A stretch of 64,000 nt of DNA from Actinomadura violacea (lineage in GTDB: Bacteria; Actinomycetota; Actinomycetes; Streptosporangiales; Streptosporangiaceae), in contig NZ_JAGEPF010000001.1 in the NCBI RefSeq assembly GCF_017573465.1, positions 186,001 to 250,000 of the forward strand. Direction: 5' to 3'. The first letter of the stretch is position 1. Every line of letters starts with the position of its first letter. Positions 1 to 64,000 of the stretch are shown here, one piece after another. A program made the position numbers and the translations under genes. Under the pieces are notes generated by a model, which made no database searches, was not told where the DNA came from, and saw only the letters and a list, made by a program, of their open reading frames with translations.

Positions 1-120
1 GTGCAGGGCGCGCAACGTGGCGGCGTCCGGTCGCGGAGCGCCGTCGTAGCCGATCCGCTCGAGGTAGGCGGGCAGGTCCAGCAGGTCGCTCTGCCAGCCG
101 TACCCGAGGTCCTCGGTCAT
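1..120 (-). CDS. Arylamine N-acetyltransferase, N-terminal 40 residues (partial)
   Basis: The gene starts at ATG 120 and runs off the left edge. The visible start contains DLPAYLERIGYDGAPRPDAA, then TLRALH, which matches the N-terminus of the NAT family, where an 'aYl.RIgydG......TL..lh' block begins helix 1. NATs are cytosolic acetyl-CoA:arylamine acetyltransferases with a Cys-His-Asp triad; the catalytic residues lie outside the window. Its ATG overlaps the TGA of the upstream SARP gene (ATGA) and is preceded by GGAAGGAG, so the two are translationally coupled in one operon. Family assignment rests on 40 residues only. Confidence 0.7.
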   Translation of the reverse strand, partial: MTEDLGYGWQSDLLDLPAYLERIGYDGAPRPDAATLRALH

Positions 121-3100
121 GGTGCTCCTTCCGTCGGCACGCGCGCGCGGCCGTGCTCGAACTCGCTCCTGAACAGGGCAACGCCGAGCGCCGCCGTGAT
201 CCTCCCGGCAGCTCGGTTGATATCACCCATTTCGGCCTCGGGGAGGGGTGCCCCGGCGGACGCGCGCAGCGCGGCGGCCTCGCCGAGGAGCCGGGCCGCC
301 TCGGCGTGCTCGGCGTCCTCGGTGTGCTGGCCCGCGAGGGAGCGCGCGCCCGCCACCCCTTCGAGCGCGAGCGCGACGGCGCGCGGGTCGCCGGTGGCGC
401 GGGCACCGGCGAGCCCGTCCAGCTGGAGGGCGAGGGCGGCCCCGGCGTCGCCGCGCAGTTCCGCGACGTAGCCGAGCTGGGCGTGCAGGAACGCGATCCC
501 GGCCGTCCCGCCGATGCCGCGCAGCCAGCCGAGCGGGGCGCGCAGGTGCCGCTCGGCGGCGCCGAGGTCGCCGCGCGCCCGCGCGACCAGCCCGAGCCCG
601 ACCTCGGCGAACTCCTCGGCGGACCGCGCGGCCTGCCGCGTGGCGATCTCCAGGGCGCGTTCATGCAGGTCGCGGGCCTCGTCGAGGGCGCCGGTCAGCA
701 GCGCGACGCGGCCGAGCCCGGACGTGCGGAACGACACCTCGGGCCACATCCCGAGATCTTCGGCGAGCCGCAGGCCCTCGCGGTGGTGGGCGGCGGCCGC
801 CGCGTAGTCGCCGGTGATCTCGGCGCGGCGGCTGAGCGCGTCGGTCGCCTCCAGCCGTCCCCAGGCGTCGCCCAGGGACGTGAAGAGGTCCATGCTCTCG
901 CCGCCGTCGCGTTCCATGGCCGCCAGGCCGCCGTGGACGATCGCGAACTTGGCGCGCGTCGCCAGCGCGGCGGCCGTGTACCAGGGATCGGCGCGCGCGC
1001 GGAACACCGCCAGGGCGTGCTCTACGCGCGACTGGTTCGCGCCGATGTCGCCGTACGCCCAGTGGGCGTGGCTGAGGAACCACTCAGCCCGCGCATAGGC
1101 GAACGAGTCCGTGTCCTTGTAGCGCTCAAGGGCGGTGACGCGCAGCCGCTCGGAATCGGTGGTCTCGCCCGCCAGCATGGTGAAACCCGCGAGCCACGTC
1201 TCGGCCTCGATGCGCCCCGGCTCCGCCGTAGCGGACGCCTCCAGCGCTTCCTTGAAGGCGCATTGCGCCTCGCTGAACCGTCCGCGCAGGTACCAGTACC
1301 AGCCCAGCGCGTTCGCCAGCGGGAGCCCCGCCCCGTGGTCGAGGGCGGCCAGCAGGTTCGCGCCCTCCTGGTCGAGCCGCTCCAGCCATGCGCACTGCTC
1401 AGGCCCGCGCAGTGCCTCGGCCGCCTGCTGCGCAAGGCCGGTGTAGTACCGGACATGGCTCCGCCGTAGCGCGGCCTCCTCGTCCGCCTCGCGCAGCCGT
1501 TCCAGCCCGTATGCGGCGACCGACTCCAGAAGGCGGTAGCGGCCGTCCCGCGCGCGCACAACGAGCGAGCGGTCCACGAGCCGCGCCAGCACCCCGGCGT
1601 CCGCGCCGCAGACCTCCTCCGCCGCCGCGAGGGTGCAGCCGCCCGCGTGGACGGCGAGGCGCCGCAGCACCGCCCGCTCCTCCTCACCGAGCAGGCCCCA
1701 GCTCCAGTCGATCACCGCGCGGAGCGTCCGCTGCCGCTCCGGGCCGCCGCGCCGGCCGCCCGCCAGCACCCGGAACCGGTCGTCCAGCCGCGCCGCCAGC
1801 TCCCGCACCCCGAAAGCCCGGACGCGCGTCGCCGCCAGCTCCAGCGCGAGCGGGACGCCGTCCAGCCGCCGACAGACCGAGGCGACCCACGGCGCGGACG
1901 CCGCGTCCAGTGCGAAGTCCGGGTCCGCCGCCGACGCCCGCGCCGCGAACAGCCGGACGGCGCCGGACTCCAGCAGCGCGTCCGGCGCGCTCTCCCGGCC
2001 GGGCAGGTCCAGCGGCGGGACGATCAGCAGCCGCTCGCCCGGCAGGCCGAGCGGCTCGCGCGACGTCGCGAGGACGCGCAGGCCGGGCGCGGCGGCGAGC
2101 AGCCGCCCGGCCAGCTCCGCGACCTGCTCCACCACGTGCTCGCAGTTGTCCAGGACGAGCAGCGCCCGCCGCCCGCGCAGCGCCTCGCCGACGCGCTCGA
2201 CGGCGCCGGAGGGCCCGCCGGAGCCGTCCGGCGCGGCCTCGTCGCGCAGCCCGAGGACGTGCCCGATCCGCCGGGCGACCTCGGCGGACGTCGCCGGGCG
2301 GCCCGCCGCCAGCTCGACGAACCAGACGCCGCCGGGATGGACGGCGGCGGACCGGGCCGCCGTCTCCAGCGCCAGCCGCGTCTTCCCGACGCCTCCGGTC
2401 CCGGTGAGCGTCACCAGGCGGTGCGCGGCCAGCAGCGCGCGGGCCTGCTCGACCTCGCGTCCGCGGCCGATCAGCTCACCGAGCGCGGCGGGCAGCCGCG
2501 GTGCCGTGCGCGGGGTCTCGGTCTCGGCCGGGCCCTGCTCCAGCATCGACTGGTAGAGGCCGGTCAGCTCGGGGCCGGGCTCGACGCCGAGTTCGGCGGC
2601 GAGCCGTTCCCGCAGGTCGTGGTAGCCGGCGAGCGCCTCGCCCTGCCGTCCGGCACGGTAGAGGGCACGTAGGTGCGCGGCGCGCAGCCGCTCCCGGAGC
2701 GGGTGCTCCGCGACCGCGGCGGCCAGCTCGGCGGCGACCGCCGCGTGCTCGCCCAGTTCGATCCGCGCCTCGGCGTGCTCTTCGAGCGCGGCAAGCCGGC
2801 GCTCCTCCAGCCCGGCCGCCACGGCCTCGGCGAACGGGGCCGCGGCGGACGGCACCTCGGTGAATCCGGCGAACGCCGGCCCGCGCCACAGCGCCAGCGC
2901 GGCGCCCAGCAGGTGCGCCTTGGCCACGGGATCAGCGGCCTGACCCGCCCGGACGAGCAGCGCCGCGAACTCGCCCGCGTCCACGGCGTCCGGCGGCACG
3001 TCGAGCGCGTACCCGGGCGGGCGCGCGACGACCAGCGCCCGCCCGCCGGGTTCGGCGTCCTCCAGGACGCGGCGCAGCTGCGAGATCCGGGCTTGGAGCG

Positions 3101-3284
3101 TTCCGACCGGGTTGCGGGGCGGCCGGTCGCCCCACAGCGCGTCGATCAGCCGGTCCACCGGGACGGGCCGTCCCGGCTCCACGAGCAGCGCGGCGAGCAG
3201 CGTCCGGACCTTGGCCTCGGGCACGCGGACCGGCGTCCCGCCGGACGTCCACCCCGTAAGCGGGCCAAGCACCCCAAAACGCAT
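117..3284 (-). CDS. AfsR/SARP-type transcriptional regulator (BTAD + NB-ARC + TPR)
   Basis: This is a protein of about 1,055 residues with the layout of large SARP regulators. An OmpR-like winged helix covers residues 1-95 (starting MRFGVLGPL), a bacterial transcriptional activation domain runs to about 245, and an NB-ARC/STAND ATPase follows. The P-loop GTGGVGKT is at 295-302 and the Walker B-like LLVLDN is about 100 residues later. A long alpha-helical, TPR-like C-terminal half completes it. ATG 3284 is chosen because the winged helix begins there; an upstream in-frame extension adds 25 unrelated residues. The Shine-Dalgarno is weak, so the message may be leaderless. It is operonic with the NAT gene and divergent from the imine-reductase-like gene 98 bp away, the likely local target. 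Confidence 0.9.
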   Translation of the reverse strand: MRFGVLGPLTGWTSGGTPVRVPEAKVRTLLAALLVEPGRPVPVDRLIDALWGDRPPRNPVGTLQARISQLRRVLEDAEPGGRALVVARPPGYALDVPPDAVDAGEFAALLVRAGQAADPVAKAHLLGAALALWRGPAFAGFTEVPSAAAPFAEAVAAGLEERRLAALEEHAEARIELGEHAAVAAELAAAVAEHPLRERLRAAHLRALYRAGRQGEALAGYHDLRERLAAELGVEPGPELTGLYQSMLEQGPAETETPRTAPRLPAALGELIGRGREVEQARALLAAHRLVTLTGTGGVGKTRLALETAARSAAVHPGGVWFVELAAGRPATSAEVARRIGHVLGLRDEAAPDGSGGPSGAVERVGEALRGRRALLVLDNCEHVVEQVAELAGRLLAAAPGLRVLATSREPLGLPGERLLIVPPLDLPGRESAPDALLESGAVRLFAARASAADPDFALDAASAPWVASVCRRLDGVPLALELAATRVRAFGVRELAARLDDRFRVLAGGRRGGPERQRTLRAVIDWSWGLLGEEERAVLRRLAVHAGGCTLAAAEEVCGADAGVLARLVDRSLVVRARDGRYRLLESVAAYGLERLREADEEAALRRSHVRYYTGLAQQAAEALRGPEQCAWLERLDQEGANLLAALDHGAGLPLANALGWYWYLRGRFSEAQCAFKEALEASATAEPGRIEAETWLAGFTMLAGETTDSERLRVTALERYKDTDSFAYARAEWFLSHAHWAYGDIGANQSRVEHALAVFRARADPWYTAAALATRAKFAIVHGGLAAMERDGGESMDLFTSLGDAWGRLEATDALSRRAEITGDYAAAAAHHREGLRLAEDLGMWPEVSFRTSGLGRVALLTGALDEARDLHERALEIATRQAARSAEEFAEVGLGLVARARGDLGAAERHLRAPLGWLRGIGGTAGIAFLHAQLGYVAELRGDAGAALALQLDGLAGARATGDPRAVALALEGVAGARSLAGQHTEDAEHAEAARLLGEAAALRASAGAPLPEAEMGDINRAAGRITAALGVALFRSEFEHGRARVPTEGAP

Positions 3285-3382
3285 ACCGCCAGCGTAACGA
3301 GCGCTACTGACGGACCCGTGGCCGTTCCGTAGCGCCCGAAGCCACCTTGGAGGCCGCACAACAACGCTCTAAGGAGATCCAC

Positions 3383-4273
3383 ATGACATCGCCGGTCACC
3401 GTCATCGGCCTAGGCCCCATGGGCGCGACCATGGCGCGGACGTTCCTCGCCAACGGGCACCCGACCACGGTGTGGAACCGCACCGCGTCCAAGGCCGCCC
3501 CTCTGGTCGAACAGGGCGCGACCCTCGCCGCCACCATGGCCGACGCGCTCGCAGCGTCCGAACTGGTCGTCATCAGCCAGACCGACTACCAGGCCATGTA
3601 CGACTCCATCGGCGACGCCGACGTCAAGGGCCGCGTCCTGGTCAACCTCAGCTCCGGCAGCCCCGACGAGCTGCGCCGCGCCGGCGACTGGGCCCGCGAC
3701 CACGGCGCCGACCTGCTGACCGGCGGCGTGATGGTGCCCCCGCCCGGCATCGGCCAGCCCGGCTCGTACGTCTTCTACAGCGGGCCCGAGGCGGTCCTCG
3801 ACCGGCACCGCGCCACCCTCGCCGGGCTGGGCGACACCACCTTCGTCGGCACCGACCCGGGCTTGTCGATGCTCTACTACCAGTCGCAGCTGTACCTGTT
3901 CTGGTCCACGCTCGTCTCGTACATGCACGCGGTGGCGCTGCTCGGCACCGCCGGGGTGTCCGCGCAGCAGTTCCGGCCGTTCGCGTCCGGGACGCTGGAG
4001 GCCCTGACCGGCGACGGCCCGATGGGCTTCCTGCGCATCCTCACCGAGGAGATCGACGCGGGCACCTTCCCGGGCGGCGCCAACAGCCTGCGCATGCAGG
4101 CCGTGGGCGCCGACCACGTCGTCGAGGCGAGCCGCGAGGCGGGCATCGACGACGCCGGGCCGCTCGCCCTGCGCGACCTGTTCCGGCGCGCCGTCGACGC
4201 CGGGCACGGCGCCGACGGCCTGTCCAGCGTCATCGACGCGATCCGCCGTCCGCGGCGAGAGGGAGGCACATGA
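3383..4273 (+). CDS. Imine reductase-like NAD(P)-dependent oxidoreductase
   Basis: This 296-residue protein has a Rossmann domain with the nucleotide-binding signature GLGPMG at 9-14 and an all-helical C-terminal domain. It belongs to the 6-phosphogluconate/beta-hydroxyacid dehydrogenase superfamily. The segment GGVMVPPPGIG (about 114-124) is typical of imine reductases and reductive aminases. The lysine that beta-hydroxyacid dehydrogenases use for catalysis is absent; that region reads LSMLYYQSQLY. I therefore infer NADPH-dependent C=N reduction, substrate unknown. The start at 3383 has AAGGAG 7 nt upstream. The gene is divergent from the SARP regulator, and its last 44 bp overlap the 3' end of the convergent sensor kinase gene. 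Confidence 0.8.
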   Translation: MTSPVTVIGLGPMGATMARTFLANGHPTTVWNRTASKAAPLVEQGATLAATMADALAASELVVISQTDYQAMYDSIGDADVKGRVLVNLSSGSPDELRRAGDWARDHGADLLTGGVMVPPPGIGQPGSYVFYSGPEAVLDRHRATLAGLGDTTFVGTDPGLSMLYYQSQLYLFWSTLVSYMHAVALLGTAGVSAQQFRPFASGTLEALTGDGPMGFLRILTEEIDAGTFPGGANSLRMQAVGADHVVEASREAGIDDAGPLALRDLFRRAVDAGHGADGLSSVIDAIRRPRREGGT

Positions 4274-5630
4274 CGAACCGCGCGCCGCGGTCGCTGTCGG
4301 CGATGGTGAGGGAGCCGCCGTAGATCTCGGCGATCTCGCGGGCGATCGGCAGCCCGAGGCCCGTCCCCTGCGGGTCGCGCTCGCGCGACTCGCTGAGCCG
4401 GGCGAACCGCTCGAAGACGCGTTCGCGCTGGTCGGGGGCGATGCCATGGCCGTCGTCCTCGACCGAGAGCAGCGCCATCGCGCCGTCGCGCCGGACCGTC
4501 ACCTCGACGTTCGACTCGGCGTGCCGCTCGGCGTTGCTCAGCAGGTTGCCGAGCACCCGCGCGATCCGCACCGGGTTCGCCCGGACGACGACGCCGGGCT
4601 CCAGCCGGGCCGTGATCCGCACGCCGTCGCCGCGCCGGTCCACCTCGCGGCGGGCCGTCTCGGCGAGGTCGACCGGCTCCACCGGCTGCGGCACCCGCGA
4701 GTCCAGCCGGGACAGCTCCAGCAGGTCGATCACGATGTCGTTGAGCCGCTCGGCGTCGCGCAGCGCCGAGTCGATCAGCGGCCGGGTCTCCTCGTCCACC
4801 TCGTCCAGCGCCATCTCCAGCTGCAGATGGAGGCCGGCGATCGGGTTGCGCAGGTCGTGCGAGGCGTCGGAGACGAACCGGCGCTCCCGGTCGGTCGCCT
4901 CCTCCAGCCGCTCCAGCGTCGCGTTGACGGTCTCGCCCAGCGCCTGGATCTCGCCGTGCGTGCGCGGGACGAACACGCGCTGCCGCAGGTCGCGGGCGTC
5001 GAGGTCGGCGAGCTCGGCGCGGATCCGGTCGATCGGCGCGAAGGCGCGGCCGATCGTGTGCCACGTCCACCAGGTGACGAGCGACAGCAGCGCCAGCAGG
5101 AGGAACGCGAGCGTCAGCGGCAGCCCCCACACGTTCAGCAGGCTCGGCAGCGGCTCGGCCGCGACGACCATCACGCCCGCCCCCCACGGCGACGTGCGCA
5201 TCCGCAGGCCGAAGACCCACGCGCAGCCGGGGATGGAGCGGGGGCAGGTGCGGTGGTCGACGAGCAGGTCCCCGCTGGACAGGCCCGCGGACGCGAACGG
5301 CGGCTTGCCGCGGGCCTGCGGCGTCGCCGCGAGCACCCGCGTGCCGTCCGCGCTGACGATCTGCGCCATGCCGGACTCGCCGGGCCGGGTGCTCAACCGC
5401 CCGGTGATCCGGCCCTGGACGATGTCGAACGCGATCCGCTCCGCGGTGCGCTCGGCCTTGGCCGCCTGGCCGGACTCCAGCCAGTCGCGGACGAGGAGCA
5501 TGCCGAGCACGAGGATCACGGTCAGGAACAGCGCCGTGACCGCGACGGTGATGACCGTCGCGCGCCCGCGCACGGACACGAGCAGCCGGTCGCGCCAGTA
5601 GCGCGCGCGTTCGCCCCTCGCCTGCGTCAC
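4230..5630 (-). CDS. Membrane sensor histidine kinase (orphan)
   Basis: A 466-residue two-component sensor. TM1 is at about 24-47, followed by an extracytoplasmic region of about 115 residues and TM2 at about 167-188. A HAMP domain, a HisKA dimerisation domain with phospho-acceptor His258 (VSDASHDLRNP) and a HATPase_c domain follow; the last has the N-box NLLSNAERH, G1 DDGHG and G2 GTGLGL. No response regulator lies beside it: the upstream neighbour is a divergent padR gene and the downstream one converges. The start is uncertain. GTG 5630 has GGGGGA 6-7 nt upstream and places the membrane segment sensibly. The sensory region contains two cysteines (CP, GCAW) that could form a disulfide. Confidence 0.88.
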   Translation of the reverse strand: MTQARGERARYWRDRLLVSVRGRATVITVAVTALFLTVILVLGMLLVRDWLESGQAAKAERTAERIAFDIVQGRITGRLSTRPGESGMAQIVSADGTRVLAATPQARGKPPFASAGLSSGDLLVDHRTCPRSIPGCAWVFGLRMRTSPWGAGVMVVAAEPLPSLLNVWGLPLTLAFLLLALLSLVTWWTWHTIGRAFAPIDRIRAELADLDARDLRQRVFVPRTHGEIQALGETVNATLERLEEATDRERRFVSDASHDLRNPIAGLHLQLEMALDEVDEETRPLIDSALRDAERLNDIVIDLLELSRLDSRVPQPVEPVDLAETARREVDRRGDGVRITARLEPGVVVRANPVRIARVLGNLLSNAERHAESNVEVTVRRDGAMALLSVEDDGHGIAPDQRERVFERFARLSESRERDPQGTGLGLPIAREIAEIYGGSLTIADSDRGARFVMCLPLAADGGSRR

Positions 5631-5714
5631 AGCCGTCCCCCGGATCGTCACGCCGTGTGATGGATCGCTACCAAGCGTACGGGGCGGCAAACCCAAGCCG
5701 TGGATGCGGCGATC

Positions 5715-5746
5715 TTGTCATAGTCAGATCATCGGTATATAAAGAT
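5715..5746 (+). promoter_or_regulatory. Promoter and putative PadR operator for padR operon
   Basis: TTGTCA at 5715-5720 and TATAAA at 5738-5743 are separated by 17 bp, close to the sigma-70 consensus. The predicted transcription start, 7 nt past the -10, is 5750, which is the A of the padR ATG, and no Shine-Dalgarno precedes it. The -10 lies inside an imperfect palindrome, ATCnnTATATAnnGAT (5731-5746), of the size and AT content expected of a PadR operator. Binding there would block RNA polymerase, giving autorepression. Hexamers and symmetry are seen directly; autoregulation is inferred. Confidence 0.72.
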
Positions 5747-5749
5747 CGC

Positions 5750-6127
5750 ATGAGCAAGCCGATGCAGGAACCGACGTTCCTGATCCTCACCGCCCTGGCG
5801 GACGGCGCGCAGCACGGCTACGGGATCATCGCCGACGTCGAGCGGATCTCCGACGGACGCACCCGGCTGCGCGCCGGCACCCTCTACGCCGCGCTCGACC
5901 GGCTCCAGTCCGAGCACCTCATCGCGCCCGACCGCGAAGAGGTCGTCGACGGCCGGCTGCGCCGCTACTACCGGCTCACCGACGACGGCGCCGCCGCCCT
6001 CGCCGCCGAGGTCGAGGCGCTGCGCCGGCGCACCGAGGCCGCCGCCCGCCGCCTCGCCGCCTTCCGCCTCCCCGGCGGCGGCACCGCCCCGGCCTTCGTC
6101 GCCCTCTCCCCGAGGGGGCTCCGTTGA
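5750..6127 (+). CDS. PadR family transcriptional regulator
   Basis: A 125-residue winged-helix protein. The PadR core is clear: LTALADGAQHGYGI (helix 1-2), DGRTRLRAGTLYAALDRL (recognition helix region) and the wing GRLRRYYRLTDDG, followed by a helix for dimerisation. PadR proteins usually repress a neighbouring transporter or membrane-protein gene and are released by a ligand. The ATG at 5750 coincides with the predicted transcription start, so translation is probably leaderless. Its TGA overlaps the TTG of the next gene (TTGA), which makes the two an operon. The palindrome over the promoter suggests autoregulation. Confidence 0.92.
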   Translation: MSKPMQEPTFLILTALADGAQHGYGIIADVERISDGRTRLRAGTLYAALDRLQSEHLIAPDREEVVDGRLRRYYRLTDDGAAALAAEVEALRRRTEAAARRLAAFRLPGGGTAPAFVALSPRGLR

Positions 6128-7161
6128 GCACGCTCGAAGACCGCTACCGGCGCCTGCTGGCCCTGTACCCGGCCGCCCACCGCGAGGCCCACGGCCCGGA
6201 GATGCTGAGCGTCCTGATGTCCACGGCGCGGCCCGGCCGGAACCGCCCGTCGCCCGCCGAAACCGCCGACCTGGTCCTCGGCGCCGCCCGGATCCGGCGC
6301 CGCCACGCGACCTCCGGCATCAGCGCCTCACCCTGGACCGACGCCCTCGCCATCACCGGCTTCCTCGCGACGCTCCTCCTCCTCGCCGAAGCCGCGCGGT
6401 TCGTCGTGAACATCCCGCAGCTCGCGCAGCTCTCGGCGGACCGCGGCCCGATGCTCGAATACGGGCTGGTCTACGACTTCGGCACCGGCCCGTACTGGCT
6501 CGCATGGACCGCCATCGCCGTGCTCGCCTGGCGCGGCCTGCGCCGGCCCGCCACCGTCGCCGCCTGCGCGGTCACCGCCGTCCACACCGTCCTCGCCGTC
6601 TACGGGACGGCCCTCCCGCACGACCCGGGCGCGTCCGTCGGCGCGTCCCTGGCCGGCCCCCCGCTGCCGCTCGCGCTGCTGGCCACCGCGTCCCTGCTCG
6701 CCTCACCCGGCCCCCGGCACGGCGCCCGCCTGCTCGGCCGCGCGCGCATCACCGCGGCGGCGGCGCTGGCGGGAATCCTGGTCGCGCTCACCTCGCTGCC
6801 CCTCTTCACGCTCGCCTTCCAGGGAGACCTGGGAAGCCCCTATGCCCACCCCGGCAGGATCTCCGCGTTCCCGCAGATCTGGAACGCGCTGGGGTTCGCC
6901 GCCGTGATCGCGTCGGCCGTCCTCGCCGCCGTCGCCCTCGCGCGCACCCGCGAAGGCCGCCGCGCCTTCGCCCTGGTGGCCCCCAACGTCGCGCCCTTCG
7001 TCATGCCGTTCACGATCTTCAGCACGTCGGCCGGGGACGCCGTGACCCTGCCGAACCTGCTGGCCAAGTGCCTGATCGGCTTCGCGGTCACGATGCTCTG
7101 CGTCCGCCTCGCCGAACTGCCGTCCAGGAACCGGACGGCCCGCGAGCGCACCGCCGCCTGA
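6124..7161 (+). CDS. Multi-pass membrane protein co-transcribed with padR
   Basis: A 345-residue integral membrane protein of unknown function. The soluble N-terminus LEDRYRRLLALYPAAHREAHG is followed by about seven hydrophobic segments, near residues 75-95, 120-140, 145-165, 180-200, 210-235, 255-275 and 310-330. Proteins starting with this 'YRRLLalYPa.hR' block are common directly downstream of padR genes in actinomycetes, so this is a recognisable but uncharacterised family. The start is TTG 6124, overlapping the padR stop codon, so translation is coupled. I infer that it is the target of the PadR regulator. No transporter signature is seen. Confidence 0.82.
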   Translation: MSTLEDRYRRLLALYPAAHREAHGPEMLSVLMSTARPGRNRPSPAETADLVLGAARIRRRHATSGISASPWTDALAITGFLATLLLLAEAARFVVNIPQLAQLSADRGPMLEYGLVYDFGTGPYWLAWTAIAVLAWRGLRRPATVAACAVTAVHTVLAVYGTALPHDPGASVGASLAGPPLPLALLATASLLASPGPRHGARLLGRARITAAAALAGILVALTSLPLFTLAFQGDLGSPYAHPGRISAFPQIWNALGFAAVIASAVLAAVALARTREGRRAFALVAPNVAPFVMPFTIFSTSAGDAVTLPNLLAKCLIGFAVTMLCVRLAELPSRNRTARERTAA

Positions 7162-7201
7162 ACGGCCCGCGAGCGGTCCGCGCGGTGAGAGGATCTTGGG
7201 C

Positions 7202-7999
7202 GTGAAGTTCGATGACCCCGGCACCGTGCTCCCCACGTGCGTTGAACGGCTCGGCGAGACGGCGGGCAGGCAGTTCGCGGGAATGGCCCGCCGCGGATTC
7301 CACCTCCAGCGTCCCTCGGACGGCGCCGGGGCCACCGGCCGCTGCCGGCTCGGCGGCCCCGCGCTGCTCGATCCGGGCACGTCCTGGCCCGAGACCGGCG
7401 GCTACCCGTACTCGCTGTTCGCGGTGCTCGACACCGACGCCCTCGCCGCCTGGCTCGGAGCGGAACTGCCCATCCGGCCGGGCCTGCTCAACTTCTTCTA
7501 CTTCGACCCCGACGTGCCGTACGAGGTGTACAGGGAACTGGACTTCGCGCAGGGAACGGGCCTCGTGATCCCCGCCGACCCGGCGCGCGCCGTCGAAATG
7601 CAAGCGCCCGCACCGGCCCGGAGCTTCCCCTCCACGCCCGTCCACGCCGCCGAGACGGTCATGCTGCCGGACTGCTGGGACGTCGAGGACGGCGACATCG
7701 ACTACGACAGGGACGCGCACTGGGGAGCGACATCCGTGCTCCTCGACCGGATGGACGGCCTCGACGGCAACACCACGAACCTCCACTGCGCCTTCGGCTG
7801 GCCCGACACCTCGTACGCGGTCCAGGTGATCGAACGCGACGCCGACGGGCTCCCCGACGTCCACCTGCTCCAGATCCCGGAGGATGAGGAACTCGGCGTG
7901 AACTGGGGCGAGGGCGGAACGGTGTACTTCACGATCCCCGCGAAGGCGTTCGCGCAAGGCGACTTCACCCAGGCCGACACCCAAGGCCACTGCTGCTGA
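7202..7999 (+). CDS. DUF1963 (YwqG-like) family protein
   Basis: This 265-residue soluble protein resembles the DUF1963/YwqG family, whose members often sit near housekeeping or defence genes and have no defined activity. Diagnostic features are the early RLGGPALLDPGTSWPETGG block (about 50-70), where the family has 'lGG.P.lp.g..WP...g.pl.f', followed by alternating beta-strands and a C-terminal FTIPAKAFAQGDFT stretch. GTG 7202 is preferred over the upstream TTG because GAGAGGA lies 8-9 nt before it. The protein ends in HCC. No signal peptide or membrane segment is seen. The gene sits alone, 22 bp from the convergent lipoprotein gene. Confidence 0.72.
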   Translation: MKFDDPGTVLPTCVERLGETAGRQFAGMARRGFHLQRPSDGAGATGRCRLGGPALLDPGTSWPETGGYPYSLFAVLDTDALAAWLGAELPIRPGLLNFFYFDPDVPYEVYRELDFAQGTGLVIPADPARAVEMQAPAPARSFPSTPVHAAETVMLPDCWDVEDGDIDYDRDAHWGATSVLLDRMDGLDGNTTNLHCAFGWPDTSYAVQVIERDADGLPDVHLLQIPEDEELGVNWGEGGTVYFTIPAKAFAQGDFTQADTQGHCC

Positions 8000-8021
8000 C
8001 CCGCCCGCGCGGACGGCTCTC

Positions 8022-9671
8022 TCAGGTGTTGTCGAGCCGGCCGTGTTTCTCCTGGCCGGTGGCGGAGCGGAACCGGGCGAGGTCGGGGAACCGCGATGTC
8101 ACGCCGTCCTGGTCCGTCCAGACGATGAGCGAGTGTGGCGTGGAGGAGTCGGACCGCCGGTAGAGGTTCCCGTCGAGCGTGATCTCCGCCGCCCCGGCGG
8201 GGCCCTTGCGGGCGACGCGGGCCACGCACAGCAGGCAGGGCGTGCCGGGCCGTGGCGTGGCGAGCGTGTTCCCGCGGACGGTGATCTTCTCGATCCGCCA
8301 GGTCATCGCCGGGTCGCCGGCGTGCCGCGGGTCGAGGCCGATCGCGCCGGGACGGTCCGGGCTGCGCGGGTCCTGGGCGAGGTCGATCGTGCGCCCGTTT
8401 CCGGCCAGGGTGTTCCCCTCGATCCGCACGTCCGAGGTGTTGTTCACCTTGAGGCCGTCGTCGCCGTTGCCGCTGATGACGCTGCGCGTGACGACGGCCT
8501 TGGCGCTCAGCTCCAGGGCGACGCCGTGGCTGGCGTTGCGCAGGATCCGGTCGTCGGTGAGCGTGGCGTCGTAGACCGACTCGTCCAGCCAGACGCCCTT
8601 GCCGAGGTTGTCGGCGGCGACGCTGGCGACCAGTGCCACCCGCCGGGACTGGGTGATCTTGATGCCGCCCGAGACCGGTGCGTACTTGAAGTGCTCCAGG
8701 TTGTTGTGGTCGGTGCGCACCGACTCCAGGCGCAGGTCGTCGGCGTTGTGGCCGAGCACCCCGAGCATCCCGTTGCCGGACGCGGTGACGTGGCGGATCC
8801 GGGCGCCCGGGCCGTTCACGCTGAGGCCGGCCGTCGCCGAGCCGTCGACGACCACGTTCTCCACCGTCACGTTCGGGCCGCTGATCCGCAGGCTGCCCAG
8901 TTCGGGAAGCGAGGTGGCGTACCGGCGGATACCGATCCCGCGCAGGGTCGACCGTCCCGCCCGCAGGACGAGCGCATGCCCGAGCGTGCTCGCGCGGACG
9001 TCATGGCCGCGCGGGTCGCCGCCCAGGTAGAGGCGCTGGGCGGCTTCATCGACGTAGAACGTGCCGGGCCGGACCTCGGCCCGCGAGGCGACCTGGGTCT
9101 GCGGCGAGCCGTCGATCCAGAGCTGGTCGGGGTGCGCCGCCATCGGATGGTCCGGCGAGACGAACCGGAAGTCCGGGTCATCGCTGGGAGCGGCACCCGA
9201 TGTGTAGGTCGGGCTCGCGTCGAACCGGGCGGTCCAGCCGTCGTGGACCCAGGCGCCGTTGTCCTGACGCCATCCGGTGACCGGTGAACTGCCGTCGAGC
9301 CACACGGCCTCGTGCGACGCCGACTGGATGGTCAGCTTGCGTCCCGCGGGGACCTTGACGCTCTCGTGGTAGGTGCCGCCTCGCAGAACGATGGTGCCCA
9401 GGACGGGCGCCTTCGCCACGGCGGCGCCGAGCGTGCGCAACGGCTCCCGGACGGTGCCGGCCGCGTTGTCGTCCCCCGAAGGGGCCACGAACAGGGCGCC
9501 GACGGGGACGGGGTACGCCGTCGAACCCACAGGCGCCGCCCCGGCCGCGTTGACGGGCGAAGAGGGCGACCGGTGACCGTCATGGCTCCCGCAGCCGCCC
9601 ACCCCCACCGCGGCCGCCAGCATGCAGGCGAGCACAGCCCTGCTCCTTGTCGGACACGGTCTGCGGGACAT
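8022..9671 (-). CDS. Secreted right-handed beta-helix lipoprotein
   Basis: A 549-residue exported protein. An N-terminal signal ends in a lipobox with Cys27 (VGGC), so the mature protein should be a membrane-anchored lipoprotein. After a low-complexity linker, the body begins with LFVAPSGDDNAAGT, typical of parallel beta-helix proteins related to polysaccharide lyases and pectate lyases. Many short Ile/Val/Asn-rich coils follow, for example NVTVENVVVDGSATAGLSV and RIEGNTLAGNGR, between about 230 and 420. I infer binding or cleavage of an extracellular or cell-wall polysaccharide; no catalytic site can be assigned. It is transcribed alone toward the DUF1963 gene. Confidence 0.82.
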   Translation of the reverse strand: MSRRPCPTRSRAVLACMLAAAVGVGGCGSHDGHRSPSSPVNAAGAAPVGSTAYPVPVGALFVAPSGDDNAAGTVREPLRTLGAAVAKAPVLGTIVLRGGTYHESVKVPAGRKLTIQSASHEAVWLDGSSPVTGWRQDNGAWVHDGWTARFDASPTYTSGAAPSDDPDFRFVSPDHPMAAHPDQLWIDGSPQTQVASRAEVRPGTFYVDEAAQRLYLGGDPRGHDVRASTLGHALVLRAGRSTLRGIGIRRYATSLPELGSLRISGPNVTVENVVVDGSATAGLSVNGPGARIRHVTASGNGMLGVLGHNADDLRLESVRTDHNNLEHFKYAPVSGGIKITQSRRVALVASVAADNLGKGVWLDESVYDATLTDDRILRNASHGVALELSAKAVVTRSVISGNGDDGLKVNNTSDVRIEGNTLAGNGRTIDLAQDPRSPDRPGAIGLDPRHAGDPAMTWRIEKITVRGNTLATPRPGTPCLLCVARVARKGPAGAAEITLDGNLYRRSDSSTPHSLIVWTDQDGVTSRFPDLARFRSATGQEKHGRLDNT

Positions 9672-9750
9672 GCGAGGAGAACACCTCTGATGAAGACGGA
9701 AACGGTTACTCCGGTTACCGTCCGGAATCGTCGCCGACCCGCCAGTGCGG

Positions 9751-10203
9751 TCAGATGCCGCTGAAAGCCTCGTCGGAGGGTTTCGGTGCCGGCGTTCCCT
9801 GCGGGGTCAGCCGCGCCACGGGAACCGCGCCGCGCCGCTTCGCCTCGTACCGCTCGTGAATGGACGCCTGCGCGAACATCCGCTTCCGCAGGCGTTCCCT
9901 TTCGCTCTCGCGTTCGATCATGACGATCGCGACGGGATACCAGCGACCGCCGACTTCGATTCTTGCGGACGTCGCGGAACGCAACGACTCCACCAGCGCG
10001 CCGCCGTCTCCGCCGTCCGCGACCAGGACGTGGTCGTCGCCGTCACGGAATGCGGTGATGATGTCGGGCTTGCCGTCGGGCGCGAGTCCGACCATCACGC
10101 CCGGCATTCCACCGCCGAAGCGGTAGAGGACGACCCGTCCTCGGGTGACCGCGAACACCGCCCGGTTGACCAGGCCGATCACGAACAGCAACGCACCGTC
10201 CAC
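9751..10203 (-). CDS. Small putative membrane-anchored split-barrel (FDOR/DDN-like) protein
   Basis: A 150-residue protein with a hydrophobic N-terminus (LLFVIGLVNRAVFAV). The following region alternates strands as in the deazaflavin-dependent nitroreductase fold: VLYRFGGGMPGVMV, DGDDHVLVADGGDGG and RIEVGGRWYPVAIVMI. The order 'dGd..vlva..gg....l......a.v.vgGr..pv' is what suggests this family. The similarity is loose and I cannot identify cofactor residues, so an F420 role is only a suggestion. The C-terminus is charged and helical. GTG 10203 has AGGGGG about 6 nt upstream. It follows the AraC-type gene in the same direction, 25 bp downstream of it. Confidence 0.45.
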   Translation of the reverse strand: MDGALLFVIGLVNRAVFAVTRGRVVLYRFGGGMPGVMVGLAPDGKPDIITAFRDGDDHVLVADGGDGGALVESLRSATSARIEVGGRWYPVAIVMIERESERERLRKRMFAQASIHERYEAKRRGAVPVARLTPQGTPAPKPSDEAFSGI

Positions 10204-10228
10204 CGGTACCCCCTCATGTGGAGCTGCC

Positions 10229-11104
10229 CTAATTCGACGCCGGATCGTCCGCCGGTGTTCGTGTTCGTGCCGCGAATGCGCCGGGGGTGAGGGCGGTGCG
10301 GGCGCGGAAGAACTTGGAGAAGTTGGCCGGGTCGTCGAATCCCGTCCGCCGGGCGCATTCGGCGACGGTGATGCCGGTGTGGGCGAGCAGCCTCTTGGCC
10401 TCCAGCACCACCCGGTCGTCGAGGAACTGCTTGGCGCTGCGGCCCGTCACGTCCTGCGTCGCCCGGGTGAGGGTGCGCGGGGAGTAGCCCAATCGGCGGG
10501 CGTACCAGGCGACCTCCCGTGAAACGGCGAAATGGGTTTCGACGGCCGCCGCATAGGCGGTGAATGCGTCGCGTCCCGTGGGTGGCGGGGGCGCGCACTC
10601 GCCGGCGCGGAGCAAAAGGACTTCCAGAAGGGCGTGCAGTATCGCGGTGCTGCCGGGCATCGCATGGGCGCGGGACGCGTCGTACTCGCGGCGCAAATGG
10701 TCGGCGGCGAGCCGGACCAGCCCCTGCCGCGCGGGCTGCCGCCAGCTCACCGGGACGAAGGGGGCGGCGCCCGGCGAGCCCTGCGGCACGGACTCGGGCC
10801 GGAACAGCACGAGCGTCCCGTCCACGCCGGCGATGTCGTCCCACCGGTGCACGCGGCCCGGACGGATCCAGACGATCATGCCGGGCTCAAGGCGGTGGTG
10901 GACGAAATCCACCGTGACCGTCCCATGCCCTGCGTCGATGATCGCGAGCACGTGGAAATCCGCCCGCTGCATCGGGGGATGCGCGCTGCCTGCCGGCATG
11001 GACCGAAGCCGAGGGAACGTGGTCACCTCGACGCCGCCGCCGGGGATGTCGTCCGCCTCGTAGCGCAGCGATCGGATGGCGGCTTGCTGACCGTTTTTCA
11101 CCAT
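10229..11104 (-). CDS. AraC family transcriptional regulator
   Basis: A 291-residue regulator. The N-terminal cupin-like sensing domain (about 25-150) includes VDFVHHRLEPGMIVWIRPGR. A C-terminal AraC/XylS double helix-turn-helix spans about 190-285, with the first HTH around VAWYARRLGYSPRTLTRATQ and the second around VAECARRTGFDDPANFSKFF followed by the family-ending FRARTALTPGAFA. It is divergent from an alpha/beta hydrolase gene 74 bp away, which is the obvious candidate target. The effector is unknown. Confidence 0.9.
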   Translation of the reverse strand: MVKNGQQAAIRSLRYEADDIPGGGVEVTTFPRLRSMPAGSAHPPMQRADFHVLAIIDAGHGTVTVDFVHHRLEPGMIVWIRPGRVHRWDDIAGVDGTLVLFRPESVPQGSPGAAPFVPVSWRQPARQGLVRLAADHLRREYDASRAHAMPGSTAILHALLEVLLLRAGECAPPPPTGRDAFTAYAAAVETHFAVSREVAWYARRLGYSPRTLTRATQDVTGRSAKQFLDDRVVLEAKRLLAHTGITVAECARRTGFDDPANFSKFFRARTALTPGAFAARTRTPADDPASN

Positions 11105-11178
11105 AGACAGGCCGGAGCTTACCTGGTGAGCGGCGACGCCCCGAACCTAGCGTCGAAGCAGACGAAAGGAGAGTCCGG

Positions 11179-11967
11179 ATGGACATGCGATATGTGAGCG
11201 TCCAGGGCGGCCCGCTGCCGGTGTGGGTGCGAGACGGAGAGCCGGCCGCACTGGTGTTCCTGCACTACTGGGGCGGTTCCCGCCACACCTTCGCGCCGGT
11301 GATCGACCGTCTCGCCTCGGGCGGCACCGTCGTTTCCTACGACCACCGCGGCTGGGGTGCGGCGCGCGACCTCCCCGGGCCGTACGGGATCGAGCAGCTC
11401 GCCGACGACGTGCTGGACGTGGTTCGCGGCCTCGGCCTCAGTAACTACGTGCTCGTCGGGCACTCGATGGGCGGGAAGGTCGCTCAACTGGCGGCGTCGC
11501 GGAGGCCCGACGGCCTGGCCGGGCTCGTCCTCGTCGCCCCGGCCCCGCCCCGTCCGGCCGTCGACGCCCAAGCGGCGGACGCACTGGCCCACGCCTACGA
11601 CAGCCGCGCGACGGTCGGCGACGCGCTCCAGCACGTCCTCACTCACGGGCCCCTGCCCGCCGACCTGCGCGAACAGGTGCTGACCGACAGCCTCGCCGCA
11701 AGCGACGACGCCCGGCTCGCCTGGCCGCGCCACGGCATCACCGCGGACATCACCACCGCCGCCGCCGGCGCCATCGACGTCCCGGTCCATGTGCTGGCCG
11801 GGCAGCACGACCGGGTCGACCCGCCCGCATCACTGGAGGCCAACCTCCTGCCCTTCATCCCGGACGCGCACATGACGGTCATCGACGACACCGGCCACCT
11901 GTCACCACTCGAAGCCCCGGGCGCGCTCGCAACCCAGATCGACCGCTTCACCAACGCCCGTTCGTGA
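11179..11967 (+). CDS. Alpha/beta hydrolase
   Basis: A 262-residue cytosolic alpha/beta-fold hydrolase. The oxyanion region is FLHYWGGS (28-34), the nucleophile elbow GHSMGG places Ser96, and the acid and base are probably Asp211 (AGQHDRVDPP) and His240 (DDTGHLSPLE). These are the features of the esterase/haloperoxidase-like group, so it may act as a carboxylesterase, lactonase or similar; the substrate is not predictable. ATG 11179 has AAAGGAGAG upstream. It is divergent from the AraC regulator, which suggests inducible control, and converges with the methyltransferase gene with only 12 bp between stops. Confidence 0.87.
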   Translation: MDMRYVSVQGGPLPVWVRDGEPAALVFLHYWGGSRHTFAPVIDRLASGGTVVSYDHRGWGAARDLPGPYGIEQLADDVLDVVRGLGLSNYVLVGHSMGGKVAQLAASRRPDGLAGLVLVAPAPPRPAVDAQAADALAHAYDSRATVGDALQHVLTHGPLPADLREQVLTDSLAASDDARLAWPRHGITADITTAAAGAIDVPVHVLAGQHDRVDPPASLEANLLPFIPDAHMTVIDDTGHLSPLEAPGALATQIDRFTNARS

Positions 11968-11979
11968 AACCCGGCGCTC

Positions 11980-13086
11980 TCACATCGTGTTGGACGGACG
12001 GTCGAGCCAGACCCGCTGCCCCTCCGAGCCCACGACCAGGCCGAACCGGTCGCGTCCAGGACATCCCCACCCGACCCAGCGCAGGTACGCGGCCTCGACC
12101 TCGTCCCACAACCGCCGCTCACCGCCCTGAACGACCGGGAAATCGTCCGCGCCCGCCCGGTGCGAACACCGCGCCCACGACGTTCCCGCCTCGTCCGCGA
12201 GCACCAGGCACGTCAGCCCTTGGACGACCCGCTCGGCGCCGAGCACGTCAGGCAGCATCCCGGCGATCGCGATGTCCGCCCCGGCCACCGTCCGCGGGTC
12301 CAGCCGCGTCCGCGTCTCCTCGCCGTCCCGTTCGAGATCGCCGAACCCGGGGCTGCGCTGCGACCGCAGCATCATGTAGTCGGCCGGGCCGTGGAACCGC
12401 CCGATCGCGCGGCCGTCGCCGGTGACCGTGAGCCGCGCCTTGCGCCCGTCCCCGAACGACGGCATCCACGGGAAAAGGACCACCCCGCCCGGCCGCGTCT
12501 GCTCGATCCAGCTCAACGGCAGGACGGTGACCCCGCACGTCACATGGACCCGGTCGAACGGCGCCCGCTCGGGAACACCCTTCTCCCCGTCGCCGACCAC
12601 CAGGCCCGGTGCGAACCCCGCCTCCCGCAGGTTCACCGCCGCCCTTTCCGCGACCCGATCGTCCACCTCGACGGACGTCACCCGCCGGTCGCCGAGCCTG
12701 GACGACAGCAGGGCCGCCGTCCACCCCGTCCCCGTGCCGATCTCCAGCACGCGGTCGTGATCGCGAGGCGCGAGCAGTTCGAGGAAGCTCACCACCGCCC
12801 CGGGCGCCGACAGCGACGACGTCGACGCCCCTTCACCGGACGCCGGATCCCCAGCTCCGTCGTCCACCTGCGTGACGATCGCGACGTCGGCATAGGCGGC
12901 CTCCCTCCACCGCTCCGGGTCGGCGAACCGATCGATCCTGTAGGGCGCCCCCGCCCCATCAGGAACACACCATGCGCGATCCGGAACGAACAGATGACGC
13001 GGCACCGCGTACATCGCCCGCTCCCACTCAGGACTGCGCAGGTCACCGCTCTCCCGCAGGAGCCGGACGAGTTCGGAGGTCGTCAC
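11980..13086 (-). CDS. PIMT-type peptide O-methyltransferase (RiPP-associated type)
   Basis: A 368-residue SAM-dependent methyltransferase related to protein-L-isoaspartate O-methyltransferase but longer. Motif I VLEIGTGTG is at 113-121 and motif post-I TSVEVDD at 137-143. The PIMT substrate-binding stretch STSSLSAPGAV is at 88-98. The N-terminus, AVPRHLFVPDRAW (27-39) then ADVAIVTQVDDG (66-77), and the extra C-terminal domain of about 150 residues match methyltransferases found in graspetide, FxLD-lanthipeptide and imiditide gene clusters rather than the repair enzyme. The start is GTG 13086, overlapping the stop of the 35-codon gene upstream (GTGA), so the two are translationally coupled. 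No ATP-grasp or lanthionine synthetase gene is nearby. I infer that it esterifies an Asp in that peptide, which could then cyclise to an aspartimide. Confidence 0.82.
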   Translation of the reverse strand: MTTSELVRLLRESGDLRSPEWERAMYAVPRHLFVPDRAWCVPDGAGAPYRIDRFADPERWREAAYADVAIVTQVDDGAGDPASGEGASTSSLSAPGAVVSFLELLAPRDHDRVLEIGTGTGWTAALLSSRLGDRRVTSVEVDDRVAERAAVNLREAGFAPGLVVGDGEKGVPERAPFDRVHVTCGVTVLPLSWIEQTRPGGVVLFPWMPSFGDGRKARLTVTGDGRAIGRFHGPADYMMLRSQRSPGFGDLERDGEETRTRLDPRTVAGADIAIAGMLPDVLGAERVVQGLTCLVLADEAGTSWARCSHRAGADDFPVVQGGERRLWDEVEAAYLRWVGWGCPGRDRFGLVVGSEGQRVWLDRPSNTM

Positions 13087-13190
13087 TTTCCCCTCTTCCC
13101 GCCGCCACCGGTGTTGTCGTCGTCCTTCTTGTCCGGCGGAATCGGCTGCCTCGGACGATGCGTGTCGCCGGTATTGTCGTGCTTCCCCAT
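13083..13190 (-). CDS. 35-residue charged peptide, candidate imiditide-type precursor
   Basis: A short gene with an exceptionally good ribosome-binding site: AAGGAGGT at 13197-13204, 6 nt from ATG 13190. The product starts MGKHDNTGDTHRPRQPIPPD and continues with KKDDDNTGGGGKRGK. It is hydrophilic, with six Asp, ten Lys/Arg/His and no Cys or Trp. The tetrapeptide DNTG occurs twice (5-8 and 25-28), once near each end, with a Pro-rich hinge between. Its TGA overlaps the GTG of the methyltransferase. A highly charged, unstructured Asp-containing peptide beside a lone PIMT homologue is the organisation reported for imiditides, RiPPs carrying an aspartimide. Coding status is strongly supported by the RBS and the coupling; the precursor role is inferred. 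Confidence 0.75.
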   Translation of the reverse strand: MGKHDNTGDTHRPRQPIPPDKKDDDNTGGGGKRGK

Positions 13191-13394
13191 CGCTTTACCT
13201 CCTTGTATGGCCCCGGCCCTCACCGGAACGCCGTTTTCACCGTGTCGGGAACAACCGACAGGTCAGAAGAGCCCCAACCGCCTCCACTCGCCCTTCCGAG
13301 CCGCCACGGGAGAGCAGAACCTCGCCCCGTACCGAACGCGCCCGTCGGAAAGTCCGCGCTCCGCGAGCCGCCCGGCCTCGAAGACCACGGCCCC

Positions 13395-13790
13395 TTACAG
13401 GACGCATTTCACCCACGTGACCTTTCCGCCTTCCACCAGCGGGCGCGTCCCCCACGAGAGCGCCAGCTCCGAGACCAGGAAGACGCCGCGCCCGGACGTG
13501 GCCTGGAGATCCTCCGCGCACACCACCGGCCGCCCGTCCCCGCCGTCCCACACCTCGATCACGGCCGCGCCGTCCCGCTCGTCCCGGAACACCCGCACCA
13601 CGACCGGCCCCTCGCCGTGCACGCACGAATTCGTGACCAGCTCGCTCACCAGGACGCGTCCGACGTAGTCGTCGCCGGCCCCCCATTCGCGGAACCATTC
13701 CGCAAGGAACCGCCGCGCCAGCCCTGGCGCCTGATCACCCGCCTCCAACACGAGCGTCGGCACTTCCGGTGTCATGGCATTCAGGGACAT
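13395..13790 (-). CDS. ATP-binding anti-sigma-like regulator (HATPase_c, RsbW/AbaA type)
   Basis: A 131-residue single-domain GHKL ATPase of the kind encoded beside WhiJ-like regulators in actinomycetes. The N-box is VSELVTNSCVHGEG (about 48-61), the G1-like box VIEVWDGGDGRP (about 77-88) and the G2-like segment SGRGVFLV (about 99-106). Such proteins bind ATP and may phosphorylate or sequester sigma or anti-anti-sigma factors; the partner here is unknown. ATG 13790 has GGGAGG about 9 nt upstream. The gene is divergent from the XRE regulator at 13959 and lies 204 bp upstream of the peptide/methyltransferase pair on the same strand, so it could share a transcript with them. Confidence 0.85.
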   Translation of the reverse strand: MSLNAMTPEVPTLVLEAGDQAPGLARRFLAEWFREWGAGDDYVGRVLVSELVTNSCVHGEGPVVVRVFRDERDGAAVIEVWDGGDGRPVVCAEDLQATSGRGVFLVSELALSWGTRPLVEGGKVTWVKCVL

Positions 13791-13958
13791 AGCGCCCACC
13801 CTCCCTGGCAGATTTCGGATTCGGCAGGCACCAGAGAACCGCATGAGCAACACTCTGCGTGACAAGAAGAGTTCATTCGCGTAATCACGCCTGTCGAGGT
13901 TGGCGGTCGCTCGCCACCACTTGCCGGGCGGCGCGGCACGGTTGCGGGAGGATGCGAC

Positions 13959-14759
13959 ATGGTCCGGAAGGCTCGCCACAACTCGCAGGCCATCAGCCCG
14001 ACGCTCATCGCGTTCGGGAACCAGGTGCGCTACTACCGCGAGCGGATGAAGCTCAGCCAGGACCGCCTCGGCGAGCGCTTCCCCGTCAGCGGCTCGTACA
14101 TCGGGCAGATCGAGGTGGGCAAGACCCGCTGCACCGAGGAGTTCGCGCAGCAGCTGGACGAGCTGGTCGGCGCTGATGGGTGCCTCGCCCGGCTTTGGAA
14201 GGACCTCGTCCAGGACGCCGCCTACCCCACCTGGTTCGACTGGCCCGCCATCGAACGCGACGCCGCGATGCTTCAAGCCTTTGAACTCTCAGTGGTTCAC
14301 GGCCTCCTGCAAACGCCCGAGTATGCGATGGCCCTACTGGGCGACGAGGCGGCGGTAGAAGCGCGCATGGGCCGGCAGAGCATTCTGAGTCAAGAGAGCC
14401 CTCAGCCTCCGAATCTCGCTGTTCTCCTGGACGAAAGCGTCCTGTACCGTGAAGTGGGTGGCTCCGAGGTCATGCGGAGGCAGCTGGAACATCTGATCGC
14501 TTCCATAGGAAAACGACTCACGGTCCAGATCGTTCCGTCAGAGGTGCACGATGGCTTGTCGGGGTCGTTCATACTCGCGACGCTGTGGGATCGGAGTGAG
14601 GTGGCTTATGTGGAGACGGCCCTTCGTGGCATGACCATGGCGAGTGCGGGCGATATGGCAAAGCTTTCTGAATCTCTCGTGTCCCTCCGAGCCAGCGCCT
14701 TCTCGATGAAGGATTCGGTCAGGCTGATGCGTAAGGCGATTGAGGAGAGATGGACTTGA
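13959..14759 (+). CDS. WhiJ-like XRE regulator with DUF5753
   Basis: A 266-residue regulator. The helix-turn-helix is at about 15-70: FGNQVRYYRERMKLSQDRLG, then VSGSYIGQIEVGKTRC. A DUF5753 domain follows (about 85-260), recognisable by WFDWPAIERDA, the conserved VVHGLLQTPEYA and LLDESVLYREVGG. In streptomycetes such proteins work together with a small DUF397 protein and a HATPase protein in developmental and antibiotic control (whiJ and abaA-like loci). All three partners are present here: HATPase divergent at 13395 and DUF397 at 14750 and 14951. The 3' end overlaps the first DUF397 gene by 10 bp, so the two are coupled. Confidence 0.92.
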   Translation: MVRKARHNSQAISPTLIAFGNQVRYYRERMKLSQDRLGERFPVSGSYIGQIEVGKTRCTEEFAQQLDELVGADGCLARLWKDLVQDAAYPTWFDWPAIERDAAMLQAFELSVVHGLLQTPEYAMALLGDEAAVEARMGRQSILSQESPQPPNLAVLLDESVLYREVGGSEVMRRQLEHLIASIGKRLTVQIVPSEVHDGLSGSFILATLWDRSEVAYVETALRGMTMASAGDMAKLSESLVSLRASAFSMKDSVRLMRKAIEERWT

Positions 14760-14932
14760 CCAGCGTTCTGTGGCGCAAGAGCAGCATGAGCACCAACAAC
14801 GGCGGCGCGTGTGTCGAACTCGCATCGGTGTCCCGGTCGGTGGCCATCCGTGACAGCAAGGACCCCGACGGCCCCAAGCTGGTCTTCGACCGACACGACT
14901 TCGCGGCGTTCCTGGAACGCGTCAAGCGCTAG
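14750..14932 (+). CDS. DUF397 protein, copy 1
   Basis: A 60-residue DUF397 protein. Family marks are WRKSSMSTNNGGACVELA near the N-terminus, VAIRDSKDPDGPKLVF in the middle and the FAAFLERVK end. DUF397 proteins are predicted antagonists or co-factors of the WhiJ-like XRE protein encoded just upstream, often compared to an antitoxin-like partner, but the mechanism is not settled. ATG 14750 lies inside the last codons of the XRE gene, so expression is coupled. A second copy follows 18 bp after its stop. Confidence 0.93.
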   Translation: MDLTSVLWRKSSMSTNNGGACVELASVSRSVAIRDSKDPDGPKLVFDRHDFAAFLERVKR

Positions 14933-14950
14933 CGCTGTGTGGACGTGAGC

Positions 14951-15136
14951 ATGGTGAACATGGCCAAGGTCGTTTGGCGGAAGTCGAGTTACACCACGTC
15001 CAATGGCGGCGACTGCGTGGAGCTTGCGTCGGTGCCTGGGACGGTAGCCGTCCGAGACAGCAAGGACCCGGACGGGCCGAAGCTGGTGTTCGGACGGCGC
15101 GCGTTCACGTCCTTCCTGACCGGCATCAAGCGGTAG
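14951..15136 (+). CDS. DUF397 protein, copy 2 (tandem paralogue)
   Basis: A 61-residue paralogue of the preceding gene. Shared blocks are WRKSS, NGG, CVELASV, RDSKDPDGPKLVF and a final IKR/VKR. It differs at the variable turn (YTTSNGGD for MSTNNGGA) and near the C-terminus (RRAFTSFLTG). ATG 14951 is preferred because it gives the usual family length; GTG 14939 and ATG 14960 are also possible. The duplication suggests either dosage or two specificities for a single XRE partner. A long perfect inverted repeat begins 19 bp after its stop. Confidence 0.88.
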   Translation: MVNMAKVVWRKSSYTTSNGGDCVELASVPGTVAVRDSKDPDGPKLVFGRRAFTSFLTGIKR

Positions 15137-15155
15137 TCGCCGGGCGGCGGCTGGG

Positions 15156-15223
15156 TGCGTTGACTTGCGGCGTGTCGGCCTTATGAGCGGCGTCTTAAGG
15201 ACGACACGCCGCAAGTCAACGCA
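15156..15223. terminator. 22-bp perfect inverted repeat between convergent genes
   Basis: Arms 15156-15177 and 15202-15223 are exact reverse complements over 22 bp. The 24-nt loop has a second small pairing (CCTTA 15179-15183 with TAAGG 15196-15200), so nearly the whole element can fold into one long hairpin. It separates the DUF397 gene, ending at 15136, from the convergent membrane-protein gene, whose last codons and stop (15216) lie inside the right arm. It lacks a T-tract on either side. A bidirectional terminator is the simplest reading; a remnant of an inverted-repeat element is also possible. Confidence 0.7.
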
Positions 15224-15758
15224 GTCGCAGGCTGTAGGTGGCGGCTTTCGTGGGGGCGGCGGGGTGGGGCGGCGGCGTTTTCGGTGTGCCCGGCGGGGGT
15301 GTGGGTGTCGGGTGGTTCCAGAGGAGTTGCACGTTCTTGGGGTGGTGGCGGTCGGCCCGGCACGCGTAGCCGGTGCGGCCCGCGCCGATCGCTCCGGCGA
15401 CCATGGACGACACCGCGGACGTGCTGTCGGTCTCGTAGGGGGCCTTGCCGGGCGTCTGGACGCGCACGTGGAAGCGGTAGACGCGGTCGCCATTGATCGT
15501 CGAGCGGGCGTCCCGCGTTCTGAGGATCGTGGCGGTGCACCTCACCGCTTGAGAGGCGCTGACCTCGCTGGTCATGAGCTCGTGGTGCTGTTTCACCACG
15601 TAGGTCATCGCCCAGCCGATGCCCACGGCGGCGAGCATCATGATCACTCCGCCGGCGACCGTGCCGTCGTGGTCGCGTATGCCGCTCACGAGGCCGAACA
15701 GCCCCATGGCGAAGACGCCCAGCAGCACGAGGTACACGAGGCCGTCAATGATGATCAC
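15216..15758 (-). CDS. Two-TM membrane protein, DUF3592-like
   Basis: A 180-residue protein with two N-terminal membrane helices (about 4-24 and 34-55). An extracytoplasmic or cytoplasmic beta-rich domain follows (about 70-145) with RCTATILRTRD and VYRFHVRVQTPGKAPYET, a pattern resembling DUF3592. A Pro/Thr-rich tail of about 30 residues ends the protein. The start is GTG 15758. No function can be assigned. The final codons are formed by the right arm of the 22-bp inverted repeat, so the C-terminus may have been altered when that element arose. Confidence 0.6.
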   Translation of the reverse strand: MIIIDGLVYLVLLGVFAMGLFGLVSGIRDHDGTVAGGVIMMLAAVGIGWAMTYVVKQHHELMTSEVSASQAVRCTATILRTRDARSTINGDRVYRFHVRVQTPGKAPYETDSTSAVSSMVAGAIGAGRTGYACRADRHHPKNVQLLWNHPTPTPPPGTPKTPPPHPAAPTKAATYSLRLR

Positions 15759-15886
15759 AAAGTTTTAGATTAAGCACGTATCGGGCCGGGGCGCAGTGTG
15801 GAGACGCGGCCGCATTGGGACGGCCGGAGCGGCGGCCGGTCTCCCTCGGCCGGGGAGTGCGCCGAGGGAGACCGGGTTGGTGCTGG

Positions 15887-16840
15887 TCAGTGGTGCTGCG
15901 CCTTGAGCTGCTCGTTCTGCTTCTTGATGTAGGGCTCCTGGGCGCTCCAGGGGACGAGCCGGCCCGGCAGGTCGTTCGTCCAGCCGGACGTCGTCTGCGA
16001 GGGGCCGACGGGCAGGTCGCCGTCTCCGAATCCGGCCCATCCTTCGACGCGCAACTGGGTGCTCTTCGGGTCGACGACGATGGTCTCGGTGCCGTCGGCC
16101 CGGGTGCCGTCGTCGCTCATGTAGGTGATCTTGAGGCGATAGCCGTCCGCAGTCTTGCCGAGGTTGTCGATGTGGGGCATCCCGGCGAGCGCGCGGAAGG
16201 CCGCGGCGCGGACCTTCGGCGGGGCGGGCGTCTCTGAGAGGACCGCCTGGAGCAGGTTGATGGTGGAGAGCTGCGGCTGCTCGCGGGCGGCTGCCGGGGT
16301 CGTGGAGCTCTTGAGCAGCGCGGCCTTGAGCCGGGCCGGGTCGGTCGGCAGCCGCTGGAAATCGTCGATGCCCAGATCGGCCTCTCGGAGCACCGACCGC
16401 TTCCCGACGCGGCTGACCAGGCCGGGCGCGGCGCTGAGCCAGGTGCGGCCGTCGCGCGCGAACCACGTCTCGCCGGTGTCGGTGACCTTGCCGAGCCGCT
16501 GGATGGTCTTGATGTGCCAGTACGTGCCCGAGGTGGCGGGCTTCGCCTCCGCGGTGGTCGCCGCCGCGAGCATGACCTGCGGTCCGGTGAGGACCTGCTC
16601 CTTCCTGGTGGTCTTCTTGGCGGGGGAGTCCGGTGCGGACAGGTCGGAGACGACGATGGCCGCCGCTGCCGCCGCCGCGGTGAGCCCGGCTCCGGCCATG
16701 ATCCAGCGCCGTGCCCGCCGGGGCTTGGCGGGGCCGCCGCCCCGCATCGTGTTTTGGAGCCGGTGCCGGCTGCGGTCGACGGCGTCGGCGGACGGGTCGG
16801 GCCCGGCAAGCGCGGTGCCGAGCAGCTTCAGGTCATCCAT
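15887..16840 (-). CDS. CU044_5270-family membrane-anchored protein, sigma-linked
   Basis: A 317-residue protein with a basic cytoplasmic N-terminus (about 1-45), one membrane helix (about 46-64, IMAGAGLTAAAAAAAIVV) and an extracytoplasmic domain of about 250 residues. That domain contains GTYWHIKTIQRLG and TWFARDGRTWLS blocks. This arrangement and the position directly after an ECF sigma gene match the CU044_5270 family of actinomycetes. By analogy it could be an anti-sigma-like sensor, but no zinc anti-sigma motif is visible. Its ATG overlaps the sigma stop codon by 8 nt (ATGGATGA), so the two are co-translated. Confidence 0.78.
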   Translation of the reverse strand: MDDLKLLGTALAGPDPSADAVDRSRHRLQNTMRGGGPAKPRRARRWIMAGAGLTAAAAAAAIVVSDLSAPDSPAKKTTRKEQVLTGPQVMLAAATTAEAKPATSGTYWHIKTIQRLGKVTDTGETWFARDGRTWLSAAPGLVSRVGKRSVLREADLGIDDFQRLPTDPARLKAALLKSSTTPAAAREQPQLSTINLLQAVLSETPAPPKVRAAAFRALAGMPHIDNLGKTADGYRLKITYMSDDGTRADGTETIVVDPKSTQLRVEGWAGFGDGDLPVGPSQTTSGWTNDLPGRLVPWSAQEPYIKKQNEQLKAQHH

Positions 16841-17408
16841 GGAACGCCTCCGGCGGGATCACATCGTGCAGTTTCTTACGGGCGCGGGAGAGGCGGGAGC
16901 CGACCGTGCCCCGGGAGATTCCGAGCGCCTCCGCGACCTCCTCGTACGTGAGGTCGGCCAGCGCGATGAGGAGCACCACGTCGCGTTCGCCGGGGGACAG
17001 CGCGGCGAGCGCTTTGGCCAGCTGGGGCCGCAGGCGGCGGGCGGCGACCGCGGTGACGACGCGGTCCTCGTGGCTGCCGGCCGCGGGGACGTCGCCGCCG
17101 GTCCGCGCCATCGCCCGGTAGCGGCGCGCCTCCTTGCGCCGGTGCTGCCCGACGAGGTTCGTGGCGATCCCGAACAGCCAGGCGCGCAGGGCGCCCCGCT
17201 CGGGGTCGAACCTGTCGCGCTGCCCGAACGCGCGGCAGAACGTCTCGGCGGCGATGTCCTCCGCCGTCTGGGGGTCCAGGCGGCCGGCGACGTAGCGGTA
17301 GACGTCCCGGAAGTAGCGGTCGTGCACCTCGGTGAACCGCTCCGGATCCCGCCGGAACCCGGCGGCGATGTCGAGGTCGGTCGGCGACTCACCCAACCCG
17401 GTGGTCAC
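16833..17408 (-). CDS. ECF-type RNA polymerase sigma factor
   Basis: A 191-residue sigma-70 family member with only regions 2 and 4. Region 2 spans about 25-95 and includes DVYRYVAGRLDPQTAEDIAA, FCRAFGQRDRF and RAWLFGIATNLVGQHRR. Region 4 spans about 125-180 and includes LSPGERDVVLLIALADLTYE and ISRGTVGSRLSRARKKL. The start is GTG 17408, with AGGACAGG upstream. It directs polymerase to a small regulon, probably controlled by the membrane protein encoded immediately downstream. I could not find a convincing autoregulatory ECF promoter in the 99 bp upstream. Confidence 0.93.
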   Translation of the reverse strand: MTTGLGESPTDLDIAAGFRRDPERFTEVHDRYFRDVYRYVAGRLDPQTAEDIAAETFCRAFGQRDRFDPERGALRAWLFGIATNLVGQHRRKEARRYRAMARTGGDVPAAGSHEDRVVTAVAARRLRPQLAKALAALSPGERDVVLLIALADLTYEEVAEALGISRGTVGSRLSRARKKLHDVIPPEAFHG

Positions 17409-17507
17409 GTACCTGTCCTGTCATTGCGCAAGCCCTTCGAGTGTTCGGCCAACGATCACCCATCCTTCGCCGAACCCCGGTTCCGTCTTCCGTCGCGGGA
17501 CGGTGCG

Positions 17508-18482
17508 TCAGGCGGTCTCCGGGTGCGGTTCGGTGGCCCGGTGGAAGCGGCCGGCGAACGCGCGCACGAGTTCGACGAGCTCCGCGGGCTCCGTCACGGT
17601 GAAGTCCACGCCGAGCAGGCCGAGGTGGACGACGAGCGCCTCGACGCTGCCCGCGCCGGTGTCGAGCAGGCAGCTGGCGTCGTCGATCGGCGTGACGGTG
17701 CCGATGGCGGCGTTGATCCGCTCGGCGAGCCGTTCGGCGGGCGCGTGCACGACGACGCGGGCCCGGTACCGCCAGGCCGCCGACGACGCGCCCCGGCGGA
17801 CCTGGTCGACGGCGTCCTCGGGCGGCTCGCGGGGGGCGAACCGGGGCCCCGCCGGGGTGCGCGGACGGAGCCGGTCCACCCGGAAGGTCCGCCAGCCGGC
17901 CCGCTCGACGTCGAACCCGACGAGGTACCACCGCCGTCCCCAGTTGACCAGCCGGTACGGTTCCACGTCGCGCCGGCTCTCGGACCCGTCGTGGCTGCGG
18001 TAGTCGAACCGCACGCGCTCGCGGTCGCGGCTCGCCGCGGCGAGGACGCTCAGCGTGTCGGCGTCGACCCGCGGGCCCGGGTCGTCCCGGGGCACCGCGA
18101 CGGCGTACTCCTGGAGGGCGCCGACCCGGCGGCGGAGCCGGGCCGGCAGCACCTGCTCCAGCTTGGCCAGGGCGCGGAGCGAGGTCTCCTCGACCCCGGT
18201 GATCGTGCCGCCGGCGGCGGTGCGGAGCCCGATCGCCACGGCGACCGCCTCCTCGTCGTCGAGCAGCAGCGGCGGCAGCGCGGCCCCGGCGCCGAGCCGG
18301 TAGCCGCCCGCGGCGCCCCGCCGGCCGTGCACCGGATAGCCGAGGTCGCGCAGGCGCTCCACGTCGTTGCGGACGGTGCGGGTGGTGACCGACAGCCGTT
18401 CGGCCAGTTCGGTGCCGGTCCACTCGCGGGGCGTCTGGAGCAGCGAGAGCAGGCGCAGCAACCGCGCCGAGGTCTCCAACAT
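17508..18482 (-). CDS. WYL-domain transcriptional regulator (YafY/DeoR-like)
   Basis: A 324-residue regulator. A winged helix is at the N-terminus (about 1-60: LLSLLQTPREWTGTELAERL and VTTRTVRNDVERLRDLGYP), and a WYL domain spans about 140-215 with VRFDYRSHDG and PYRLVNWGRRWYLVGFD. A C-terminal WCX extension runs to about 320. WYL domains bind ligands, often nucleotides or metabolites, and tune DNA binding. The gene is divergent from the NmrA-like gene (114 bp between starts), which is the likely target. Confidence 0.93.
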   Translation of the reverse strand: MLETSARLLRLLSLLQTPREWTGTELAERLSVTTRTVRNDVERLRDLGYPVHGRRGAAGGYRLGAGAALPPLLLDDEEAVAVAIGLRTAAGGTITGVEETSLRALAKLEQVLPARLRRRVGALQEYAVAVPRDDPGPRVDADTLSVLAAASRDRERVRFDYRSHDGSESRRDVEPYRLVNWGRRWYLVGFDVERAGWRTFRVDRLRPRTPAGPRFAPREPPEDAVDQVRRGASSAAWRYRARVVVHAPAERLAERINAAIGTVTPIDDASCLLDTGAGSVEALVVHLGLLGVDFTVTEPAELVELVRAFAGRFHRATEPHPETA

Positions 18483-18596
18483 GCTCCGGAGTCTGCCAGG
18501 TGAAGAGGAACGAACCTTGCCTAATTGCCTCCTATGTTGGTGACCACGGCGAACGGCAGAGCCCGTTCCGGGGACTCAGGTAAAGGGAGCACGCTC

Positions 18597-19439
18597 ATGT
18601 TTCTCGTCATCGGTGCCACGGCCCACTTCGGACGCCAGGCGGTGGAGGAGCTGGTCGCCGCGGGCGCGCCGGTCCGGGCGCTGACCCGCGCCCCGGAGCG
18701 GGCCGGGCTGCCGCCGCAGGCCGAGGTCGTCCAGGGAGATCTGACCGAGCCCGAGACGCTGCCGGCCGTGCTGGACGGCGTCGAGGCCGCCTTCCTCGTC
18801 CTGCCGTACGGGATGGACGCCGGCCCGCTGCTGGAGGCCGCGGGCCGGGCCGGGGTCCGGCGGCTGGTGTTCCTGTCCTCGGGGGCGATCGTCCCCGGCG
18901 CCGCGCGGCAGCCCGACGTGATCGCCGAGTACCACCGCGGCGTCGAGCGGGCCATCGAGGAGTCCGGGATCGAGTGGACGTTCCTGCGGCTGCTCTTCCC
19001 CGCCATCAACTCGCTGACCTTCGCGATGCAGCTCCAGGGCGGCGACGTCGTCCGCATGCCGTACGCCGGGGCGGCCTTCAGCGCCGTGCACGAGCGGGAC
19101 GTCGCCGAGGCGGCCGCGCGGATCCTGACCGGCGGCGGGCACGCGGGGCGCGTCCACGACCTGACCGGCCCCGAGTCGCTGACCCAGGCGCAGCAGGTCG
19201 GCGTCCTCGGTGCGGCGCTGGGGCGCCCGCTGACCGTCGAGGACCTGCCCCCGGAGCCGGCGCTGGAGCAGATGAGCCGGTTCATGGACCCCGATTTCCT
19301 GGCGGCGCTGTTCGGCCTCATGGCGCGGGCGGCGGACGGACCGGCACCCGTCAACGACAATGTCGAGCGCATCACCGGACACCCCGCGCGCACCTACGCC
19401 CGGTGGGTCGCGGATCACCGGGCCGACTTCGGCGGCTGA
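18597..19439 (+). CDS. NmrA-like NAD(P)-binding protein (atypical SDR)
   Basis: A 280-residue single Rossmann-domain protein. It begins MFLVIGATAHFGRQAVEELV, the glycine motif GATAHFG being the NmrA/HSCARG-type variant of GATGxxG. The central segment RLVFLSSGAIVPG and the later SAVHERDVAEAAARIL are typical of NAD(P)H-binding isomerase-like and redox-sensor proteins. The classical SDR Tyr-x-x-x-Lys is not evident, so a sensor or atypical reductase role is likely. ATG 18597 has AAGGGAG upstream. It is divergent from the WYL regulator and followed after 27 bp by the HTH_42 gene. Confidence 0.85.
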   Translation: MFLVIGATAHFGRQAVEELVAAGAPVRALTRAPERAGLPPQAEVVQGDLTEPETLPAVLDGVEAAFLVLPYGMDAGPLLEAAGRAGVRRLVFLSSGAIVPGAARQPDVIAEYHRGVERAIEESGIEWTFLRLLFPAINSLTFAMQLQGGDVVRMPYAGAAFSAVHERDVAEAAARILTGGGHAGRVHDLTGPESLTQAQQVGVLGAALGRPLTVEDLPPEPALEQMSRFMDPDFLAALFGLMARAADGPAPVNDNVERITGHPARTYARWVADHRADFGG

Positions 19440-19466
19440 GCGGCGGGGCAGGGGAAGGACGGCACG

Positions 19467-20552
19467 GTGGCACGGGTACTGACGCGACGCGAGCTCGGAC
19501 GGGCCCTGCTGGCCCGGCAGTGGCTGCTGGAACGGACCGGCGCGACCATCGAGGAGGCGGTCACCGGGCTGGTCGGCATGCAGGCGCAGGCGCCGTACGC
19601 GCCGTACTTCGGGCTCTGGAGCAGGCTGCGGGACTTCGGCACCGCCGGCCTCGCGGACGCGCTGACCGGGCGCCGCCTGGTCCGGATCGCGCTGATGCGC
19701 AGCACCGTCCACCTGGTCACCGCGGCGGACTACCGCGCGCTGCGGCCATGGGCGCAGCCCGCGCTCGACCGCGAGCTGGACACCGCGTTCAAGAAGGACC
19801 TGGCCGGGCTGGACCGCGCGGCCGTGGCGGAGGCGGGCCGGGCGCTGCTCGGCGCGCGGCACCTCACCCCCAAGGAGCTCGGGGCGGCGCTGCGCGAGCA
19901 GTGGCCCGACCGCGAGCCCCGCGCCCTCGCCACCGTCGTGCGCAACCTGGTGCCGCTGGTGCAGGTGCCGCCGCGCGCCGTCTGGGGCGCCGGCGGCACC
20001 ACCCGGTACGCGACGGCCGCCGGCTGGACCGGAGCCGAACCCGACGCCGGCGCCGACGCCGGCCGCATCGTGCTGCGCTACCTCGCCGCGTTCGGCCCGG
20101 CCTCGGCCGCCGACCTGCAGACCTGGGCCGGCCGGACCCGGCTGCGTCCCGTCCTCGAAGAACTGCGGCCGCGGCTGGCGGTCTTCCGGGACGAGGGCGG
20201 GACCGAGCTGTTCGACCTGCCGGACGCGCCGCGCCCCGGCTCCGACGTCCGCGCGCCGGTCCGCTTCCTGCCCGAATACGAAAACCTGCTGGCGTCCCAC
20301 GCCGACCGCACCCGCGTGATCTCCGACGAGAACCGGAAGCGGATCGGGACCCGCAACGGGATGCGCGCCGCCCTTCTGGTGGACGGCCAGGTCGCGGGCG
20401 CCTGGAAGCTCCATCGGGACAAGGCGCCGGCGACCCTGGAGATCGACCCGTTCCGGCCCCTGACCACCACCGAGCGCGCGGACGTCGAAGCCGAAGGCCA
20501 CCGCCTTCTGCACTTCGCCGCCCCCGGCATCACCCACGACATCACCTGGTGA
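19467..20552 (+). CDS. HTH_42 winged-helix protein, AlkZ/AlkX-like DNA glycosylase family
   Basis: A 361-residue member of the winged-helix HTH_42 family, which contains DNA glycosylases AlkZ, YcaQ and AlkX. The hallmark is MQAQAPYAPYFGLWSRL, in which Q39-A40-Q41 forms the Q-x-Q motif used for base excision. Also characteristic are RLVRIALMRSTVHLVTAADY and the C-terminal VRFLPEYENLLASHADRTRV block. Family members in actinomycetes remove bulky or crosslinked bases, sometimes as antibiotic self-resistance; here no biosynthetic cluster adjoins it, so general repair is more likely. Start GTG 19467. Confidence 0.85.
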   Translation: MARVLTRRELGRALLARQWLLERTGATIEEAVTGLVGMQAQAPYAPYFGLWSRLRDFGTAGLADALTGRRLVRIALMRSTVHLVTAADYRALRPWAQPALDRELDTAFKKDLAGLDRAAVAEAGRALLGARHLTPKELGAALREQWPDREPRALATVVRNLVPLVQVPPRAVWGAGGTTRYATAAGWTGAEPDAGADAGRIVLRYLAAFGPASAADLQTWAGRTRLRPVLEELRPRLAVFRDEGGTELFDLPDAPRPGSDVRAPVRFLPEYENLLASHADRTRVISDENRKRIGTRNGMRAALLVDGQVAGAWKLHRDKAPATLEIDPFRPLTTTERADVEAEGHRLLHFAAPGITHDITW

Positions 20553-20647
20553 CGTCCGACGGACTACTCACTCATATGGACATTGACGTCTGTTTAATGT
20601 CACCCGAGGCTCTGGCGCCGCCGCGCCGGTCCGTCCAGGATCGGGGC

Positions 20648-21490
20648 GTGCGCGAACACGACTCCCTGCGGCGCCGGACGAAGGCGCTGGTCACGGCGGC
20701 GCTCACCGCGATGGCGGCCGTCTGGTGCCTCGGCGCCCCGGCCCGTGCGGACGCGCCGGCGACGTACTACCTGGCGCTGGGCGACTCGGGCGCGGTGGGC
20801 GTCCAGGCGGGCCGGGGGCCGACCGACGAGGGCTACACCGACGACCTGCACGCCGCCCTGAAAGCGCATCGGCCCGGCCTGCGGCTGGTGAAACTGGGAT
20901 GCCCCGGCGAGACGACCACCACCATGCTCAAGGGCGGCATCTGCTCGTACGCCGCCGGTTCCCAGATGAACGCCGCCCTCGACTTCCTCGAGCGGCACCG
21001 CGGCCGGGTCCGGTACGTCACCTTGAGCATCGGCGTCAACGACGTCGGATGCATGCTGGACGGCGACCTGGCCTGCGGCGTGAAGGGCGTCGGGAGCCTC
21101 CTCACCGAGTTGCCGCAGATCACCGCCGGGCTGCGGGCCGCGGGCGGCGACGCCCCGGTCTACGCCTCGATGACCTACTACGACCCGGGCTTGGCCTCCT
21201 GGGTGAAGGGCGACCGGGCCACGGCGATCGCCTCGGTGCCGCTGCTCGACGCGTTCAACGGCGTCCAGCGCGCGGCCGCCCTGGTCGGCGGGTTCAAGGT
21301 CGCCGACGTCAGCGCGGCGTTCGCCGCCCACGACTTCTCGACCGAGGTCGCGCTGCCCCCGTACGGCACCGTCCCGCTGAACGTCGCGCGCATCTGCGCC
21401 TGGACGTCCCAGTGCACCCGAGGCGACGGCCACGCCAACGCCACCGGCTACCGCCACATAGCCGCCGCCTTCCTCCACACCGTGACCTGA
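20648..21490 (+). CDS. Secreted SGNH/GDSL hydrolase (lipase/esterase)
   Basis: A 280-residue exported enzyme. The signal peptide comprises residues 1-36 and ends APARADA. SGNH blocks: I with GDS (Ser47), III with IGVND (Gly129, Asn131), V with DGH (Asp260, His262). Six cysteines (85, 99, 135, 143, 250, 256) are spaced for three disulfides, as in Streptomyces secreted lipases. It should hydrolyse acyl esters outside the cell. The start is uncertain: GTG 20648 gives a normal signal peptide, while ATG 20576 would add 24 residues before it. Confidence 0.88.
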   Translation: MREHDSLRRRTKALVTAALTAMAAVWCLGAPARADAPATYYLALGDSGAVGVQAGRGPTDEGYTDDLHAALKAHRPGLRLVKLGCPGETTTTMLKGGICSYAAGSQMNAALDFLERHRGRVRYVTLSIGVNDVGCMLDGDLACGVKGVGSLLTELPQITAGLRAAGGDAPVYASMTYYDPGLASWVKGDRATAIASVPLLDAFNGVQRAAALVGGFKVADVSAAFAAHDFSTEVALPPYGTVPLNVARICAWTSQCTRGDGHANATGYRHIAAAFLHTVT

Positions 21491-21577
21491 CCCCGCACCG
21501 GACCACGGACCCGTGCAGGGCGCCGAAGGTAGTCTGCTGAATACCTGCACCGACCTCGACCGGAGGCGCCACGAGCC

Positions 21578-22162
21578 ATGTACGCGCTGACTCTTCCGTT
21601 GCCGTCCGGTGACACGTGGACTCGGGCAGAATACGAGGCGCTGCCGGAGGATCTGCCGGTACGCGTGAGCCTCGTCCATGGAGAACTCGTCGTGAACCCG
21701 CGCCCCCGCCCGATTCACCAGCGCATTGCGAGGCGCCTGGCGAACCGGATCGAGGAAGCCGCTCCCGACGCGTGGCAGGTCGACACCGACGTGGACGTCC
21801 TCCTCGACGACGACGAGGCGGAAGCGGTCGAGATCGCCCCCGGCATCGTCGTGTACTCCGCCGAGCACGACGTCTACGAACGCCCCATCCCGGCCGCGCT
21901 GGTCGGCCTCGTCGCCGAGGTGGTGTCGCCCTCCACCAAGCGTAAGGACCGGCGGACCCAGCCGGCCCTTTACGCGGAGGCCGGAGTCCGGCACTACTGG
22001 CGAGCGGAGACCGACCAGACCGCACCGGCGTTCGCCGTCTACACCTACGAGTTGGACGACGCCACCGGCGGGTACGTCGCGACGGGCGTGCACCACGACC
22101 GGATCACCACCGGCGTGCCGTTCGGCCTCGACATCGACCTCAAGGGCGTCCGCGAGCGCTGA
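21578..22162 (+). CDS. Uma2-family (DUF820) protein, catalytic residues altered
   Basis: A 194-residue Uma2 protein with the PD-(D/E)XK nuclease-like fold. Clear landmarks are LVHGELVV (Glu36), AEVVSPSTKRKDRR (Glu114) and LYAEAGVRHYW. Two positions that are normally conserved are changed: the Asp of the 'PDvvv' motif is Gly89 (IAPGIVVY), and the Lys of the 'TK..lYa.aGv' motif is Gln128 (RRTQPALYAEAG). Nuclease activity is therefore doubtful. Uma2 genes are abundant and multi-copy in actinomycetes, so a degenerate copy is plausible. The start ATG 21578 has CCGGAGG upstream. Confidence 0.88.
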   Translation: MYALTLPLPSGDTWTRAEYEALPEDLPVRVSLVHGELVVNPRPRPIHQRIARRLANRIEEAAPDAWQVDTDVDVLLDDDEAEAVEIAPGIVVYSAEHDVYERPIPAALVGLVAEVVSPSTKRKDRRTQPALYAEAGVRHYWRAETDQTAPAFAVYTYELDDATGGYVATGVHHDRITTGVPFGLDIDLKGVRER

Positions 22163-22189
22163 CGCCCGCGCCGCCGCGAGGCGAGGACG

Positions 22190-22939
22190 TCATGCCGTCG
22201 CGTTTCGGGCGTGGCGGGCGGTGAAGTCGAGGACGCGGTGCCACGCGTCGGCGCACGCCTCCTCCCACTCGCCGGAGTCCCGGTCGAAGAAGGAATGCGG
22301 GGCGCCGTCGTAGACGTGCTTCTCGTACGCCTTCCCGGCCGCGTCGAAGCCCGACGTGAGCTTGTCGAACTCGGCCGGCGGGGTGGCGGCGTCGTCGCCG
22401 GCCAGCAGCATCAGCAGCGGCGCGGACAGCGCGGCGGTCGCATCGCCGAAGAAGCGCGGCGGCCCGTAGAAGCCGACCGCGCCCGCCAGGCCCAGGCCGG
22501 TGGCCGCCTGCCGCCACGAGTGGCCCCCGCCCAGGCAGAAGCCGACGGTGAAGACGGGCCCCGGGTGCTCGGCGCGCAGCCGTGCGGCGGCGGCTGCGGT
22601 GTCGGCGTCGACGTGCCGGTCCTCCAGCAGCGGCAGGTGCGCCATCGGGTCGAACGACTCGTCGCGGGGCGCGGGGTCTGCGCTGCGCCCGTAGTAGTCG
22701 GTCACGATGGTGTGGAAGCCGGCCTCGGCGAACCTCATCGCGAGCGCCTCGTAGAACGGGTGCAGGCCGCGGATGTCCGGGAGCACGACCAGGTTCCGCC
22801 CGTTCGGGACCGCCGGGACGGCCCGGTAGGCGGACAGGCGGTTGCCGTCCGCGGCGGTGATCTTCAGGCGTCCGTGCTCGGCGACGTCCCCGGTGACCAC
22901 GGGTGAAGCGGGCGGCCGGCCGCCGGTCGAATGGCACAT
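22190..22939 (-). CDS. Dienelactone hydrolase family protein
   Basis: A 249-residue alpha/beta hydrolase of the dienelactone hydrolase family. The nucleophile motif GFCLGG gives Cys135, with Asp182 or Asp183 (AGDDAATP) and His215 (GAPHSFFDR) completing a Cys-Asp-His triad. The LPDIRGLHPFYEALA segment is typical. In ring-cleavage pathways it opens dienelactones; the wider family also acts on other esters. ATG 22939 is fixed by AAGGAGA 6 nt upstream, and longer readings have no such site. It is divergent (131 bp) from a truncated MmyB-like regulator, probably its former regulator. Confidence 0.87.
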   Translation of the reverse strand: MCHSTGGRPPASPVVTGDVAEHGRLKITAADGNRLSAYRAVPAVPNGRNLVVLPDIRGLHPFYEALAMRFAEAGFHTIVTDYYGRSADPAPRDESFDPMAHLPLLEDRHVDADTAAAAARLRAEHPGPVFTVGFCLGGGHSWRQAATGLGLAGAVGFYGPPRFFGDATAALSAPLLMLLAGDDAATPPAEFDKLTSGFDAAGKAYEKHVYDGAPHSFFDRDSGEWEEACADAWHRVLDFTARHARNATA

Positions 22940-23070
22940 GTGCGTTCTCCTTCTCATCGGGTGCGTCCACCGCAGAGGCTCCACGGGCCCCGCGACGCCA
23001 TCCAGGCCGCCGACATACGGGTACAGGCAGGGCCACCTTCCGGCCGCGGCCGGCGGGCATACTGGCGGCA

Positions 23071-23544
23071 ATGGGAGACCGGGACGAGCTGGGGGCGTTC
23101 CTGCGGATGCGGCGCGCCCGCGTCACGCCCCAGAGCGTCGGCCTGCCGGCCGGGTCCCGGCGGCGGGTCCCGGGGCTGCGCCGCGAGGAGCTCGCGCACC
23201 TCGCCGGGGTCAGCGTCGAGTACTACCAGCGGCTGGAGCAGGGCCGGGCGACCCGGCCGTCGGACGCCGTGCTGGACGCCATCGCGCGGGTGCTCGGCCT
23301 CACCGACATCGAGCGCGCCCACCTGGACGCACTGGCGCGGCCGCCGCGCCGCGCCGCGCCGGGGGCGGCGGCCGCCGGGGCGCCGCCGGAGCTGCGGCGC
23401 ATGCTGGACCTGATGGACCGGGTCCCGGCGCTGGTCATCGACGACATGTTCGGCGTGCCGGCCGCCAACCCGCTCGCCGCCCGCCTGTTCGCCGCCGGGC
23501 TCGCCGCCGGGCTCGCCGCCGGGCCGAGGGCACGGCGGAGATGA
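23071..23544 (+). pseudogene. Truncated MmyB-like XRE regulator
   Basis: The 157-residue product has an intact N-terminal helix-turn-helix (LGAFLRMRRARVTPQSVGLP through GVSVEYYQRLEQGRATRPSD). It retains only the start of the MmyB-like ligand domain (MLDLMDRVPALVIDDMFG, NPLAARLF). Full members are about 270-290 residues; the complete copy at 47493-48335 has 280. Here the frame runs into a 12-bp tandem repeat (gccgccgggctc, 23491-23525) and stops after a basic tail. No downstream frame continues the domain before purC at 23649. I read it as a 3'-truncated gene; a functional DNA-binding fragment cannot be excluded. Confidence 0.72.
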
Positions 23545-23648
23545 ACCGCGCCCGGACCCCGGCGGGGGCCGGTGCCGCTGCTCGCCCGGGTGAGGAGGGC
23601 TGGGATCATTGGCGGGAGCACTGGTGAGCGGGAGTTGAGGGGGACGGC

Positions 23649-24482
23649 GTGGAGCTGCTGCACTCGGGGAAGGTCCGGGACGTCTACGCGGACGGGGACG
23701 ACCTGATCCTCGTCGCGTCGGACAGGGTGAGCGTGTACGACGTCGTCCTGCCGACGCTGGTCCCCGACAAGGGGAAGATCCTCACGCAGCTGTCGCTGTG
23801 GTGGTTCGAGCAGCTCGCGGACGTCGTCCCGAACCACGTGATCTCGGCGACGCAGGTGCCGGACGAGTGGGCGGGCCGGGCGATCCGGTGCCGGCGGCTG
23901 ACGATGCTGCCCGTCGAGTGGATCGCGCGCGGCTACCTCGCCGGGCTCGGCCTGAAGGAGTACGAGAAGGGCGGCACCGTCTCCGGGATCGCGCTGCCGG
24001 ACGGGCTGGCCGAGGCGTCGAGGCTGCCCGAGCCGATCTTCACGCCGACGACGAAGGCGTCCGAGGGGCACGACGAGTTCATCACCTACGACGACGTCGT
24101 CGCGGAGATCGGCGCGGACACCGCCGCGCGGCTGAAGGACGTCACGCTGGAGGTCTACAAGCGGGGCGCCGAGATCGCGGCGGAGCGCGGCATCATCATC
24201 GCGGACACCAAGCTGGAGTTCGGGCGCGCCGCCGACGGGACGCTCGTCCTCGCCGACGAGGTGCTGACGTCCGACTCGTCCCGGTTCTGGCCGGCGGACG
24301 AGTGGGAGCCGGGCCGCGCGCAGCGCTCGTACGACAAGCAGTACGTGCGCGACTGGAGCAGCACCCTGGACTGGGACCGCACCCCGCCCGGCCCGGCCAT
24401 CCCGCAGGACGTCGTGGACGCCACCCGGGCCCGCTACATCGAGGTGTACGAGCGCCTGACGGGCCGTACCTGGCAGTCCTGA
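23649..24482 (+). CDS. purC: Phosphoribosylaminoimidazole-succinocarboxamide synthase (SAICAR synthetase)
   Basis: A 277-residue enzyme of de novo purine synthesis that joins CAIR and aspartate using ATP to form SAICAR. It starts with the family signature HSGKVRDVYADGDDLILVAS and continues with DRVSVYDVVLPTLVPDKGKI, VEWIARGYLAG, SEGHDEFIT, LADEVLTSDSSRFWPADEW and KQYVRDW. All are typical of the longer actinobacterial/fungal type. The start is GTG 23649. No other pur genes are within view, so it is an isolated copy of an essential gene. Confidence 0.97.
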   Translation: MELLHSGKVRDVYADGDDLILVASDRVSVYDVVLPTLVPDKGKILTQLSLWWFEQLADVVPNHVISATQVPDEWAGRAIRCRRLTMLPVEWIARGYLAGLGLKEYEKGGTVSGIALPDGLAEASRLPEPIFTPTTKASEGHDEFITYDDVVAEIGADTAARLKDVTLEVYKRGAEIAAERGIIIADTKLEFGRAADGTLVLADEVLTSDSSRFWPADEWEPGRAQRSYDKQYVRDWSSTLDWDRTPPGPAIPQDVVDATRARYIEVYERLTGRTWQS

Positions 24483-24490
24483 CGGGGGAC

Positions 24491-25285
24491 TCAGAGCAGG
24501 GTCAGCAGGTGTCCGGCCTGGTGGACGAGGGTTCCGGGCGGGTTGCGCGGATGGTCCGGGTCGTCCGACAGGAGGGCCAGGAGCCAGAAGAGGGCCAGGA
24601 GCCGCCGGCATTCGGGGAGCCGGGCCCGCTCGGACGGGGTCAGTTCGAAGCAGCCGAGCAGCACGCCGGGGTCGAGCACGCCCTTCGCGGAGACGTGCTC
24701 GGCGACCTCGGCGAGTTCGTACGCGCGGTCGCCGCGTCCGGAGAACTCGAAGTCGACCAGCCGGACGCGCGTCCCGTCCCACAGGAAGTTGGCGAGATTG
24801 CCGTCGCCGGTCCCGAAGACGGGCGGCGGTTCGGCGGCGAAGACGGTGTCGCGGCCCGGGCGGCGGAGCCAGTCGCGGGCGGCGCCGAGGGCTTGGGCGG
24901 CGAGCGCGTCCGACGGCGGCAGAACCCGCTCTGACCAGGCGCGGAGGTTCTTCAGGGCGTCCAGGGGATGCAGGAGCCGCGACGGCAGTGCCGCCAGGGT
25001 CGCGGCCGGTATCGCGGTCTGGGAGACCGACATCGCCTCGACGAGCGCCGCGAGCTGCGCGCCGGTGAGCGGAGCCGAGAGCGGCTCGCCGGGCAGCCGC
25101 GACATGGTGACGGCCGGCGGGGACTCGGCGGTCCCATCGCGCAGCGGTTCGGGGGCGAGGCCGGGCGCGTGCTCGGCCAGCAGGGTCAGCGCCCGCCACT
25201 CGCGCTCGGGTTGCGCCATGTCCCAGGAGCGGTACCGCTTGGTGACGGTCGCCGCGCCGATCTCGACGCCGTGGGTGGTCGCCAT
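24491..25285 (-). CDS. Aminoglycoside phosphotransferase-family (kinase-like) protein
   Basis: A 264-residue protein with the APH/choline kinase fold. The catalytic loop reads FGTGDGNLANFLW, where the usual HGDxxxxN has Thr in place of His but keeps the Asp and the downstream Asn. The Mg-binding motif LVDFEFSG follows about 12 residues later. An N-terminal nucleotide-binding strand region (TVTKRYRSWDMAQPEREWRA) is present. Substrates of this family range from antibiotics to sugars and choline; nothing nearby indicates which. The gene converges with purC, with 8 bp between stops, and is divergent from the HATPase gene at 25381. Confidence 0.78.
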   Translation of the reverse strand: MATTHGVEIGAATVTKRYRSWDMAQPEREWRALTLLAEHAPGLAPEPLRDGTAESPPAVTMSRLPGEPLSAPLTGAQLAALVEAMSVSQTAIPAATLAALPSRLLHPLDALKNLRAWSERVLPPSDALAAQALGAARDWLRRPGRDTVFAAEPPPVFGTGDGNLANFLWDGTRVRLVDFEFSGRGDRAYELAEVAEHVSAKGVLDPGVLLGCFELTPSERARLPECRRLLALFWLLALLSDDPDHPRNPPGTLVHQAGHLLTLL

Positions 25286-25380
25286 GCCGGGAGCGTAGCC
25301 GCGCGCGCTGAACGTGCGGCGGGGCCGGGGACGTACTTGCCGGTGACGGGCTGCTTCTGCGGAGCGAGGGGGCCGTCTGC

Positions 25381-25839
25381 ATGGACGTTGAGGACGTGCT
25401 CGGAACCACCGGGCCCGGCGGCGGCGCGGGCGCGGTGCTCGGCTCGGTCACGCTGCCGGGGGCGCGCAGGTCGGTGGCGACCGCGCGGAGGTTCGTCCGG
25501 GACGTCCTGGACGGCCTGCCGGGCCTGGACGACGTGGTGCTCGCGGTGAGCGAGACCGTCGCGAACGCGGTGACGCACACGGCGTCGGGGCTGGAAGGCG
25601 GGCTGGTGACGGTGGTCGTCGCGGCCGTGCCCGGAGCGGTGCGGCTGGAGGTCGCCGACGACGGGGCGTCCGGAGCGCGGCCCTACGTGAAGGACGATCC
25701 CGGGGCCGAGACGGGACGCGGGATGCGGATCGTGCAGAGCCTCGCCGCGCGCTGGGGGTACCGGGCGGACGGGACGCGGACGGTGGTGTGGGCGGAGTTC
25801 CCGGCCCCGGACGCGTGGGTCCGGGACCGGGAACGGTGA
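25381..25839 (+). CDS. HATPase_c anti-sigma-like ATP-binding protein
   Basis: A 152-residue single-domain GHKL protein. It begins with a Gly-rich stretch, then ARRSVATARRFVRDVLDGLP. The N-box is LAVSETVANAVTHTASG, the G1 box VRLEVADDGASG and the G2 box ETGRGMRIVQSLAARWGY, the typical set for actinobacterial RsbW-like regulators. It stands alone without a sigma factor or anti-anti-sigma gene, as is common for the many copies in these genomes. It is distinct in sequence from the copy at 13395. Confidence 0.9.
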   Translation: MDVEDVLGTTGPGGGAGAVLGSVTLPGARRSVATARRFVRDVLDGLPGLDDVVLAVSETVANAVTHTASGLEGGLVTVVVAAVPGAVRLEVADDGASGARPYVKDDPGAETGRGMRIVQSLAARWGYRADGTRTVVWAEFPAPDAWVRDRER

Positions 25840-25856
25840 TGCGGGGGCCGGGGCCG

Positions 25857-26003
25857 TCAGCGACCCCGGTTGAACTGCCGGGTGGGCGCCCGGCCGGCGT
25901 TGCGGCGGTTGTTCGCGAACGACGCCGACCTGAAGTCGGGCTTGCCCTTCCTGGCCTTCTTCTTGGGCGGGACGGGGTTGTTATCCGGGTTGTTGGCGCG
26001 CAT
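25857..26003 (-). CDS. 48-residue very basic small protein, function unknown
   Basis: A short gene with a perfect GGAGGTGG Shine-Dalgarno 7-8 nt before ATG 26003. The product begins MRANNPDNNPVPPKKKARKG and is rich in Lys, Arg and Asn (NNRRNAGRAP, ending RQFNRGR). It has almost no hydrophobic residues and no Cys. Such composition suggests nucleic-acid or ribosome binding, but I do not recognise a family. It converges with the HATPase gene, with 17 bp between stops. Longer in-frame readings starting at 26087 lack a ribosome-binding site. Confidence 0.68.
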   Translation of the reverse strand: MRANNPDNNPVPPKKKARKGKPDFRSASFANNRRNAGRAPTRQFNRGR

Positions 26004-26313
26004 AAAGAAACCACCTCCGGGCAGAGTCGTGGTGCAGCCGTGAAAGGGTGAGGAAAAGGCCGGAGGCATGGCGAAGAAACCGGTCACGCGGGCATGCGTG
26101 AACCAGTGAGAGTATTCGCGGAATTTCGCCTTCGGCGCGGAGGGCGGGAGCGGGCCCGATCAGATGCGGGCGGCTCGACCGTGGGATATCAAAGCTCCAT
26201 GCCGGTGATCATGCCTGAGCCCGGCAGTCGTGTCAACCCTCTTTTTTCCGGCGGGCCGTGAACCCAGAAGGGCGCGTGCGGAGAGACGTTCCGAACGCGC
26301 CTGGAGGTTCGGG
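26004..26313. other. 310-bp intergenic region between divergent genes
   Basis: This lies between the small basic gene (leftward) and the LCP gene (rightward) and must hold both promoters. I see a modest hairpin CGCCTTCGGCG near 26130 and a T-run in CCTCTTTTTTCC near 26237. I find no convincing -35/-10 pair and no gene. Confidence 0.5.
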
Positions 26314-27651
26314 ATGAAGAAGAGACTGGCGTGGGCGGCCATCGCCGCGGCGGGACTCCTCGTGCTGGGGAGCCTGTCGGCGTACGGGTACTACTGGAGG
26401 CTGCAGAGCGCCGTCCATCACGAGGACGTCGACAAGCTGCTCGGCAAGAACCGGCCGAAGAAGCTGAACGACGCGCAGAACATCGTGGTCCTCGGGTCGG
26501 ACACGCGGGCGGGCGCGAACGCCCGGTACGGCCGCGGGCTGCGGGACAAGCCGCCCGCCTCCGACACGATGCTGATGCTGCACCTGTCGCCGGGCGGCGG
26601 GCAGGCGATGGGCGTCAGCTTCCCGCGCGACCTGATGGTGCCGATCCCGCCGTGCACGCGCACGGACGGGTCGAAATCGCCGGGAAAGCCGGTCGCGATG
26701 CTGAACGAGGCGATGGCGCTCGCCGGGCCGACGTGCACGGTGAAGACGATCGAGCAGTTCACGCACATCCACATCGACCATTTCGTGCAGGTCGACTTCG
26801 TGGGCTTCAAGAGCATCACGACGGAACTCGGCGGCGTCCCGGTGTGCGTGACCGGTGACGTGTACGACAAGAACACGGGGCTGCGCCTGACGAAAGGCCG
26901 GCATCTGCTGAAAGGCGAGCAGGCGCTCGCGTACGTGCGGAGCCGGCACGGTTTCGGCGACGGCTCGGACACCCAGCGCATCCGGCGGCAGCAGCATTTC
27001 TTCGGCGCGATGGCGAAGCGGGCGATGAGCGGCGGCGTGCTCACCGATCCCGGCCGGCTGAACGGGCTGCTGACCGCCACGGCGAAGTCGCTGACGACCG
27101 ACAAGCAGCTGACCGTCGCGAGAATGCTGGACCTCGCGCAGGGAATGCGGGACCTCAGCGCCGGGAAGCTGCGGTTCGCGACGGTGCCGTCGGGCCCCTA
27201 CGCGCTCAACAAGAACCGGGTCCAGCTCGTCCAGCCGGCGGCGAACGCGTTCTTCGCCGCGCTGCGCGACGACCGGACGGTCCCGGAGCCGGCGAAGGCG
27301 CCGAAGGCCCCGCCCGGCACGGTGCGGATCTACAACGCGTCCGGGCTGGACGGCGGCGCCCGGCAGGTCGCGGACGAGCTGCGGAACCGCGGCTGGAAGA
27401 TCGCCGGGGTGGGGAACCTCGGCCGCCGGTCGGCGGCCACGTTCGTCCGGTACGGGTCGGGCGCGCGGCCGCAGGCGGACGCGCTCGCCGCGCTCGTCTC
27501 GGCGGGACGGGCGGCGCCGCGCGCGAAGGAGGCGCCGGGCGTGGTCGACCTGGTGATCGGCACCCGGTTCGAGGGGGTGAAGGGCACGTCGATCCCGCTG
27601 CAGCAGGGCGAGAGCCGGGCGAGCGACGCGGTATGCGAGAAGGTGGCGTGA
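26314..27651 (+). CDS. LytR-CpsA-Psr (LCP) family cell-wall glycopolymer transferase
   Basis: A 445-residue membrane-anchored enzyme with a short cytoplasmic start and one TM (about 5-27). An LCP domain (about 60-240) carries the usual Arg/Asp-rich active-site motifs: VLGSDTRAG, SDTMLMLHL, FPRDLMVPIP and YVRSRHGFGDGSDTQRIRRQ. A LytR_C domain is at about 330-420 (VRIYNASGLDGGARQVADEL). LCP proteins transfer undecaprenyl-linked polymers such as arabinogalactan or teichoic acid to peptidoglycan. ATG 26314 is supported by CTGGAGG 7 nt upstream; an upstream in-frame ATG has no such site. Confidence 0.94.
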   Translation: MKKRLAWAAIAAAGLLVLGSLSAYGYYWRLQSAVHHEDVDKLLGKNRPKKLNDAQNIVVLGSDTRAGANARYGRGLRDKPPASDTMLMLHLSPGGGQAMGVSFPRDLMVPIPPCTRTDGSKSPGKPVAMLNEAMALAGPTCTVKTIEQFTHIHIDHFVQVDFVGFKSITTELGGVPVCVTGDVYDKNTGLRLTKGRHLLKGEQALAYVRSRHGFGDGSDTQRIRRQQHFFGAMAKRAMSGGVLTDPGRLNGLLTATAKSLTTDKQLTVARMLDLAQGMRDLSAGKLRFATVPSGPYALNKNRVQLVQPAANAFFAALRDDRTVPEPAKAPKAPPGTVRIYNASGLDGGARQVADELRNRGWKIAGVGNLGRRSAATFVRYGSGARPQADALAALVSAGRAAPRAKEAPGVVDLVIGTRFEGVKGTSIPLQQGESRASDAVCEKVA

Positions 27652-27719
27652 CCCGTACGGCGCGATCTGTGGGGTACGTGTCGTTGACGCCATGACCGGC
27701 CGGGCCGCAGCCTGGAGCC

Positions 27720-28670
27720 ATGCGCGTCGCGTTCGTGATCTATGACGGGTTCCAGGGGCTGGACCTGACCGGGCCGTACGAGGTCCTGCAGGCGACCGGG
27801 CGGTACGAGTGCCTGGTCGTCGGGCCGCAGGCGGGCCCGGTCACGTCCAGCAGCGGGCTGCCCGTCGTCGCGTCCCACGGCGTCGGCGACCTGCCGCCGG
27901 ACGGGTTCGACACCGTCCTCGTGGCGGGCGGGACCGGCGTCGACCGGGCGCGCGACGATCCGGCGCTGGTCCGCTGGGTGACGGACGCGGCGCGGGACGC
28001 GCGGCGCGTCGCGGCGGTCTGCAGCGGGGTGGTCCTGCTCGCCGAGGCGGGGCTGCTCGACGGGCGGCGCGTCACGAGCCACTGGGGCCGGGAGGCGCAG
28101 CTGCGGGCCGAGTACCCGGCGCTGCGCGTCGACTGCGACCCGATCTTCATCCGGGACGGGCGGGTCTGGACGTCCGCGGGCGTCACCGCGGGCATGGACC
28201 TCGCGCTCGCGCTGGTCGAGGACGACCACGGCCGGGAGGCCGCGCACGCGGTCGCGCGGGAGCTGGTGATGTTCCTGCGGCGGCCGGGCGGTCAGTCGCA
28301 GTTCAGCGTGCCGCTGTGGTCGGCGCAGCCGGCGTCCGACCCGATCCGCGTCGCGGTGACGGCCGTGCAGACCGACCCGGGCGCCCGGCACAGCGTCGCC
28401 GACCTGGCCGGATGCTCGGGGCTGAGCCCGCGGCACCTGCAGCGCCGGTTCACCGCCGAGATGGGGGTGCCGCCGTCGGTGTACGTGGAGCGGGTGCGGA
28501 TCGAGGCGGCGCAGCGCGCGCTGGCCGGGGGTGACGAGCCCGTCGAGACGCTGGCGCGGCGGCTCGGGTTCGGCACGGGCGAGACGCTGCGGCGCGCGTT
28601 CCACCGGCGGGTCGGCGTGGCGCCGTCCGACTACCGGGACCGATTCCGAGGGACGAGGGAGTACGCATGA
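27720..28670 (+). CDS. GlxA-type regulator (DJ-1/PfpI + AraC HTH)
   Basis: A 316-residue two-domain regulator. The N-terminal class I glutamine amidotransferase-like DJ-1/PfpI domain (about 1-190) includes VAFVIYDGFQGLDLTGPYEV and AAVCSGVVLLAEAGLL. The C-terminal AraC double HTH (about 210-310) includes VADLAGCSGLSPRHLQRRF and LARRLGFGTGETLRRAFHRR. The Cys at the nucleophile elbow is kept, though in this family the domain usually senses rather than catalyses. Its stop overlaps the ATG of the following DJ-1/PfpI gene (ATGA), so the two form an operon and the enzyme is probably its target. Confidence 0.93.
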   Translation: MRVAFVIYDGFQGLDLTGPYEVLQATGRYECLVVGPQAGPVTSSSGLPVVASHGVGDLPPDGFDTVLVAGGTGVDRARDDPALVRWVTDAARDARRVAAVCSGVVLLAEAGLLDGRRVTSHWGREAQLRAEYPALRVDCDPIFIRDGRVWTSAGVTAGMDLALALVEDDHGREAAHAVARELVMFLRRPGGQSQFSVPLWSAQPASDPIRVAVTAVQTDPGARHSVADLAGCSGLSPRHLQRRFTAEMGVPPSVYVERVRIEAAQRALAGGDEPVETLARRLGFGTGETLRRAFHRRVGVAPSDYRDRFRGTREYA

Positions 28671-29269
28671 CGACCTACGGGCTGCTGGTGTTCGAGGACG
28701 CCGAGGAGCTGGACTTCGTGGGGCCGTGGGAGGTGTTCACGGCTTCGGCGATGCTGCGCGACGAGGGTGACCAGGCGGTGCTGGTCGCCGAAGGGTCCGC
28801 GCCGGTGCGCTGCGCCAAGGGCCTGCGGGTCGTGCCGGACCGGACGTTCGGCGACCATCCGGAGCTGGACGTCCTGCTGGCGCCGGGCGGGCGCGGCGCG
28901 CGCGAGACGCAGATCGGGAACGCGGCGCTGACGGGCTGGATCGCGAAGACCGCCGAGCGGGCCGACTGGGTGACGAGCGTGTGCACGGGCTCGTTCCTCC
29001 TGCACGAGGCGGGTCCGGCCAAGGGGCGCAGGGTCGCGACGCACTGGGCGTCCGAGGACGACCTTGAGGCGCGCGGTGACGTGACGGTCGTGCGGGAGGC
29101 GCGCTACGTCGTGGACGGCAACCTGGTCACGAGCCAAGGCGTGTCGGCCGGTATCGACATGGCGCTATGGCTCGTAGGGCGCATCCACGGGCGCGACCAC
29201 GCGCGCGCGGTGCGCCGCTACATCCAGTACGAGCCCGCCCCGCCGTACATGGCCGACGAGCCGCTCTAG
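28667..29269 (+). CDS. DJ-1/PfpI family protein (isonitrile hydratase-like)
   Basis: A 200-residue single-domain protein of the DJ-1/ThiJ/PfpI superfamily. It opens GLLVFEDAEELDFVGPWEVF, and the nucleophile elbow VTSVCTGSFLL gives Cys106. The conserved Glu near residue 14 and THWAS follow, consistent with the InhA (isonitrile hydratase) subgroup, which hydrates isonitriles to N-substituted formamides. It is coupled to the GlxA-type regulator upstream by a 4-bp overlap. Activity could also be a glyoxalase or chaperone type; the InhA assignment is by subgroup resemblance only. Confidence 0.82.
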   Translation: MTTYGLLVFEDAEELDFVGPWEVFTASAMLRDEGDQAVLVAEGSAPVRCAKGLRVVPDRTFGDHPELDVLLAPGGRGARETQIGNAALTGWIAKTAERADWVTSVCTGSFLLHEAGPAKGRRVATHWASEDDLEARGDVTVVREARYVVDGNLVTSQGVSAGIDMALWLVGRIHGRDHARAVRRYIQYEPAPPYMADEPL

Positions 29270-29429
29270 GCGCCCGCTCTAGGCAGAGCCGAAGATCCGC
29301 TCGGGGCAGGACCGAAACACCGCCTCAGGCGGGGTGACGAGCCGCTCCGAGCGGGGCGCCGGCCCCGAATCGGGATCGAACATTCCGCCATACCGGTGAT
29401 GATCTTCGCTTATCGGCATAATCACGCGA

Positions 29430-30899
29430 ATGGCGATGGCGCTTCCGGTGCGGATCCGCGGTGACGGCGTGCGCGTCGCGGTCGAGACCGACCCGGCGCA
29501 CGCCCCGCTGCGCGACTTCCTGCTCAACGACCTGGGCGAGGACGTCGCCGCGATCATCCGGGCCAAGGGCCGGCTGAGCGACGGGCTCGCGGCATCGGGC
29601 GGGCATCGGCCCTGGCAGGAGCTGTACCGCTTCCACCGGCTCGACTTCGACGGCGCGGTCGTGCACCTGCGGGACGTCGGCGGCTGGTCGTCCTGCGACC
29701 TGGACCCCGGCGTCCTGCTGCGCTGCCTGGAGGAGTACCTGGAGCAGGTCGGGGCCGTGCGGCACCGGCAGATGCTCGACGGCGTGCTCCAGGCCGGCGC
29801 CGAGCGGTTCGTCCCGGACCGGGAGCTGCCCGTCGCGTTCCGCGTGGAAGGCCCCGGCGACGTCGCGTGCGTCCCGGCGCCCGGCAACGAGCCGCTCGCC
29901 GGGCTCCTCGGCGACACCGAGTTCGTCCTCGGGCTGGACTGGATGGTCGCCGAGCTGGGCCGCCCCGGCGCCGCCGTCACGTGGCCGGGACGGGTCTTCC
30001 GCGTCGCCGTCGCCGACGGCGTCGCCACCATCGAGGGCGAGAACGGCGCCTACCTGTGCCTGGACGGCGAGACGTTCCGGCAGGTCGTCGCCGCCTTCCG
30101 GCAGGCGCACGCGGACTCGCACCGAGCCGCAGCGCAGGAGCGCGCCGAGCCCGTCGCGGCGATGCTCGCGCTCGGCGGGACGTCCCGGCGGGCGCGCGGC
30201 TGGGCGCTCGTCCGGACGCCCCGCGCCACGCTGGAGGACGTCGCCGGCCTCACCCCGCACCCCGACGCGTGCCTCCCGCACGGCGTCCTCGGCACCGGGT
30301 CGGGCGCCTGCTGGGCCGACCTCGCCGTGCTGGACGAGTCGGGCGGCCGGCTGCGCGGCGGCACCAAGACCTTCATGCCGCGCGGCATCGACGCGGACCG
30401 GCTCGTCCCCGACCTGCGGGACGCGCTGACCCGCGCCCGTTTCCTCACGTCCGTCCCGGGCGCGTGGGCGTCGTTCGTCGCGGGCGTCCCCGTGCACGGC
30501 TACGTCGACCCGGACGCGGCGGTGCGGCTGCCGTGCGAACCGGTGCAGGCCGAGGCCGTCGCGCAGCACGTCCGCGTGTTCTTCCCCGAGTTGGTCGAGT
30601 CCGGCGGGGACCTGGAGGCGGCCGCCTCGCGCGCCGCCGGGACCGCCCGCACGGTGAGCGGCGCGCCGCACGTCCTGACCGCGTTCCTGCTGCACGACGT
30701 GCAGTGCCACCGGCACCACCTCGACGTCGTCCGCGCGGCGCGTCCCGGCTGGGAGCACACCGGGAACGCCTGCCATCTGCGGGTGGACGTCCGGACCGTC
30801 CGGCTGGAGCACCTCTGGCTGGACGGCCACTCCTGCGAGCTGCCGACCGGCGAGTTCGCGCGCGTCCTGGAGGAGTACGAACGCCTCGCCGCGCTCTAA
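29430..30899 (+). CDS. Uncharacterised 489-residue protein
   Basis: I do not recognise a family. The protein is soluble, acidic and without a signal peptide or membrane segment. Blocks that stand out are HRPWQELYRFHRLDFDG (about 59-75), ENGAYLCLDGETFRQVVAAF (about 203-222), a Gly/Ser loop GVLGTGSGACWADLAVL (about 286-302), FMPRGIDADRLVPDL and a C-terminal CHLRVDVRTVRLEHLWLDGH. The two halves look like separate alpha/beta modules joined near residue 225. A CATAAT hexamer at 29417-29422 sits 7 nt before ATG 29430, so translation may be leaderless, but no good -35 is present. It is followed 30 bp later by the CocE-type hydrolase. Confidence 0.72.
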   Translation: MAMALPVRIRGDGVRVAVETDPAHAPLRDFLLNDLGEDVAAIIRAKGRLSDGLAASGGHRPWQELYRFHRLDFDGAVVHLRDVGGWSSCDLDPGVLLRCLEEYLEQVGAVRHRQMLDGVLQAGAERFVPDRELPVAFRVEGPGDVACVPAPGNEPLAGLLGDTEFVLGLDWMVAELGRPGAAVTWPGRVFRVAVADGVATIEGENGAYLCLDGETFRQVVAAFRQAHADSHRAAAQERAEPVAAMLALGGTSRRARGWALVRTPRATLEDVAGLTPHPDACLPHGVLGTGSGACWADLAVLDESGGRLRGGTKTFMPRGIDADRLVPDLRDALTRARFLTSVPGAWASFVAGVPVHGYVDPDAAVRLPCEPVQAEAVAQHVRVFFPELVESGGDLEAAASRAAGTARTVSGAPHVLTAFLLHDVQCHRHHLDVVRAARPGWEHTGNACHLRVDVRTVRLEHLWLDGHSCELPTGEFARVLEEYERLAAL

Positions 30900-30929
30900 C
30901 GTGGAGGCCCACGTCTGCGGAGGTTGCGC

Positions 30930-32537
30930 ATGTCCATGGCGGGACGGCTGGTCGACCGTTTCCTCGGGCTGCCCGGGGCCGATGCGGCGGCCACGGACGT
31001 CGGCATAGCCCGTGACCTGCGGATACCGATGCCGGACGGCGCGGTGCTGGTCGCCGACCTGTACCGTCCGCGCGGTGCCGGGCCGCTGCCCGCCGTGCTG
31101 ATCCGGACCCCGTACGGCAAGCGGCAGGGGCTCGTCCGGCTGCTCGCCGGGGTTCTCGCCAGGCGCGGTTTCCAGGTCGTCATACAGAATGTACGTGGCA
31201 TACACGGGTCGGGCGGCGAGTTCCACGCGTTCCACGACGAACGCGGAGACGGTCTCGCGACGCTCAAATGGGTGCGGGCCCAGCCGTGGTGCGACGGGCG
31301 CATCGCGACGGCCGGCGCGAGCTACCTCGGCTACACGCAATGGGCGATCGCGCCCTACGCCGACCCGCCCCTAGAGGCGATGGGGCTCGGCATCACCGCG
31401 TCCGAATTCGTCAGCTCGTTCTATCCCGGCGGCGCCCTCGCCCTGCACAACACACTGGTGTGGTCATCGCTGATGGGGACGCGTGACGACAGGAAGCGTC
31501 CGCTCCACAACCGGCGCGTCAGGCACGCTATGCGGCACCTACCAGTCGGCGAGGCCGACATGGCCGCGATAGGACGAGCCGAGCCGTTCCTACGCGAGGT
31601 CACCGGCAACGCCGAGAACGAGGCGTTCTGGCGGGAGACCGACCACAGCGCGGGCGTCGCCGCGACCACGTCGCCCGCGAGCATGGTGACCGGCTGGTGG
31701 GACCTGTTCCTGCGCGGCCAGCTCCGCGACTTCGCCGCCCTGCACGCCGCCGGACGGCAGGTCCGCATCACCATCGGCCCCTGGGGGCACGACGCCAAGG
31801 CGCTGCGCGCCGTTCTCGCCGACCAGGTGTCCTGGCTGAACGCGCACCTGCACGGCGACGCGGCGGAACTCCGGCGCGCACCCGTCCGGCTCTACCTGCA
31901 GAAGGCGGACCGCTGGCTCGACTTCCAGCAGTGGCCGCCGCCCGAGACCACGCCCACGCCGCTGTACCTCGGCCACGGCCTGACCTGGGACGAGCCGTCC
32001 GCACCGCTCGACCCCGCGGCGTTCACCTACGACCCGTACGACCCCACGCCGTCCGCCGGCGGGCCGCTGCTGTCGCCCGGCCGCGGCGGGCAGCGCGACA
32101 ACGGGCGCATCGAGGCGCGCGGCGACGTCGCCGTCCTGACCGGCGCCCGCCTCGACCGCGACCTCGACCTGATCGGCCCGGTCTCGGCGGCGTTCCACGT
32201 CCGCACCGACACCGGGCACGCCGACCTGTTCGTCCGGCTCTGCGACGTCGGCCCGGACGGAACGTCCCGCAACGTCACCGACGGCATGCTGCGCATCGAC
32301 GCCGCCCCGGGCGAGGTCGTCGAGGCGGAGATCGAGATGCACCCGACCGGCTACCGGTTCCGGCGCGGGCACCGGCTCCGCGTCATGCTCGCGGGCGGCG
32401 CGTTCCCGCGCTTCGCCCGCAACCACGGGCGCGGCGAACCCGCCGGACGGGCGGTCGCGTCGCGCCGCGTCCGCATCGAGGTGCTGCGCGGCGCGGAGCA
32501 CCCGTCGGCGCTCCATCTACCGGTCTGGGCGCCCTGA
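30930..32537 (+). CDS. CocE/NonD family hydrolase (X-Pro dipeptidyl-peptidase-like)
   Basis: A 535-residue serine hydrolase. An alpha/beta hydrolase core starts near RIPMPDGAVLVADLYRPRG, and LPAVLIRTPYGK is typical. The nucleophile elbow AGASYLGYTQW places Ser131, and the oxyanion-region block is VIQNVRGIHGSGGEFHAF. The C-terminal jelly-roll domain (about 375-535) is marked by RLDRDLDLIGPVSAAFHV and RFRRGHRLRVMLAGGAFPRF. Family members cleave cocaine-type esters, acyl peptides or glutaryl-cephalosporins. ATG 30930 follows CGGAGG. It has no signal peptide. Its stop is 1 bp from the convergent def stop. Confidence 0.92.
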   Translation: MSMAGRLVDRFLGLPGADAAATDVGIARDLRIPMPDGAVLVADLYRPRGAGPLPAVLIRTPYGKRQGLVRLLAGVLARRGFQVVIQNVRGIHGSGGEFHAFHDERGDGLATLKWVRAQPWCDGRIATAGASYLGYTQWAIAPYADPPLEAMGLGITASEFVSSFYPGGALALHNTLVWSSLMGTRDDRKRPLHNRRVRHAMRHLPVGEADMAAIGRAEPFLREVTGNAENEAFWRETDHSAGVAATTSPASMVTGWWDLFLRGQLRDFAALHAAGRQVRITIGPWGHDAKALRAVLADQVSWLNAHLHGDAAELRRAPVRLYLQKADRWLDFQQWPPPETTPTPLYLGHGLTWDEPSAPLDPAAFTYDPYDPTPSAGGPLLSPGRGGQRDNGRIEARGDVAVLTGARLDRDLDLIGPVSAAFHVRTDTGHADLFVRLCDVGPDGTSRNVTDGMLRIDAAPGEVVEAEIEMHPTGYRFRRGHRLRVMLAGGAFPRFARNHGRGEPAGRAVASRRVRIEVLRGAEHPSALHLPVWAP

Positions 32538-32538
32538 C

Positions 32539-33087
32539 TCACTCGCCGCCGGAGTCGTTGTCGGCGGCGGCGGCGCGCAGCGCCTCGTACTCCTTGAGCA
32601 CCTTCTTGCGCGCCCGCGCCGAGAGCCGGTCGATGTAGACCTTGCCCTCCAGGTGGTCGGTCTCGTGCTGGAGGCACCGCGCGAGCAGGCCCGTCCCCTC
32701 GACCGTCACCGGGTTCCCCTTGACGTCGAACCCGCGCACGGTCGCGCGGTCGGGACGCGCGAGGCGGGCGTGCGGGCCCGGCACCGACAGGCAGCCCTCC
32801 TCGTCGTCGTCGAGCCGCCGGTCCGCGAGCCCGGGCAGCTCCAGGACCGGGTTGACCACCGTCCCCCGGTGCCGCTCGCCGTCCTCGTCCGGACAGTCGT
32901 ACACGAAGATCCGCAGGTCGACGCCGATCTGGTTGCCGGCGAGCCCCACGCCCTCCGCCGCGTACATGCTCGCGAACATGTCGTCGGCGAGCTCCGCCAG
33001 CGCCGCGTCGAACTCCTGCACCGGCCGGCACGCCCGGTGCAGGACCGGGGTCCCCACCAGCGTGATCGGCCGTACCCGCCCCGCCAT
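32539..33087 (-). CDS. def: Peptide deformylase
   Basis: A 182-residue metalloenzyme that removes the formyl group from nascent proteins. The three family motifs are present: motif I GVGLAGNQ (46-53, with Gly51 where Ala is usual), motif II EGCLSV with metal ligand Cys99, and motif [11 protein letters not shown] with His141, Glu142 and His145. The C-terminus is extended and Asp/Ser/Gly-rich, as in many actinobacterial copies. ATG 33087 follows AAGGGAG. It is not linked to fmt or other translation genes here, so it may be a secondary copy. Confidence 0.96.
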
Positions 33088-33304
33088 CCGATCTCCCTTC
33101 GCGCTCGGGCACCATCCTGTCCCATCCTCCCGGAGGCCCGCTCGGCGGCGGGCCGGAGGACGGGCCTTAGACGCCCGCCGAAGCGCTCGCGACGGGTCCG
33201 CGGCGGCACTTTTTTCACACCACCGTGCAGAAATACCCGCACCCGATCCGCCGTGACTTTGATCAAATGGTGGGGTTCACTTTGCACGGGAGGCGACGTC
33301 GGGA

Positions 33305-36300
33305 GTGACGGACATGCGCACCGAGCGCGGGTCTGAGCAGGAGCGCGAGCAGGTCCGGATCACCGTGCTCGGCCGGGTCGGCGTGGAGCGGGGCGGCCAC
33401 CGCACGCTGCCCACCTCCGGGATCGCCCGCGCGCTGCTCGGCGCGCTCGCCGTCGCCGGGCTCGCCGGGCTGTCCGGCCTCGGCGACGACGCGCTCAAGT
33501 CGCTGCTGTGGGGCGCCCGCGAGACCGTCATCTCCGACTCGACGCTCGCCGTCGCGGTGTACCGGCTGCGCCGCTGGCTGACCGAGACCGCCGGGCCGGG
33601 CGTCGAGGTCGTCCGCACCACCAACGGGTACGCGCTGGAACTGCCGGGCGCCGACATCGACGCGGCCGCGTTCCGCCGCGCGGTCGCCGACGCGGCGATG
33701 CTGCCCGCCGACCGGCGCGCCGGCGCGCTGGAGCGCGCGCTCGGGCTGTGGCGGGGCCGCGCGCTGGAGGACGTGTCGCCCGACTCCGTCGACCAGGCCG
33801 CCGTCGACCGGCTGGAACGCGAGCGGGTCGAGGCGACGATGGAGCACGCCCGCACCGTCCTCGCGGCGGGCGCGCCCGAGCGTGCGCTGCCGCACCTCAG
33901 CCCGATGGTGCGCGCCCACCCGCTCGACGAGCAGCTCCTCACGGTCTGGATCGAGGTGCTCGCGTCGTGCGGCCGGCAGGCCGAGGCGCTGGAGGCCTAC
34001 GAGGAGGCGCGGGTCCGGCTGCTCGACCAGCTCGGCGTCGACCCCGGACCCGAGCTGCGCGACGTCCACGTCCGCGTGCTGCGCCAGGAGACCGCCGCCG
34101 CACCCGCGCATGGCGAACCGGCGCACGACGGACCCGCGCACGACGACCCGGACGGCGCCCGTCCCGCCGACCCCGACCCCGGCGGTGAGGGGGACGGCGA
34201 CCGGGTCCGGCGGGAGCGGCCGAGCCAGCTCCCGCCCGCCGTGCCCGACTTCACCGGCCGCGGCGACCAGATCGACAGCATGCTCGCGCTGCTGTCCGCC
34301 GGCGACGGCAACGAGCCCGTGTCGGTGTCCGCCGTCGCCGGGATGGGCGGCATCGGCAAGACGACCCTCGCCGTGCACATCGCGCACCGCATCCGCGACG
34401 CCTTCCCCGACGGGCAGCTCTTCGTGGACCTGCGCGGCGCCGAACGCGACCCCGCCGACCCCGCCGAGGTGCTCGCCCGGTTCCTGCGCGCCCTCGGGGT
34501 CAACGCCGCCGCCGTCCCGGAGAGCCCCGGCGAGCGCGCCGCGCTGTACCGCAGCATCCTCGCCGACCGGCGCATCCTCGTCGTGCTCGACAACGCCGCC
34601 GACGAGACGCAGGTCGAGCCGCTGCTGCCCGGCGGCCGGCTGTCCCGCGCCGTCATCACCAGCCGCACCCGGCTCACCGCGCTGCCCGGCGCCCGCCTCA
34701 TCGAGCTGGACGTGCTGACCCCCGCGCAGGCCGTCGACCTGCTCGTGCACATCGTCGGCCGGGACCGGCTCGCGGCCGAGCCGGAGGCCGCCGCGGAGCT
34801 CGCCCGGATGTGCGGGCACCTGCCGCTCGCGCTGCGCGTCGCCGGCGCCCGCCTCGCCGCGAAGGCGCACTGGAGCATCGCCGGGTTCGTCCGCCGGATG
34901 CGCGAGCAGGGCCGGCTGGACGAGCTGACCCAGCGCGGCCTCAGCGTCCGCACCACCCTGCACCTCAGCTATCAGGGCCTCGGCCGGGACGCGCGGCGGC
35001 TGTACCGGCTGCTCGGCCTGCTCGACGCGCCCGACTTCGCCTGCTGGACGGCCGCCGCGCTGCTGGACCGGCCGCCCGCCGAGGTCGCCGAGCTGCTCGA
35101 GACGCTCGTCGACGCGCAGCTCCTCGACGCGGCCGGCCAGCTCCCGGTGCCCGGCGCCGTCCGCTACCGGTTCCACGACCTCGTCCGCGACCACGCCCGC
35201 GAGCTGTGCCGCGCTGAGGACGGCCCGGACGATCGCGCCGCCGCGCTGCGCCGCGCCCTCGGCGGCTGGCTCGCGATCACCGACCGCGTCGTCGAGCTGG
35301 TCACCGGCGGCGGCGACTCCCTCGCCGCGGGCCGGGCCGTCCGGTACCCGCTGGACGAGGCGGTCGTCGCGCGCTCGCTCGCGCACGCCCCGGACTGGTT
35401 CGAGGCGGAGCGGTTCGGGCTGACCTCCGCGGTCCGGCAGGCCGCGCGGCTCGGCGAGGACGGGCTGGCCTGGGAGATCGCGGTCCGGTCGGCGATCCTG
35501 TTCCAGCCCGCGCACTACACCGACGACTGGCAGCAGGTCATCGCGGACGCGCTGCCGGTCGTCCGGGCCGCCGGCGACCTGCGCGGCGAGGCGGCGCTGC
35601 TGGAGCGCACCACGGAGCTGGCGTGCGCGCGCCGCGACTACGACCTGGCGCTGCGGTCCGTCCGGTCGGCGCTGCGGCTGTTCGAGGAGACCGGGAACCC
35701 GCACGGCACCGCGCTGTCGCTCCGCCAGCTCGCGACCGTGCACCGGATGACGGGCCGGTTCGGCGACGCCGAGGCCGACGGGCGGCGCGCCCGCGAGCTG
35801 TTCCAGCGGGTCGGCGACGTCGCGGGCGAGTCGCACGCCGTCCTGGTGATCGGCTGCGCCCAGTACGAGCGCGGCGACGCCCATGACGCGCTCGGCGTGC
35901 TGACGATGGCGCGCGACCTCGCGCGCCGCGCCCGCTACACCGGCGTCGAGCTGCAGTCGGTGTACTGGATCGGGCAGGCGCTGCTCGCGCTCGGCCGGCC
36001 GGGCGAGGCCAGGCCGCTGTTCGAGCACATCGACGAGGAGGGCACCGCGGCGGGCAGCCGGCTCGTCGGCATGTACGCCGCGCACGGCCTCGGCTGCACC
36101 CATTTCGCGCTCGGCCGCCCCGCGGAGGCCGAGCAGTCGCTGCGGCTGGCGCTGCGGCTCGCCGAGGAGCGCGGCGACCCGCTGATGCGCGCGCGCATCC
36201 TCTACGTGCTGGGCGACCTGTACTGGGATCGCGGTGACCTCCTCACGGCGAGGCGGCTGCTGGAGCGCGCGCTGAAGCTGGCGACCTCGGTGTCGGTGCC

Positions 36301-36466
36301 GCTGTGGCGGGCCAAGTGCCTCTTCCTGCTCGGTGCCCTCCTCCAGGTGGCCGGCCCCGGCGAGGGGGACGGCGGCGGTGCGGACCCGCGCCGCGAGGCG
36401 CTGGAGATCTTCCGGGAGCTCGGCGTCCCGACCGAGGACGGGACGGCCGCGCACCTCCTGTGGTGA
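33305..36466 (+). CDS. AfsR/SARP-type transcriptional regulator (BTAD + NB-ARC + TPR), second copy
   Basis: A protein of about 1,053 residues with a winged helix (about 17-115), a BTAD domain (about 117-262), a charged linker with a His/Ala/Asp repeat (PAHGE, PAHDG, PAHDD at 267-281) and an NB-ARC ATPase. The P-loop GMGGIGKT is at 346-353, with Walker B-like ILVVLDNAAD and a GLPL-like CGHLPLALRVAG. A TPR region of about 400 residues follows. STAND proteins of this layout are ATP-switched activators of secondary metabolism. No biosynthetic cluster adjoins it. The start is ambiguous: GTG 33305 or ATG 33314, the latter with GGGAG 9 nt upstream. Confidence 0.92.
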   Translation: MTDMRTERGSEQEREQVRITVLGRVGVERGGHRTLPTSGIARALLGALAVAGLAGLSGLGDDALKSLLWGARETVISDSTLAVAVYRLRRWLTETAGPGVEVVRTTNGYALELPGADIDAAAFRRAVADAAMLPADRRAGALERALGLWRGRALEDVSPDSVDQAAVDRLERERVEATMEHARTVLAAGAPERALPHLSPMVRAHPLDEQLLTVWIEVLASCGRQAEALEAYEEARVRLLDQLGVDPGPELRDVHVRVLRQETAAAPAHGEPAHDGPAHDDPDGARPADPDPGGEGDGDRVRRERPSQLPPAVPDFTGRGDQIDSMLALLSAGDGNEPVSVSAVAGMGGIGKTTLAVHIAHRIRDAFPDGQLFVDLRGAERDPADPAEVLARFLRALGVNAAAVPESPGERAALYRSILADRRILVVLDNAADETQVEPLLPGGRLSRAVITSRTRLTALPGARLIELDVLTPAQAVDLLVHIVGRDRLAAEPEAAAELARMCGHLPLALRVAGARLAAKAHWSIAGFVRRMREQGRLDELTQRGLSVRTTLHLSYQGLGRDARRLYRLLGLLDAPDFACWTAAALLDRPPAEVAELLETLVDAQLLDAAGQLPVPGAVRYRFHDLVRDHARELCRAEDGPDDRAAALRRALGGWLAITDRVVELVTGGGDSLAAGRAVRYPLDEAVVARSLAHAPDWFEAERFGLTSAVRQAARLGEDGLAWEIAVRSAILFQPAHYTDDWQQVIADALPVVRAAGDLRGEAALLERTTELACARRDYDLALRSVRSALRLFEETGNPHGTALSLRQLATVHRMTGRFGDAEADGRRARELFQRVGDVAGESHAVLVIGCAQYERGDAHDALGVLTMARDLARRARYTGVELQSVYWIGQALLALGRPGEARPLFEHIDEEGTAAGSRLVGMYAAHGLGCTHFALGRPAEAEQSLRLALRLAEERGDPLMRARILYVLGDLYWDRGDLLTARRLLERALKLATSVSVPLWRAKCLFLLGALLQVAGPGEGDGGGADPRREALEIFRELGVPTEDGTAAHLLW

Positions 36467-37051
36467 CCCGCGCCGTGCTGACCGAGCGCCGGACGGGTGG
36501 CGCGCGCCCCGGGCCGACCCCCGTGCGGCCCGTCCCCGAAGCGGTCGATCTCCACGGCGGCAACGCTAGGACGGGCCGATTACAACTCGCTTACACCTCG
36601 CCCCGCGCCCGAACCGATCGCCGGCATCGGGAGTCCGTGCGCGAGAGACAGCGGACCGGATCCGATGCGGAGCGTGACCATCTCGTTGCATACGGTTCCG
36701 TTCGTCGCACGCGGCGCACCGTTCGTCGACGCGGGCGGTTGAACCCTCGAACCTCGGGTGAGGGGCTCGCTACCTTCTTCTCATCCGCAGGGCGCCCCGC
36801 GCCGAAGCCGCTTCGGGGGGAGCGGCCGTCCCCAGTGCGCGAATCAGGGCCGGCCCGCGGAACGGGGGGAGAGGGGTCACTCTGGGGGGAGTGGCCCCTC
36901 TCCGTTACCCCCCGTTTGTAGCTTCGCTATAAGCGCCCCGGCCGCAAGGCGTCGATATGTAAGCAGCGCGGCGCGACGGGGCGGCCCACAATTCTGGGAC
37001 CCGCGGAGACCCACCCGCCGCGGTTTCCGGCCAGTGAAGGGCACGCCCCCC
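36467..37051. other. 585-bp intergenic region with G-rich hairpins
   Basis: No gene is convincing here; short readings lack ribosome-binding sites. The left half holds no obvious signal. From 36802 there is a small hairpin (CCGAAG 36802-36807 with CTTCGG 36811-36816). A G-rich segment with a 12-bp hairpin follows (36871-36900, listed separately), then an AT-richer stretch (GTTTGTAGCTTCGCTATAAG, 36914-36933) whose TATAAG could be a -10 for the cutinase gene. This would give a leader of about 110 nt. Confidence 0.45.
36871..36900 (+). terminator. G-rich 12-bp hairpin upstream of cutinase gene
   Basis: GAGGGGTCACTC (36871-36882) pairs with GAGTGGCCCCTC (36889-36900) through eleven Watson-Crick pairs and one U-G pair, with the loop TGGGGG. 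Runs of four to six G at 36864-36869, 36873-36876 and 36884-36889 could alternatively form a G-quadruplex. No T-tract follows. It may terminate the SARP transcript or act as a leader element. Confidence 0.5.
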
Positions 37052-37975
37052 ATGCACAGGAAACTCGCCCATTCGTTCCGGCTCCTCTCCGCCGCCGCCG
37101 TCCTCGCCGCGGGCGCGGCCCTCGCCCCGCCCGCGAGCGCCGCGGCCCCCGTCAGACCCGCGACCGCGCAGCGGGCCGCGGAAAGGGCCGCCGACAATCC
37201 GTACCAGCGGGGCCCCGCGCCGACCGAGGCGAGCATCACCGCCGAAAAGGGCCCGTTCGCGATCGAGACGATCCCCGTTCCGGCGGGCAGCGGCACCGGG
37301 TTCAACAAGGGCACCGTCTACGCGCCGACCGACATGAGCCAGGGCACGTTCGGCGCCATCGTCGTGTCGCCCGGCTTCGTCTCGCCGGAGGCGTGGATCT
37401 CCTGGTACGGGCCGCGGCTGGCGTCCCAGGGCTTCGTCGTCATGACGCTGGAGACCGACAGCCTCTTCGACGTCCCCGCCTCGCGCGGCGACCAGCTGCT
37501 CGCCGCGCTCGACTGGCTGACCGGCAAGAGCAGCGTCAAGAACCGCATCGACGCGACCCGCACCGCCGTCATGGGGCATTCCATGGGCGGCGGCGGGACG
37601 CTGGAGGCCGCGAACAAGCGGCCGTCCCTCAAGGCCGACATCCCGCTCGCGCCATGGGACATGACCTACAACTTCCCGGACATCAAGACCCCGACGCTCA
37701 TCATGGGCGCCGACAACGACTTCATCGCGCCCGCGGCGTCGATGGCCGAGACCTACTACAACAACCTCAAGACGGCGCCGGAAAAGGCGTACCTGCTGCT
37801 GAAGAACGCCGGCCACATGACGTTCGTGTCGCCGAACACCACCATCGCGAAGTACTCCATCGCGTGGATGAAGCGGTTCGTCGACAACGACGCCCGCTAC
37901 GACCGGTTCCTGTGCCCGGCGCCGGCGCCCAGTGCCACCATCGCGAAATACCTCGACACCTGCCCGACCGGCTGA
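37052..37975 (+). CDS. Secreted cutinase / PET hydrolase-family esterase
   Basis: A 307-residue exported alpha/beta hydrolase closely resembling actinomycete cutinases (TfCut, LCC) and PETase. A signal peptide of about 30 residues ends PPASAAA. The mature start NPYQRGPAPTEASI is typical. The catalytic triad is Ser177 (GHSMGGGG), Asp223 (GADNDFIAP) and His255 (NAGHMTF). Substrate-cleft residues are Met178 and Trp202 (APWD); the usual aromatic Tyr of the SPGYT loop is Phe109 (SPGFV). Cys288 and Cys304 form the conserved C-terminal disulfide, and RFVDNDARYDRFLCP is diagnostic. It should hydrolyse cutin-like polyesters, and polyester plastics are possible. The start ATG 37052 has a weak GAAGG site. 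Confidence 0.93.
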   Translation: MHRKLAHSFRLLSAAAVLAAGAALAPPASAAAPVRPATAQRAAERAADNPYQRGPAPTEASITAEKGPFAIETIPVPAGSGTGFNKGTVYAPTDMSQGTFGAIVVSPGFVSPEAWISWYGPRLASQGFVVMTLETDSLFDVPASRGDQLLAALDWLTGKSSVKNRIDATRTAVMGHSMGGGGTLEAANKRPSLKADIPLAPWDMTYNFPDIKTPTLIMGADNDFIAPAASMAETYYNNLKTAPEKAYLLLKNAGHMTFVSPNTTIAKYSIAWMKRFVDNDARYDRFLCPAPAPSATIAKYLDTCPTG

Positions 37976-37985
37976 GCCCCGCCCG

Positions 37986-38034
37986 GGGACGGCGGCGGCG
38001 GCCGGACGCACGTCCCGGCCGCCGCCGCCGTCCC
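37986..38034. terminator. 20-bp perfect hairpin between convergent genes
   Basis: Arms 37986-38005 and 38015-38034 are exact reverse complements over 20 bp (GGC repeats against GCC repeats) with a 9-nt loop. It lies between the cutinase stop (37975) and the PucR stop (38040), so it probably terminates both transcripts. There is no T-tract. Confidence 0.72.
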
Positions 38035-38039
38035 GCGGC

Positions 38040-39302
38040 TCACGCGGGCGACAGCCGCCGGTCCCCGGAGTCCAGGCGGACGAGGTGGTGCAGCAGGAGC
38101 AGCAGCTCGATCCGGCGGTCCGGGTCCAGCAGCGCGCCGCCGAGGGCCTCCTCCAGCCGCCGGATCCGGTACCGGACGGTCTGCTCGTGCACGAGCAGCC
38201 GCTCCGCCGCCGCGACCGCGTTGTCGCGGCACTCCATGTAGGTCAGCAGCGTCCGCGACAGCGCGTCCCGGCGGTGCGGCGCCAGCTCCATCAGCGGGCC
38301 GAGCCGCGCGCCGAGCGCCACGTCCAGCAGCTCCTCGCTCTGCGCCGCGACCAGGCTCGGCAGGTGGTCCAGGCAGCGCAGCGGCTCCTTGCCGGGCAGG
38401 ACGCCGCGCTCGATCAGCGCGAGGCCGCGCCGCGCCCAGCGCAGCGACAGCGCCGCCCGCGCCGGCGGGACGGTCGGGCCGATCGCCGCGGCCCGCGTCC
38501 CCTTCACCGCCGCGGGCAGCCGGCCGCCGCCGGGGCCGTCCGGGTCCGGGCAGACCAGGTACGGGACGGCGGCGTCCCAGTCGGCGAGGAACGCGGGCGG
38601 CAGCACCGGGACGGAGGCGCCGGGGGCCGGGCGCAGCGCGACCACGGCGAGCGTCCGCGGCACCTGCCAGCCCGCCGCGCCGGCCAGCTCCCCGACCGCC
38701 GCGTCGCTGGCCGGCGGGTCCATGACCAGCAGGTCGCGCAGCCGGCTCCGGAACCGCTCCCGCTCGCCCGCGAGCTCGCCCTGCGCCCGCGCGTACCCGC
38801 GCGCGGCCGCGCCCGCGATCCGCTCCAGGAACACGAACAGCGACTCGGTCATCCTCCCGAGGTCGTCCAGCGACCAGCCGAGCCGCCGCGCGTCCTTGAT
38901 GAACCGGCGGCACGCGACCTGCCCGCTGACCCGGATCGCGGTCTGCAGCCCGTCCAGGCTGCGGCCCTTGCGCGCCTCGTGCGCGCCGATGCCCTCGAAG
39001 ATGCCGGTGACCGTCCCCCAGTCGGTGCCGGGCCGGCCGATCGCGTCCACGAACTGCCGGACGCTCTGCTCGACGGCCCACCGCATCCGGCGCCCGTAGC
39101 GGCTGTCGGGCGGGCGCGCGTACTCGGGGACGAGGCCCTGGATCTCGCCGACCATCTCGGTCGCCGCCGCCTCCAGGTGCGGCCGCAGCGGCTCGGCGAG
39201 GTCGGGGGACACGCCGGCGAGCGGGAACTCCTGACCGGCGGACGTCGGGCTTGCGGACGACCTGCCGGCGGACGCGGCGGCGGGACGGGCGGACCGGCTC
39301 AA
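38040..39302 (-). CDS. PucR/CdaR-type transcriptional regulator
   Basis: A 420-residue regulator. The N-terminal two thirds form the RsbT-like/GGDEF-like region of PucR proteins (FEGIGAHEARKGRSLDGLQT, VACRRFIKDARRLGWSLDDL). The C-terminus holds the PucR helix-turn-helix (about 345-405: TLLTYMECRDNAVAAAERLL, HEQTVRYRIRRLEEALG). Such regulators control purine, amino-acid or polyhydroxyl metabolism in response to unknown ligands. The start is TTG 39302, supported by AGGAGGG 5-6 nt upstream. It converges with the cutinase gene and could regulate it, but there is no direct evidence. Confidence 0.88.
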   Translation of the reverse strand: MSRSARPAAASAGRSSASPTSAGQEFPLAGVSPDLAEPLRPHLEAAATEMVGEIQGLVPEYARPPDSRYGRRMRWAVEQSVRQFVDAIGRPGTDWGTVTGIFEGIGAHEARKGRSLDGLQTAIRVSGQVACRRFIKDARRLGWSLDDLGRMTESLFVFLERIAGAAARGYARAQGELAGERERFRSRLRDLLVMDPPASDAAVGELAGAAGWQVPRTLAVVALRPAPGASVPVLPPAFLADWDAAVPYLVCPDPDGPGGGRLPAAVKGTRAAAIGPTVPPARAALSLRWARRGLALIERGVLPGKEPLRCLDHLPSLVAAQSEELLDVALGARLGPLMELAPHRRDALSRTLLTYMECRDNAVAAAERLLVHEQTVRYRIRRLEEALGGALLDPDRRIELLLLLHHLVRLDSGDRRLSPA

Positions 39303-39421
39303 GGCACCCTCCTGGAACTCGCGATCCCCCGCTGCGGTGGCGCAGCACCGGGCCTCCCAGCGTCCGCCCGCCGCCCCCGCGACGCTAGGCAGGGGCGAGA
39401 TGGATCGGGGCGCCCGGATTG

Positions 39422-39862
39422 TCAGCGCTCTGACAGACCCCGGCCCGGTCCGGCGGCCGCGTCGATCACGCCGAGGAGTTCGCGGAGGGTCTCGCGCTGC
39501 TCGTCCGACAGCGGCGAGAGCACCTCGCGCGCGGCCTCCCGGCGGGTGCCCGCGATGCGCGCGCGGACGGCCAGTCCCTCACCGGTCGGGCGGACGAGCA
39601 GGGACCGGCGGTTGGCCGGGTCGGGCTCGCGGGTGACGAGGCCGTCGGCCTCCAGCGCGTCCACCAGCGTGGTCGCGGAGCGGGGGACGATGTCGAGCCG
39701 GCGGGCGAGGTCGGTCATCCGCAGCGGCCCCTCGGTGCCGACGATCACCCGGAGGGCGCGCGACTGGGCGGGGGTGAGGCCGAGCGGGGCGAGCCGCTCG
39801 ACCTGGTGCCGGCGGATCCGCTTGGCCGCCTTCAGGAACAGGTCGGCCAGATCGTTCTCCAT
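39422..39862 (-). CDS. MarR family transcriptional regulator
   Basis: A 146-residue winged-helix dimer-type regulator. Core segments are LGLTPAQSRALRVIVGTEGP, MTDLARRLDIVPRSATTLVD (recognition helix), the wing LVTREPDPANRRSLLVRPT and a C-terminal dimerisation helix. It is divergent from an ABC exporter gene with an 87-bp gap that contains two palindromic boxes. The expected role is ligand-released repression of itself and the exporter. Confidence 0.95.
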   Translation of the reverse strand: MENDLADLFLKAAKRIRRHQVERLAPLGLTPAQSRALRVIVGTEGPLRMTDLARRLDIVPRSATTLVDALEADGLVTREPDPANRRSLLVRPTGEGLAVRARIAGTRREAAREVLSPLSDEQRETLRELLGVIDAAAGPGRGLSER

Positions 39863-39867
39863 GAGAC

Positions 39868-39913
39868 CGAGCTTAGCTCATAGTTGTGCGGAAATAATTA
39901 TGAGCTAAGCTCA
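39868..39913. promoter_or_regulatory. Paired palindromic MarR operator
   Basis: Two near-identical palindromes, CGAGCTTAGCTCA (39868-39880) and TGAGCTAAGCTCA (39901-39913), have the consensus TGAGCTnAGCTCA and lie with centres 33 bp apart, about three helical turns. Together they form a larger perfect inverted repeat, 39869-39882 against 39899-39912 (14 bp each). They fill the region between the marR start and the ABC start, with an AT-rich core (GAAATAATTATG) between them that probably contains the -10 elements. Confidence 0.85.
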
Positions 39914-39949
39914 GTTACGTTGAGGGTCGTCCCCCGGAAGGAGCCGCCC

Positions 39950-41743
39950 ATGGCGAAGGACCCCACCACCGACACCACCACCACCGACACCGTCACCCGC
40001 TCCGATCGCCGGCGCATTCTGCGCCTGTTCGTCCCCTACCGCGCCCGGCTGTCCGGCGTCGCGCTGCTCGTCGGCCTGTCCGCGCTCGTCTCGCTGGCCT
40101 CGCCGTTCATGCTCCGCCACATCCTGGACGTCGCGCTCCCGCAGGGCCGCACCGGACTGCTGTCCGCGCTCGCCCTCGGGATGATCGCGATCGCGGTCGC
40201 GACCAGCGTGTTCTCCGTCCTGCAGACCTACATCTCCACCGGCGTCGGCCAGCGCGTCATGCACGACCTGCGCACCGCCGTCTACGCGCACCTGCAGCGG
40301 ATGCCGCTGGCGTTCTTCACCCGGACCCGCACCGGCGAGGTCCAGTCCCGGATCGCCAACGACATCGGCGGCATGCAGTCCACGGTCACCACCACCGTGA
40401 CCTCGCTCGTCTCCAACTTCACCTCCGTCACCGCCACCGCCATCGCGATGCTCGCGCTCGACTGGCGGCTCACCCTCGTCACGATGCTCACGCTGCCGGT
40501 CTTCGTGTGGATCAGCCGCCGCGTCGGCAACGAGCGCCGCAGGATCACCTCGCGCCGGCAGCGGCAGCTCGCCGCGATGTCGGCGATCGTGGAGGAGTCG
40601 CTGTCGGTCAGCGGCATCCTGCTCGGCCGCACCATGGGCCGCGCGCCCGCGCTCACCGACCGGTTCGCCGGCGAGTCCCGCGACCTCGCCGACCTGGAGA
40701 TCCGCGCGAGCATGGCCGGACGGTGGCGGCAGTCCACCATCCAGATCGTCATGGCGGCGATGCCCGCGCTGACGTACTGGGCCGCCGGGCTCACCGTCTC
40801 GCACGGCCACCCGCTGGTGTCGATCGGCACCCTCGTCGCGTTCACCACCCTGCAGACCGGCCTGTTCCGGCCGACCGTCCAGCTGCTCCAGACCGCCGTC
40901 GACGTGCAGAGCTCCATGTCGCTGTTCAGGCGGATCTTCGAGTACCTCGACCTCGAACCCGGCCTGGAGGAGCCGGCCGCGCCGCGCCCGCTGCCGCGCG
41001 CCCGCGGCCACGTCCGGTTCGAGGACGTCGGCTTCTCCTACGAGCCCGGCTCCGACGCGCTCACCGGCATCGACCTCGACGTCCCCGCCGGGACGTCCCT
41101 CGCCGTCGTCGGCGAGACCGGATCCGGCAAGACCACCCTCAGCTACCTCGTCCCGCGGCTGTACGACGCGACGTCCGGACGCGTCACCATCGACGGCGTG
41201 GACGTGCGGGACCTGTCGTTCGCCGACCTGTCCGCCGCCGTCGGCGTCGTCTCCCAGGAGACCTACCTGTTCCACGCGTCCGTCGCCGACAACCTGCGCT
41301 TCGCCAAGCCCGACGCGACCGACGAGGAACTGCACGCCGCCGCCCGCGCCGCGCAGATCCACGACCACATCGCCGGCCTCCCCGACGGCTACGACACCGT
41401 CGTCGGCGAGCGCGGCTACCGGTTCTCCGGCGGCGAGAAGCAGCGCCTCGCCATCGCCCGGACGATCCTGCGCAACCCGCCGGTCCTCGTCCTGGACGAG
41501 GCGACCAGCGCCCTCGACACCCAGACCGAGCACGCCGTCCAGCAGGCCATCGACGCGCTCGCCGAGGGCCGCACCACCATCACCATCGCGCACCGGCTCT
41601 CCACCGTCCGCGACGCCGGCCAGATCGCCGTCCTCGACCACGGGCGCGTCGCCGAACGCGGCACGCACGCCGAGCTGCTCGCCGCCGGCGGCCCCTACAC
41701 CGCGCTCGTCTCGCGCGACGAGGACCTGGCGCCCGCCGCCTGA
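39950..41743 (+). CDS. ABC exporter, fused membrane and ATPase domains
   Basis: A 597-residue half-transporter. Six TM helices span about 35-320, starting LSGVALLVGLSALVSLASPF. The nucleotide-binding domain (about 355-590) has Walker A GETGSGKTT, Q-loop VVSQETYLF, signature FSGGEKQRLA, Walker B VLVLDEATSALD and the H-loop IAHRLST. It should work as a homodimer or with another half to export a hydrophobic compound. ATG 39950 follows GGAAGGAG. Divergence from marR with a shared operator implies induction by its substrate. Confidence 0.95.
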   Translation: MAKDPTTDTTTTDTVTRSDRRRILRLFVPYRARLSGVALLVGLSALVSLASPFMLRHILDVALPQGRTGLLSALALGMIAIAVATSVFSVLQTYISTGVGQRVMHDLRTAVYAHLQRMPLAFFTRTRTGEVQSRIANDIGGMQSTVTTTVTSLVSNFTSVTATAIAMLALDWRLTLVTMLTLPVFVWISRRVGNERRRITSRRQRQLAAMSAIVEESLSVSGILLGRTMGRAPALTDRFAGESRDLADLEIRASMAGRWRQSTIQIVMAAMPALTYWAAGLTVSHGHPLVSIGTLVAFTTLQTGLFRPTVQLLQTAVDVQSSMSLFRRIFEYLDLEPGLEEPAAPRPLPRARGHVRFEDVGFSYEPGSDALTGIDLDVPAGTSLAVVGETGSGKTTLSYLVPRLYDATSGRVTIDGVDVRDLSFADLSAAVGVVSQETYLFHASVADNLRFAKPDATDEELHAAARAAQIHDHIAGLPDGYDTVVGERGYRFSGGEKQRLAIARTILRNPPVLVLDEATSALDTQTEHAVQQAIDALAEGRTTITIAHRLSTVRDAGQIAVLDHGRVAERGTHAELLAAGGPYTALVSRDEDLAPAA

Positions 41744-41997
41744 CCCGTCGCGGGGCGGCGGCGCGCGGCCGTCCGAAAAAGGCGATCTCCCCGCCCGCGC
41801 GCAACGGGAACTCTTGGCAAAGGAATCCACATCATCGGTCAAAAGGAGCCGGATCACCGGCCAATTCCGAGAAGATCGGTGCGGTCGGCGGGACGGTAGT
41901 GGCGAACCGGCGCGACGACACTTTTCCTTGATCGCGGCCGGAAAACTTGACGCGTCGGAGGTCGACTTCCGCGGCACGCTGCGGAATGGTCTCCGGC

Positions 41998-42246
41998 ATG
42001 GATTCCCGAATTCGAACCTCCACCGCCTCCGGCCCCACCGGATGGCTCCTCACCTTTCTCGGCGCGCGCGAACAGGGGCTGCGCCCGCACGGCGGCCTCG
42101 CCGCCGGCCCGGCGGAATGGCTGCTGGTCTTCCTCGAGGTCGAGCGCGCGGAACTCGCCGCCCGGCAGCGCCCCGCACCCGCCCCGCCCCGCCCCGGCCG
42201 CACCGAGGAGCACCCGTTCGGCCGCATGAACGCCCGCAGCGCATAG
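41998..42246 (+). CDS. Small hypothetical protein
   Basis: An 82-residue protein beginning MDSRIRTSTASGPTGWLLTF and containing a second similar block, GGLAAGPAEWLLVFLEVE. The repeated G-P-x-x-W-L-L-x-F-L pattern suggests two copies of a short amphipathic helix. The C-terminal third is Pro/Arg-rich. No family is recognised. It precedes the membrane-protein gene by 11 bp and may share its transcript. CTCCGG before the ATG is a poor ribosome-binding site, so the start and coding status are uncertain. Confidence 0.45.
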   Translation: MDSRIRTSTASGPTGWLLTFLGAREQGLRPHGGLAAGPAEWLLVFLEVERAELAARQRPAPAPPRPGRTEEHPFGRMNARSA

Positions 42247-42257
42247 AGACGAAGGTC

Positions 42258-43067
42258 ATGATCATCGAGATGTTCCTCGCCGCCCTGATCGGCGGTGCGA
42301 TCGGAGTCGCCGAACTCGCCGCCCGCTACCGCGACAAGCCCGTCGCGGCGATGCTGTCCCCGGGCGGGCTGCTGTTCGCCCTGGTCAACACCGGCGCGTC
42401 CGTGGTCGCGCTGATCGTCGTCACCGCCGCCGGCTGGCGCTTCGGGCTGCCCTACACGATGCCGCCGAACGCGCTGGTCGTCGCCCAGGTGATCGCCGCC
42501 GGGCTCGGCTCCGCCGCCGTGCTGCGCATGTCGTTCGCCCCGGCGCAGACGACGGCGCCCGGCACCGGGCCGGTCGCGCTGCTCAACGGGATCCTGCGGA
42601 TCGCCGACGGCGAGCTGGAGCGCAAGCGCGCCCTCAGCCGGCTGTCCCACAACGACCTCGCCGACCTGTCGTTCGAGCGCGACCACGCCGCGCTCGCCGA
42701 GCTCTGCTGCCACCTGCTGCGCGAGTTCGACCTGTCCGAGGCGCAGCGGCTCGGCGGGCTCGCCGCCGAGCTCAGCGCCCGCGACGACCTCACCGACGCC
42801 GACAAGCTGGACTGCTGGGGCCTGGAGCTGACCCGGCTGGTCGGCGAGCGCGCGCTGCGGCAGGCCGCCCGCCGGCTGCGCGGCCGCCCGCAGGAGGAGC
42901 CCCGCGCCGCCGCCGAGGACGAGCGGCTCGCGCCGGTCGCCGCCGAGCCCGAGCGCCCGGCCGAGCCCGCGCCCGTCCCGCCGCCCCGGCCGCCGCTCGG
43001 CAAGACCTCCCGCCTCGCCCCGCACGCGAACGGCCGGAGCGAGCGCAAGTCGTTCAGCGATGTCTGA
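42258..43067 (+). CDS. Membrane protein with helical cytoplasmic domain, unknown function
   Basis: A 269-residue protein with hydrophobic segments at about 2-20, 34-58 and 72-92. A helical soluble region follows (about 105-205), including GILRIADGELERKRALSRLS and WGLELTRLVGERALRQAARR, then a Pro/Glu/Ala-rich tail of about 60 residues. The segment LSHNDLADLSFERDHAALAE is not one I can place. ATG 42258 has only GAAGG upstream. A strong hairpin terminator follows its stop at 43067. Confidence 0.68.
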   Translation: MIIEMFLAALIGGAIGVAELAARYRDKPVAAMLSPGGLLFALVNTGASVVALIVVTAAGWRFGLPYTMPPNALVVAQVIAAGLGSAAVLRMSFAPAQTTAPGTGPVALLNGILRIADGELERKRALSRLSHNDLADLSFERDHAALAELCCHLLREFDLSEAQRLGGLAAELSARDDLTDADKLDCWGLELTRLVGERALRQAARRLRGRPQEEPRAAAEDERLAPVAAEPERPAEPAPVPPPRPPLGKTSRLAPHANGRSERKSFSDV

Positions 43068-43079
43068 CAGACCGTGAGA

Positions 43080-43110
43080 ACCGGTGTGCCCCGCCCCGGG
43101 GCACACCGGT
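43080..43110. terminator. 13-bp perfect hairpin terminator
   Basis: ACCGGTGTGCCCC (43080-43092) pairs perfectly with GGGGCACACCGGT (43098-43110) around a 5-nt loop, followed by ATTTCATT. It lies just after the stop of the membrane protein gene and just beyond the stop of the convergent 62-residue gene, so it can serve both. Confidence 0.8.
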
Positions 43111-43125
43111 ATTTCATTGCCCGCG

Positions 43126-43314
43126 CTATTTCGGGCGGGCGGCCGCCGTCACCGATTCGCCCTGCTCTTCCAGAACCGCGGCGATACGGTGCAGCGCCTC
43201 CGCCATCGAGATCATCGCCTGCACCTGGGCGGCGGCCATGAGATTCGCCGGCGACGGGTCCGCGGCCTGCGCCTCCGCCGCCGCGTCGCACGCTTGCTGG
43301 CTCCACCAATGCAC
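43126..43314 (-). CDS. Small hypothetical protein (62 residues)
   Basis: A short helical protein beginning with GTG 43314 (MHWWSQQACDAAAEAQAADP) and continuing with ANLMAAAQVQAMISMAEALH and RIAAVLEEQGESV. The pattern predicts two amphipathic helices. AGGA lies about 8-9 nt upstream. It is divergent from another small gene at 43386 and flanked downstream by a strong terminator, which supports expression. No family recognised. Confidence 0.55.
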   Translation of the reverse strand: MHWWSQQACDAAAEAQAADPSPANLMAAAQVQAMISMAEALHRIAAVLEEQGESVTAAARPK

Positions 43315-43385
43315 CCGCCGATCCTATTCCAGCCGTCCATTCCGCACCGGCCGCCGCGCGGTCGCAACCGAAAGGCCGCAATTCC

Positions 43386-43601
43386 GTGAGCGCCCCGCCC
43401 GCACCGCGCCCCGCCCGCCCGGCCGTCCCCGACGCGCGCTGGGCCGGCAAGCCGCTGCGCCGCCTCACCGCCGCCGAGCTCGCCGAGGCCCTGCAGTACC
43501 TGGAGCGGCACCGGCCGGACGACGACGTCCTCGGCCGCGCCCTGGCCGGCGAGTTCGCCCGCCGCACCGCCGCCGAACACCACGCCTTCCACTTCGACTG
43601 A
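43386..43601 (+). CDS. Small hypothetical protein (71 residues)
   Basis: It starts at GTG 43386 and has a Pro-rich N-terminus. A helical core follows, LRRLTAAELAEALQYLERHR, then PDDDVLGRALAGEFARRTAA. The product is similar in size and helical nature to the divergent neighbour. GAAAGG lies about 11 nt upstream, so initiation is plausible but not strong. Function unknown. Confidence 0.5.
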   Translation: MSAPPAPRPARPAVPDARWAGKPLRRLTAAELAEALQYLERHRPDDDVLGRALAGEFARRTAAEHHAFHFD

Positions 43602-43709
43602 CCCCCGTCAGGCCGCGCCCCCTCCGGAGCCGGAGCCGGGGCCGGGGTCGGGCGGCGGGCGAGCAGCCGAGCGCACAGGCTCGACGGGAAACGCGGGAGG
43701 GTGTGGGGT

Positions 43710-44078
43710 ATGAACGGGCGCATGGGACGTGATGTGAGAGTGCGCCGCGTCTACGACGGCGTCACGGACGGGGACGGCGAACGGGTCCTGGTCGACCGCG
43801 TGTGGCCGCGCGGCGTGTCCAAGGAGGAGGCCCACCTGGACCGGTGGGAGAAGGACATCGCGCCGTCCACCGAGCTGCGCAAGTGGTATGGGCACGATGT
43901 GGACAAGTTCGAGGAGTTCCGGCGGCGCTACGACGCCGAGCTGAAGGACCCCGAGCGCGCCGCGGCCCTCGACCGGCTGCGCGGCGAGGCCGATCCGGGG
44001 CCGTTGACGCTGATCACCGCGACGAAGGACGTCGACCACAGCCAGGCCGCCGTGCTCGCGGACATCCTCGGGTCCTGA
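43710..44078 (+). CDS. DUF488 family protein
   Basis: A 122-residue DUF488 protein. Diagnostic blocks are VRRVYDGVTDGDGERVLVDR, VWPRGVSKEEAHLDRWEKDI, APSTELRKWYGHD and TLITATKDVDHSQAAVLADI. Family members are small cytosolic proteins widespread in bacteria, without an established activity. ATG 43710 has GGGAGG about 10 nt upstream; ATG 43722 is a possible alternative giving a more typical length. It is a single-gene unit. Confidence 0.92.
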   Translation: MNGRMGRDVRVRRVYDGVTDGDGERVLVDRVWPRGVSKEEAHLDRWEKDIAPSTELRKWYGHDVDKFEEFRRRYDAELKDPERAAALDRLRGEADPGPLTLITATKDVDHSQAAVLADILGS

Positions 44079-44216
44079 CCGGGGGGTTTCGAGCGGCGGT
44101 TTCGAGCGGCGGCTTCGGCGCGCCGGGCCGGGGCTTCGGGCGGGGCTGCCTACTCGCCGGTAACTGAGTATTTGCGCCCATGTGCCCGGACGGTCCCGTG
44201 CGCCATCGTGGCGGTC

Positions 44217-44666
44217 ATGAACGATCGCACGCCCCTCCTCGGCCACCTCGCCGGTAAGGTCCTCGGCCGGCGCCTGGTCATCGCGGCCCGCGCCGTGCTG
44301 TGGGCGCAGGCGGCGCTGCTCGTGTCCGCCGGGGCGGCGATGGTCGCGTACGGGGAGGCCGCGACCGGGAGCGAGGCCCAGGTGGGCGCGGCGATGATGT
44401 TCCTCGCCGTCTACCCGTTCGCGCTGGCGATCGCGGCGGTCGTGCTGGCCGCGGCGTTCCGCGGGCGGCGCGCCAGCACGCGCGGCTGCGTCGCCGGTTA
44501 CGAGGTCTTCCTGCTGCTGGTGGCCGGGCCGTTCGCCGGCCATCCGGACGCCGGCGTCGCCGCTCTCGGCTGCTGCGCCGTCCTGACCACTTCTTTCGTG
44601 ATCGCCGCCATGGCGTCACGTGCCGGAGCGGCGCACTTCGCTGCGCATCGGCAGTTGAGCGCATAG
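44217..44666 (+). CDS. Four-TM membrane protein, unknown function
   Basis: A 149-residue integral membrane protein with hydrophobic segments at about 20-45, 58-82, 96-112 and 115-135. The N-terminus NDRTPLLGHLAGKVLGRR is basic and cytoplasmic. Two adjacent cysteines lie in the last helix region (GCCAVLTTSF). No family is recognised. It ends 3 bp before a perfect bidirectional terminator shared with the convergent membrane-protein gene at 44713. Confidence 0.65.
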   Translation: MNDRTPLLGHLAGKVLGRRLVIAARAVLWAQAALLVSAGAAMVAYGEAATGSEAQVGAAMMFLAVYPFALAIAAVVLAAAFRGRRASTRGCVAGYEVFLLLVAGPFAGHPDAGVAALGCCAVLTTSFVIAAMASRAGAAHFAAHRQLSA

Positions 44667-44668
44667 GA

Positions 44669-44695
44669 AGGGCGGCGTCCCGGGGACGCCGCCCT
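44669..44695. terminator. 12-bp perfect bidirectional terminator hairpin
   Basis: AGGGCGGCGTCC (44669-44680) pairs perfectly with GGACGCCGCCCT (44684-44695) around a 3-nt loop (CGG). It sits exactly between the convergent stops at 44666 and 44713. Confidence 0.82.
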
Positions 44696-44712
44696 CGTGG
44701 TTGGGTGAGTCG

Positions 44713-45174
44713 TCAGCCGGTGGCCAGGCCGAGGGCGCGGAAGGTGATCCGCTGGTCGAACCAGAGCAGCGTCACGGTCATGGCGCCCATCAGCGCGGCG
44801 AGCGCGAGGTGCGCGGCGGGGGCGGTCACGTCCGCGCCGGCCGCGGCGAGCGCCAGGTGCAGCCCGCCCCGCAGCGCGATCAGCCCGAACGCGATCCAGC
44901 GGGTGCGGCCGTTCTTCAGCATCGCCTTCACCAGCTTCATCCGGCGGCGCAGCACGGTCAGGCCGAGGGCCCCGTTCAGCGCCGCGATCGCCACGATGGC
45001 GACCCACGCGACGTGCCACACGTGGCAGATGTCGTACGCCGCGCCCAGCACGCCCTCGAAGGCGAACACCCAGATCGGGAGCGGCTTGATCGCGTCCAGG
45101 CCGTCCGTGCGGGCGGGCTCCGCGGTGGCCTGCCGACGCGCGGTGGCCTGCTGACGGTGGAGGATGGCGTTCAT
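44713..45174 (-). CDS. Four-TM membrane protein, unknown function
   Basis: A 153-residue integral membrane protein. After a polar N-terminus of about 30 residues it has hydrophobic stretches at about 33-50, 53-75, 90-110 and 115-135. The paired His in AYDICHVWHVAWVAI is notable and could bind metal or heme. ATG 45174 is well supported by AAGGAG 5-6 nt upstream. No family is recognised. It converges with the other small membrane-protein gene and is divergent from the HEAT-repeat gene. Confidence 0.68.
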   Translation of the reverse strand: MNAILHRQQATARRQATAEPARTDGLDAIKPLPIWVFAFEGVLGAAYDICHVWHVAWVAIVAIAALNGALGLTVLRRRMKLVKAMLKNGRTRWIAFGLIALRGGLHLALAAAGADVTAPAAHLALAALMGAMTVTLLWFDQRITFRALGLATG

Positions 45175-45367
45175 TTCGGCTCCTTGGGGTGCCCTGTCCT
45201 GCTGACCCCTTGATCGTGCCGCCGGGGGCGGGGGCGGCGGCAGAGCCGTTCCTCGCAGGTTCGGCCGGGACAAATGTCCTGCCGCCGTCCGCCGTCCGCC
45301 GTCCGCGCCGCGCCCGCGATGTCGCATAAGGCCGGCCCCGTCGGGCCGCGCGAGCCTTGCGGAGCTG

Positions 45368-46669
45368 ATGCGGCGGTTCGCCGACACGGAGACGCAGCAG
45401 GCGGCGGCCGACGAACTGGTCGCGGCCGGTGCGCCGGCCGTCCGGCCCGTGCTGGACGTGCTGTGCGACGAGGAGTCGCCGGTCGAGTGGTCCACCAGCG
45501 CCGGCGTGCTGCGCCGCATCGGGCGGCCCGCCCTGGAACCGCTGATGGAGGCGATGGCCGAGGCGCCGACGCAGGAGGTCGCGCGGCGCGCGGGCTGGGC
45601 GTACAGCGGGCTGGCGGTCGACGACCTGGCCGCGTTCGAGCCCGGCCTGCGGCACCCGAGCCCGAGGGTGCGGAGCAACACCGCCTACATCATGCAGTTC
45701 AAGGGCGAGGCGGCGCTCCCGTACGCGCCGCGCCTCATCGAGATGCTCACCGACCCCGACGCCGACGTCCGGCAGCGCGCCCATTGGGCGCTGGAAGGGC
45801 TCGGGGCGCAGGTCGTGCCGCTGCTCAAGGAGGCCCGGCGCTCCCGCGCCGCCGGGCGGCTGCGCGCTCCCACCCTGGCGGCGCTCGCGTCCGTCGGCGG
45901 CCCCGCGGCGCTGGACGAGCGCGACCTCGCCCTCGTGCGGCGGCTCGTCCGGATCAAGATGCGGGACGAGGTCCCCGAGCCGATGCACCTGGACGGCTCG
46001 TGGTTCGCGCTGCCCACCGGCGACCAGGACGCCGTCCTAGACGCGTTCGCCCTCTCCGACCCCGAGCCCGTCACCATGCGGATGGGCGCGGCGGCCTGGG
46101 GGCAGGAACACCACGGCCAGGGCTGGATCAACAGTTCCCGCATGTACGTGACACCCCGGTTCGACGGCTGGACGCTGGTGTTCGGCTGCCCCGTCGACGC
46201 CGACGACGCCGAGGTGCGCGACACCGTCCTCGCGTGGTGCGAGCGGCTGAGCGCCCGCTTCGGCGCCGCGCACTGGTACGGGATCAGCTGCGGCGACGGC
46301 TGGACGGCCTGGTGCGTCGCCGAGCACGGGCGGGCCGTCCGGTACTACGACGCCTTCGAGGAGGACGACCAGATCGGCGCCGGGCACCCGGCGGAGGACG
46401 GCTACCTGCTCCCGCACGAGGACGGGTTCCCCGACGACGCCTTCGACGACATCGCCGCGTCCGGCTCCGAGGCGTTCAGGGCCCGCTACGAGCAGGTCAA
46501 GGCGGAACTCGACATCCCGGACACGTGCGAGGCCCCGGAGTTCGCGGCCCGCGCGTCCGTCGACCCGTCCGCGCTGGGGCCGGCGACGCGGGTCGAGGGA
46601 CACGGCGTCCTGGCACTGACGGCGCGGGGGCGTGAGGAGGGGCATCCGCGGGGAGCCTTGCCGATCTAA
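45368..46669 (+). CDS. HEAT-repeat protein
   Basis: A 433-residue protein. The first half (about 1-190) consists of HEAT/PBS-lyase-type repeats, for example GAPAVRPVLDVLCDEE, IGRPALEPLMEAMAEA and TDPDADVRQRAHWALEGLGA. The second half (about 195-400) is a different alpha/beta domain containing WGQEHHGQGWINSSRMYVTP and HWYGISCGDGWTAWCVAEHG, then an acidic stretch DDQIGAGHPAEDGYLLPHED. HEAT repeats mediate protein binding. The second domain appears in other actinomycete proteins of unknown role. The precise start is uncertain because no strong ribosome-binding site precedes ATG 45368. Confidence 0.75.
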   Translation: MRRFADTETQQAAADELVAAGAPAVRPVLDVLCDEESPVEWSTSAGVLRRIGRPALEPLMEAMAEAPTQEVARRAGWAYSGLAVDDLAAFEPGLRHPSPRVRSNTAYIMQFKGEAALPYAPRLIEMLTDPDADVRQRAHWALEGLGAQVVPLLKEARRSRAAGRLRAPTLAALASVGGPAALDERDLALVRRLVRIKMRDEVPEPMHLDGSWFALPTGDQDAVLDAFALSDPEPVTMRMGAAAWGQEHHGQGWINSSRMYVTPRFDGWTLVFGCPVDADDAEVRDTVLAWCERLSARFGAAHWYGISCGDGWTAWCVAEHGRAVRYYDAFEEDDQIGAGHPAEDGYLLPHEDGFPDDAFDDIAASGSEAFRARYEQVKAELDIPDTCEAPEFAARASVDPSALGPATRVEGHGVLALTARGREEGHPRGALPI

Positions 46670-46707
46670 CGCGCCGGGGGGTGGGCCGGGTGTGGGGTTG
46701 TCGGTGG

Positions 46708-47433
46708 TCAGCCGGCCATGGTCAGGCCGCCGCTCACGCTGAGGACCTGGCCGGTGATGAAGGACGCCGCGTCCGAGGCGAAGAACAGCGCGGCGGCGGC
46801 CACCTCGTCCGGGCGGGCCAGCCGCCGGAACGGGATCGCCCTGATCAGCGCCTCTTTCAGCTTCTCCGGCTGGGCGTGGAACAGCGGCGTGTCGGTCGGG
46901 CCGGGGCAGACGCAGTTGACGCTGATCCGGTGCCGCGCCATCTCGCGGGCGAGGGACTTGCTGAGCGCGATGACGCCGCCCTTCGCGCCCGCGTAGACGG
47001 TCTCGCCGGAGCTGCCGACGCGTCCGGCGTCGCTGGCGATGGTGACGACGCGGCCGCCCTCCCCGGCGTCGATCATCGGCGGCAGGAACGCCTGGCAGAG
47101 GTGGACGGGGCCGAGATAGTTGATCGCGACGACCTTGGCGGCGAAGTCGGGCGTGCCGTCGAGGAAGGGGGCGGTGCGGTCCCAGCCCGCGGCGTTGACG
47201 AGGACGCGGGGCGCGCCGAGGCCGCCGACAACCTCGTCCCGCAGCGCGGTGACGGCCGCCGGGTCCGCCACGTCCACCCGGTGCGCGGTGATCAGTTCGT
47301 GGTGTGCGGCGGTCGCCTCGGCGGACTCCGCGTCGAGGTCGGCGGCGGCCACCCGGTGGCCCGCGCCGGCGAGACCGAGGGCGATGGCGCGGCCGATTCC
47401 CGATCCTGCTCCGGTCACCACTGCGACGGTCAT
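46708..47433 (-). CDS. Short-chain dehydrogenase/reductase
   Basis: A 241-residue classical SDR. The NAD(P)-binding motif TGAGSGIG is at 7-14, VNAAG follows the central strand, and the catalytic Ser/Tyr/Lys lie in the SDAGRVGSSGETVYAGAKGG region (Tyr-Ala-Gly-Ala-Lys). The C-terminus has the usual FITGQVLSVSGGLTMAG. The acidic residue after strand 2 (AAADLDAES) suggests NAD preference. It resembles the BadH/FabG-like group. ATG 47433 has GGAAGGA upstream. The MmyB-like regulator is encoded 59 bp upstream on the same strand and probably controls it. Confidence 0.93.
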   Translation of the reverse strand: MTVAVVTGAGSGIGRAIALGLAGAGHRVAAADLDAESAEATAAHHELITAHRVDVADPAAVTALRDEVVGGLGAPRVLVNAAGWDRTAPFLDGTPDFAAKVVAINYLGPVHLCQAFLPPMIDAGEGGRVVTIASDAGRVGSSGETVYAGAKGGVIALSKSLAREMARHRISVNCVCPGPTDTPLFHAQPEKLKEALIRAIPFRRLARPDEVAAAALFFASDAASFITGQVLSVSGGLTMAG

Positions 47434-47492
47434 GGGGCTTCCTTCCACGTTGCGTAGGCGCGGTTTCGCGGGGCGGTTCGGTGCGGGGTTCG

Positions 47493-48335
47493 TCAGACGG
47501 CGCTTGCCAGGGTGGTGGCGTGGGCCGTCACCAAGGTGCGCAGCAGGCGTTCGCTCGGCTCGTCCGCCGGGGTGAGGACGAAGAGCCGCTGGTCGGAGCC
47601 GTCCAGCGCGGCGAGCATGTCGTAGGCGACGGTCAGCGTGCCGGCCGTCGCGTGCCGGAAGCGCTTCGTGCCGCGGGAGCGCTCGTGGACGTGCTGGTCG
47701 TCCCACCAGGCCGCGAACTCGGCGCTGGCGGTCCGCAACTCGGCGATCAGTTCGGCGAGGTGCGGGTCGTCGGGATGGCGGGCGTGGTTGACGCGCAGGT
47801 TGCCGACCATCTCGCGGGAGAACGCGGCCCAGTCCAGGTTGGTCTCGCGGGTCTCCGGGTCGAGGAACAGCATGCGCGCCGTGTTGCCCTGCCGTCCGTG
47901 GCCGAACCCGGGGCCGAACAGCGCGGACGCGGCCGCGTTGCAGGCCAGGATGTCGAAGCGGAAGTCGACGACGTAGGCGGGCAGCAGCGGCATGCCGTTG
48001 AGGACGGCGAGCAGGCCGCCGCCGAGCGGGGCCGGGACGTGCGGTCGCGGCGGCGCCTCACCGCGCGCGATCAGGTGCAGGTGGACGCGTTCGGCCGGGG
48101 ACAGCAGCAGCGCGGCGGCGATGCCGTCCAGCACGGCCGAGCCGGGGGTGCCGACCCGTCCCTGCTCCAGCCGGACGTACCAGTCGATGCTCACGGCGGC
48201 GAGTTCGGCGACCTCCTGGCGGCGGAGGCCGGGCGTGCGGCGGCGGCCGAGGGCGGGGAGCCCGACGTCCTGCGGGCGGACCCGTTCGCGCGCGGCCCGC
48301 AGGAAGGCCGCCAGTTCGTCGCGTCGTGCCGTCAT
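47493..48335 (-). CDS. MmyB-like XRE family regulator
   Basis: A 280-residue regulator. The N-terminal HTH (about 5-75) contains LAAFLRAARERVRPQDVGLP, TPGLRRQEVAELAAVSIDWY and VRLEQGRVG. The C-terminal MmyB-like ligand-binding domain, a PAS-related fold (about 100-270), contains VVDFRFDILACNAAASALFG, MLFLDPETRETNLDW and FRHATAGTLTVAYDM. This class, first named from the methylenomycin activator MmyB, often regulates an adjacent SDR gene, as here. It provides the full-length reference for the truncated copy at 23071. Confidence 0.94.
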   Translation of the reverse strand: MTARRDELAAFLRAARERVRPQDVGLPALGRRRTPGLRRQEVAELAAVSIDWYVRLEQGRVGTPGSAVLDGIAAALLLSPAERVHLHLIARGEAPPRPHVPAPLGGGLLAVLNGMPLLPAYVVDFRFDILACNAAASALFGPGFGHGRQGNTARMLFLDPETRETNLDWAAFSREMVGNLRVNHARHPDDPHLAELIAELRTASAEFAAWWDDQHVHERSRGTKRFRHATAGTLTVAYDMLAALDGSDQRLFVLTPADEPSERLLRTLVTAHATTLASAV

Positions 48336-48458
48336 CGCCCCAGCATCGCGCATTCGCGGCGCGGCGTCGCGCCTGGCCGGCGTCGCTTGGGTGGCACTCC
48401 GCGTACCAGGATGCGGACGACCTGTATCGGGTCGCGAGATGGCCGGATCGTTGACGGC

Positions 48459-49073
48459 ATGAGGAAACGAGGCTTCACCGCGCTGACCATCGCCGCCACC
48501 GCCGCTTGCGCGACCGCGACCGTGACCGTGACCGCCGGGTCCGTTGCCGTCGCGTCCGCCCAGACCGGGCCCGCGTTCGGGTACCACAAGGTACGGGCAG
48601 CTATCCCGAAGCAGGCCGGGCACTTCCGGGTGACGAGCCCCGACCTGGCCCGCGGGACGTTCCCGGCCGCGTCGTACGCCGACACGTTCGGCTGCACCGG
48701 CGGGAACGTGCCGCCGCGGCTGTCCTGGTCGGGGGCACCCACCGGGACGCGGAGCTTCGCCGTCACCATGTTCGACCGCGACGCCCCGACCGGCAGCGGC
48801 TTCTGGCACTGGTCGGTGCGTGACCTGCCCGCCACCGCCGCGTCCGTGCCGGCGAACGCCGCCGCGGGCGTCAACGACGCCGGGACCGCCGGGTACCAGG
48901 GGCCCTGCCCGCCCGCCGGGGACCGTCCGCACCACTACGAGATCACCGTGCTGGCCCTGGACGTCGCGGACGCCGGGGTGCCCGCCACCGCCGGGCCGGC
49001 CATGGCGTCGTTCGCCATGGGGTCGCATGTGATCGCGTCCGCCCAGATCACCGCCACCGCCGTCGTCTCTTGA
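48459..49073 (+). CDS. Secreted YbhB/YbcL-type PEBP family protein
   Basis: A 204-residue exported protein of the phosphatidylethanolamine-binding/Raf-kinase-inhibitor-like family. The signal peptide of about 32 residues ends AVASAQ. The family motifs are present: TMFDRDAPTGSGFWHWSVRD (DPDAP-like plus HW) and GYQGPCPPAGDRPHHYEITV (GPxPPxG and HxY). The fold binds anions or small ligands; bacterial roles are poorly known. Two cysteines (in FGCTGG and GPCPP) could form a disulfide after export. It is divergent from the MmyB-like regulator (123 bp). Confidence 0.92.
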   Translation: MRKRGFTALTIAATAACATATVTVTAGSVAVASAQTGPAFGYHKVRAAIPKQAGHFRVTSPDLARGTFPAASYADTFGCTGGNVPPRLSWSGAPTGTRSFAVTMFDRDAPTGSGFWHWSVRDLPATAASVPANAAAGVNDAGTAGYQGPCPPAGDRPHHYEITVLALDVADAGVPATAGPAMASFAMGSHVIASAQITATAVVS

Positions 49074-49115
49074 TCTGGGTGGGGATTGCGCCGGTCTCGG
49101 CTGCTTGCTACCTGT

Positions 49116-49149
49116 GCTACTTGACGCTTGCCCGCAAGTAGCTGAGACT
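49116..49149 (+). promoter_or_regulatory. Promoter with overlapping inverted repeat
   Basis: GCTACTTG (49116-49123) and CAAGTAGC (49135-49142) are perfect inverted repeats spaced by 11 nt. TTGACG (49121-49126) lies partly inside the left arm, and GAGACT (49144-49149) is 17 bp further, a plausible -35/-10 pair for actinomycetes. A further related half-site, GCTACCTG, lies at 49107-49114. A dimeric repressor binding there would block transcription of the HTH/Cds1-like operon; the encoded HTH protein is the obvious candidate. Confidence 0.55.
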
Positions 49150-49175
49150 GGGCGGACTCTCCCCGGGAGGTCCAC

Positions 49176-49718
49176 TTGGACGGGACACGGACGCGGAACG
49201 TGTCGACCGAAACCCACACTGCGCTGTACCGGCAGGTCGTCGCCGAGATCGAGGCGCGGCTCCTCGCGCCGCTGGACGTGCTGCTCGACGGGGCCGAGGC
49301 GCTCGCCGCGCTGCGCCGGCGCGTCGACGCGGACGCGCAGATGTGGGCGGCGCAGATGCTCGGGCCGGACGCCGAACTCGCCAGGTCCGCGGTGGTTCGG
49401 GTGCTGGCGGTCGTCCAGCCGTTCGATCCGGATCCGTCCTGGTGGCGGACGCCGGTGGGGCGCGCCGTCCTGGAGTCGGTCGGGTACCCGGGGCGTGAGT
49501 CGGTCAGCCGGTCCGTCGCCGGTGCCATGCTCGGCATCACCCGGCAGGGCGTCCAGGACCTCGTCAACCGCGGCAAACTGGACCGCCACCCGGACGGCGG
49601 CGTCTCCGTCGCCTCGATCCGCGCCCGCGCTTCTTCGGCGGGTGGTGGCGATGCTGGTGGCGGTTTCGGTGGCGGTGGTGTGCCGGGTGTCTCGCCGCGC
49701 GGCCGCGCGGGTCGTTGA
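49176..49718 (+). CDS. HTH protein coupled to Cds1-like gene
   Basis: A 180-residue protein. The N-terminal half is helical (TALYRQVVAEIEARLLAPLD, VDADAQMWAAQMLG). The second half has a helix-turn-helix of the excisionase/antitoxin kind: SVSRSVAGAMLGITRQGVQD, then LVNRGKLDRHPDGGVSVASI. A Gly-rich tail follows. I infer DNA binding and autoregulation, with no firm family. TTG 49176 is favoured by GGGAGG 5 nt upstream; GTG 49200 is an alternative. Its stop overlaps the TTG of the PLP enzyme (TTGA), so the two are translationally coupled and probably functionally linked. Confidence 0.68.
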   Translation: MDGTRTRNVSTETHTALYRQVVAEIEARLLAPLDVLLDGAEALAALRRRVDADAQMWAAQMLGPDAELARSAVVRVLAVVQPFDPDPSWWRTPVGRAVLESVGYPGRESVSRSVAGAMLGITRQGVQDLVNRGKLDRHPDGGVSVASIRARASSAGGGDAGGGFGGGGVPGVSPRGRAGR

Positions 49719-50758
49719 ACGCGCTGGAGATCCTCGCCGCGGAGGAGCGGCGAGGGCCGGTCCCGCGTGTGCGCACTTTCCCGCTGCCCGCGGAGTGGGG
49801 CGTGACCCTGCATCTGCTGGACGAGTCCGTCCACCCGACCGGCAGCCTCAAGCACCGGACGGTCCGCGCCATGTTCCGGCACGCACTGCGCACCGGCCGG
49901 ATTCGCGAGGGCACCACCATCGTCGAGGCGACCGGCGGTAATGCGGCGGTCGCCGAAGCGTACTTCGCGCGTCTGCTCGGTCTTCCGTTCGTTGCTGTCA
50001 TGCCTCGGCGCTCCAGCTTTGAGAAGATCGAGCGCATCGAGCAATACGGCGGGACGTGCCGTCTGGTGCATCCGCCGCTTGCCATTTACGACGAGGCTCG
50101 CCGTATCGCGGAGGAATGCGGCGGCCATTACATGGACTACCTCGCCAACGGTTCCCGGGCTGTTGCTGCCGAAGAGGGCGGTGACGTTGGTCGCGTTCTT
50201 TTTGATCTCGTTACGCCGGAGTGGGTCGTTGTCGGGGCGGGTAGTGGCGTGACCTCTACGGCGATCGGACGTGAGATCAGCCGGCGTGGTCTCGGTACGC
50301 GGCTTGCCGTCGCCGACCCAGAGAACTCCGCCTACTTCCCGGGATGGGCGTTGGGCATCGACGACTACGCGACCGGAATGCCGTCGCGCATCGAAGGAAT
50401 CGGCCGTCCTCGAATGGAGCCTGGCTTCACAGCGTCGCTTGTGGATCTGGTCGTACCGGTCCCTGATGCTGCGAGCATCGCCGGGATGCGAATCCTTCAG
50501 GAGGTCGCGGGGGTGTGTGCCGGGCCGTCCACGGGCACTGCGCTATGGGCCGCTTTTCATCTTGTTGCGAAGATGCGTCGCGAGCGCCGTCCTGGCGCTA
50601 TAGGTATGTTGATCTGCGACGACGGTGCGCTCTATAAGAACACTTACTACAGCGAAGCCTGGCTCGACTCCAAGGGGTTGGACCCGCTGCCTTGGGTCGG
50701 TGCCTTCAGGCGCTTCCTTGAGACTGCCAAGCTCCCTCTGACCTTGGAACATTTGTAA
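49715..50758 (+). CDS. cds1: PLP-dependent cysteine synthase-family enzyme, Cds1-like
   Basis: A 347-residue fold-type II PLP enzyme. The PLP lysine is in HPTGSLKHRTVRAMF, where beta-family enzymes have S-x-K, and the phosphate-binding loop is GAGSGVTS. EAYFARLLGLPFVAVMP, SRIEGIGRPRMEP and GPSTGTALWAAF closely match, from memory, the mycobacterial L-cysteine desulfhydrase Cds1 (Rv3684), which produces H2S from cysteine. One difference is ATGGNAAV in place of the usual SSGSTAV-like substrate loop. The start is TTG 49715. From about 49,940 onward the codons become noticeably richer in T and A at third positions than in the upstream genes. Confidence 0.82.
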   Translation: MNALEILAAEERRGPVPRVRTFPLPAEWGVTLHLLDESVHPTGSLKHRTVRAMFRHALRTGRIREGTTIVEATGGNAAVAEAYFARLLGLPFVAVMPRRSSFEKIERIEQYGGTCRLVHPPLAIYDEARRIAEECGGHYMDYLANGSRAVAAEEGGDVGRVLFDLVTPEWVVVGAGSGVTSTAIGREISRRGLGTRLAVADPENSAYFPGWALGIDDYATGMPSRIEGIGRPRMEPGFTASLVDLVVPVPDAASIAGMRILQEVAGVCAGPSTGTALWAAFHLVAKMRRERRPGAIGMLICDDGALYKNTYYSEAWLDSKGLDPLPWVGAFRRFLETAKLPLTLEHL

Positions 50759-50835
50759 CGTGTTCGGGCTGTGGGGGCGCTTTTCAAGAGGCGGCTAGGT
50801 GTTCGTGCGATGGCGTTGACGGCGAGATGGTGTTC

Positions 50836-51009
50836 GGGTGGTGGGGTGGCGCTGGCGTACGGGGCCGCCCCTCCAAAGTCAAGGGCGCCTTCGGCGTCGC
50901 TACGCGATGGACTTCGTCCACCCTTGACTTTGGAGCCTCTGCGGCCCCTGAGGCAGCGTTAGGGGCAGGCTCCGCCTGCCCCGCCCCAGGTCGCGCCACC
51001 CCACCACCC
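50836..51009. repeat. 174-bp nested palindrome (REP/MITE-like element)
   Basis: Three concentric perfect inverted repeats share one axis: 50836-50852 with 50993-51009 (17 bp), 50861-50868 with 50941-50948 (8 bp) and 50871-50885 with 50921-50935 (15 bp, CTCCAAAGTCAAGGG). A separate hairpin, GGGGCAGG/CCTGCCCC (50962-50969 with 50975-50982), lies in the right flank, and a small CGCC/GGCG hairpin is in the apex. No reading frame is credible. The whole can fold as one branched stem in DNA or RNA. It lies alone in the 391-bp gap between the Cds1-like and HNH genes and looks like a dispersed non-coding repeat. Confidence 0.72.
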
Positions 51010-51149
51010 CCTTCCGTAAGGAACAAAGGGATGGAGGGGATGAAGGGACGAATGCAGGCAAATCTCCTGGGTGAGTCAGTTCGAAAAATCAACCCACGAA
51101 ATGGTGGCTCACCGGTTCAGTTGCCGGTCACGCATGGTATTCTTTATGT

Positions 51150-52400
51150 ATGCAATCAGTGACGGTCGAGTTGGGGGCCGCGTCCACCATGGAACTGGTG
51201 GACGCGCTCTCGGGCATCGCCACTGAGCTCGCTACTCGAGAAGTCTCTGAATCGGCCGCTGCCTGTCTGGAATTGGCTGAGACTCTGGCAGCCGCTACCG
51301 ATCTGCAGGAAAGCGCCCTTGCGGCTCTCGTCGGGCGGGTGGATGCGGCCGGGGAACAGCAGCGGTGGGGATATCCGTCCACTCGGGCTTGGCTTCGCTC
51401 GAAACTTGGCATGCGGGAGAGTCGTGCGAAGGAGCGGCTGACTCTGGCGCGGCAGCGGCATCGGGTTCCGGAGGTGGCCAGGCGTCTGGCGGCCGGGGAG
51501 TTGTCGTACGGGTACGCGGTCACGGTTGCTGATGCGGTCGCGCGCTTGGATGACGCGGAATGCGGTCGGGCTGAGGCCCTGTTGTTGGAGATGGCCGATC
51601 AGGGGTTCTCGGCGGGGAAGGTCGCGGCGTTCGGTAGTCGGATTCGTGACGTCATCGCCGAGCGGGACGGTATCGAGGACGCACCGGACGAGGACAGCAG
51701 GCGCGGGTACGCCAAGTCGTGGATCACCACGACGCGTTCCCTTGATGGTGGTCGGTACGTCAAGGGCTGGCTGAATCCCGAGGACGCTGCGATCTGGGAC
51801 GGGACGCTTGCCCCACTCGCCAAGCCGGCCGGACCCGCCGACCACCGAGACGTGGCGGAGCGGACAGCAGCAGCCTTGTCGAGCGTGCTCTCGGGCGGCC
51901 ACAAGGCCACCAAGGTCACGGTGATCTGCGATCTGGAGACGCTGACCGGTGGCGACGCCCCGGCCCGCCTCAGCGACGGGACGCCGATTCCGGCGGCGCA
52001 GGCTCGCCGGATCGCGCTGGCCGCCGGGGTCTCGCCGCTGCTGCTTGGACGCGGGAACACGCCGCTGTATCTCGGTTACCGGGAACGGTTCGCCAGTGCT
52101 GCGCAGCGGCAGGTGTTGGAGGCGCTGTACCCAGCATGTGCGGTCCGGGGGTGCGAGACGCCCGGGACGTTGTGCGAGGTCGATCATGTTGGCGGGTGGG
52201 CGCTCGGGAACAGTCCGACCGATATCGATCAGCTCACTCTGACCTGCGGGTGGCACAACCGGTTCAAGCATGCGAGTCCCGATCAGATCGAGGTCACCAA
52301 AGATCGGGACGGGTTGTACGTCTATCGGCTGTTGCCGCCGTCCGATGCCCGCTCGGCGTCCGGTAGTGGTCCGCCGGACGGGGTCGGCTGGGCTGCGTGA
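51150..52400 (+). CDS. DUF222/HNH endonuclease (13E12-like)
   Basis: A 416-residue protein with an N-terminal DUF222 helical domain (about 40-290: GYPSTRAWLRSKLGMRESRA, VPEVARRLAAGELSYGYAVT, YVKGWLNPEDAAIWDGTLAP). A C-terminal HNH nuclease domain (about 325-390) contains CAVRGCETPGTLCEVDHVGG and LTLTCGWHNRFKH; the two Cys pairs and His residues form the zinc/metal site. These proteins occur in many copies in actinomycetes, including the mycobacterial 13E12 repeats, and may be mobile or phage-related. ATG 51150 is preceded by TATTCT (51138-51143), 7 nt from the start, so a leaderless message is possible. Codon use is less GC-rich than in most of the window. Confidence 0.92.
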   Translation: MQSVTVELGAASTMELVDALSGIATELATREVSESAAACLELAETLAAATDLQESALAALVGRVDAAGEQQRWGYPSTRAWLRSKLGMRESRAKERLTLARQRHRVPEVARRLAAGELSYGYAVTVADAVARLDDAECGRAEALLLEMADQGFSAGKVAAFGSRIRDVIAERDGIEDAPDEDSRRGYAKSWITTTRSLDGGRYVKGWLNPEDAAIWDGTLAPLAKPAGPADHRDVAERTAAALSSVLSGGHKATKVTVICDLETLTGGDAPARLSDGTPIPAAQARRIALAAGVSPLLLGRGNTPLYLGYRERFASAAQRQVLEALYPACAVRGCETPGTLCEVDHVGGWALGNSPTDIDQLTLTCGWHNRFKHASPDQIEVTKDRDGLYVYRLLPPSDARSASGSGPPDGVGWAA

Positions 52401-52424
52401 TCCGGCTCGGCCGGAGCGGTGCGG

Positions 52425-53024
52425 GTGCGCCATGATCGGGTGGTGGCGTGGGGGATCGGCGGGGTTCCGCGGCCGGGGAGCCGGTCGTCGGAGAAGCCTG
52501 TGCTGTACCTGGATATCGACGGGGTTCTGAACCCTGAGGCGCCCGAGCGGGCTGAGGAATTCGCCGAGCATCGGATCGGGCGGATGGTCGTGCGCTTGTC
52601 GGGCAGGCACGCGGAGTGGTTGGCCGAGCTGGGGGAGTGTTACGAGCTGGTCTGGGCGAGTACGTGGGAGGAGTACGCGAACACGTATATCGGTCCGCTG
52701 CTCGGGCTGCCCGAGTTGCCGTATGTGGCGTTGTCGGCGTACCGGTATCGGGACGATGATCCGAGGTTGCCGGTGACGCAGCTTCCGCGGATGCGGAAAT
52801 GGGCGCCGATTCTGCGGCATGCGGACGGGCGGCGTTTCGCGTGGGTGGACGACGTCATTCCGTTCCGGGCGCGGCGTCAGGCGTGGCCTTACCGGGACGT
52901 GCGTCTGGTTCCCGTCTCGGCTGCGGAGGGGCTTCGGCGGCGGCATGTGGACGGGTTGCTCGCGTGGGGTGGGAAGGGGGAGCGGGGCTTCCCACCCCGG
53001 CGAGGTCAGGGCTGGGCGCGGTAG
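52425..53024 (+). CDS. HAD-like hydrolase domain protein
   Basis: A protein of about 199 residues with a HAD phosphatase core: motif I LYLDIDGVLNPE, motif II-like LVWASTWEEYAN, and the acidic motif IV-like FAWVDDVIPF. The middle contains YVALSAYRYRDDDPRLPVTQ. It belongs to the actinobacterial 'HAD domain-containing' proteins, typically found alone and of unknown substrate. The start is uncertain; GTG 52425 has GGAG 8 nt upstream, and GTG 52419 and GTG 52440 are also in frame. The C-terminus is basic and Gly-rich and may be unstructured. Confidence 0.78.
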   Translation: MRHDRVVAWGIGGVPRPGSRSSEKPVLYLDIDGVLNPEAPERAEEFAEHRIGRMVVRLSGRHAEWLAELGECYELVWASTWEEYANTYIGPLLGLPELPYVALSAYRYRDDDPRLPVTQLPRMRKWAPILRHADGRRFAWVDDVIPFRARRQAWPYRDVRLVPVSAAEGLRRRHVDGLLAWGGKGERGFPPRRGQGWAR

Positions 53025-53287
53025 GTGGTCATCAGGGCGGGGACGGTGCTTGCGGTGCTCGGGGAGTCGGGTGCGCGGTCGACGGAACCGGCGCGGTTGT
53101 CGGGCGCACAGGCAGATCGTCGGCGTGATCGTGGACGAGCTGGGGCGGCCGTCGAGAGTGTGCTGGTGGAGGTCGCGGAGGCGCAGCGGGGGTGGGCGGA
53201 GAACTGAGACTCTTCTGGCATTATGGACATATGCCGCCGGTTGGCATGGAATGGTGGCCATCGCCGTCGAGGTGAATGGAGAGGTCC

Positions 53288-53812
53288 ATGCCGGGGATCA
53301 CGCAGCGTTCGACGAGGGAACCCGCGGTGAGGACGCGGTTCCTGTCTCATGGAACGCTTAAGATCACCGATGTCGCGGCCAGCCGCCGGTTCTACGAGGA
53401 GGTTCTCGGGCTGGAGGTCGTCCAGCCGATGAAGGCGGCGCTCTACATTCGTCTCGGTGGCGACCACACGTATGTGTGCGTGGAATCGAAACCGGATCGG
53501 CCGGATATGCCGCTGCTCTATCACAATGGGCTGGACGTGGGCAGCGACGAGGAGGTCGACGAGGCGTATCGCGCGATCAGCGCGGTGGCGGACGAGTACG
53601 GCGTCAAGGAGCTGAACAAGCCGGTGCGGCAGCACGGCGTGTACTCCTTCTACCTCAAGGACCTCGACGGGAACTGGTGGGAGATCGGGCATCTGCCTCC
53701 CGGCGGCTACCGGTTCCGGTTCGCCGACCCGCGCAACGACCTGACCGGGCGGACGGACCTGACGGCGGCGGAGATCAAGGACGTGTTCGTCAACCCGCGG
53801 CTGGAGGACTGA
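53288..53812 (+). CDS. VOC (glyoxalase/dioxygenase fold) family protein
   Basis: A 174-residue single VOC-domain protein. The first beta-alpha-beta unit has LSHGTLKITDVAASRRFYEE, then VLGLEVVQPMKAALYI. The second ends with GVYSFYLKDLDGNWWEIGHL, where the final Glu is the usual metal ligand. Family members are dioxygenases, isomerases or binding proteins. ATG 53288 has GAGAGG upstream. Its last 23 bp overlap the 3' end of the convergent serine hydrolase gene. Confidence 0.9.
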   Translation: MPGITQRSTREPAVRTRFLSHGTLKITDVAASRRFYEEVLGLEVVQPMKAALYIRLGGDHTYVCVESKPDRPDMPLLYHNGLDVGSDEEVDEAYRAISAVADEYGVKELNKPVRQHGVYSFYLKDLDGNWWEIGHLPPGGYRFRFADPRNDLTGRTDLTAAEIKDVFVNPRLED

Positions 53813-54911
53813 CCCGGGTGCGGGCGACCTCGGCGGCGACGGCGCGGAAGGCGGGCAGGGTCTCGCTCTCGTCCGGGTTGAGGAACGTGCTCTTGACGAT
53901 CACGACGTGGTACTTCGTCGAGACGTAGATGAGCTGGCCGCCGAGGCCGCTGGCGTAGTAGCCGTCCGTGCCGTCGATCCACCAGCCGAGGCCGTAGGAC
54001 GGGCTGACGCCGGACGGGGTGCCGACCTGCGACACCCAGGAGGCGGGGATGACGCCTCGGCCGCCGTCCAGCATGAGCTTGCCCATGCGGGCGAAGTCGC
54101 GGTCGGTGGCGTAGATGCAGCAGTAGCCGAGGGCGTCGCCGTGGGAGTCGTTGCCGACGTAGGCGGTGCCGGCCATGCCGGCGGGGCCCCAGATCTTGTC
54201 CTGGAGGTACTGGTAGTACGGCTTGCCGGTGGCCTTCTGCAGGACGAGGGCGAGCACGGCGGTGTTGAGGCTCGTGTAGTTGAACTGGGTGCCCTGCTCG
54301 ACGGCCTTGGTGCGGGTCGCGGCGAACTGCAGGGTGCTGTAGAGGCCGAGGCTGACGCCGAGGTGCAGCGGGACGTCGTCGATGGTCTCGTTCCACCCGA
54401 TCCCGGACGCCATGCGGAGCAGGTTCCGGATCGTCACGGACCCGTAGGCGGTGTTGGCGAGTTCGGGGACGTAGGTGCCGGCGGTGTCGTCGATCGAGTG
54501 GATCTTGCCTTCGCCGAGGGCGACGCCGATGGCGTCGGCGGTATAGGACTTGGCCATCGACCAGGACTGGAACAGCGAGTCCTTGGAGTAGCCGGGCGCG
54601 TACCACTCGTCCAGGATCCTGGTGCCGTCGAGGACGAGGAAGCCCTGCGCGGCGCGGTTCAGGTAGTCCTGCACGGTGTGCGTCTGCCCGTTGTAGGTGT
54701 AGGTGACCTTGCCGAGGTCGCGGGGGTCGCTGGTCAGCTCGACGGGGTTCGCGGACGGGGTGAGCGGGTCGAAGTTCGGCAGCTTCGCCGCTTCGAGCGC
54801 TGACGCGGCGGACGGCGAGACGGGCGGGCCGGGCGCGGCGACGGCGGGTGCGGCGGTGAGGCCGAGGGTGAGGGCGGTGGCGAGCGCGAGGGCGGCGGGC
54901 CTGCGGCGCAT
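53790..54911 (-). CDS. Secreted serine hydrolase (beta-lactamase family, NylB/EstB-like)
   Basis: A 373-residue exported enzyme of the class C beta-lactamase/penicillin-binding fold. The signal peptide covers about 1-26. The SxxK motif SMAK places catalytic Ser118 and Lys121 (FQSWSMAKSYT), and the YxS motif is Tyr212 (NYTSLNTAVL). A C-terminal GLGWWIDGTDGYYASGLGGQ corresponds to the third motif region. The SWSMAKS context and SIDDTAGTYVPEL resemble 6-aminohexanoate-oligomer hydrolases and esterases more than true beta-lactamases. ATG 54911 has GGGAG upstream. It is divergent from the DNA glycosylase gene. Confidence 0.9.
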   Translation of the reverse strand: MRRRPAALALATALTLGLTAAPAVAAPGPPVSPSAASALEAAKLPNFDPLTPSANPVELTSDPRDLGKVTYTYNGQTHTVQDYLNRAAQGFLVLDGTRILDEWYAPGYSKDSLFQSWSMAKSYTADAIGVALGEGKIHSIDDTAGTYVPELANTAYGSVTIRNLLRMASGIGWNETIDDVPLHLGVSLGLYSTLQFAATRTKAVEQGTQFNYTSLNTAVLALVLQKATGKPYYQYLQDKIWGPAGMAGTAYVGNDSHGDALGYCCIYATDRDFARMGKLMLDGGRGVIPASWVSQVGTPSGVSPSYGLGWWIDGTDGYYASGLGGQLIYVSTKYHVVIVKSTFLNPDESETLPAFRAVAAEVARTRVSPPAAG

Positions 54912-55067
54912 GGTGGGCTCCCGGGGGTGGGTGGGCATGCGACGTCGAATCGAATAGCGGTCGTTTCGGATTCGGCCTACCGAAACGTAATCCCGCGTCC
55001 GGCCCCGGGCTATGGCCAACGGTGACAAAGCGTGGCGCGGAACGTGCACAACGGGTATGGGCAGGGC

Positions 55068-55844
55068 ATGCCGGAGCTGCCGGACGTCGAGGGGTTCCGC
55101 CGGGTGCTGGCCGGGCACGCCGGCGACCGGATCCGGTCCGTCGAGGTCCGCGACGCCGGGGTGCTGCGCGGGGTGAGCGGGGAGCGGCTGGGACGCGCGC
55201 TGCGCGGTCACCGGTTCGAGGAGCCGCGCCGGCGGGGCAAGTGGCTGGTCGCGCCGGTCGAGGGGCCGGTGCTGATCCTCCATTTCGGGATGACGGGGTC
55301 GCTGTCGTGGCATCCGGCGGGCGAGCCGGAGCACCGGCACGACCGGGTCGTGTGGCGGCTCGACGGCGGTGAGCTGCGCTTCCGGGACATGCGCAAGCTG
55401 CAGGGCGTCCGGCTCGCGCGGGATGAGCGGGACGCGGAACGCCTGCTGGCGGGTCTCGGGCCGGACGCGCTGGAGGTGTCCCGCGACGATCTCGCGGCGC
55501 TGCTGGCGAGGCGGCGCGGGCGGCTCAAGACGGCGCTGACGGACCAGTCGGTGATCGCCGGGCTCGGGAACCTGCTGGCCGACGAGATCTGCTGGCGGGC
55601 CCGGATCGCTCCGCTGCGGCCGGCCCGTGATCTGGGCGAGGACGAGGTGAAGGCCCTGCACCGGGCGATGCGGGACGTCCTGCGCACGTCGATCGAGGCG
55701 GAGCGGGTGCCGCCGCGCCGGACCTGGCTGACCGGCGCCCGCGACGATCCCGAGGGCGCCTGCCCGCGCTGCGGTACGCCGCTGTCGCGGGGGCGCGCGT
55801 CCGGCCGGACGACCGTGTGGTGCCCGGCCTGCCAGCCCGGGTGA
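55068..55844 (+). CDS. Fpg/Nei family DNA glycosylase
   Basis: A 258-residue bifunctional base-excision repair enzyme. The start must be ATG 55068, because catalysis uses the N-terminal proline exposed after Met removal (MPELPDVEGFRRVL, with Pro2 and Glu3). Other marks are the lysine in RRRGKWLVAP, the HFGMTGSL strand, the helix-two-turn-helix QSVIAGLGNLLADEICWRAR with its conserved Asn, and a C4 zinc finger CPRCG...CPAC at the C-terminus. It excises oxidised purines (Fpg-like) or pyrimidines (Nei-like); the subgroup is not decided here. Confidence 0.94.
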   Translation: MPELPDVEGFRRVLAGHAGDRIRSVEVRDAGVLRGVSGERLGRALRGHRFEEPRRRGKWLVAPVEGPVLILHFGMTGSLSWHPAGEPEHRHDRVVWRLDGGELRFRDMRKLQGVRLARDERDAERLLAGLGPDALEVSRDDLAALLARRRGRLKTALTDQSVIAGLGNLLADEICWRARIAPLRPARDLGEDEVKALHRAMRDVLRTSIEAERVPPRRTWLTGARDDPEGACPRCGTPLSRGRASGRTTVWCPACQPG

Positions 55845-55912
55845 CCGAAGGGTCGCAGTGGTCTTACCTGCCGGGGCGGCTGTGGTCGGGTGTCCTGAGT
55901 TCGACTAACTTA

Positions 55913-55929
55913 TTGCGAGTGGGTCGCAA
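55913..55929. promoter_or_regulatory. Nur-box-like palindrome upstream of nickel/cobalt transporter
   Basis: TTGCGA-N5-TCGCAA (55913-55918 and 55924-55929) is a perfect 6-bp inverted repeat with a 5-bp spacer. It fits the Streptomyces Nur consensus tTGCaa-N5-ttGCAA except for one central base in each arm. It lies 39 bp before the CbiM start, where it would cover the promoter. Nur (a Fur-family protein) with nickel bound represses nickel uptake genes, so this is a sensible operator for the following operon. Confidence 0.7.
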
Positions 55930-55968
55930 CTGCGGCTTCTGTGCGTCGTTGAGCGTGAGTGGGTGGGC

Positions 55969-57048
55969 ATGCACATTCCGGACGGGTACCTCAGTCCGCA
56001 GACCTGCGCGGTGGGCTACGTCATCGCCGTGCCGGCCTGGGCGGTCGCGGTCCGCCGCGTGCAGCGCGTGGTCCGCAACCGGCACGTGCCGACGCTGGCG
56101 GTGCTGGCCGCCGTCAGCTTCCTGGTGATGATGTTCAACATCCCGATCCCGGACGGCACCACCGCGCACGCGATCGGCGCCACCATCATCGCGATCTTGC
56201 TGGGACCGTGGGCGGCGGTGCTCGCGGTCAGCGTGGCACTGGGCTTCCAGGCCCTGCTGTTCGGCGACGGCGGCGTGCTCGCGTTCGGCTTCAACTGCGC
56301 GAACATGGCCGTCCTCGCGCCGTTCGTCGGCTACGGCGTCTACAAGCTGATCGCCGGGCGGTCCGAGCTGACCGCGCCGCGCCGGGCGCTCGCGGCGGCC
56401 GTCGGCGGGTACGCGGGGATCAACGCGGCGGCGTTCGCGGCGGCGATCGAGTTCGGCCTCCAGCCCGACCTGTTCCACAACTCGGCGGGCGCGCCGCTGT
56501 ACGCGCCGTACCACCTGTCGCAGACGATCCCGGCGATGATGCTGGCGCACCTGACCATCGCGGGCATCGCCGAGGGCATCCTGACCGGCGGCGTCGTGGC
56601 CTACCTGCAGCGCGCCAACCTCCCGCTGCTGCGCGTCAACCACGGCGGCATCGCCTCGGACGGCGAGAAGGCCCGCGCGCCGCGCCGCTTCCGGCCGCTG
56701 CACGTGGCGCTCGGCGCCGTCGCGGTGATGGCCGTGCTGACCCCGCTCGGCCTGCTGGCGCCCGGCGGCGCGTTCGGCGAGGACGCCCCCGAGGACCTCG
56801 ACCTGCACAAGTACGGCCTGTCGGCGGTGCCGAGCGGACTGAACAAGTACAACGGCTTCTGGCACCACGCCCTGTTCAACGGCTACGACTTCACCTCGGA
56901 CGCGCATCCGACGGTCGGCTACATCGTGTCCGCCGTCGTCGGCATCGCGATCGTCGGCGCCGCGATCTTCCTGATCACGATGGCGGTCCGCTGGGTCGCC
57001 GGACGGCGCGGGGCGTCCCAGCGGCAAGAGACGGCGCAGCAGTCGTGA
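55969..57048 (+). CDS. cbiM: ECF transporter S component CbiM/NikM with fused PDGLE-type domain
   Basis: A 359-residue membrane protein that binds Ni2+ or Co2+ for uptake. The start is fixed at ATG 55969 because the metal site uses the N-terminus: MHIPDGYL supplies Met1 and His2, and TTAHAIG supplies His67, the same spacing as in characterised NikM. MHIPDG is the nickel-type variant. About seven TM helices fill residues 10-225. The C-terminal part (about 245-345) has one TM, an extracytoplasmic loop with FGEDAPEDLDLHKYG and FWHHALFNGYDF, and a last TM, equivalent to a fused CbiN/NikN PDGLE domain. It is first in a cbiM-cbiQ-cbiO operon behind a Nur-like box. Confidence 0.93.
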   Translation: MHIPDGYLSPQTCAVGYVIAVPAWAVAVRRVQRVVRNRHVPTLAVLAAVSFLVMMFNIPIPDGTTAHAIGATIIAILLGPWAAVLAVSVALGFQALLFGDGGVLAFGFNCANMAVLAPFVGYGVYKLIAGRSELTAPRRALAAAVGGYAGINAAAFAAAIEFGLQPDLFHNSAGAPLYAPYHLSQTIPAMMLAHLTIAGIAEGILTGGVVAYLQRANLPLLRVNHGGIASDGEKARAPRRFRPLHVALGAVAVMAVLTPLGLLAPGGAFGEDAPEDLDLHKYGLSAVPSGLNKYNGFWHHALFNGYDFTSDAHPTVGYIVSAVVGIAIVGAAIFLITMAVRWVAGRRGASQRQETAQQS

Positions 57049-57088
57049 GCGCCGCGAACCGAGTCGTCCCCCCTCGGGAGGTGAAGTC

Positions 57089-58030
57089 ATGAGCGAGCAG
57101 GTCGTCTCCGAGCGGGTGCAGGTGCCGCAGTGGCTGCTGCAGAGCGAGCTGGCGATGTGCCCGTGCGGCTGCATCGGCAAGCGCAAGAAGGGCAGCTACC
57201 TGCGCAAGACGCTGAACGGCGGCGCGGGGCTGCTGCGCCAGGTGATGTTCAGCGACGACACGGCGCGGCAGGACGGCCTGCTGCAGCGGCTCGACCCGCG
57301 GGTGAAGTTCCTGTCGGTCGTCGTGCTGCTGGTCGCCGCGGGGCTGGCGCGCAACATCCCGACGCTCGTCGCCGTGTACGCGGTCGCGCTGGGGCTCGCG
57401 GCGGCGTCGCGGCTGCCGGTCGGGTTCTTCATCAAGCGGGTCTGGCTGTTCGTGCCGATCTTCACCGGGATCATGGTGCTGCCCGCGACGCTGTCCGTCG
57501 TGACGCACGGGGACGTGGTCCTGACGCTGTGGCACTGGCACGGCCGCGCGGAAGGGTTCACCAGCCAGGGCCTGACGTCGGCGGGCCTGATCGTCAGCCG
57601 GGTCGCGGTGTCGATCTCGCTGGTGGTGCTGCTGACCCTGACGACGCCGTGGGTGCGGCTGCTGGCGGCGCTGCGCTCGGTCGGCGTCCCGCGGATCTTC
57701 ATCCTGATCATCGGGATGGCGTACCGGTACATCTTCCTGCTGCTCAACACCGTCACCGACATGTACCAGGCGCGGACGTCCCGTACCATCGGGGCGGCCA
57801 AGCACGACGGCGGCGCCCGCGCCTTCCTCGGCGCCAGCGGCGGCGCGCTGTTCGGCAAGGCGAACCAACTGTCGGAAGAGGTGCACCAGGCGATGACGGC
57901 GCGCGGCTACCGCGGCGACGCCAAGACGCTCCAGTCGTTCCGGCTGACCGGCCTCGACATCGCCGCCGCCCTCTGCTGCGCCGCGCTCGCCGCGGCGATT
58001 CTCATCGGGGACCGTCTCCTTGGAAGCTGA
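57089..58030 (+). CDS. cbiQ: ECF transporter T component CbiQ
   Basis: A 313-residue transmembrane coupling protein. The central region (about 70-250) has five or more hydrophobic helices, including FLSVVVLLVAAGLARNIPTL. The coupling helices end in EEVHQAMTARGYRGD, the site that contacts the ATPase. Unusually, the cytoplasmic N-terminus carries a cysteine motif, MCPCGCIGKRKKGSY (about 23-37), before the first membrane helix. This could bind metal or a cluster and is not part of the minimal CbiQ fold. ATG 57089 follows GGGAGGTG. The 3' end overlaps cbiO by 11 bp. Confidence 0.93.
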   Translation: MSEQVVSERVQVPQWLLQSELAMCPCGCIGKRKKGSYLRKTLNGGAGLLRQVMFSDDTARQDGLLQRLDPRVKFLSVVVLLVAAGLARNIPTLVAVYAVALGLAAASRLPVGFFIKRVWLFVPIFTGIMVLPATLSVVTHGDVVLTLWHWHGRAEGFTSQGLTSAGLIVSRVAVSISLVVLLTLTTPWVRLLAALRSVGVPRIFILIIGMAYRYIFLLLNTVTDMYQARTSRTIGAAKHDGGARAFLGASGGALFGKANQLSEEVHQAMTARGYRGDAKTLQSFRLTGLDIAAALCCAALAAAILIGDRLLGS

Positions 58031-58820
58031 ACCGCGGACCGCACCGCACTCCACCGCCACCGCCGACGCGACCTTCGAGTGCCGCGACGTCCGCTACTCC
58101 TATCTGGACCGCTATCCGGCGCTGGACGGGGTGTCGCTGACGGTCTGGTCCGGCGAGCGCGTCGCGCTGCTCGGCGCGAACGGCTGCGGCAAGTCCACGC
58201 TGCTCAAGCTGCTGGACGGGCTGGTCTTCCCGAGCTCGGGCGAGTTCACGGCGTTCGGCCACCCGGTCACCGAGGACACGCTGGAGGACGAGCAGTTCTC
58301 GCAGGCGTTCCGGTCCAGGGTCGGGTTCGTGTTCCAGAACTCCGACGCGCAGGTGTTCTCCCCGAACGTGCGGGAGGAGATCGCGTTCGGGCCGCTCCAG
58401 CTGGGGCTGAGCCCGGACGAGGCGTCCGCCCGGGTCGACGAGGTGATCGCGATGCTGGACATCGCGGCGCTCGCCGACCGGGCGCCGTTCCAGCTGTCCG
58501 GCGGGCAGAAGAAGCGGGTCGCGATCGCGTCGGTGCTGGCCACGAACCCCGAGGTGCTGCTGTTCGACGAGCCGACCGCCGCGCTCGACCCGCGCTCGCA
58601 GTACTGGCTCACCGACCTGATCGAGCAGCTCGGCGCGGCCGGCAAGACGATCGTCCACGCGACGCACGACCTGGACGTTCTGCCGCGCATCGCCGACCGG
58701 TGCGTGGTGTTCTCCGAGGAGCACAAGATCGTCGCCGAGGGGACGCCGGCCGACGTCCTGGCCGACCGGGAGCTGCTGCTGTCGGTCAACCTCATCCACC
58801 CCGGCTCCCGCCTCCCCTAG
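58020..58820 (+). CDS. cbiO: ECF transporter ATPase CbiO
   Basis: A 266-residue ABC ATPase that powers the transporter. Walker A is GANGCGKST (about 53-61), the Q-loop FVFQNSDAQVFSPNV is typical of ECF ATPases, the signature is LSGGQKKRVAIAS, Walker B is VLLFDEPTAALD, and the H-loop is VHATHDLD. About 15 residues of Ala/Thr-rich sequence precede the domain. Translation begins at TTG 58020 inside the end of cbiQ. A single ATPase implies a homodimer. Confidence 0.95.
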   Translation: MEAEPRTAPHSTATADATFECRDVRYSYLDRYPALDGVSLTVWSGERVALLGANGCGKSTLLKLLDGLVFPSSGEFTAFGHPVTEDTLEDEQFSQAFRSRVGFVFQNSDAQVFSPNVREEIAFGPLQLGLSPDEASARVDEVIAMLDIAALADRAPFQLSGGQKKRVAIASVLATNPEVLLFDEPTAALDPRSQYWLTDLIEQLGAAGKTIVHATHDLDVLPRIADRCVVFSEEHKIVAEGTPADVLADRELLLSVNLIHPGSRLP

Positions 58821-58920
58821 CCCGCTTCCCTCCCGCCACCTGGGGTTTCCGGAGAGTGCGCGCGGGCACGGTCCACTCGTTGCCATCGTGGGACCGGAGC
58901 ACGGGGACGGGAGGTTCTCA

Positions 58921-61446
<2,526 letters not shown>

Positions 61447-61535
61447 CGGTTCCGTGGGCGCGCGGCGGGCGCGCGGCCGCATGAGGACGGCCCGCCGCGG
61501 GTGAACGGCGGCGCCGCATCGGGCATATAAGGCAC

Positions 61536-62159
61536 ATGCCGTTGCGTGCCGTCCGGCCGGCGTACGCGCTCGCCCTCACCGCCGCTGCCGCCGCGCTGTG
61601 CGCCTGCGGGGGAGGAGGAGGCGGCGGCGGGCCGACCGCCGCGCCGCCCCCGAGCCGCACGACGGCCCCGGCGCCGCCCACGACGAGCAGAACCCCTCCG
61701 CCGACCCCGACCGCGTCCCCCGCAGGATCGGGACGCTGCCGCACGCACGAGCTGAGAGCCCGCATCACCACCGCGGGCCCGGCCGCCGGGCAGCGCTTCG
61801 CGTTCCTCACCTTGACGAACGCCTCGGGCGCGGCCTGCCACGTCCGCGGCTACGTCGGGATGCTGCTGCTGACGGCGTCCGACCATCCGATCCGCACGAA
61901 CCTCGAACGGCTCGCCCCGCCCGGCCCGCAGACGATCGTCCTGCGTCCCGGCGGCAGCGCGTACGCGCGGCTGCAGTGGACCGTCGTCCCGGGCGCGCGC
62001 GAGCCCGCCCACGGGGCCTGCGCCCCGCTGCCGCAACTGGCCTGGATCACCCCGCCCGACGAGCGCGCCCACCTCGCCATCACCTGGAACCAGGGCGTGG
62101 TCTGCGGCGACGGCCACGTCTCGACGACCCCCCTCCGCCCCGGCCCCGCCCCCCACTGA
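61536..62159 (+). CDS. DUF4232 lipoprotein
   Basis: A 207-residue secreted lipoprotein. The signal ends in the lipobox LCAC with Cys24, followed by eight glycines and a Pro/Thr/Ser-rich linker (about 33-65). The DUF4232 domain (about 67-200) opens GRCRTHELRARITTAGPAAG and includes FLTLTNASGAACHVRGYVGM. The paired cysteines (about 68 and 109, 159 and 188) probably form disulfides. The role of the domain is unknown. It is encoded alone, 89 bp after the ClpC-type gene. Confidence 0.9.
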   Translation: MPLRAVRPAYALALTAAAAALCACGGGGGGGGPTAAPPPSRTTAPAPPTTSRTPPPTPTASPAGSGRCRTHELRARITTAGPAAGQRFAFLTLTNASGAACHVRGYVGMLLLTASDHPIRTNLERLAPPGPQTIVLRPGGSAYARLQWTVVPGAREPAHGACAPLPQLAWITPPDERAHLAITWNQGVVCGDGHVSTTPLRPGPAPH

Positions 62160-62285
62160 CGGCGGCGCCAAGGTTCCGGCACGGTCTCTCCACGTTTCTC
62201 CCGGTCCGGCCGCTGATCGTTTCGGGGTGACCCGTCCGGGGACGCCCCGATCGGAGCCGGGCGGCGCGGCGGGGACGGGGGACGG

Positions 62286-63701
62286 ATGGGGCTGCTCGAC
62301 CGCAGGGCGGTGCTGTGGATGTCGGTGGGCGGGGTTGTGGCGCCGGTGCTGGCGGGGCGGCGGGGTGCGGCGGAGGGTGTGCCGGTCGCGTTCTCGGTGC
62401 CGATGACCGTGCCCGTCGAGGCGCGGCCGGTGCGGTCGACTCGGGACGCCGATCTCTACCGGCTCGTCGCGGCGCCCGCGTGGGCGGAGATCCTGCCCGG
62501 TGTGCGGACGCCGGTGCTCGCGTACAACGGCGCGTTTCCCGGTCCGACGATCCGGGCGCGCGCGGGGCGACGTGCGGTGGTCGAGTACGTGAACCGCCTA
62601 GGCGGGCCGACGACGGTGCACCTGCACGGCGGCGAGGTGTGGCCGGAGGACGACGGTGGCCCGATGGACCTGGTCGCGCCGGGCACCGCGAGGCGCTACC
62701 ACTATCCGGACCGGCAGCGCGCGGCGACGCTCTGGTACCACGACCACGCGCACCATCTGGAGTCCGAGCACGTGTACCGGGGGCTGGCCGGGACCTACGT
62801 GTTGCACGACCGCCACGAGGCGGCGCTCGGGCTCCCCAGCGGACGCTTCGACGTGCCGATCGTGCTGAAGGACGCCCGTTTCGGCGCCGACGGCAGGCTC
62901 GTCTACATTCCCGGGGACTTCGCCGGGCGCACCACCATTCTCGTCAACGGCCGCCCGCAGCCCTACTTTCGCGTCGCGGCCCGCAAATACCGGCTGCGGC
63001 TGCTGAACGCCGCGAACATGCGGTTCTTCAAGGTGCGGTTGTCGACGGGCGACGCGTTCCAGCAGATCGCCACCGACCGGGGGCTTCTCCCGGCTCCGCT
63101 GACCACCACCGAGCTTCCGCTGTCGCCGGGGGAGCGCGCCGACATCGTCGTGGACTTCTCCAGATACGCGCCCGGCACGCGGATCGTGCTCCGCAACGGT
63201 TTCTCCACGCACCCGGCGACGGACGCCGTTCTCCGCTTCGACGTGTGCGGTCGCGTCCGTGACGGCAGCCGCGTCCCGGAACGGCTCACCGCCCTGCCCA
63301 CCCTGCGTCCCACCACCGTGACCAGGGAGTTCCGGCTCTCGATGGACGAGAGAACCGGCATGGGATTCATCAACGGCCGCGCGTTCGACCCCGCCAGGAT
63401 CGATTTCACCGTCGCGCGCGGCGCCACCGAGACATGGCGGATCGTCAACGACAACCAGGTGATCGAGCACAATTTCCATGTCCATCTCGCGGCCTTCCGG
63501 GTGCTGGACCGCAATGGCGGCCCGCCGCTGCCCACCGAACGCGGCCTCAAGGACACCGTGATGCTGCCGCCCGGCGGGTCCGTGCGGATCCGCGTGTCGT
63601 TCGACCCCCGCTACAGCGGCGACTACGTCTACCACTGCCACGTCATCGACCATTCCTCGATGGGCATGATGGGCCGGTTCCGCGTCGCCCGCCATCGCTG
63701 A
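62286..63701 (+). CDS. Multicopper oxidase (laccase/CueO-like), probably Tat-exported
   Basis: A 471-residue three-cupredoxin-domain oxidase. The four copper-binding motifs are present in order: HLHG (about 112-115), WYHDHAHH (about 153-160), HNFHVHLAAF (about 396-405; the usual HPxHxH with Asn in place of Pro) and YHCHVIDHSSMGMMGRF (about 447-463), which supplies the type 1 and trinuclear ligands. The N-terminus DRRAVLWMSVGGVVAPVLAG looks like a twin-arginine signal. It should oxidise phenols or metal ions with reduction of O2 to water. It resembles spore-coat CotA/phenoxazinone-synthase-like enzymes in having a short linker and no Met-rich insert. Confidence 0.93.
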   Translation: MGLLDRRAVLWMSVGGVVAPVLAGRRGAAEGVPVAFSVPMTVPVEARPVRSTRDADLYRLVAAPAWAEILPGVRTPVLAYNGAFPGPTIRARAGRRAVVEYVNRLGGPTTVHLHGGEVWPEDDGGPMDLVAPGTARRYHYPDRQRAATLWYHDHAHHLESEHVYRGLAGTYVLHDRHEAALGLPSGRFDVPIVLKDARFGADGRLVYIPGDFAGRTTILVNGRPQPYFRVAARKYRLRLLNAANMRFFKVRLSTGDAFQQIATDRGLLPAPLTTTELPLSPGERADIVVDFSRYAPGTRIVLRNGFSTHPATDAVLRFDVCGRVRDGSRVPERLTALPTLRPTTVTREFRLSMDERTGMGFINGRAFDPARIDFTVARGATETWRIVNDNQVIEHNFHVHLAAFRVLDRNGGPPLPTERGLKDTVMLPPGGSVRIRVSFDPRYSGDYVYHCHVIDHSSMGMMGRFRVARHR

Positions 63702-63732
63702 GGTGCGCGGACGCGCCGCCGGGCTGACTACG

Positions 63733-64000
63733 ATGAGGCGGCAGTCCCCGTGCGCAGAAAGCGAGTCCGAGTTGCCGCCGCGTGACCCGACGACGCCCCG
63801 CCGGACCGGCGCCGGCGCCGCCCGTCCGAAGGGCGCCTACCACGTGGAGGCGCTCGCGAAGGGGCTGCGCATCCTCGGGCTGTTCTCCGAGCAGCGGCCC
63901 GCGATGAAGCTGACCGACATCGTCGCCGAGACCGGCCTGCCGATGCCGACCGCGTTCCGGATGGCGGCCACGCTGGCCGCCGAGGGGTTCCTCGAGCAGC
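63733..64000 (+). CDS. IclR family transcriptional regulator, N-terminal part
   Basis: The gene runs off the right edge; 89 residues are visible. After a basic, disordered start, the IclR winged helix begins: YHVEALAKGLRILGLFSEQR, MKLTDIVAETGLPMPTAFRM, then AATLAAEGFLEQ. The ligand-binding GAF-like half lies outside the window. The start is not certain. ATG 63733 and TTG 63772 are both in frame, and neither has a strong ribosome-binding site. Confidence 0.85.
   Translation, partial: MRRQSPCAESESELPPRDPTTPRRTGAGAARPKGAYHVEALAKGLRILGLFSEQRPAMKLTDIVAETGLPMPTAFRMAATLAAEGFLEQ

Follow-up and report, generated by a model that had tools for sequence, protein, structure and literature searches.

The closest described systems are the imiditides, which a 2026 review (PMC13001092) equated with type I pamtides, counted at 1,414 type I members and recorded most often in Streptomyces and Actinomadura. 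Pamtides were reported as 1,183 non-redundant putative precursors with 1,539 PIMT-type O-methyltransferases (PAMTs); type I precursors are about 45 aa long and rich in Gly, Pro and Asp, and one of them, SpaA, was converted in vitro by SpaM (PMC10787088). Our results point to a predicted stand-alone imiditide (type I pamtide) locus, very probably (rough probability 0.87), in Actinomadura violacea (host genome of 11.17 Mb in 73 contigs). It lies within a stretch of 64,000 nucleotides, hereafter the window, whose positions are used throughout. The locus is a further member of a class described in 2023, and may already be within its published data sets; its novelty is therefore lower than the initial annotation held, given that description (PMC10787088) and the 1,414 type I members (PMC13001092). 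The features of the locus and of its immediate neighbourhood are as follows.

11980-13086, minus strand: PIMT-type O-methyltransferase (PAMT), 368 aa, with an extra C-terminal domain at about residues 256-361 (profiles, model, tree)
12058-12078, minus strand: WxxxGxP motif (WVGWGCP, residues 337-343; sequence and alignment)
13083-13086, minus strand: GTGA, in which the precursor stop and the methyltransferase start overlap (read from the sequence)
13083-13190, minus strand: predicted imiditide (type I pamtide) precursor gene, 35 aa (ORF, profile matches, dN/dS)
13122-13124, minus strand: Asp23 codon, most likely modified residue (D 33, N 2 among 35 distinct peptides)
13164-13166, minus strand: Asp9 codon, second candidate (D 29, N 6 among 35 distinct peptides)
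13197-13204, minus strand: Shine-Dalgarno sequence AAGGAGGT, 6 nt before the ATG
13395-13796, minus strand: AbaA-like HATPase_c_2 gene, start codon inferred, co-directional with the precursor and 204 nt upstream of it
13959-14759, plus strand: WhiJ-like XRE-DUF5753 regulator, divergent (profile match)
14750-14932, plus strand: DUF397 (BldB-like) protein 1 (profile match)
14939-15136, plus strand: DUF397 (BldB-like) protein 2 (profile match)

The precursor gene starts with ATG at 13190 and ends with TGA at 13085-13083 (minus strand), and the methyltransferase start codon is a GTG at 13086. The initial annotation had described exactly this arrangement, i.e. a 35-codon gene with a strong ribosome site and a GTGA overlap with a PIMT homologue, and its coordinates proved correct. 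Translation likewise bore out the two DNTG elements (residues 5-8 and 25-28) and the six Asp (residues 5, 9, 20, 23, 24 and 25) that it had attributed to the peptide, which further contains 7 G, 4 P and 5 K out of 35 residues and no Cys.

This two-gene layout is shared with the imiditides NmaA-NmaM of Nonomuraea maritima and SpaA-SpaM of Streptomyces sparsogenes. Common traits also include a small charged peptide rich in Gly, Pro, Asp and Lys, a PAMT with a C-terminal domain and the WxxxGxP motif, the failure to find any other maturase and the host genus, Actinomadura being one of the two commonest (PMC13001092). Unlike known imiditides, the peptide is shorter (35 aa) and belongs to an MGKHD...PIPP..KD subfamily, its enzyme is 41% identical to the S. 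sparsogenes one, and the pair stands behind an AbaA-like gene. A PAMT and a small peptide are also found in type II pamtides or cysimiditides (FcaA-FcaM), yet the two CxxCxGxG motifs of the latter are absent from the Cys-free peptide described here.

Conservation of the peptide gene was examined with a profile built from nine peptides (E up to 0.001), which matched in 41 of 341 family genomes at 42 places; neighbour genes were inspected at all 41 matched places besides the window itself. A homologous methyltransferase lay directly behind the peptide in 39 of these 41 (spacing -1 to 83 nt). Since eight of the 41 were seed rows (matched by contig), the unbiased figure is the 31/33 pairing among non-seeds. 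The search for homologous small genes beside related methyltransferases that the initial annotation had proposed thus revealed a conserved pair. The two non-pairing matches were L168, which has a run-on peptide frame and gave no PAMT behind it, and L170 from A. montaniterrae, where the PAMT is present. In the latter species (L170, as in L043, there directly before 10001 of the locus) the peptide frame also runs on, a one-base difference in length breaking it before the conserved tail; this may be real decay, with a peptide perhaps dispensable there, or an assembly error.

Comparison of the peptide gene with that of Actinomadura nitritigenes gave 8.0 synonymous changes (22.2 sites) and 4.0 nonsynonymous changes (82.8 sites; dS 0.49, dN 0.05, dN/dS about 0.1), a substitution pattern indicative of purifying selection. 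In A. oligospora (L047) the peptide was 91% identical to that of the window and the enzyme only 53-54%, so that in this species the enzyme has diverged further than its peptide. We conclude that the peptide gene is genuine and more than a chance ORF.

The enzyme carries a PCMT domain (profile match), and its nearest named relatives occur in A. nitritigenes (88%) and A. montaniterrae (85%). It was also 41% identical to the S. sparsogenes enzyme adjoining a pamtide-like precursor, at a locus (L096) that we take from its species and strain to be SpaA/SpaM. Within 34 aligned enzymes, W337 and P343 were invariant and G341 nearly so, in a motif, WxxxGxP, named as a hallmark of RiPP PIMTs (PMC13001092). 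The AlphaFold2 model was confident (pLDDT 96.0), and its C-terminal domain is predicted to comprise a strand (256-260), a helix (264-277), four strands (281-322), a second helix (326-339) and two further strands. It would hence open with a beta-alpha-beta4-alpha arrangement, as reported for PAMTs (Lee 2023), and the best Foldseek match of the model was 1dl5, a T. maritima PIMT having such a C-terminal domain. The VIA-align rows covered mainly residues 1-245 of the enzyme. The host genome contains a second PIMT homologue with WxxxGxP (L192, C26:68411-68764 and 70128-70649), a possible orphan PAMT: a DUF5753 gene lies about 1.4 kb from it, but its upstream region gave no convincing peptide gene.

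Among neighbouring families, the graspetide methyltransferases (TIGR04188, e.g. AmdM) came closest: the profile aligned end to end (residues 6-358) with 303.4 bits, yet below its curated cut-off of 380, so that, strictly speaking, the enzyme falls outside this graspetide subfamily. Its PIMT core is shared with FxLD-system methyltransferases (TIGR04364), but the score was 126 bits against a cut-off of 320 and the best stretch was limited to residues 58-206. Both comparisons had been suggested by the initial annotation, which had also raised the question of repair PIMTs; models of the latter matched only in part (PRK00312, 100.2 against a cut-off of 188; TIGR00080, 69.2 against 159.05). In the enzyme tree, the protein fell in a 23-row clade (support 99/98), most members of which have such a peptide; E. 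coli Pcm was placed outside, on a long branch of unsure placement. As judged from the model and the tree, the extra domain and the clade are unlike those of repair PIMTs.

Profile scans of 36 distinct chosen ORF products (window 120-30896; E up to 0.01 or 0.001) matched no RiPP ATP-grasp ligase, lanthionine synthetase, lasso or radical-SAM maturase. The lack of the first of these in the scanned products is a further difference from graspetide loci, and the initial annotation, which had seen neither an ATP-grasp nor a lanthionine synthetase gene nearby, held good for these products. The imiditide assignment is made because of the conserved pairing, the selection on the peptide, the RiPP-PIMT domain and motif, and the fact that no other maturase was matched among the scanned products; the view of a stand-alone pair already taken from the sequence is further strengthened by the clade and by the 41% identity with the S. 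sparsogenes enzyme. Points against it are the peptide length (35 aa versus the usual 45 or so), the TIGR04188 score below cut-off and the A. montaniterrae frame loss. By analogy with characterised relatives, the ribosome would make the 35-residue charged peptide, and the overlapping gene would provide a PAMT recognising it, probably via the basic C-terminal tail of the peptide and the C-terminal domain of the enzyme. The PAMT would then methylate one Asp side chain using SAM, the backbone amide would attack the ester to give an aspartimide, and the latter would hydrolyse, mostly to isoaspartate.

Two departures from this scheme were considered. The methyltransferase might act on other proteins, either in repair or on its AbaA-like or DUF397 neighbours, the small ORF being unimportant. 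Two observations speak for it: the own-genome paralogue L005, a PIMT homologue with WxxxGxP, has no convincing upstream peptide gene, though a DUF5753 gene lies about 1.4 kb away, and one locus in 41 (L168) has a run-on peptide frame with no PAMT behind it. Yet the signature of purifying selection on the peptide, the 39/41 pairing and the domain and clade setting the enzyme apart from repair PIMTs make it highly improbable. The other departure keeps the imiditide chemistry and concerns its position, with Asp9, or both Asp9 and Asp23, as the modified residue. Residue conservation was assessed on 39 peptides (35 distinct), leaving out L168 and L170 (no intact peptide) and, inadvertently, L151 (A. 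nitritigenes, Asp at both 9 and 23). Columns 9 and 23 take D or N only, whereas the Asp5 position (17 D, 11 E, 7 G) and the Asp24 position (19 D, 9 E, 4 G, 3 others) tolerate other residues, and in the nine closest peptides neither Asp9 nor Asp23 varies. Since succinimides form from Asp and Asn, this pattern would fit two succinimide-forming positions. However, Asp-to-Asn is also common as a neutral exchange and, to our knowledge, the RiPP PAMTs characterised to date modify a single Asp. In addition, NmaA is still modified after removal of its first 15-20 residues but less so when the last 10 are missing (PMC13001092), and these truncations favour the C-terminal candidate. We therefore regard Asp23 as the probable modification site, followed at some distance by Asp9; modification at Asp9 instead, or at both residues, is a tentative variant. 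The initial annotation had favoured Asp25 (in DNTGGGG), a choice now discarded on conservation, since this position is D in only 10 of the 35 distinct peptides (versus 33 for Asp23 and 29 for Asp9).

Nine precursors (L173-L177, L179, L181, L184 and L186) form a sub-group with Asn-Gly-His where the remainder have Asp9; deamidation of this sequence could yield a succinimide with no need for methylation.

All three gene types of WhiJ/BldB/AbaA modules (XRE-DUF5753, DUF397 and HATPase_c_2) stand side by side directly upstream of the pair, as in abaA/whiJ/bldB loci (PMC10294661); XRE-DUF397 pairs have been reported to regulate antibiotic production (PMC10364602). A longer ORF (13395-14276) was rejected as the AbaA-like gene, being too long, with an upstream portion that runs antisense to the regulator gene. 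The tandem DUF397 genes (14750-15136) correspond to a single DUF397 match in the equivalent A. nitritigenes stretch (L042). Further upstream, an ECF-type sigma factor gene (Sigma70_r2, r4_2; 16836-17408, minus strand), conserved in A. montaniterrae, is adjoined by a 317-aa ORF (15890-16840) with no Pfam match. No sigma-70-like promoter was found in 11850-14100, and the repeat search returned two-copy matches only.

The own genome has 44 matches to DUF5753 in its 11.17 Mb. Proximity of such genes to PAMTs was evaluated with an enzyme-only query that found 80 loci, 70 of which were used (10 were left out by hand, mostly partial matches). Regulators were matched with a profile built on those of such loci, Pfam being applied to the own genome and the window only. 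Matches to XRE-DUF5753 numbered 28 in 278 kb at 0-2 kb from the enzyme, 8 in 264 kb at 2-4 kb and 8 in 747 kb at 4-10 kb, a near/far ratio of about 9 (p 8e-10; the test is crude, taking kilobases as trials and ignoring relatedness). Loci with such enzymes are thus enriched roughly ninefold for WhiJ-type regulators within 2 kb. These were present at that distance in 26 of the 70 loci and, among the 55 with full flanks, in 18 at 0-2 kb, 1 at 4-6 kb and 2 at 6-8 kb. The 41 peptide-profile loci gave 21 within 2 kb and 25 within 4 kb. The same held for DUF397 (15 in 278 kb at 0-2 kb versus 8 in 747 kb at 4-10 kb). AbaA-like HATPase genes were not enriched (5 in 278 kb near versus 11 in 747 kb far in the 70 loci; within 2 kb in 10 of the 41 peptide-profile loci), and were dropped as a general partner. 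The layout of the window, with the abaA-like gene before the peptide and the whiJ-like gene divergent, recurs in L042 (same place as L151), L043, L083, L167 and L181; in S. sparsogenes an XRE-DUF5753-type regulator gene directly precedes the precursor on the same strand.

In the literature searched, subscription papers aside, such a regulator link was found stated for graspetides only and not for imiditides. It concerns graspetide groups 11 and 13, the latter being graspimiditides with PIMTs (PMC13097080), and HATPase and DUF5753 neighbours of actinobacterial graspetide loci (PMC8939145). PMC13001092 contains none of the words regulator, helix-turn-helix, transcription, DUF397 and XRE, and the word regulator is absent from the main text of PMC10787088.

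When 65 XRE-DUF5753 proteins of these loci were placed in a tree, all 19 without an adjacent DUF397 fell in one clade (100/99), including the regulator directly before the S. sparsogenes precursor; the window's own regulator fell outside. Exclusivity was examined with a profile of the clade's tight core on 40 loci (L198-L237) near the top among the matches listed, a set that left out three seed genomes and most second matches per genome and in which 8 of 40 flanks were under 2.5 kb (contig end). A PAMT was in reach in 11/40 and downstream within 2 kb in 8/40 of these; as L206 is seed row L065, the unbiased figures are 10/39 and 7/39. A dedicated imiditide regulator was consequently rejected, most of these tight-core members lacking a PAMT; PAMT neighbours are over-represented in the clade, which is nonetheless not dedicated to imiditides. 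Three-gene imiditide units, in which the regulator is followed on one strand by precursor and PAMT with no intervening DUF397, occur at L205 (G066:C6) and L206 (G150:C2, same place as L065).

On gene order alone, the neighbouring regulator genes may control the pair. One reading sees the product not as a secreted antimicrobial but as a signal or effector linked to the neighbouring WhiJ/DUF397-type regulators. Here the WhiJ-like protein would govern the genes divergent from its own (abaA-like, peptide and PAMT), and the peptide, once modified, would act back on this regulator or on development. The ninefold ratio, the enriched DUF397 genes and the recurring layout are consistent with it, and there is a precedent in S. 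venezuelae, where the divergent gene iosA is under the control of WhiJ9 (PMC10294661). Yet most of the 70 loci are without a regulator within 2 kb, the AbaA-like genes are not enriched, the tight regulator clade is not exclusive (8/40 with a PAMT downstream among the matches listed, one a seed row) and no WhiJ9-type repeat was found in 13301-15300. The enrichment moreover ignores relatedness, and co-location by itself is no demonstration of function. We consider this reading unlikely. A more specific form, in which imiditides are chemically switched partners of WhiJ/DUF397-type developmental regulators and not secreted antibiotics, is more doubtful still: a WhiJ-type protein would control peptide and PAMT, and the aspartimide/isoAsp state at the two Asp/Asn-only sites would feed back on the regulator.

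The function of imiditides remains to be discovered according to the 2026 review (PMC13001092). If true, partnership with regulators would supply the missing function of the class, and the regulator linkage gives a handle on the question of what imiditides do. The present locus adds a well-supported imiditide, with near relatives in A. nitritigenes and A. oligospora that make the modified residue testable.
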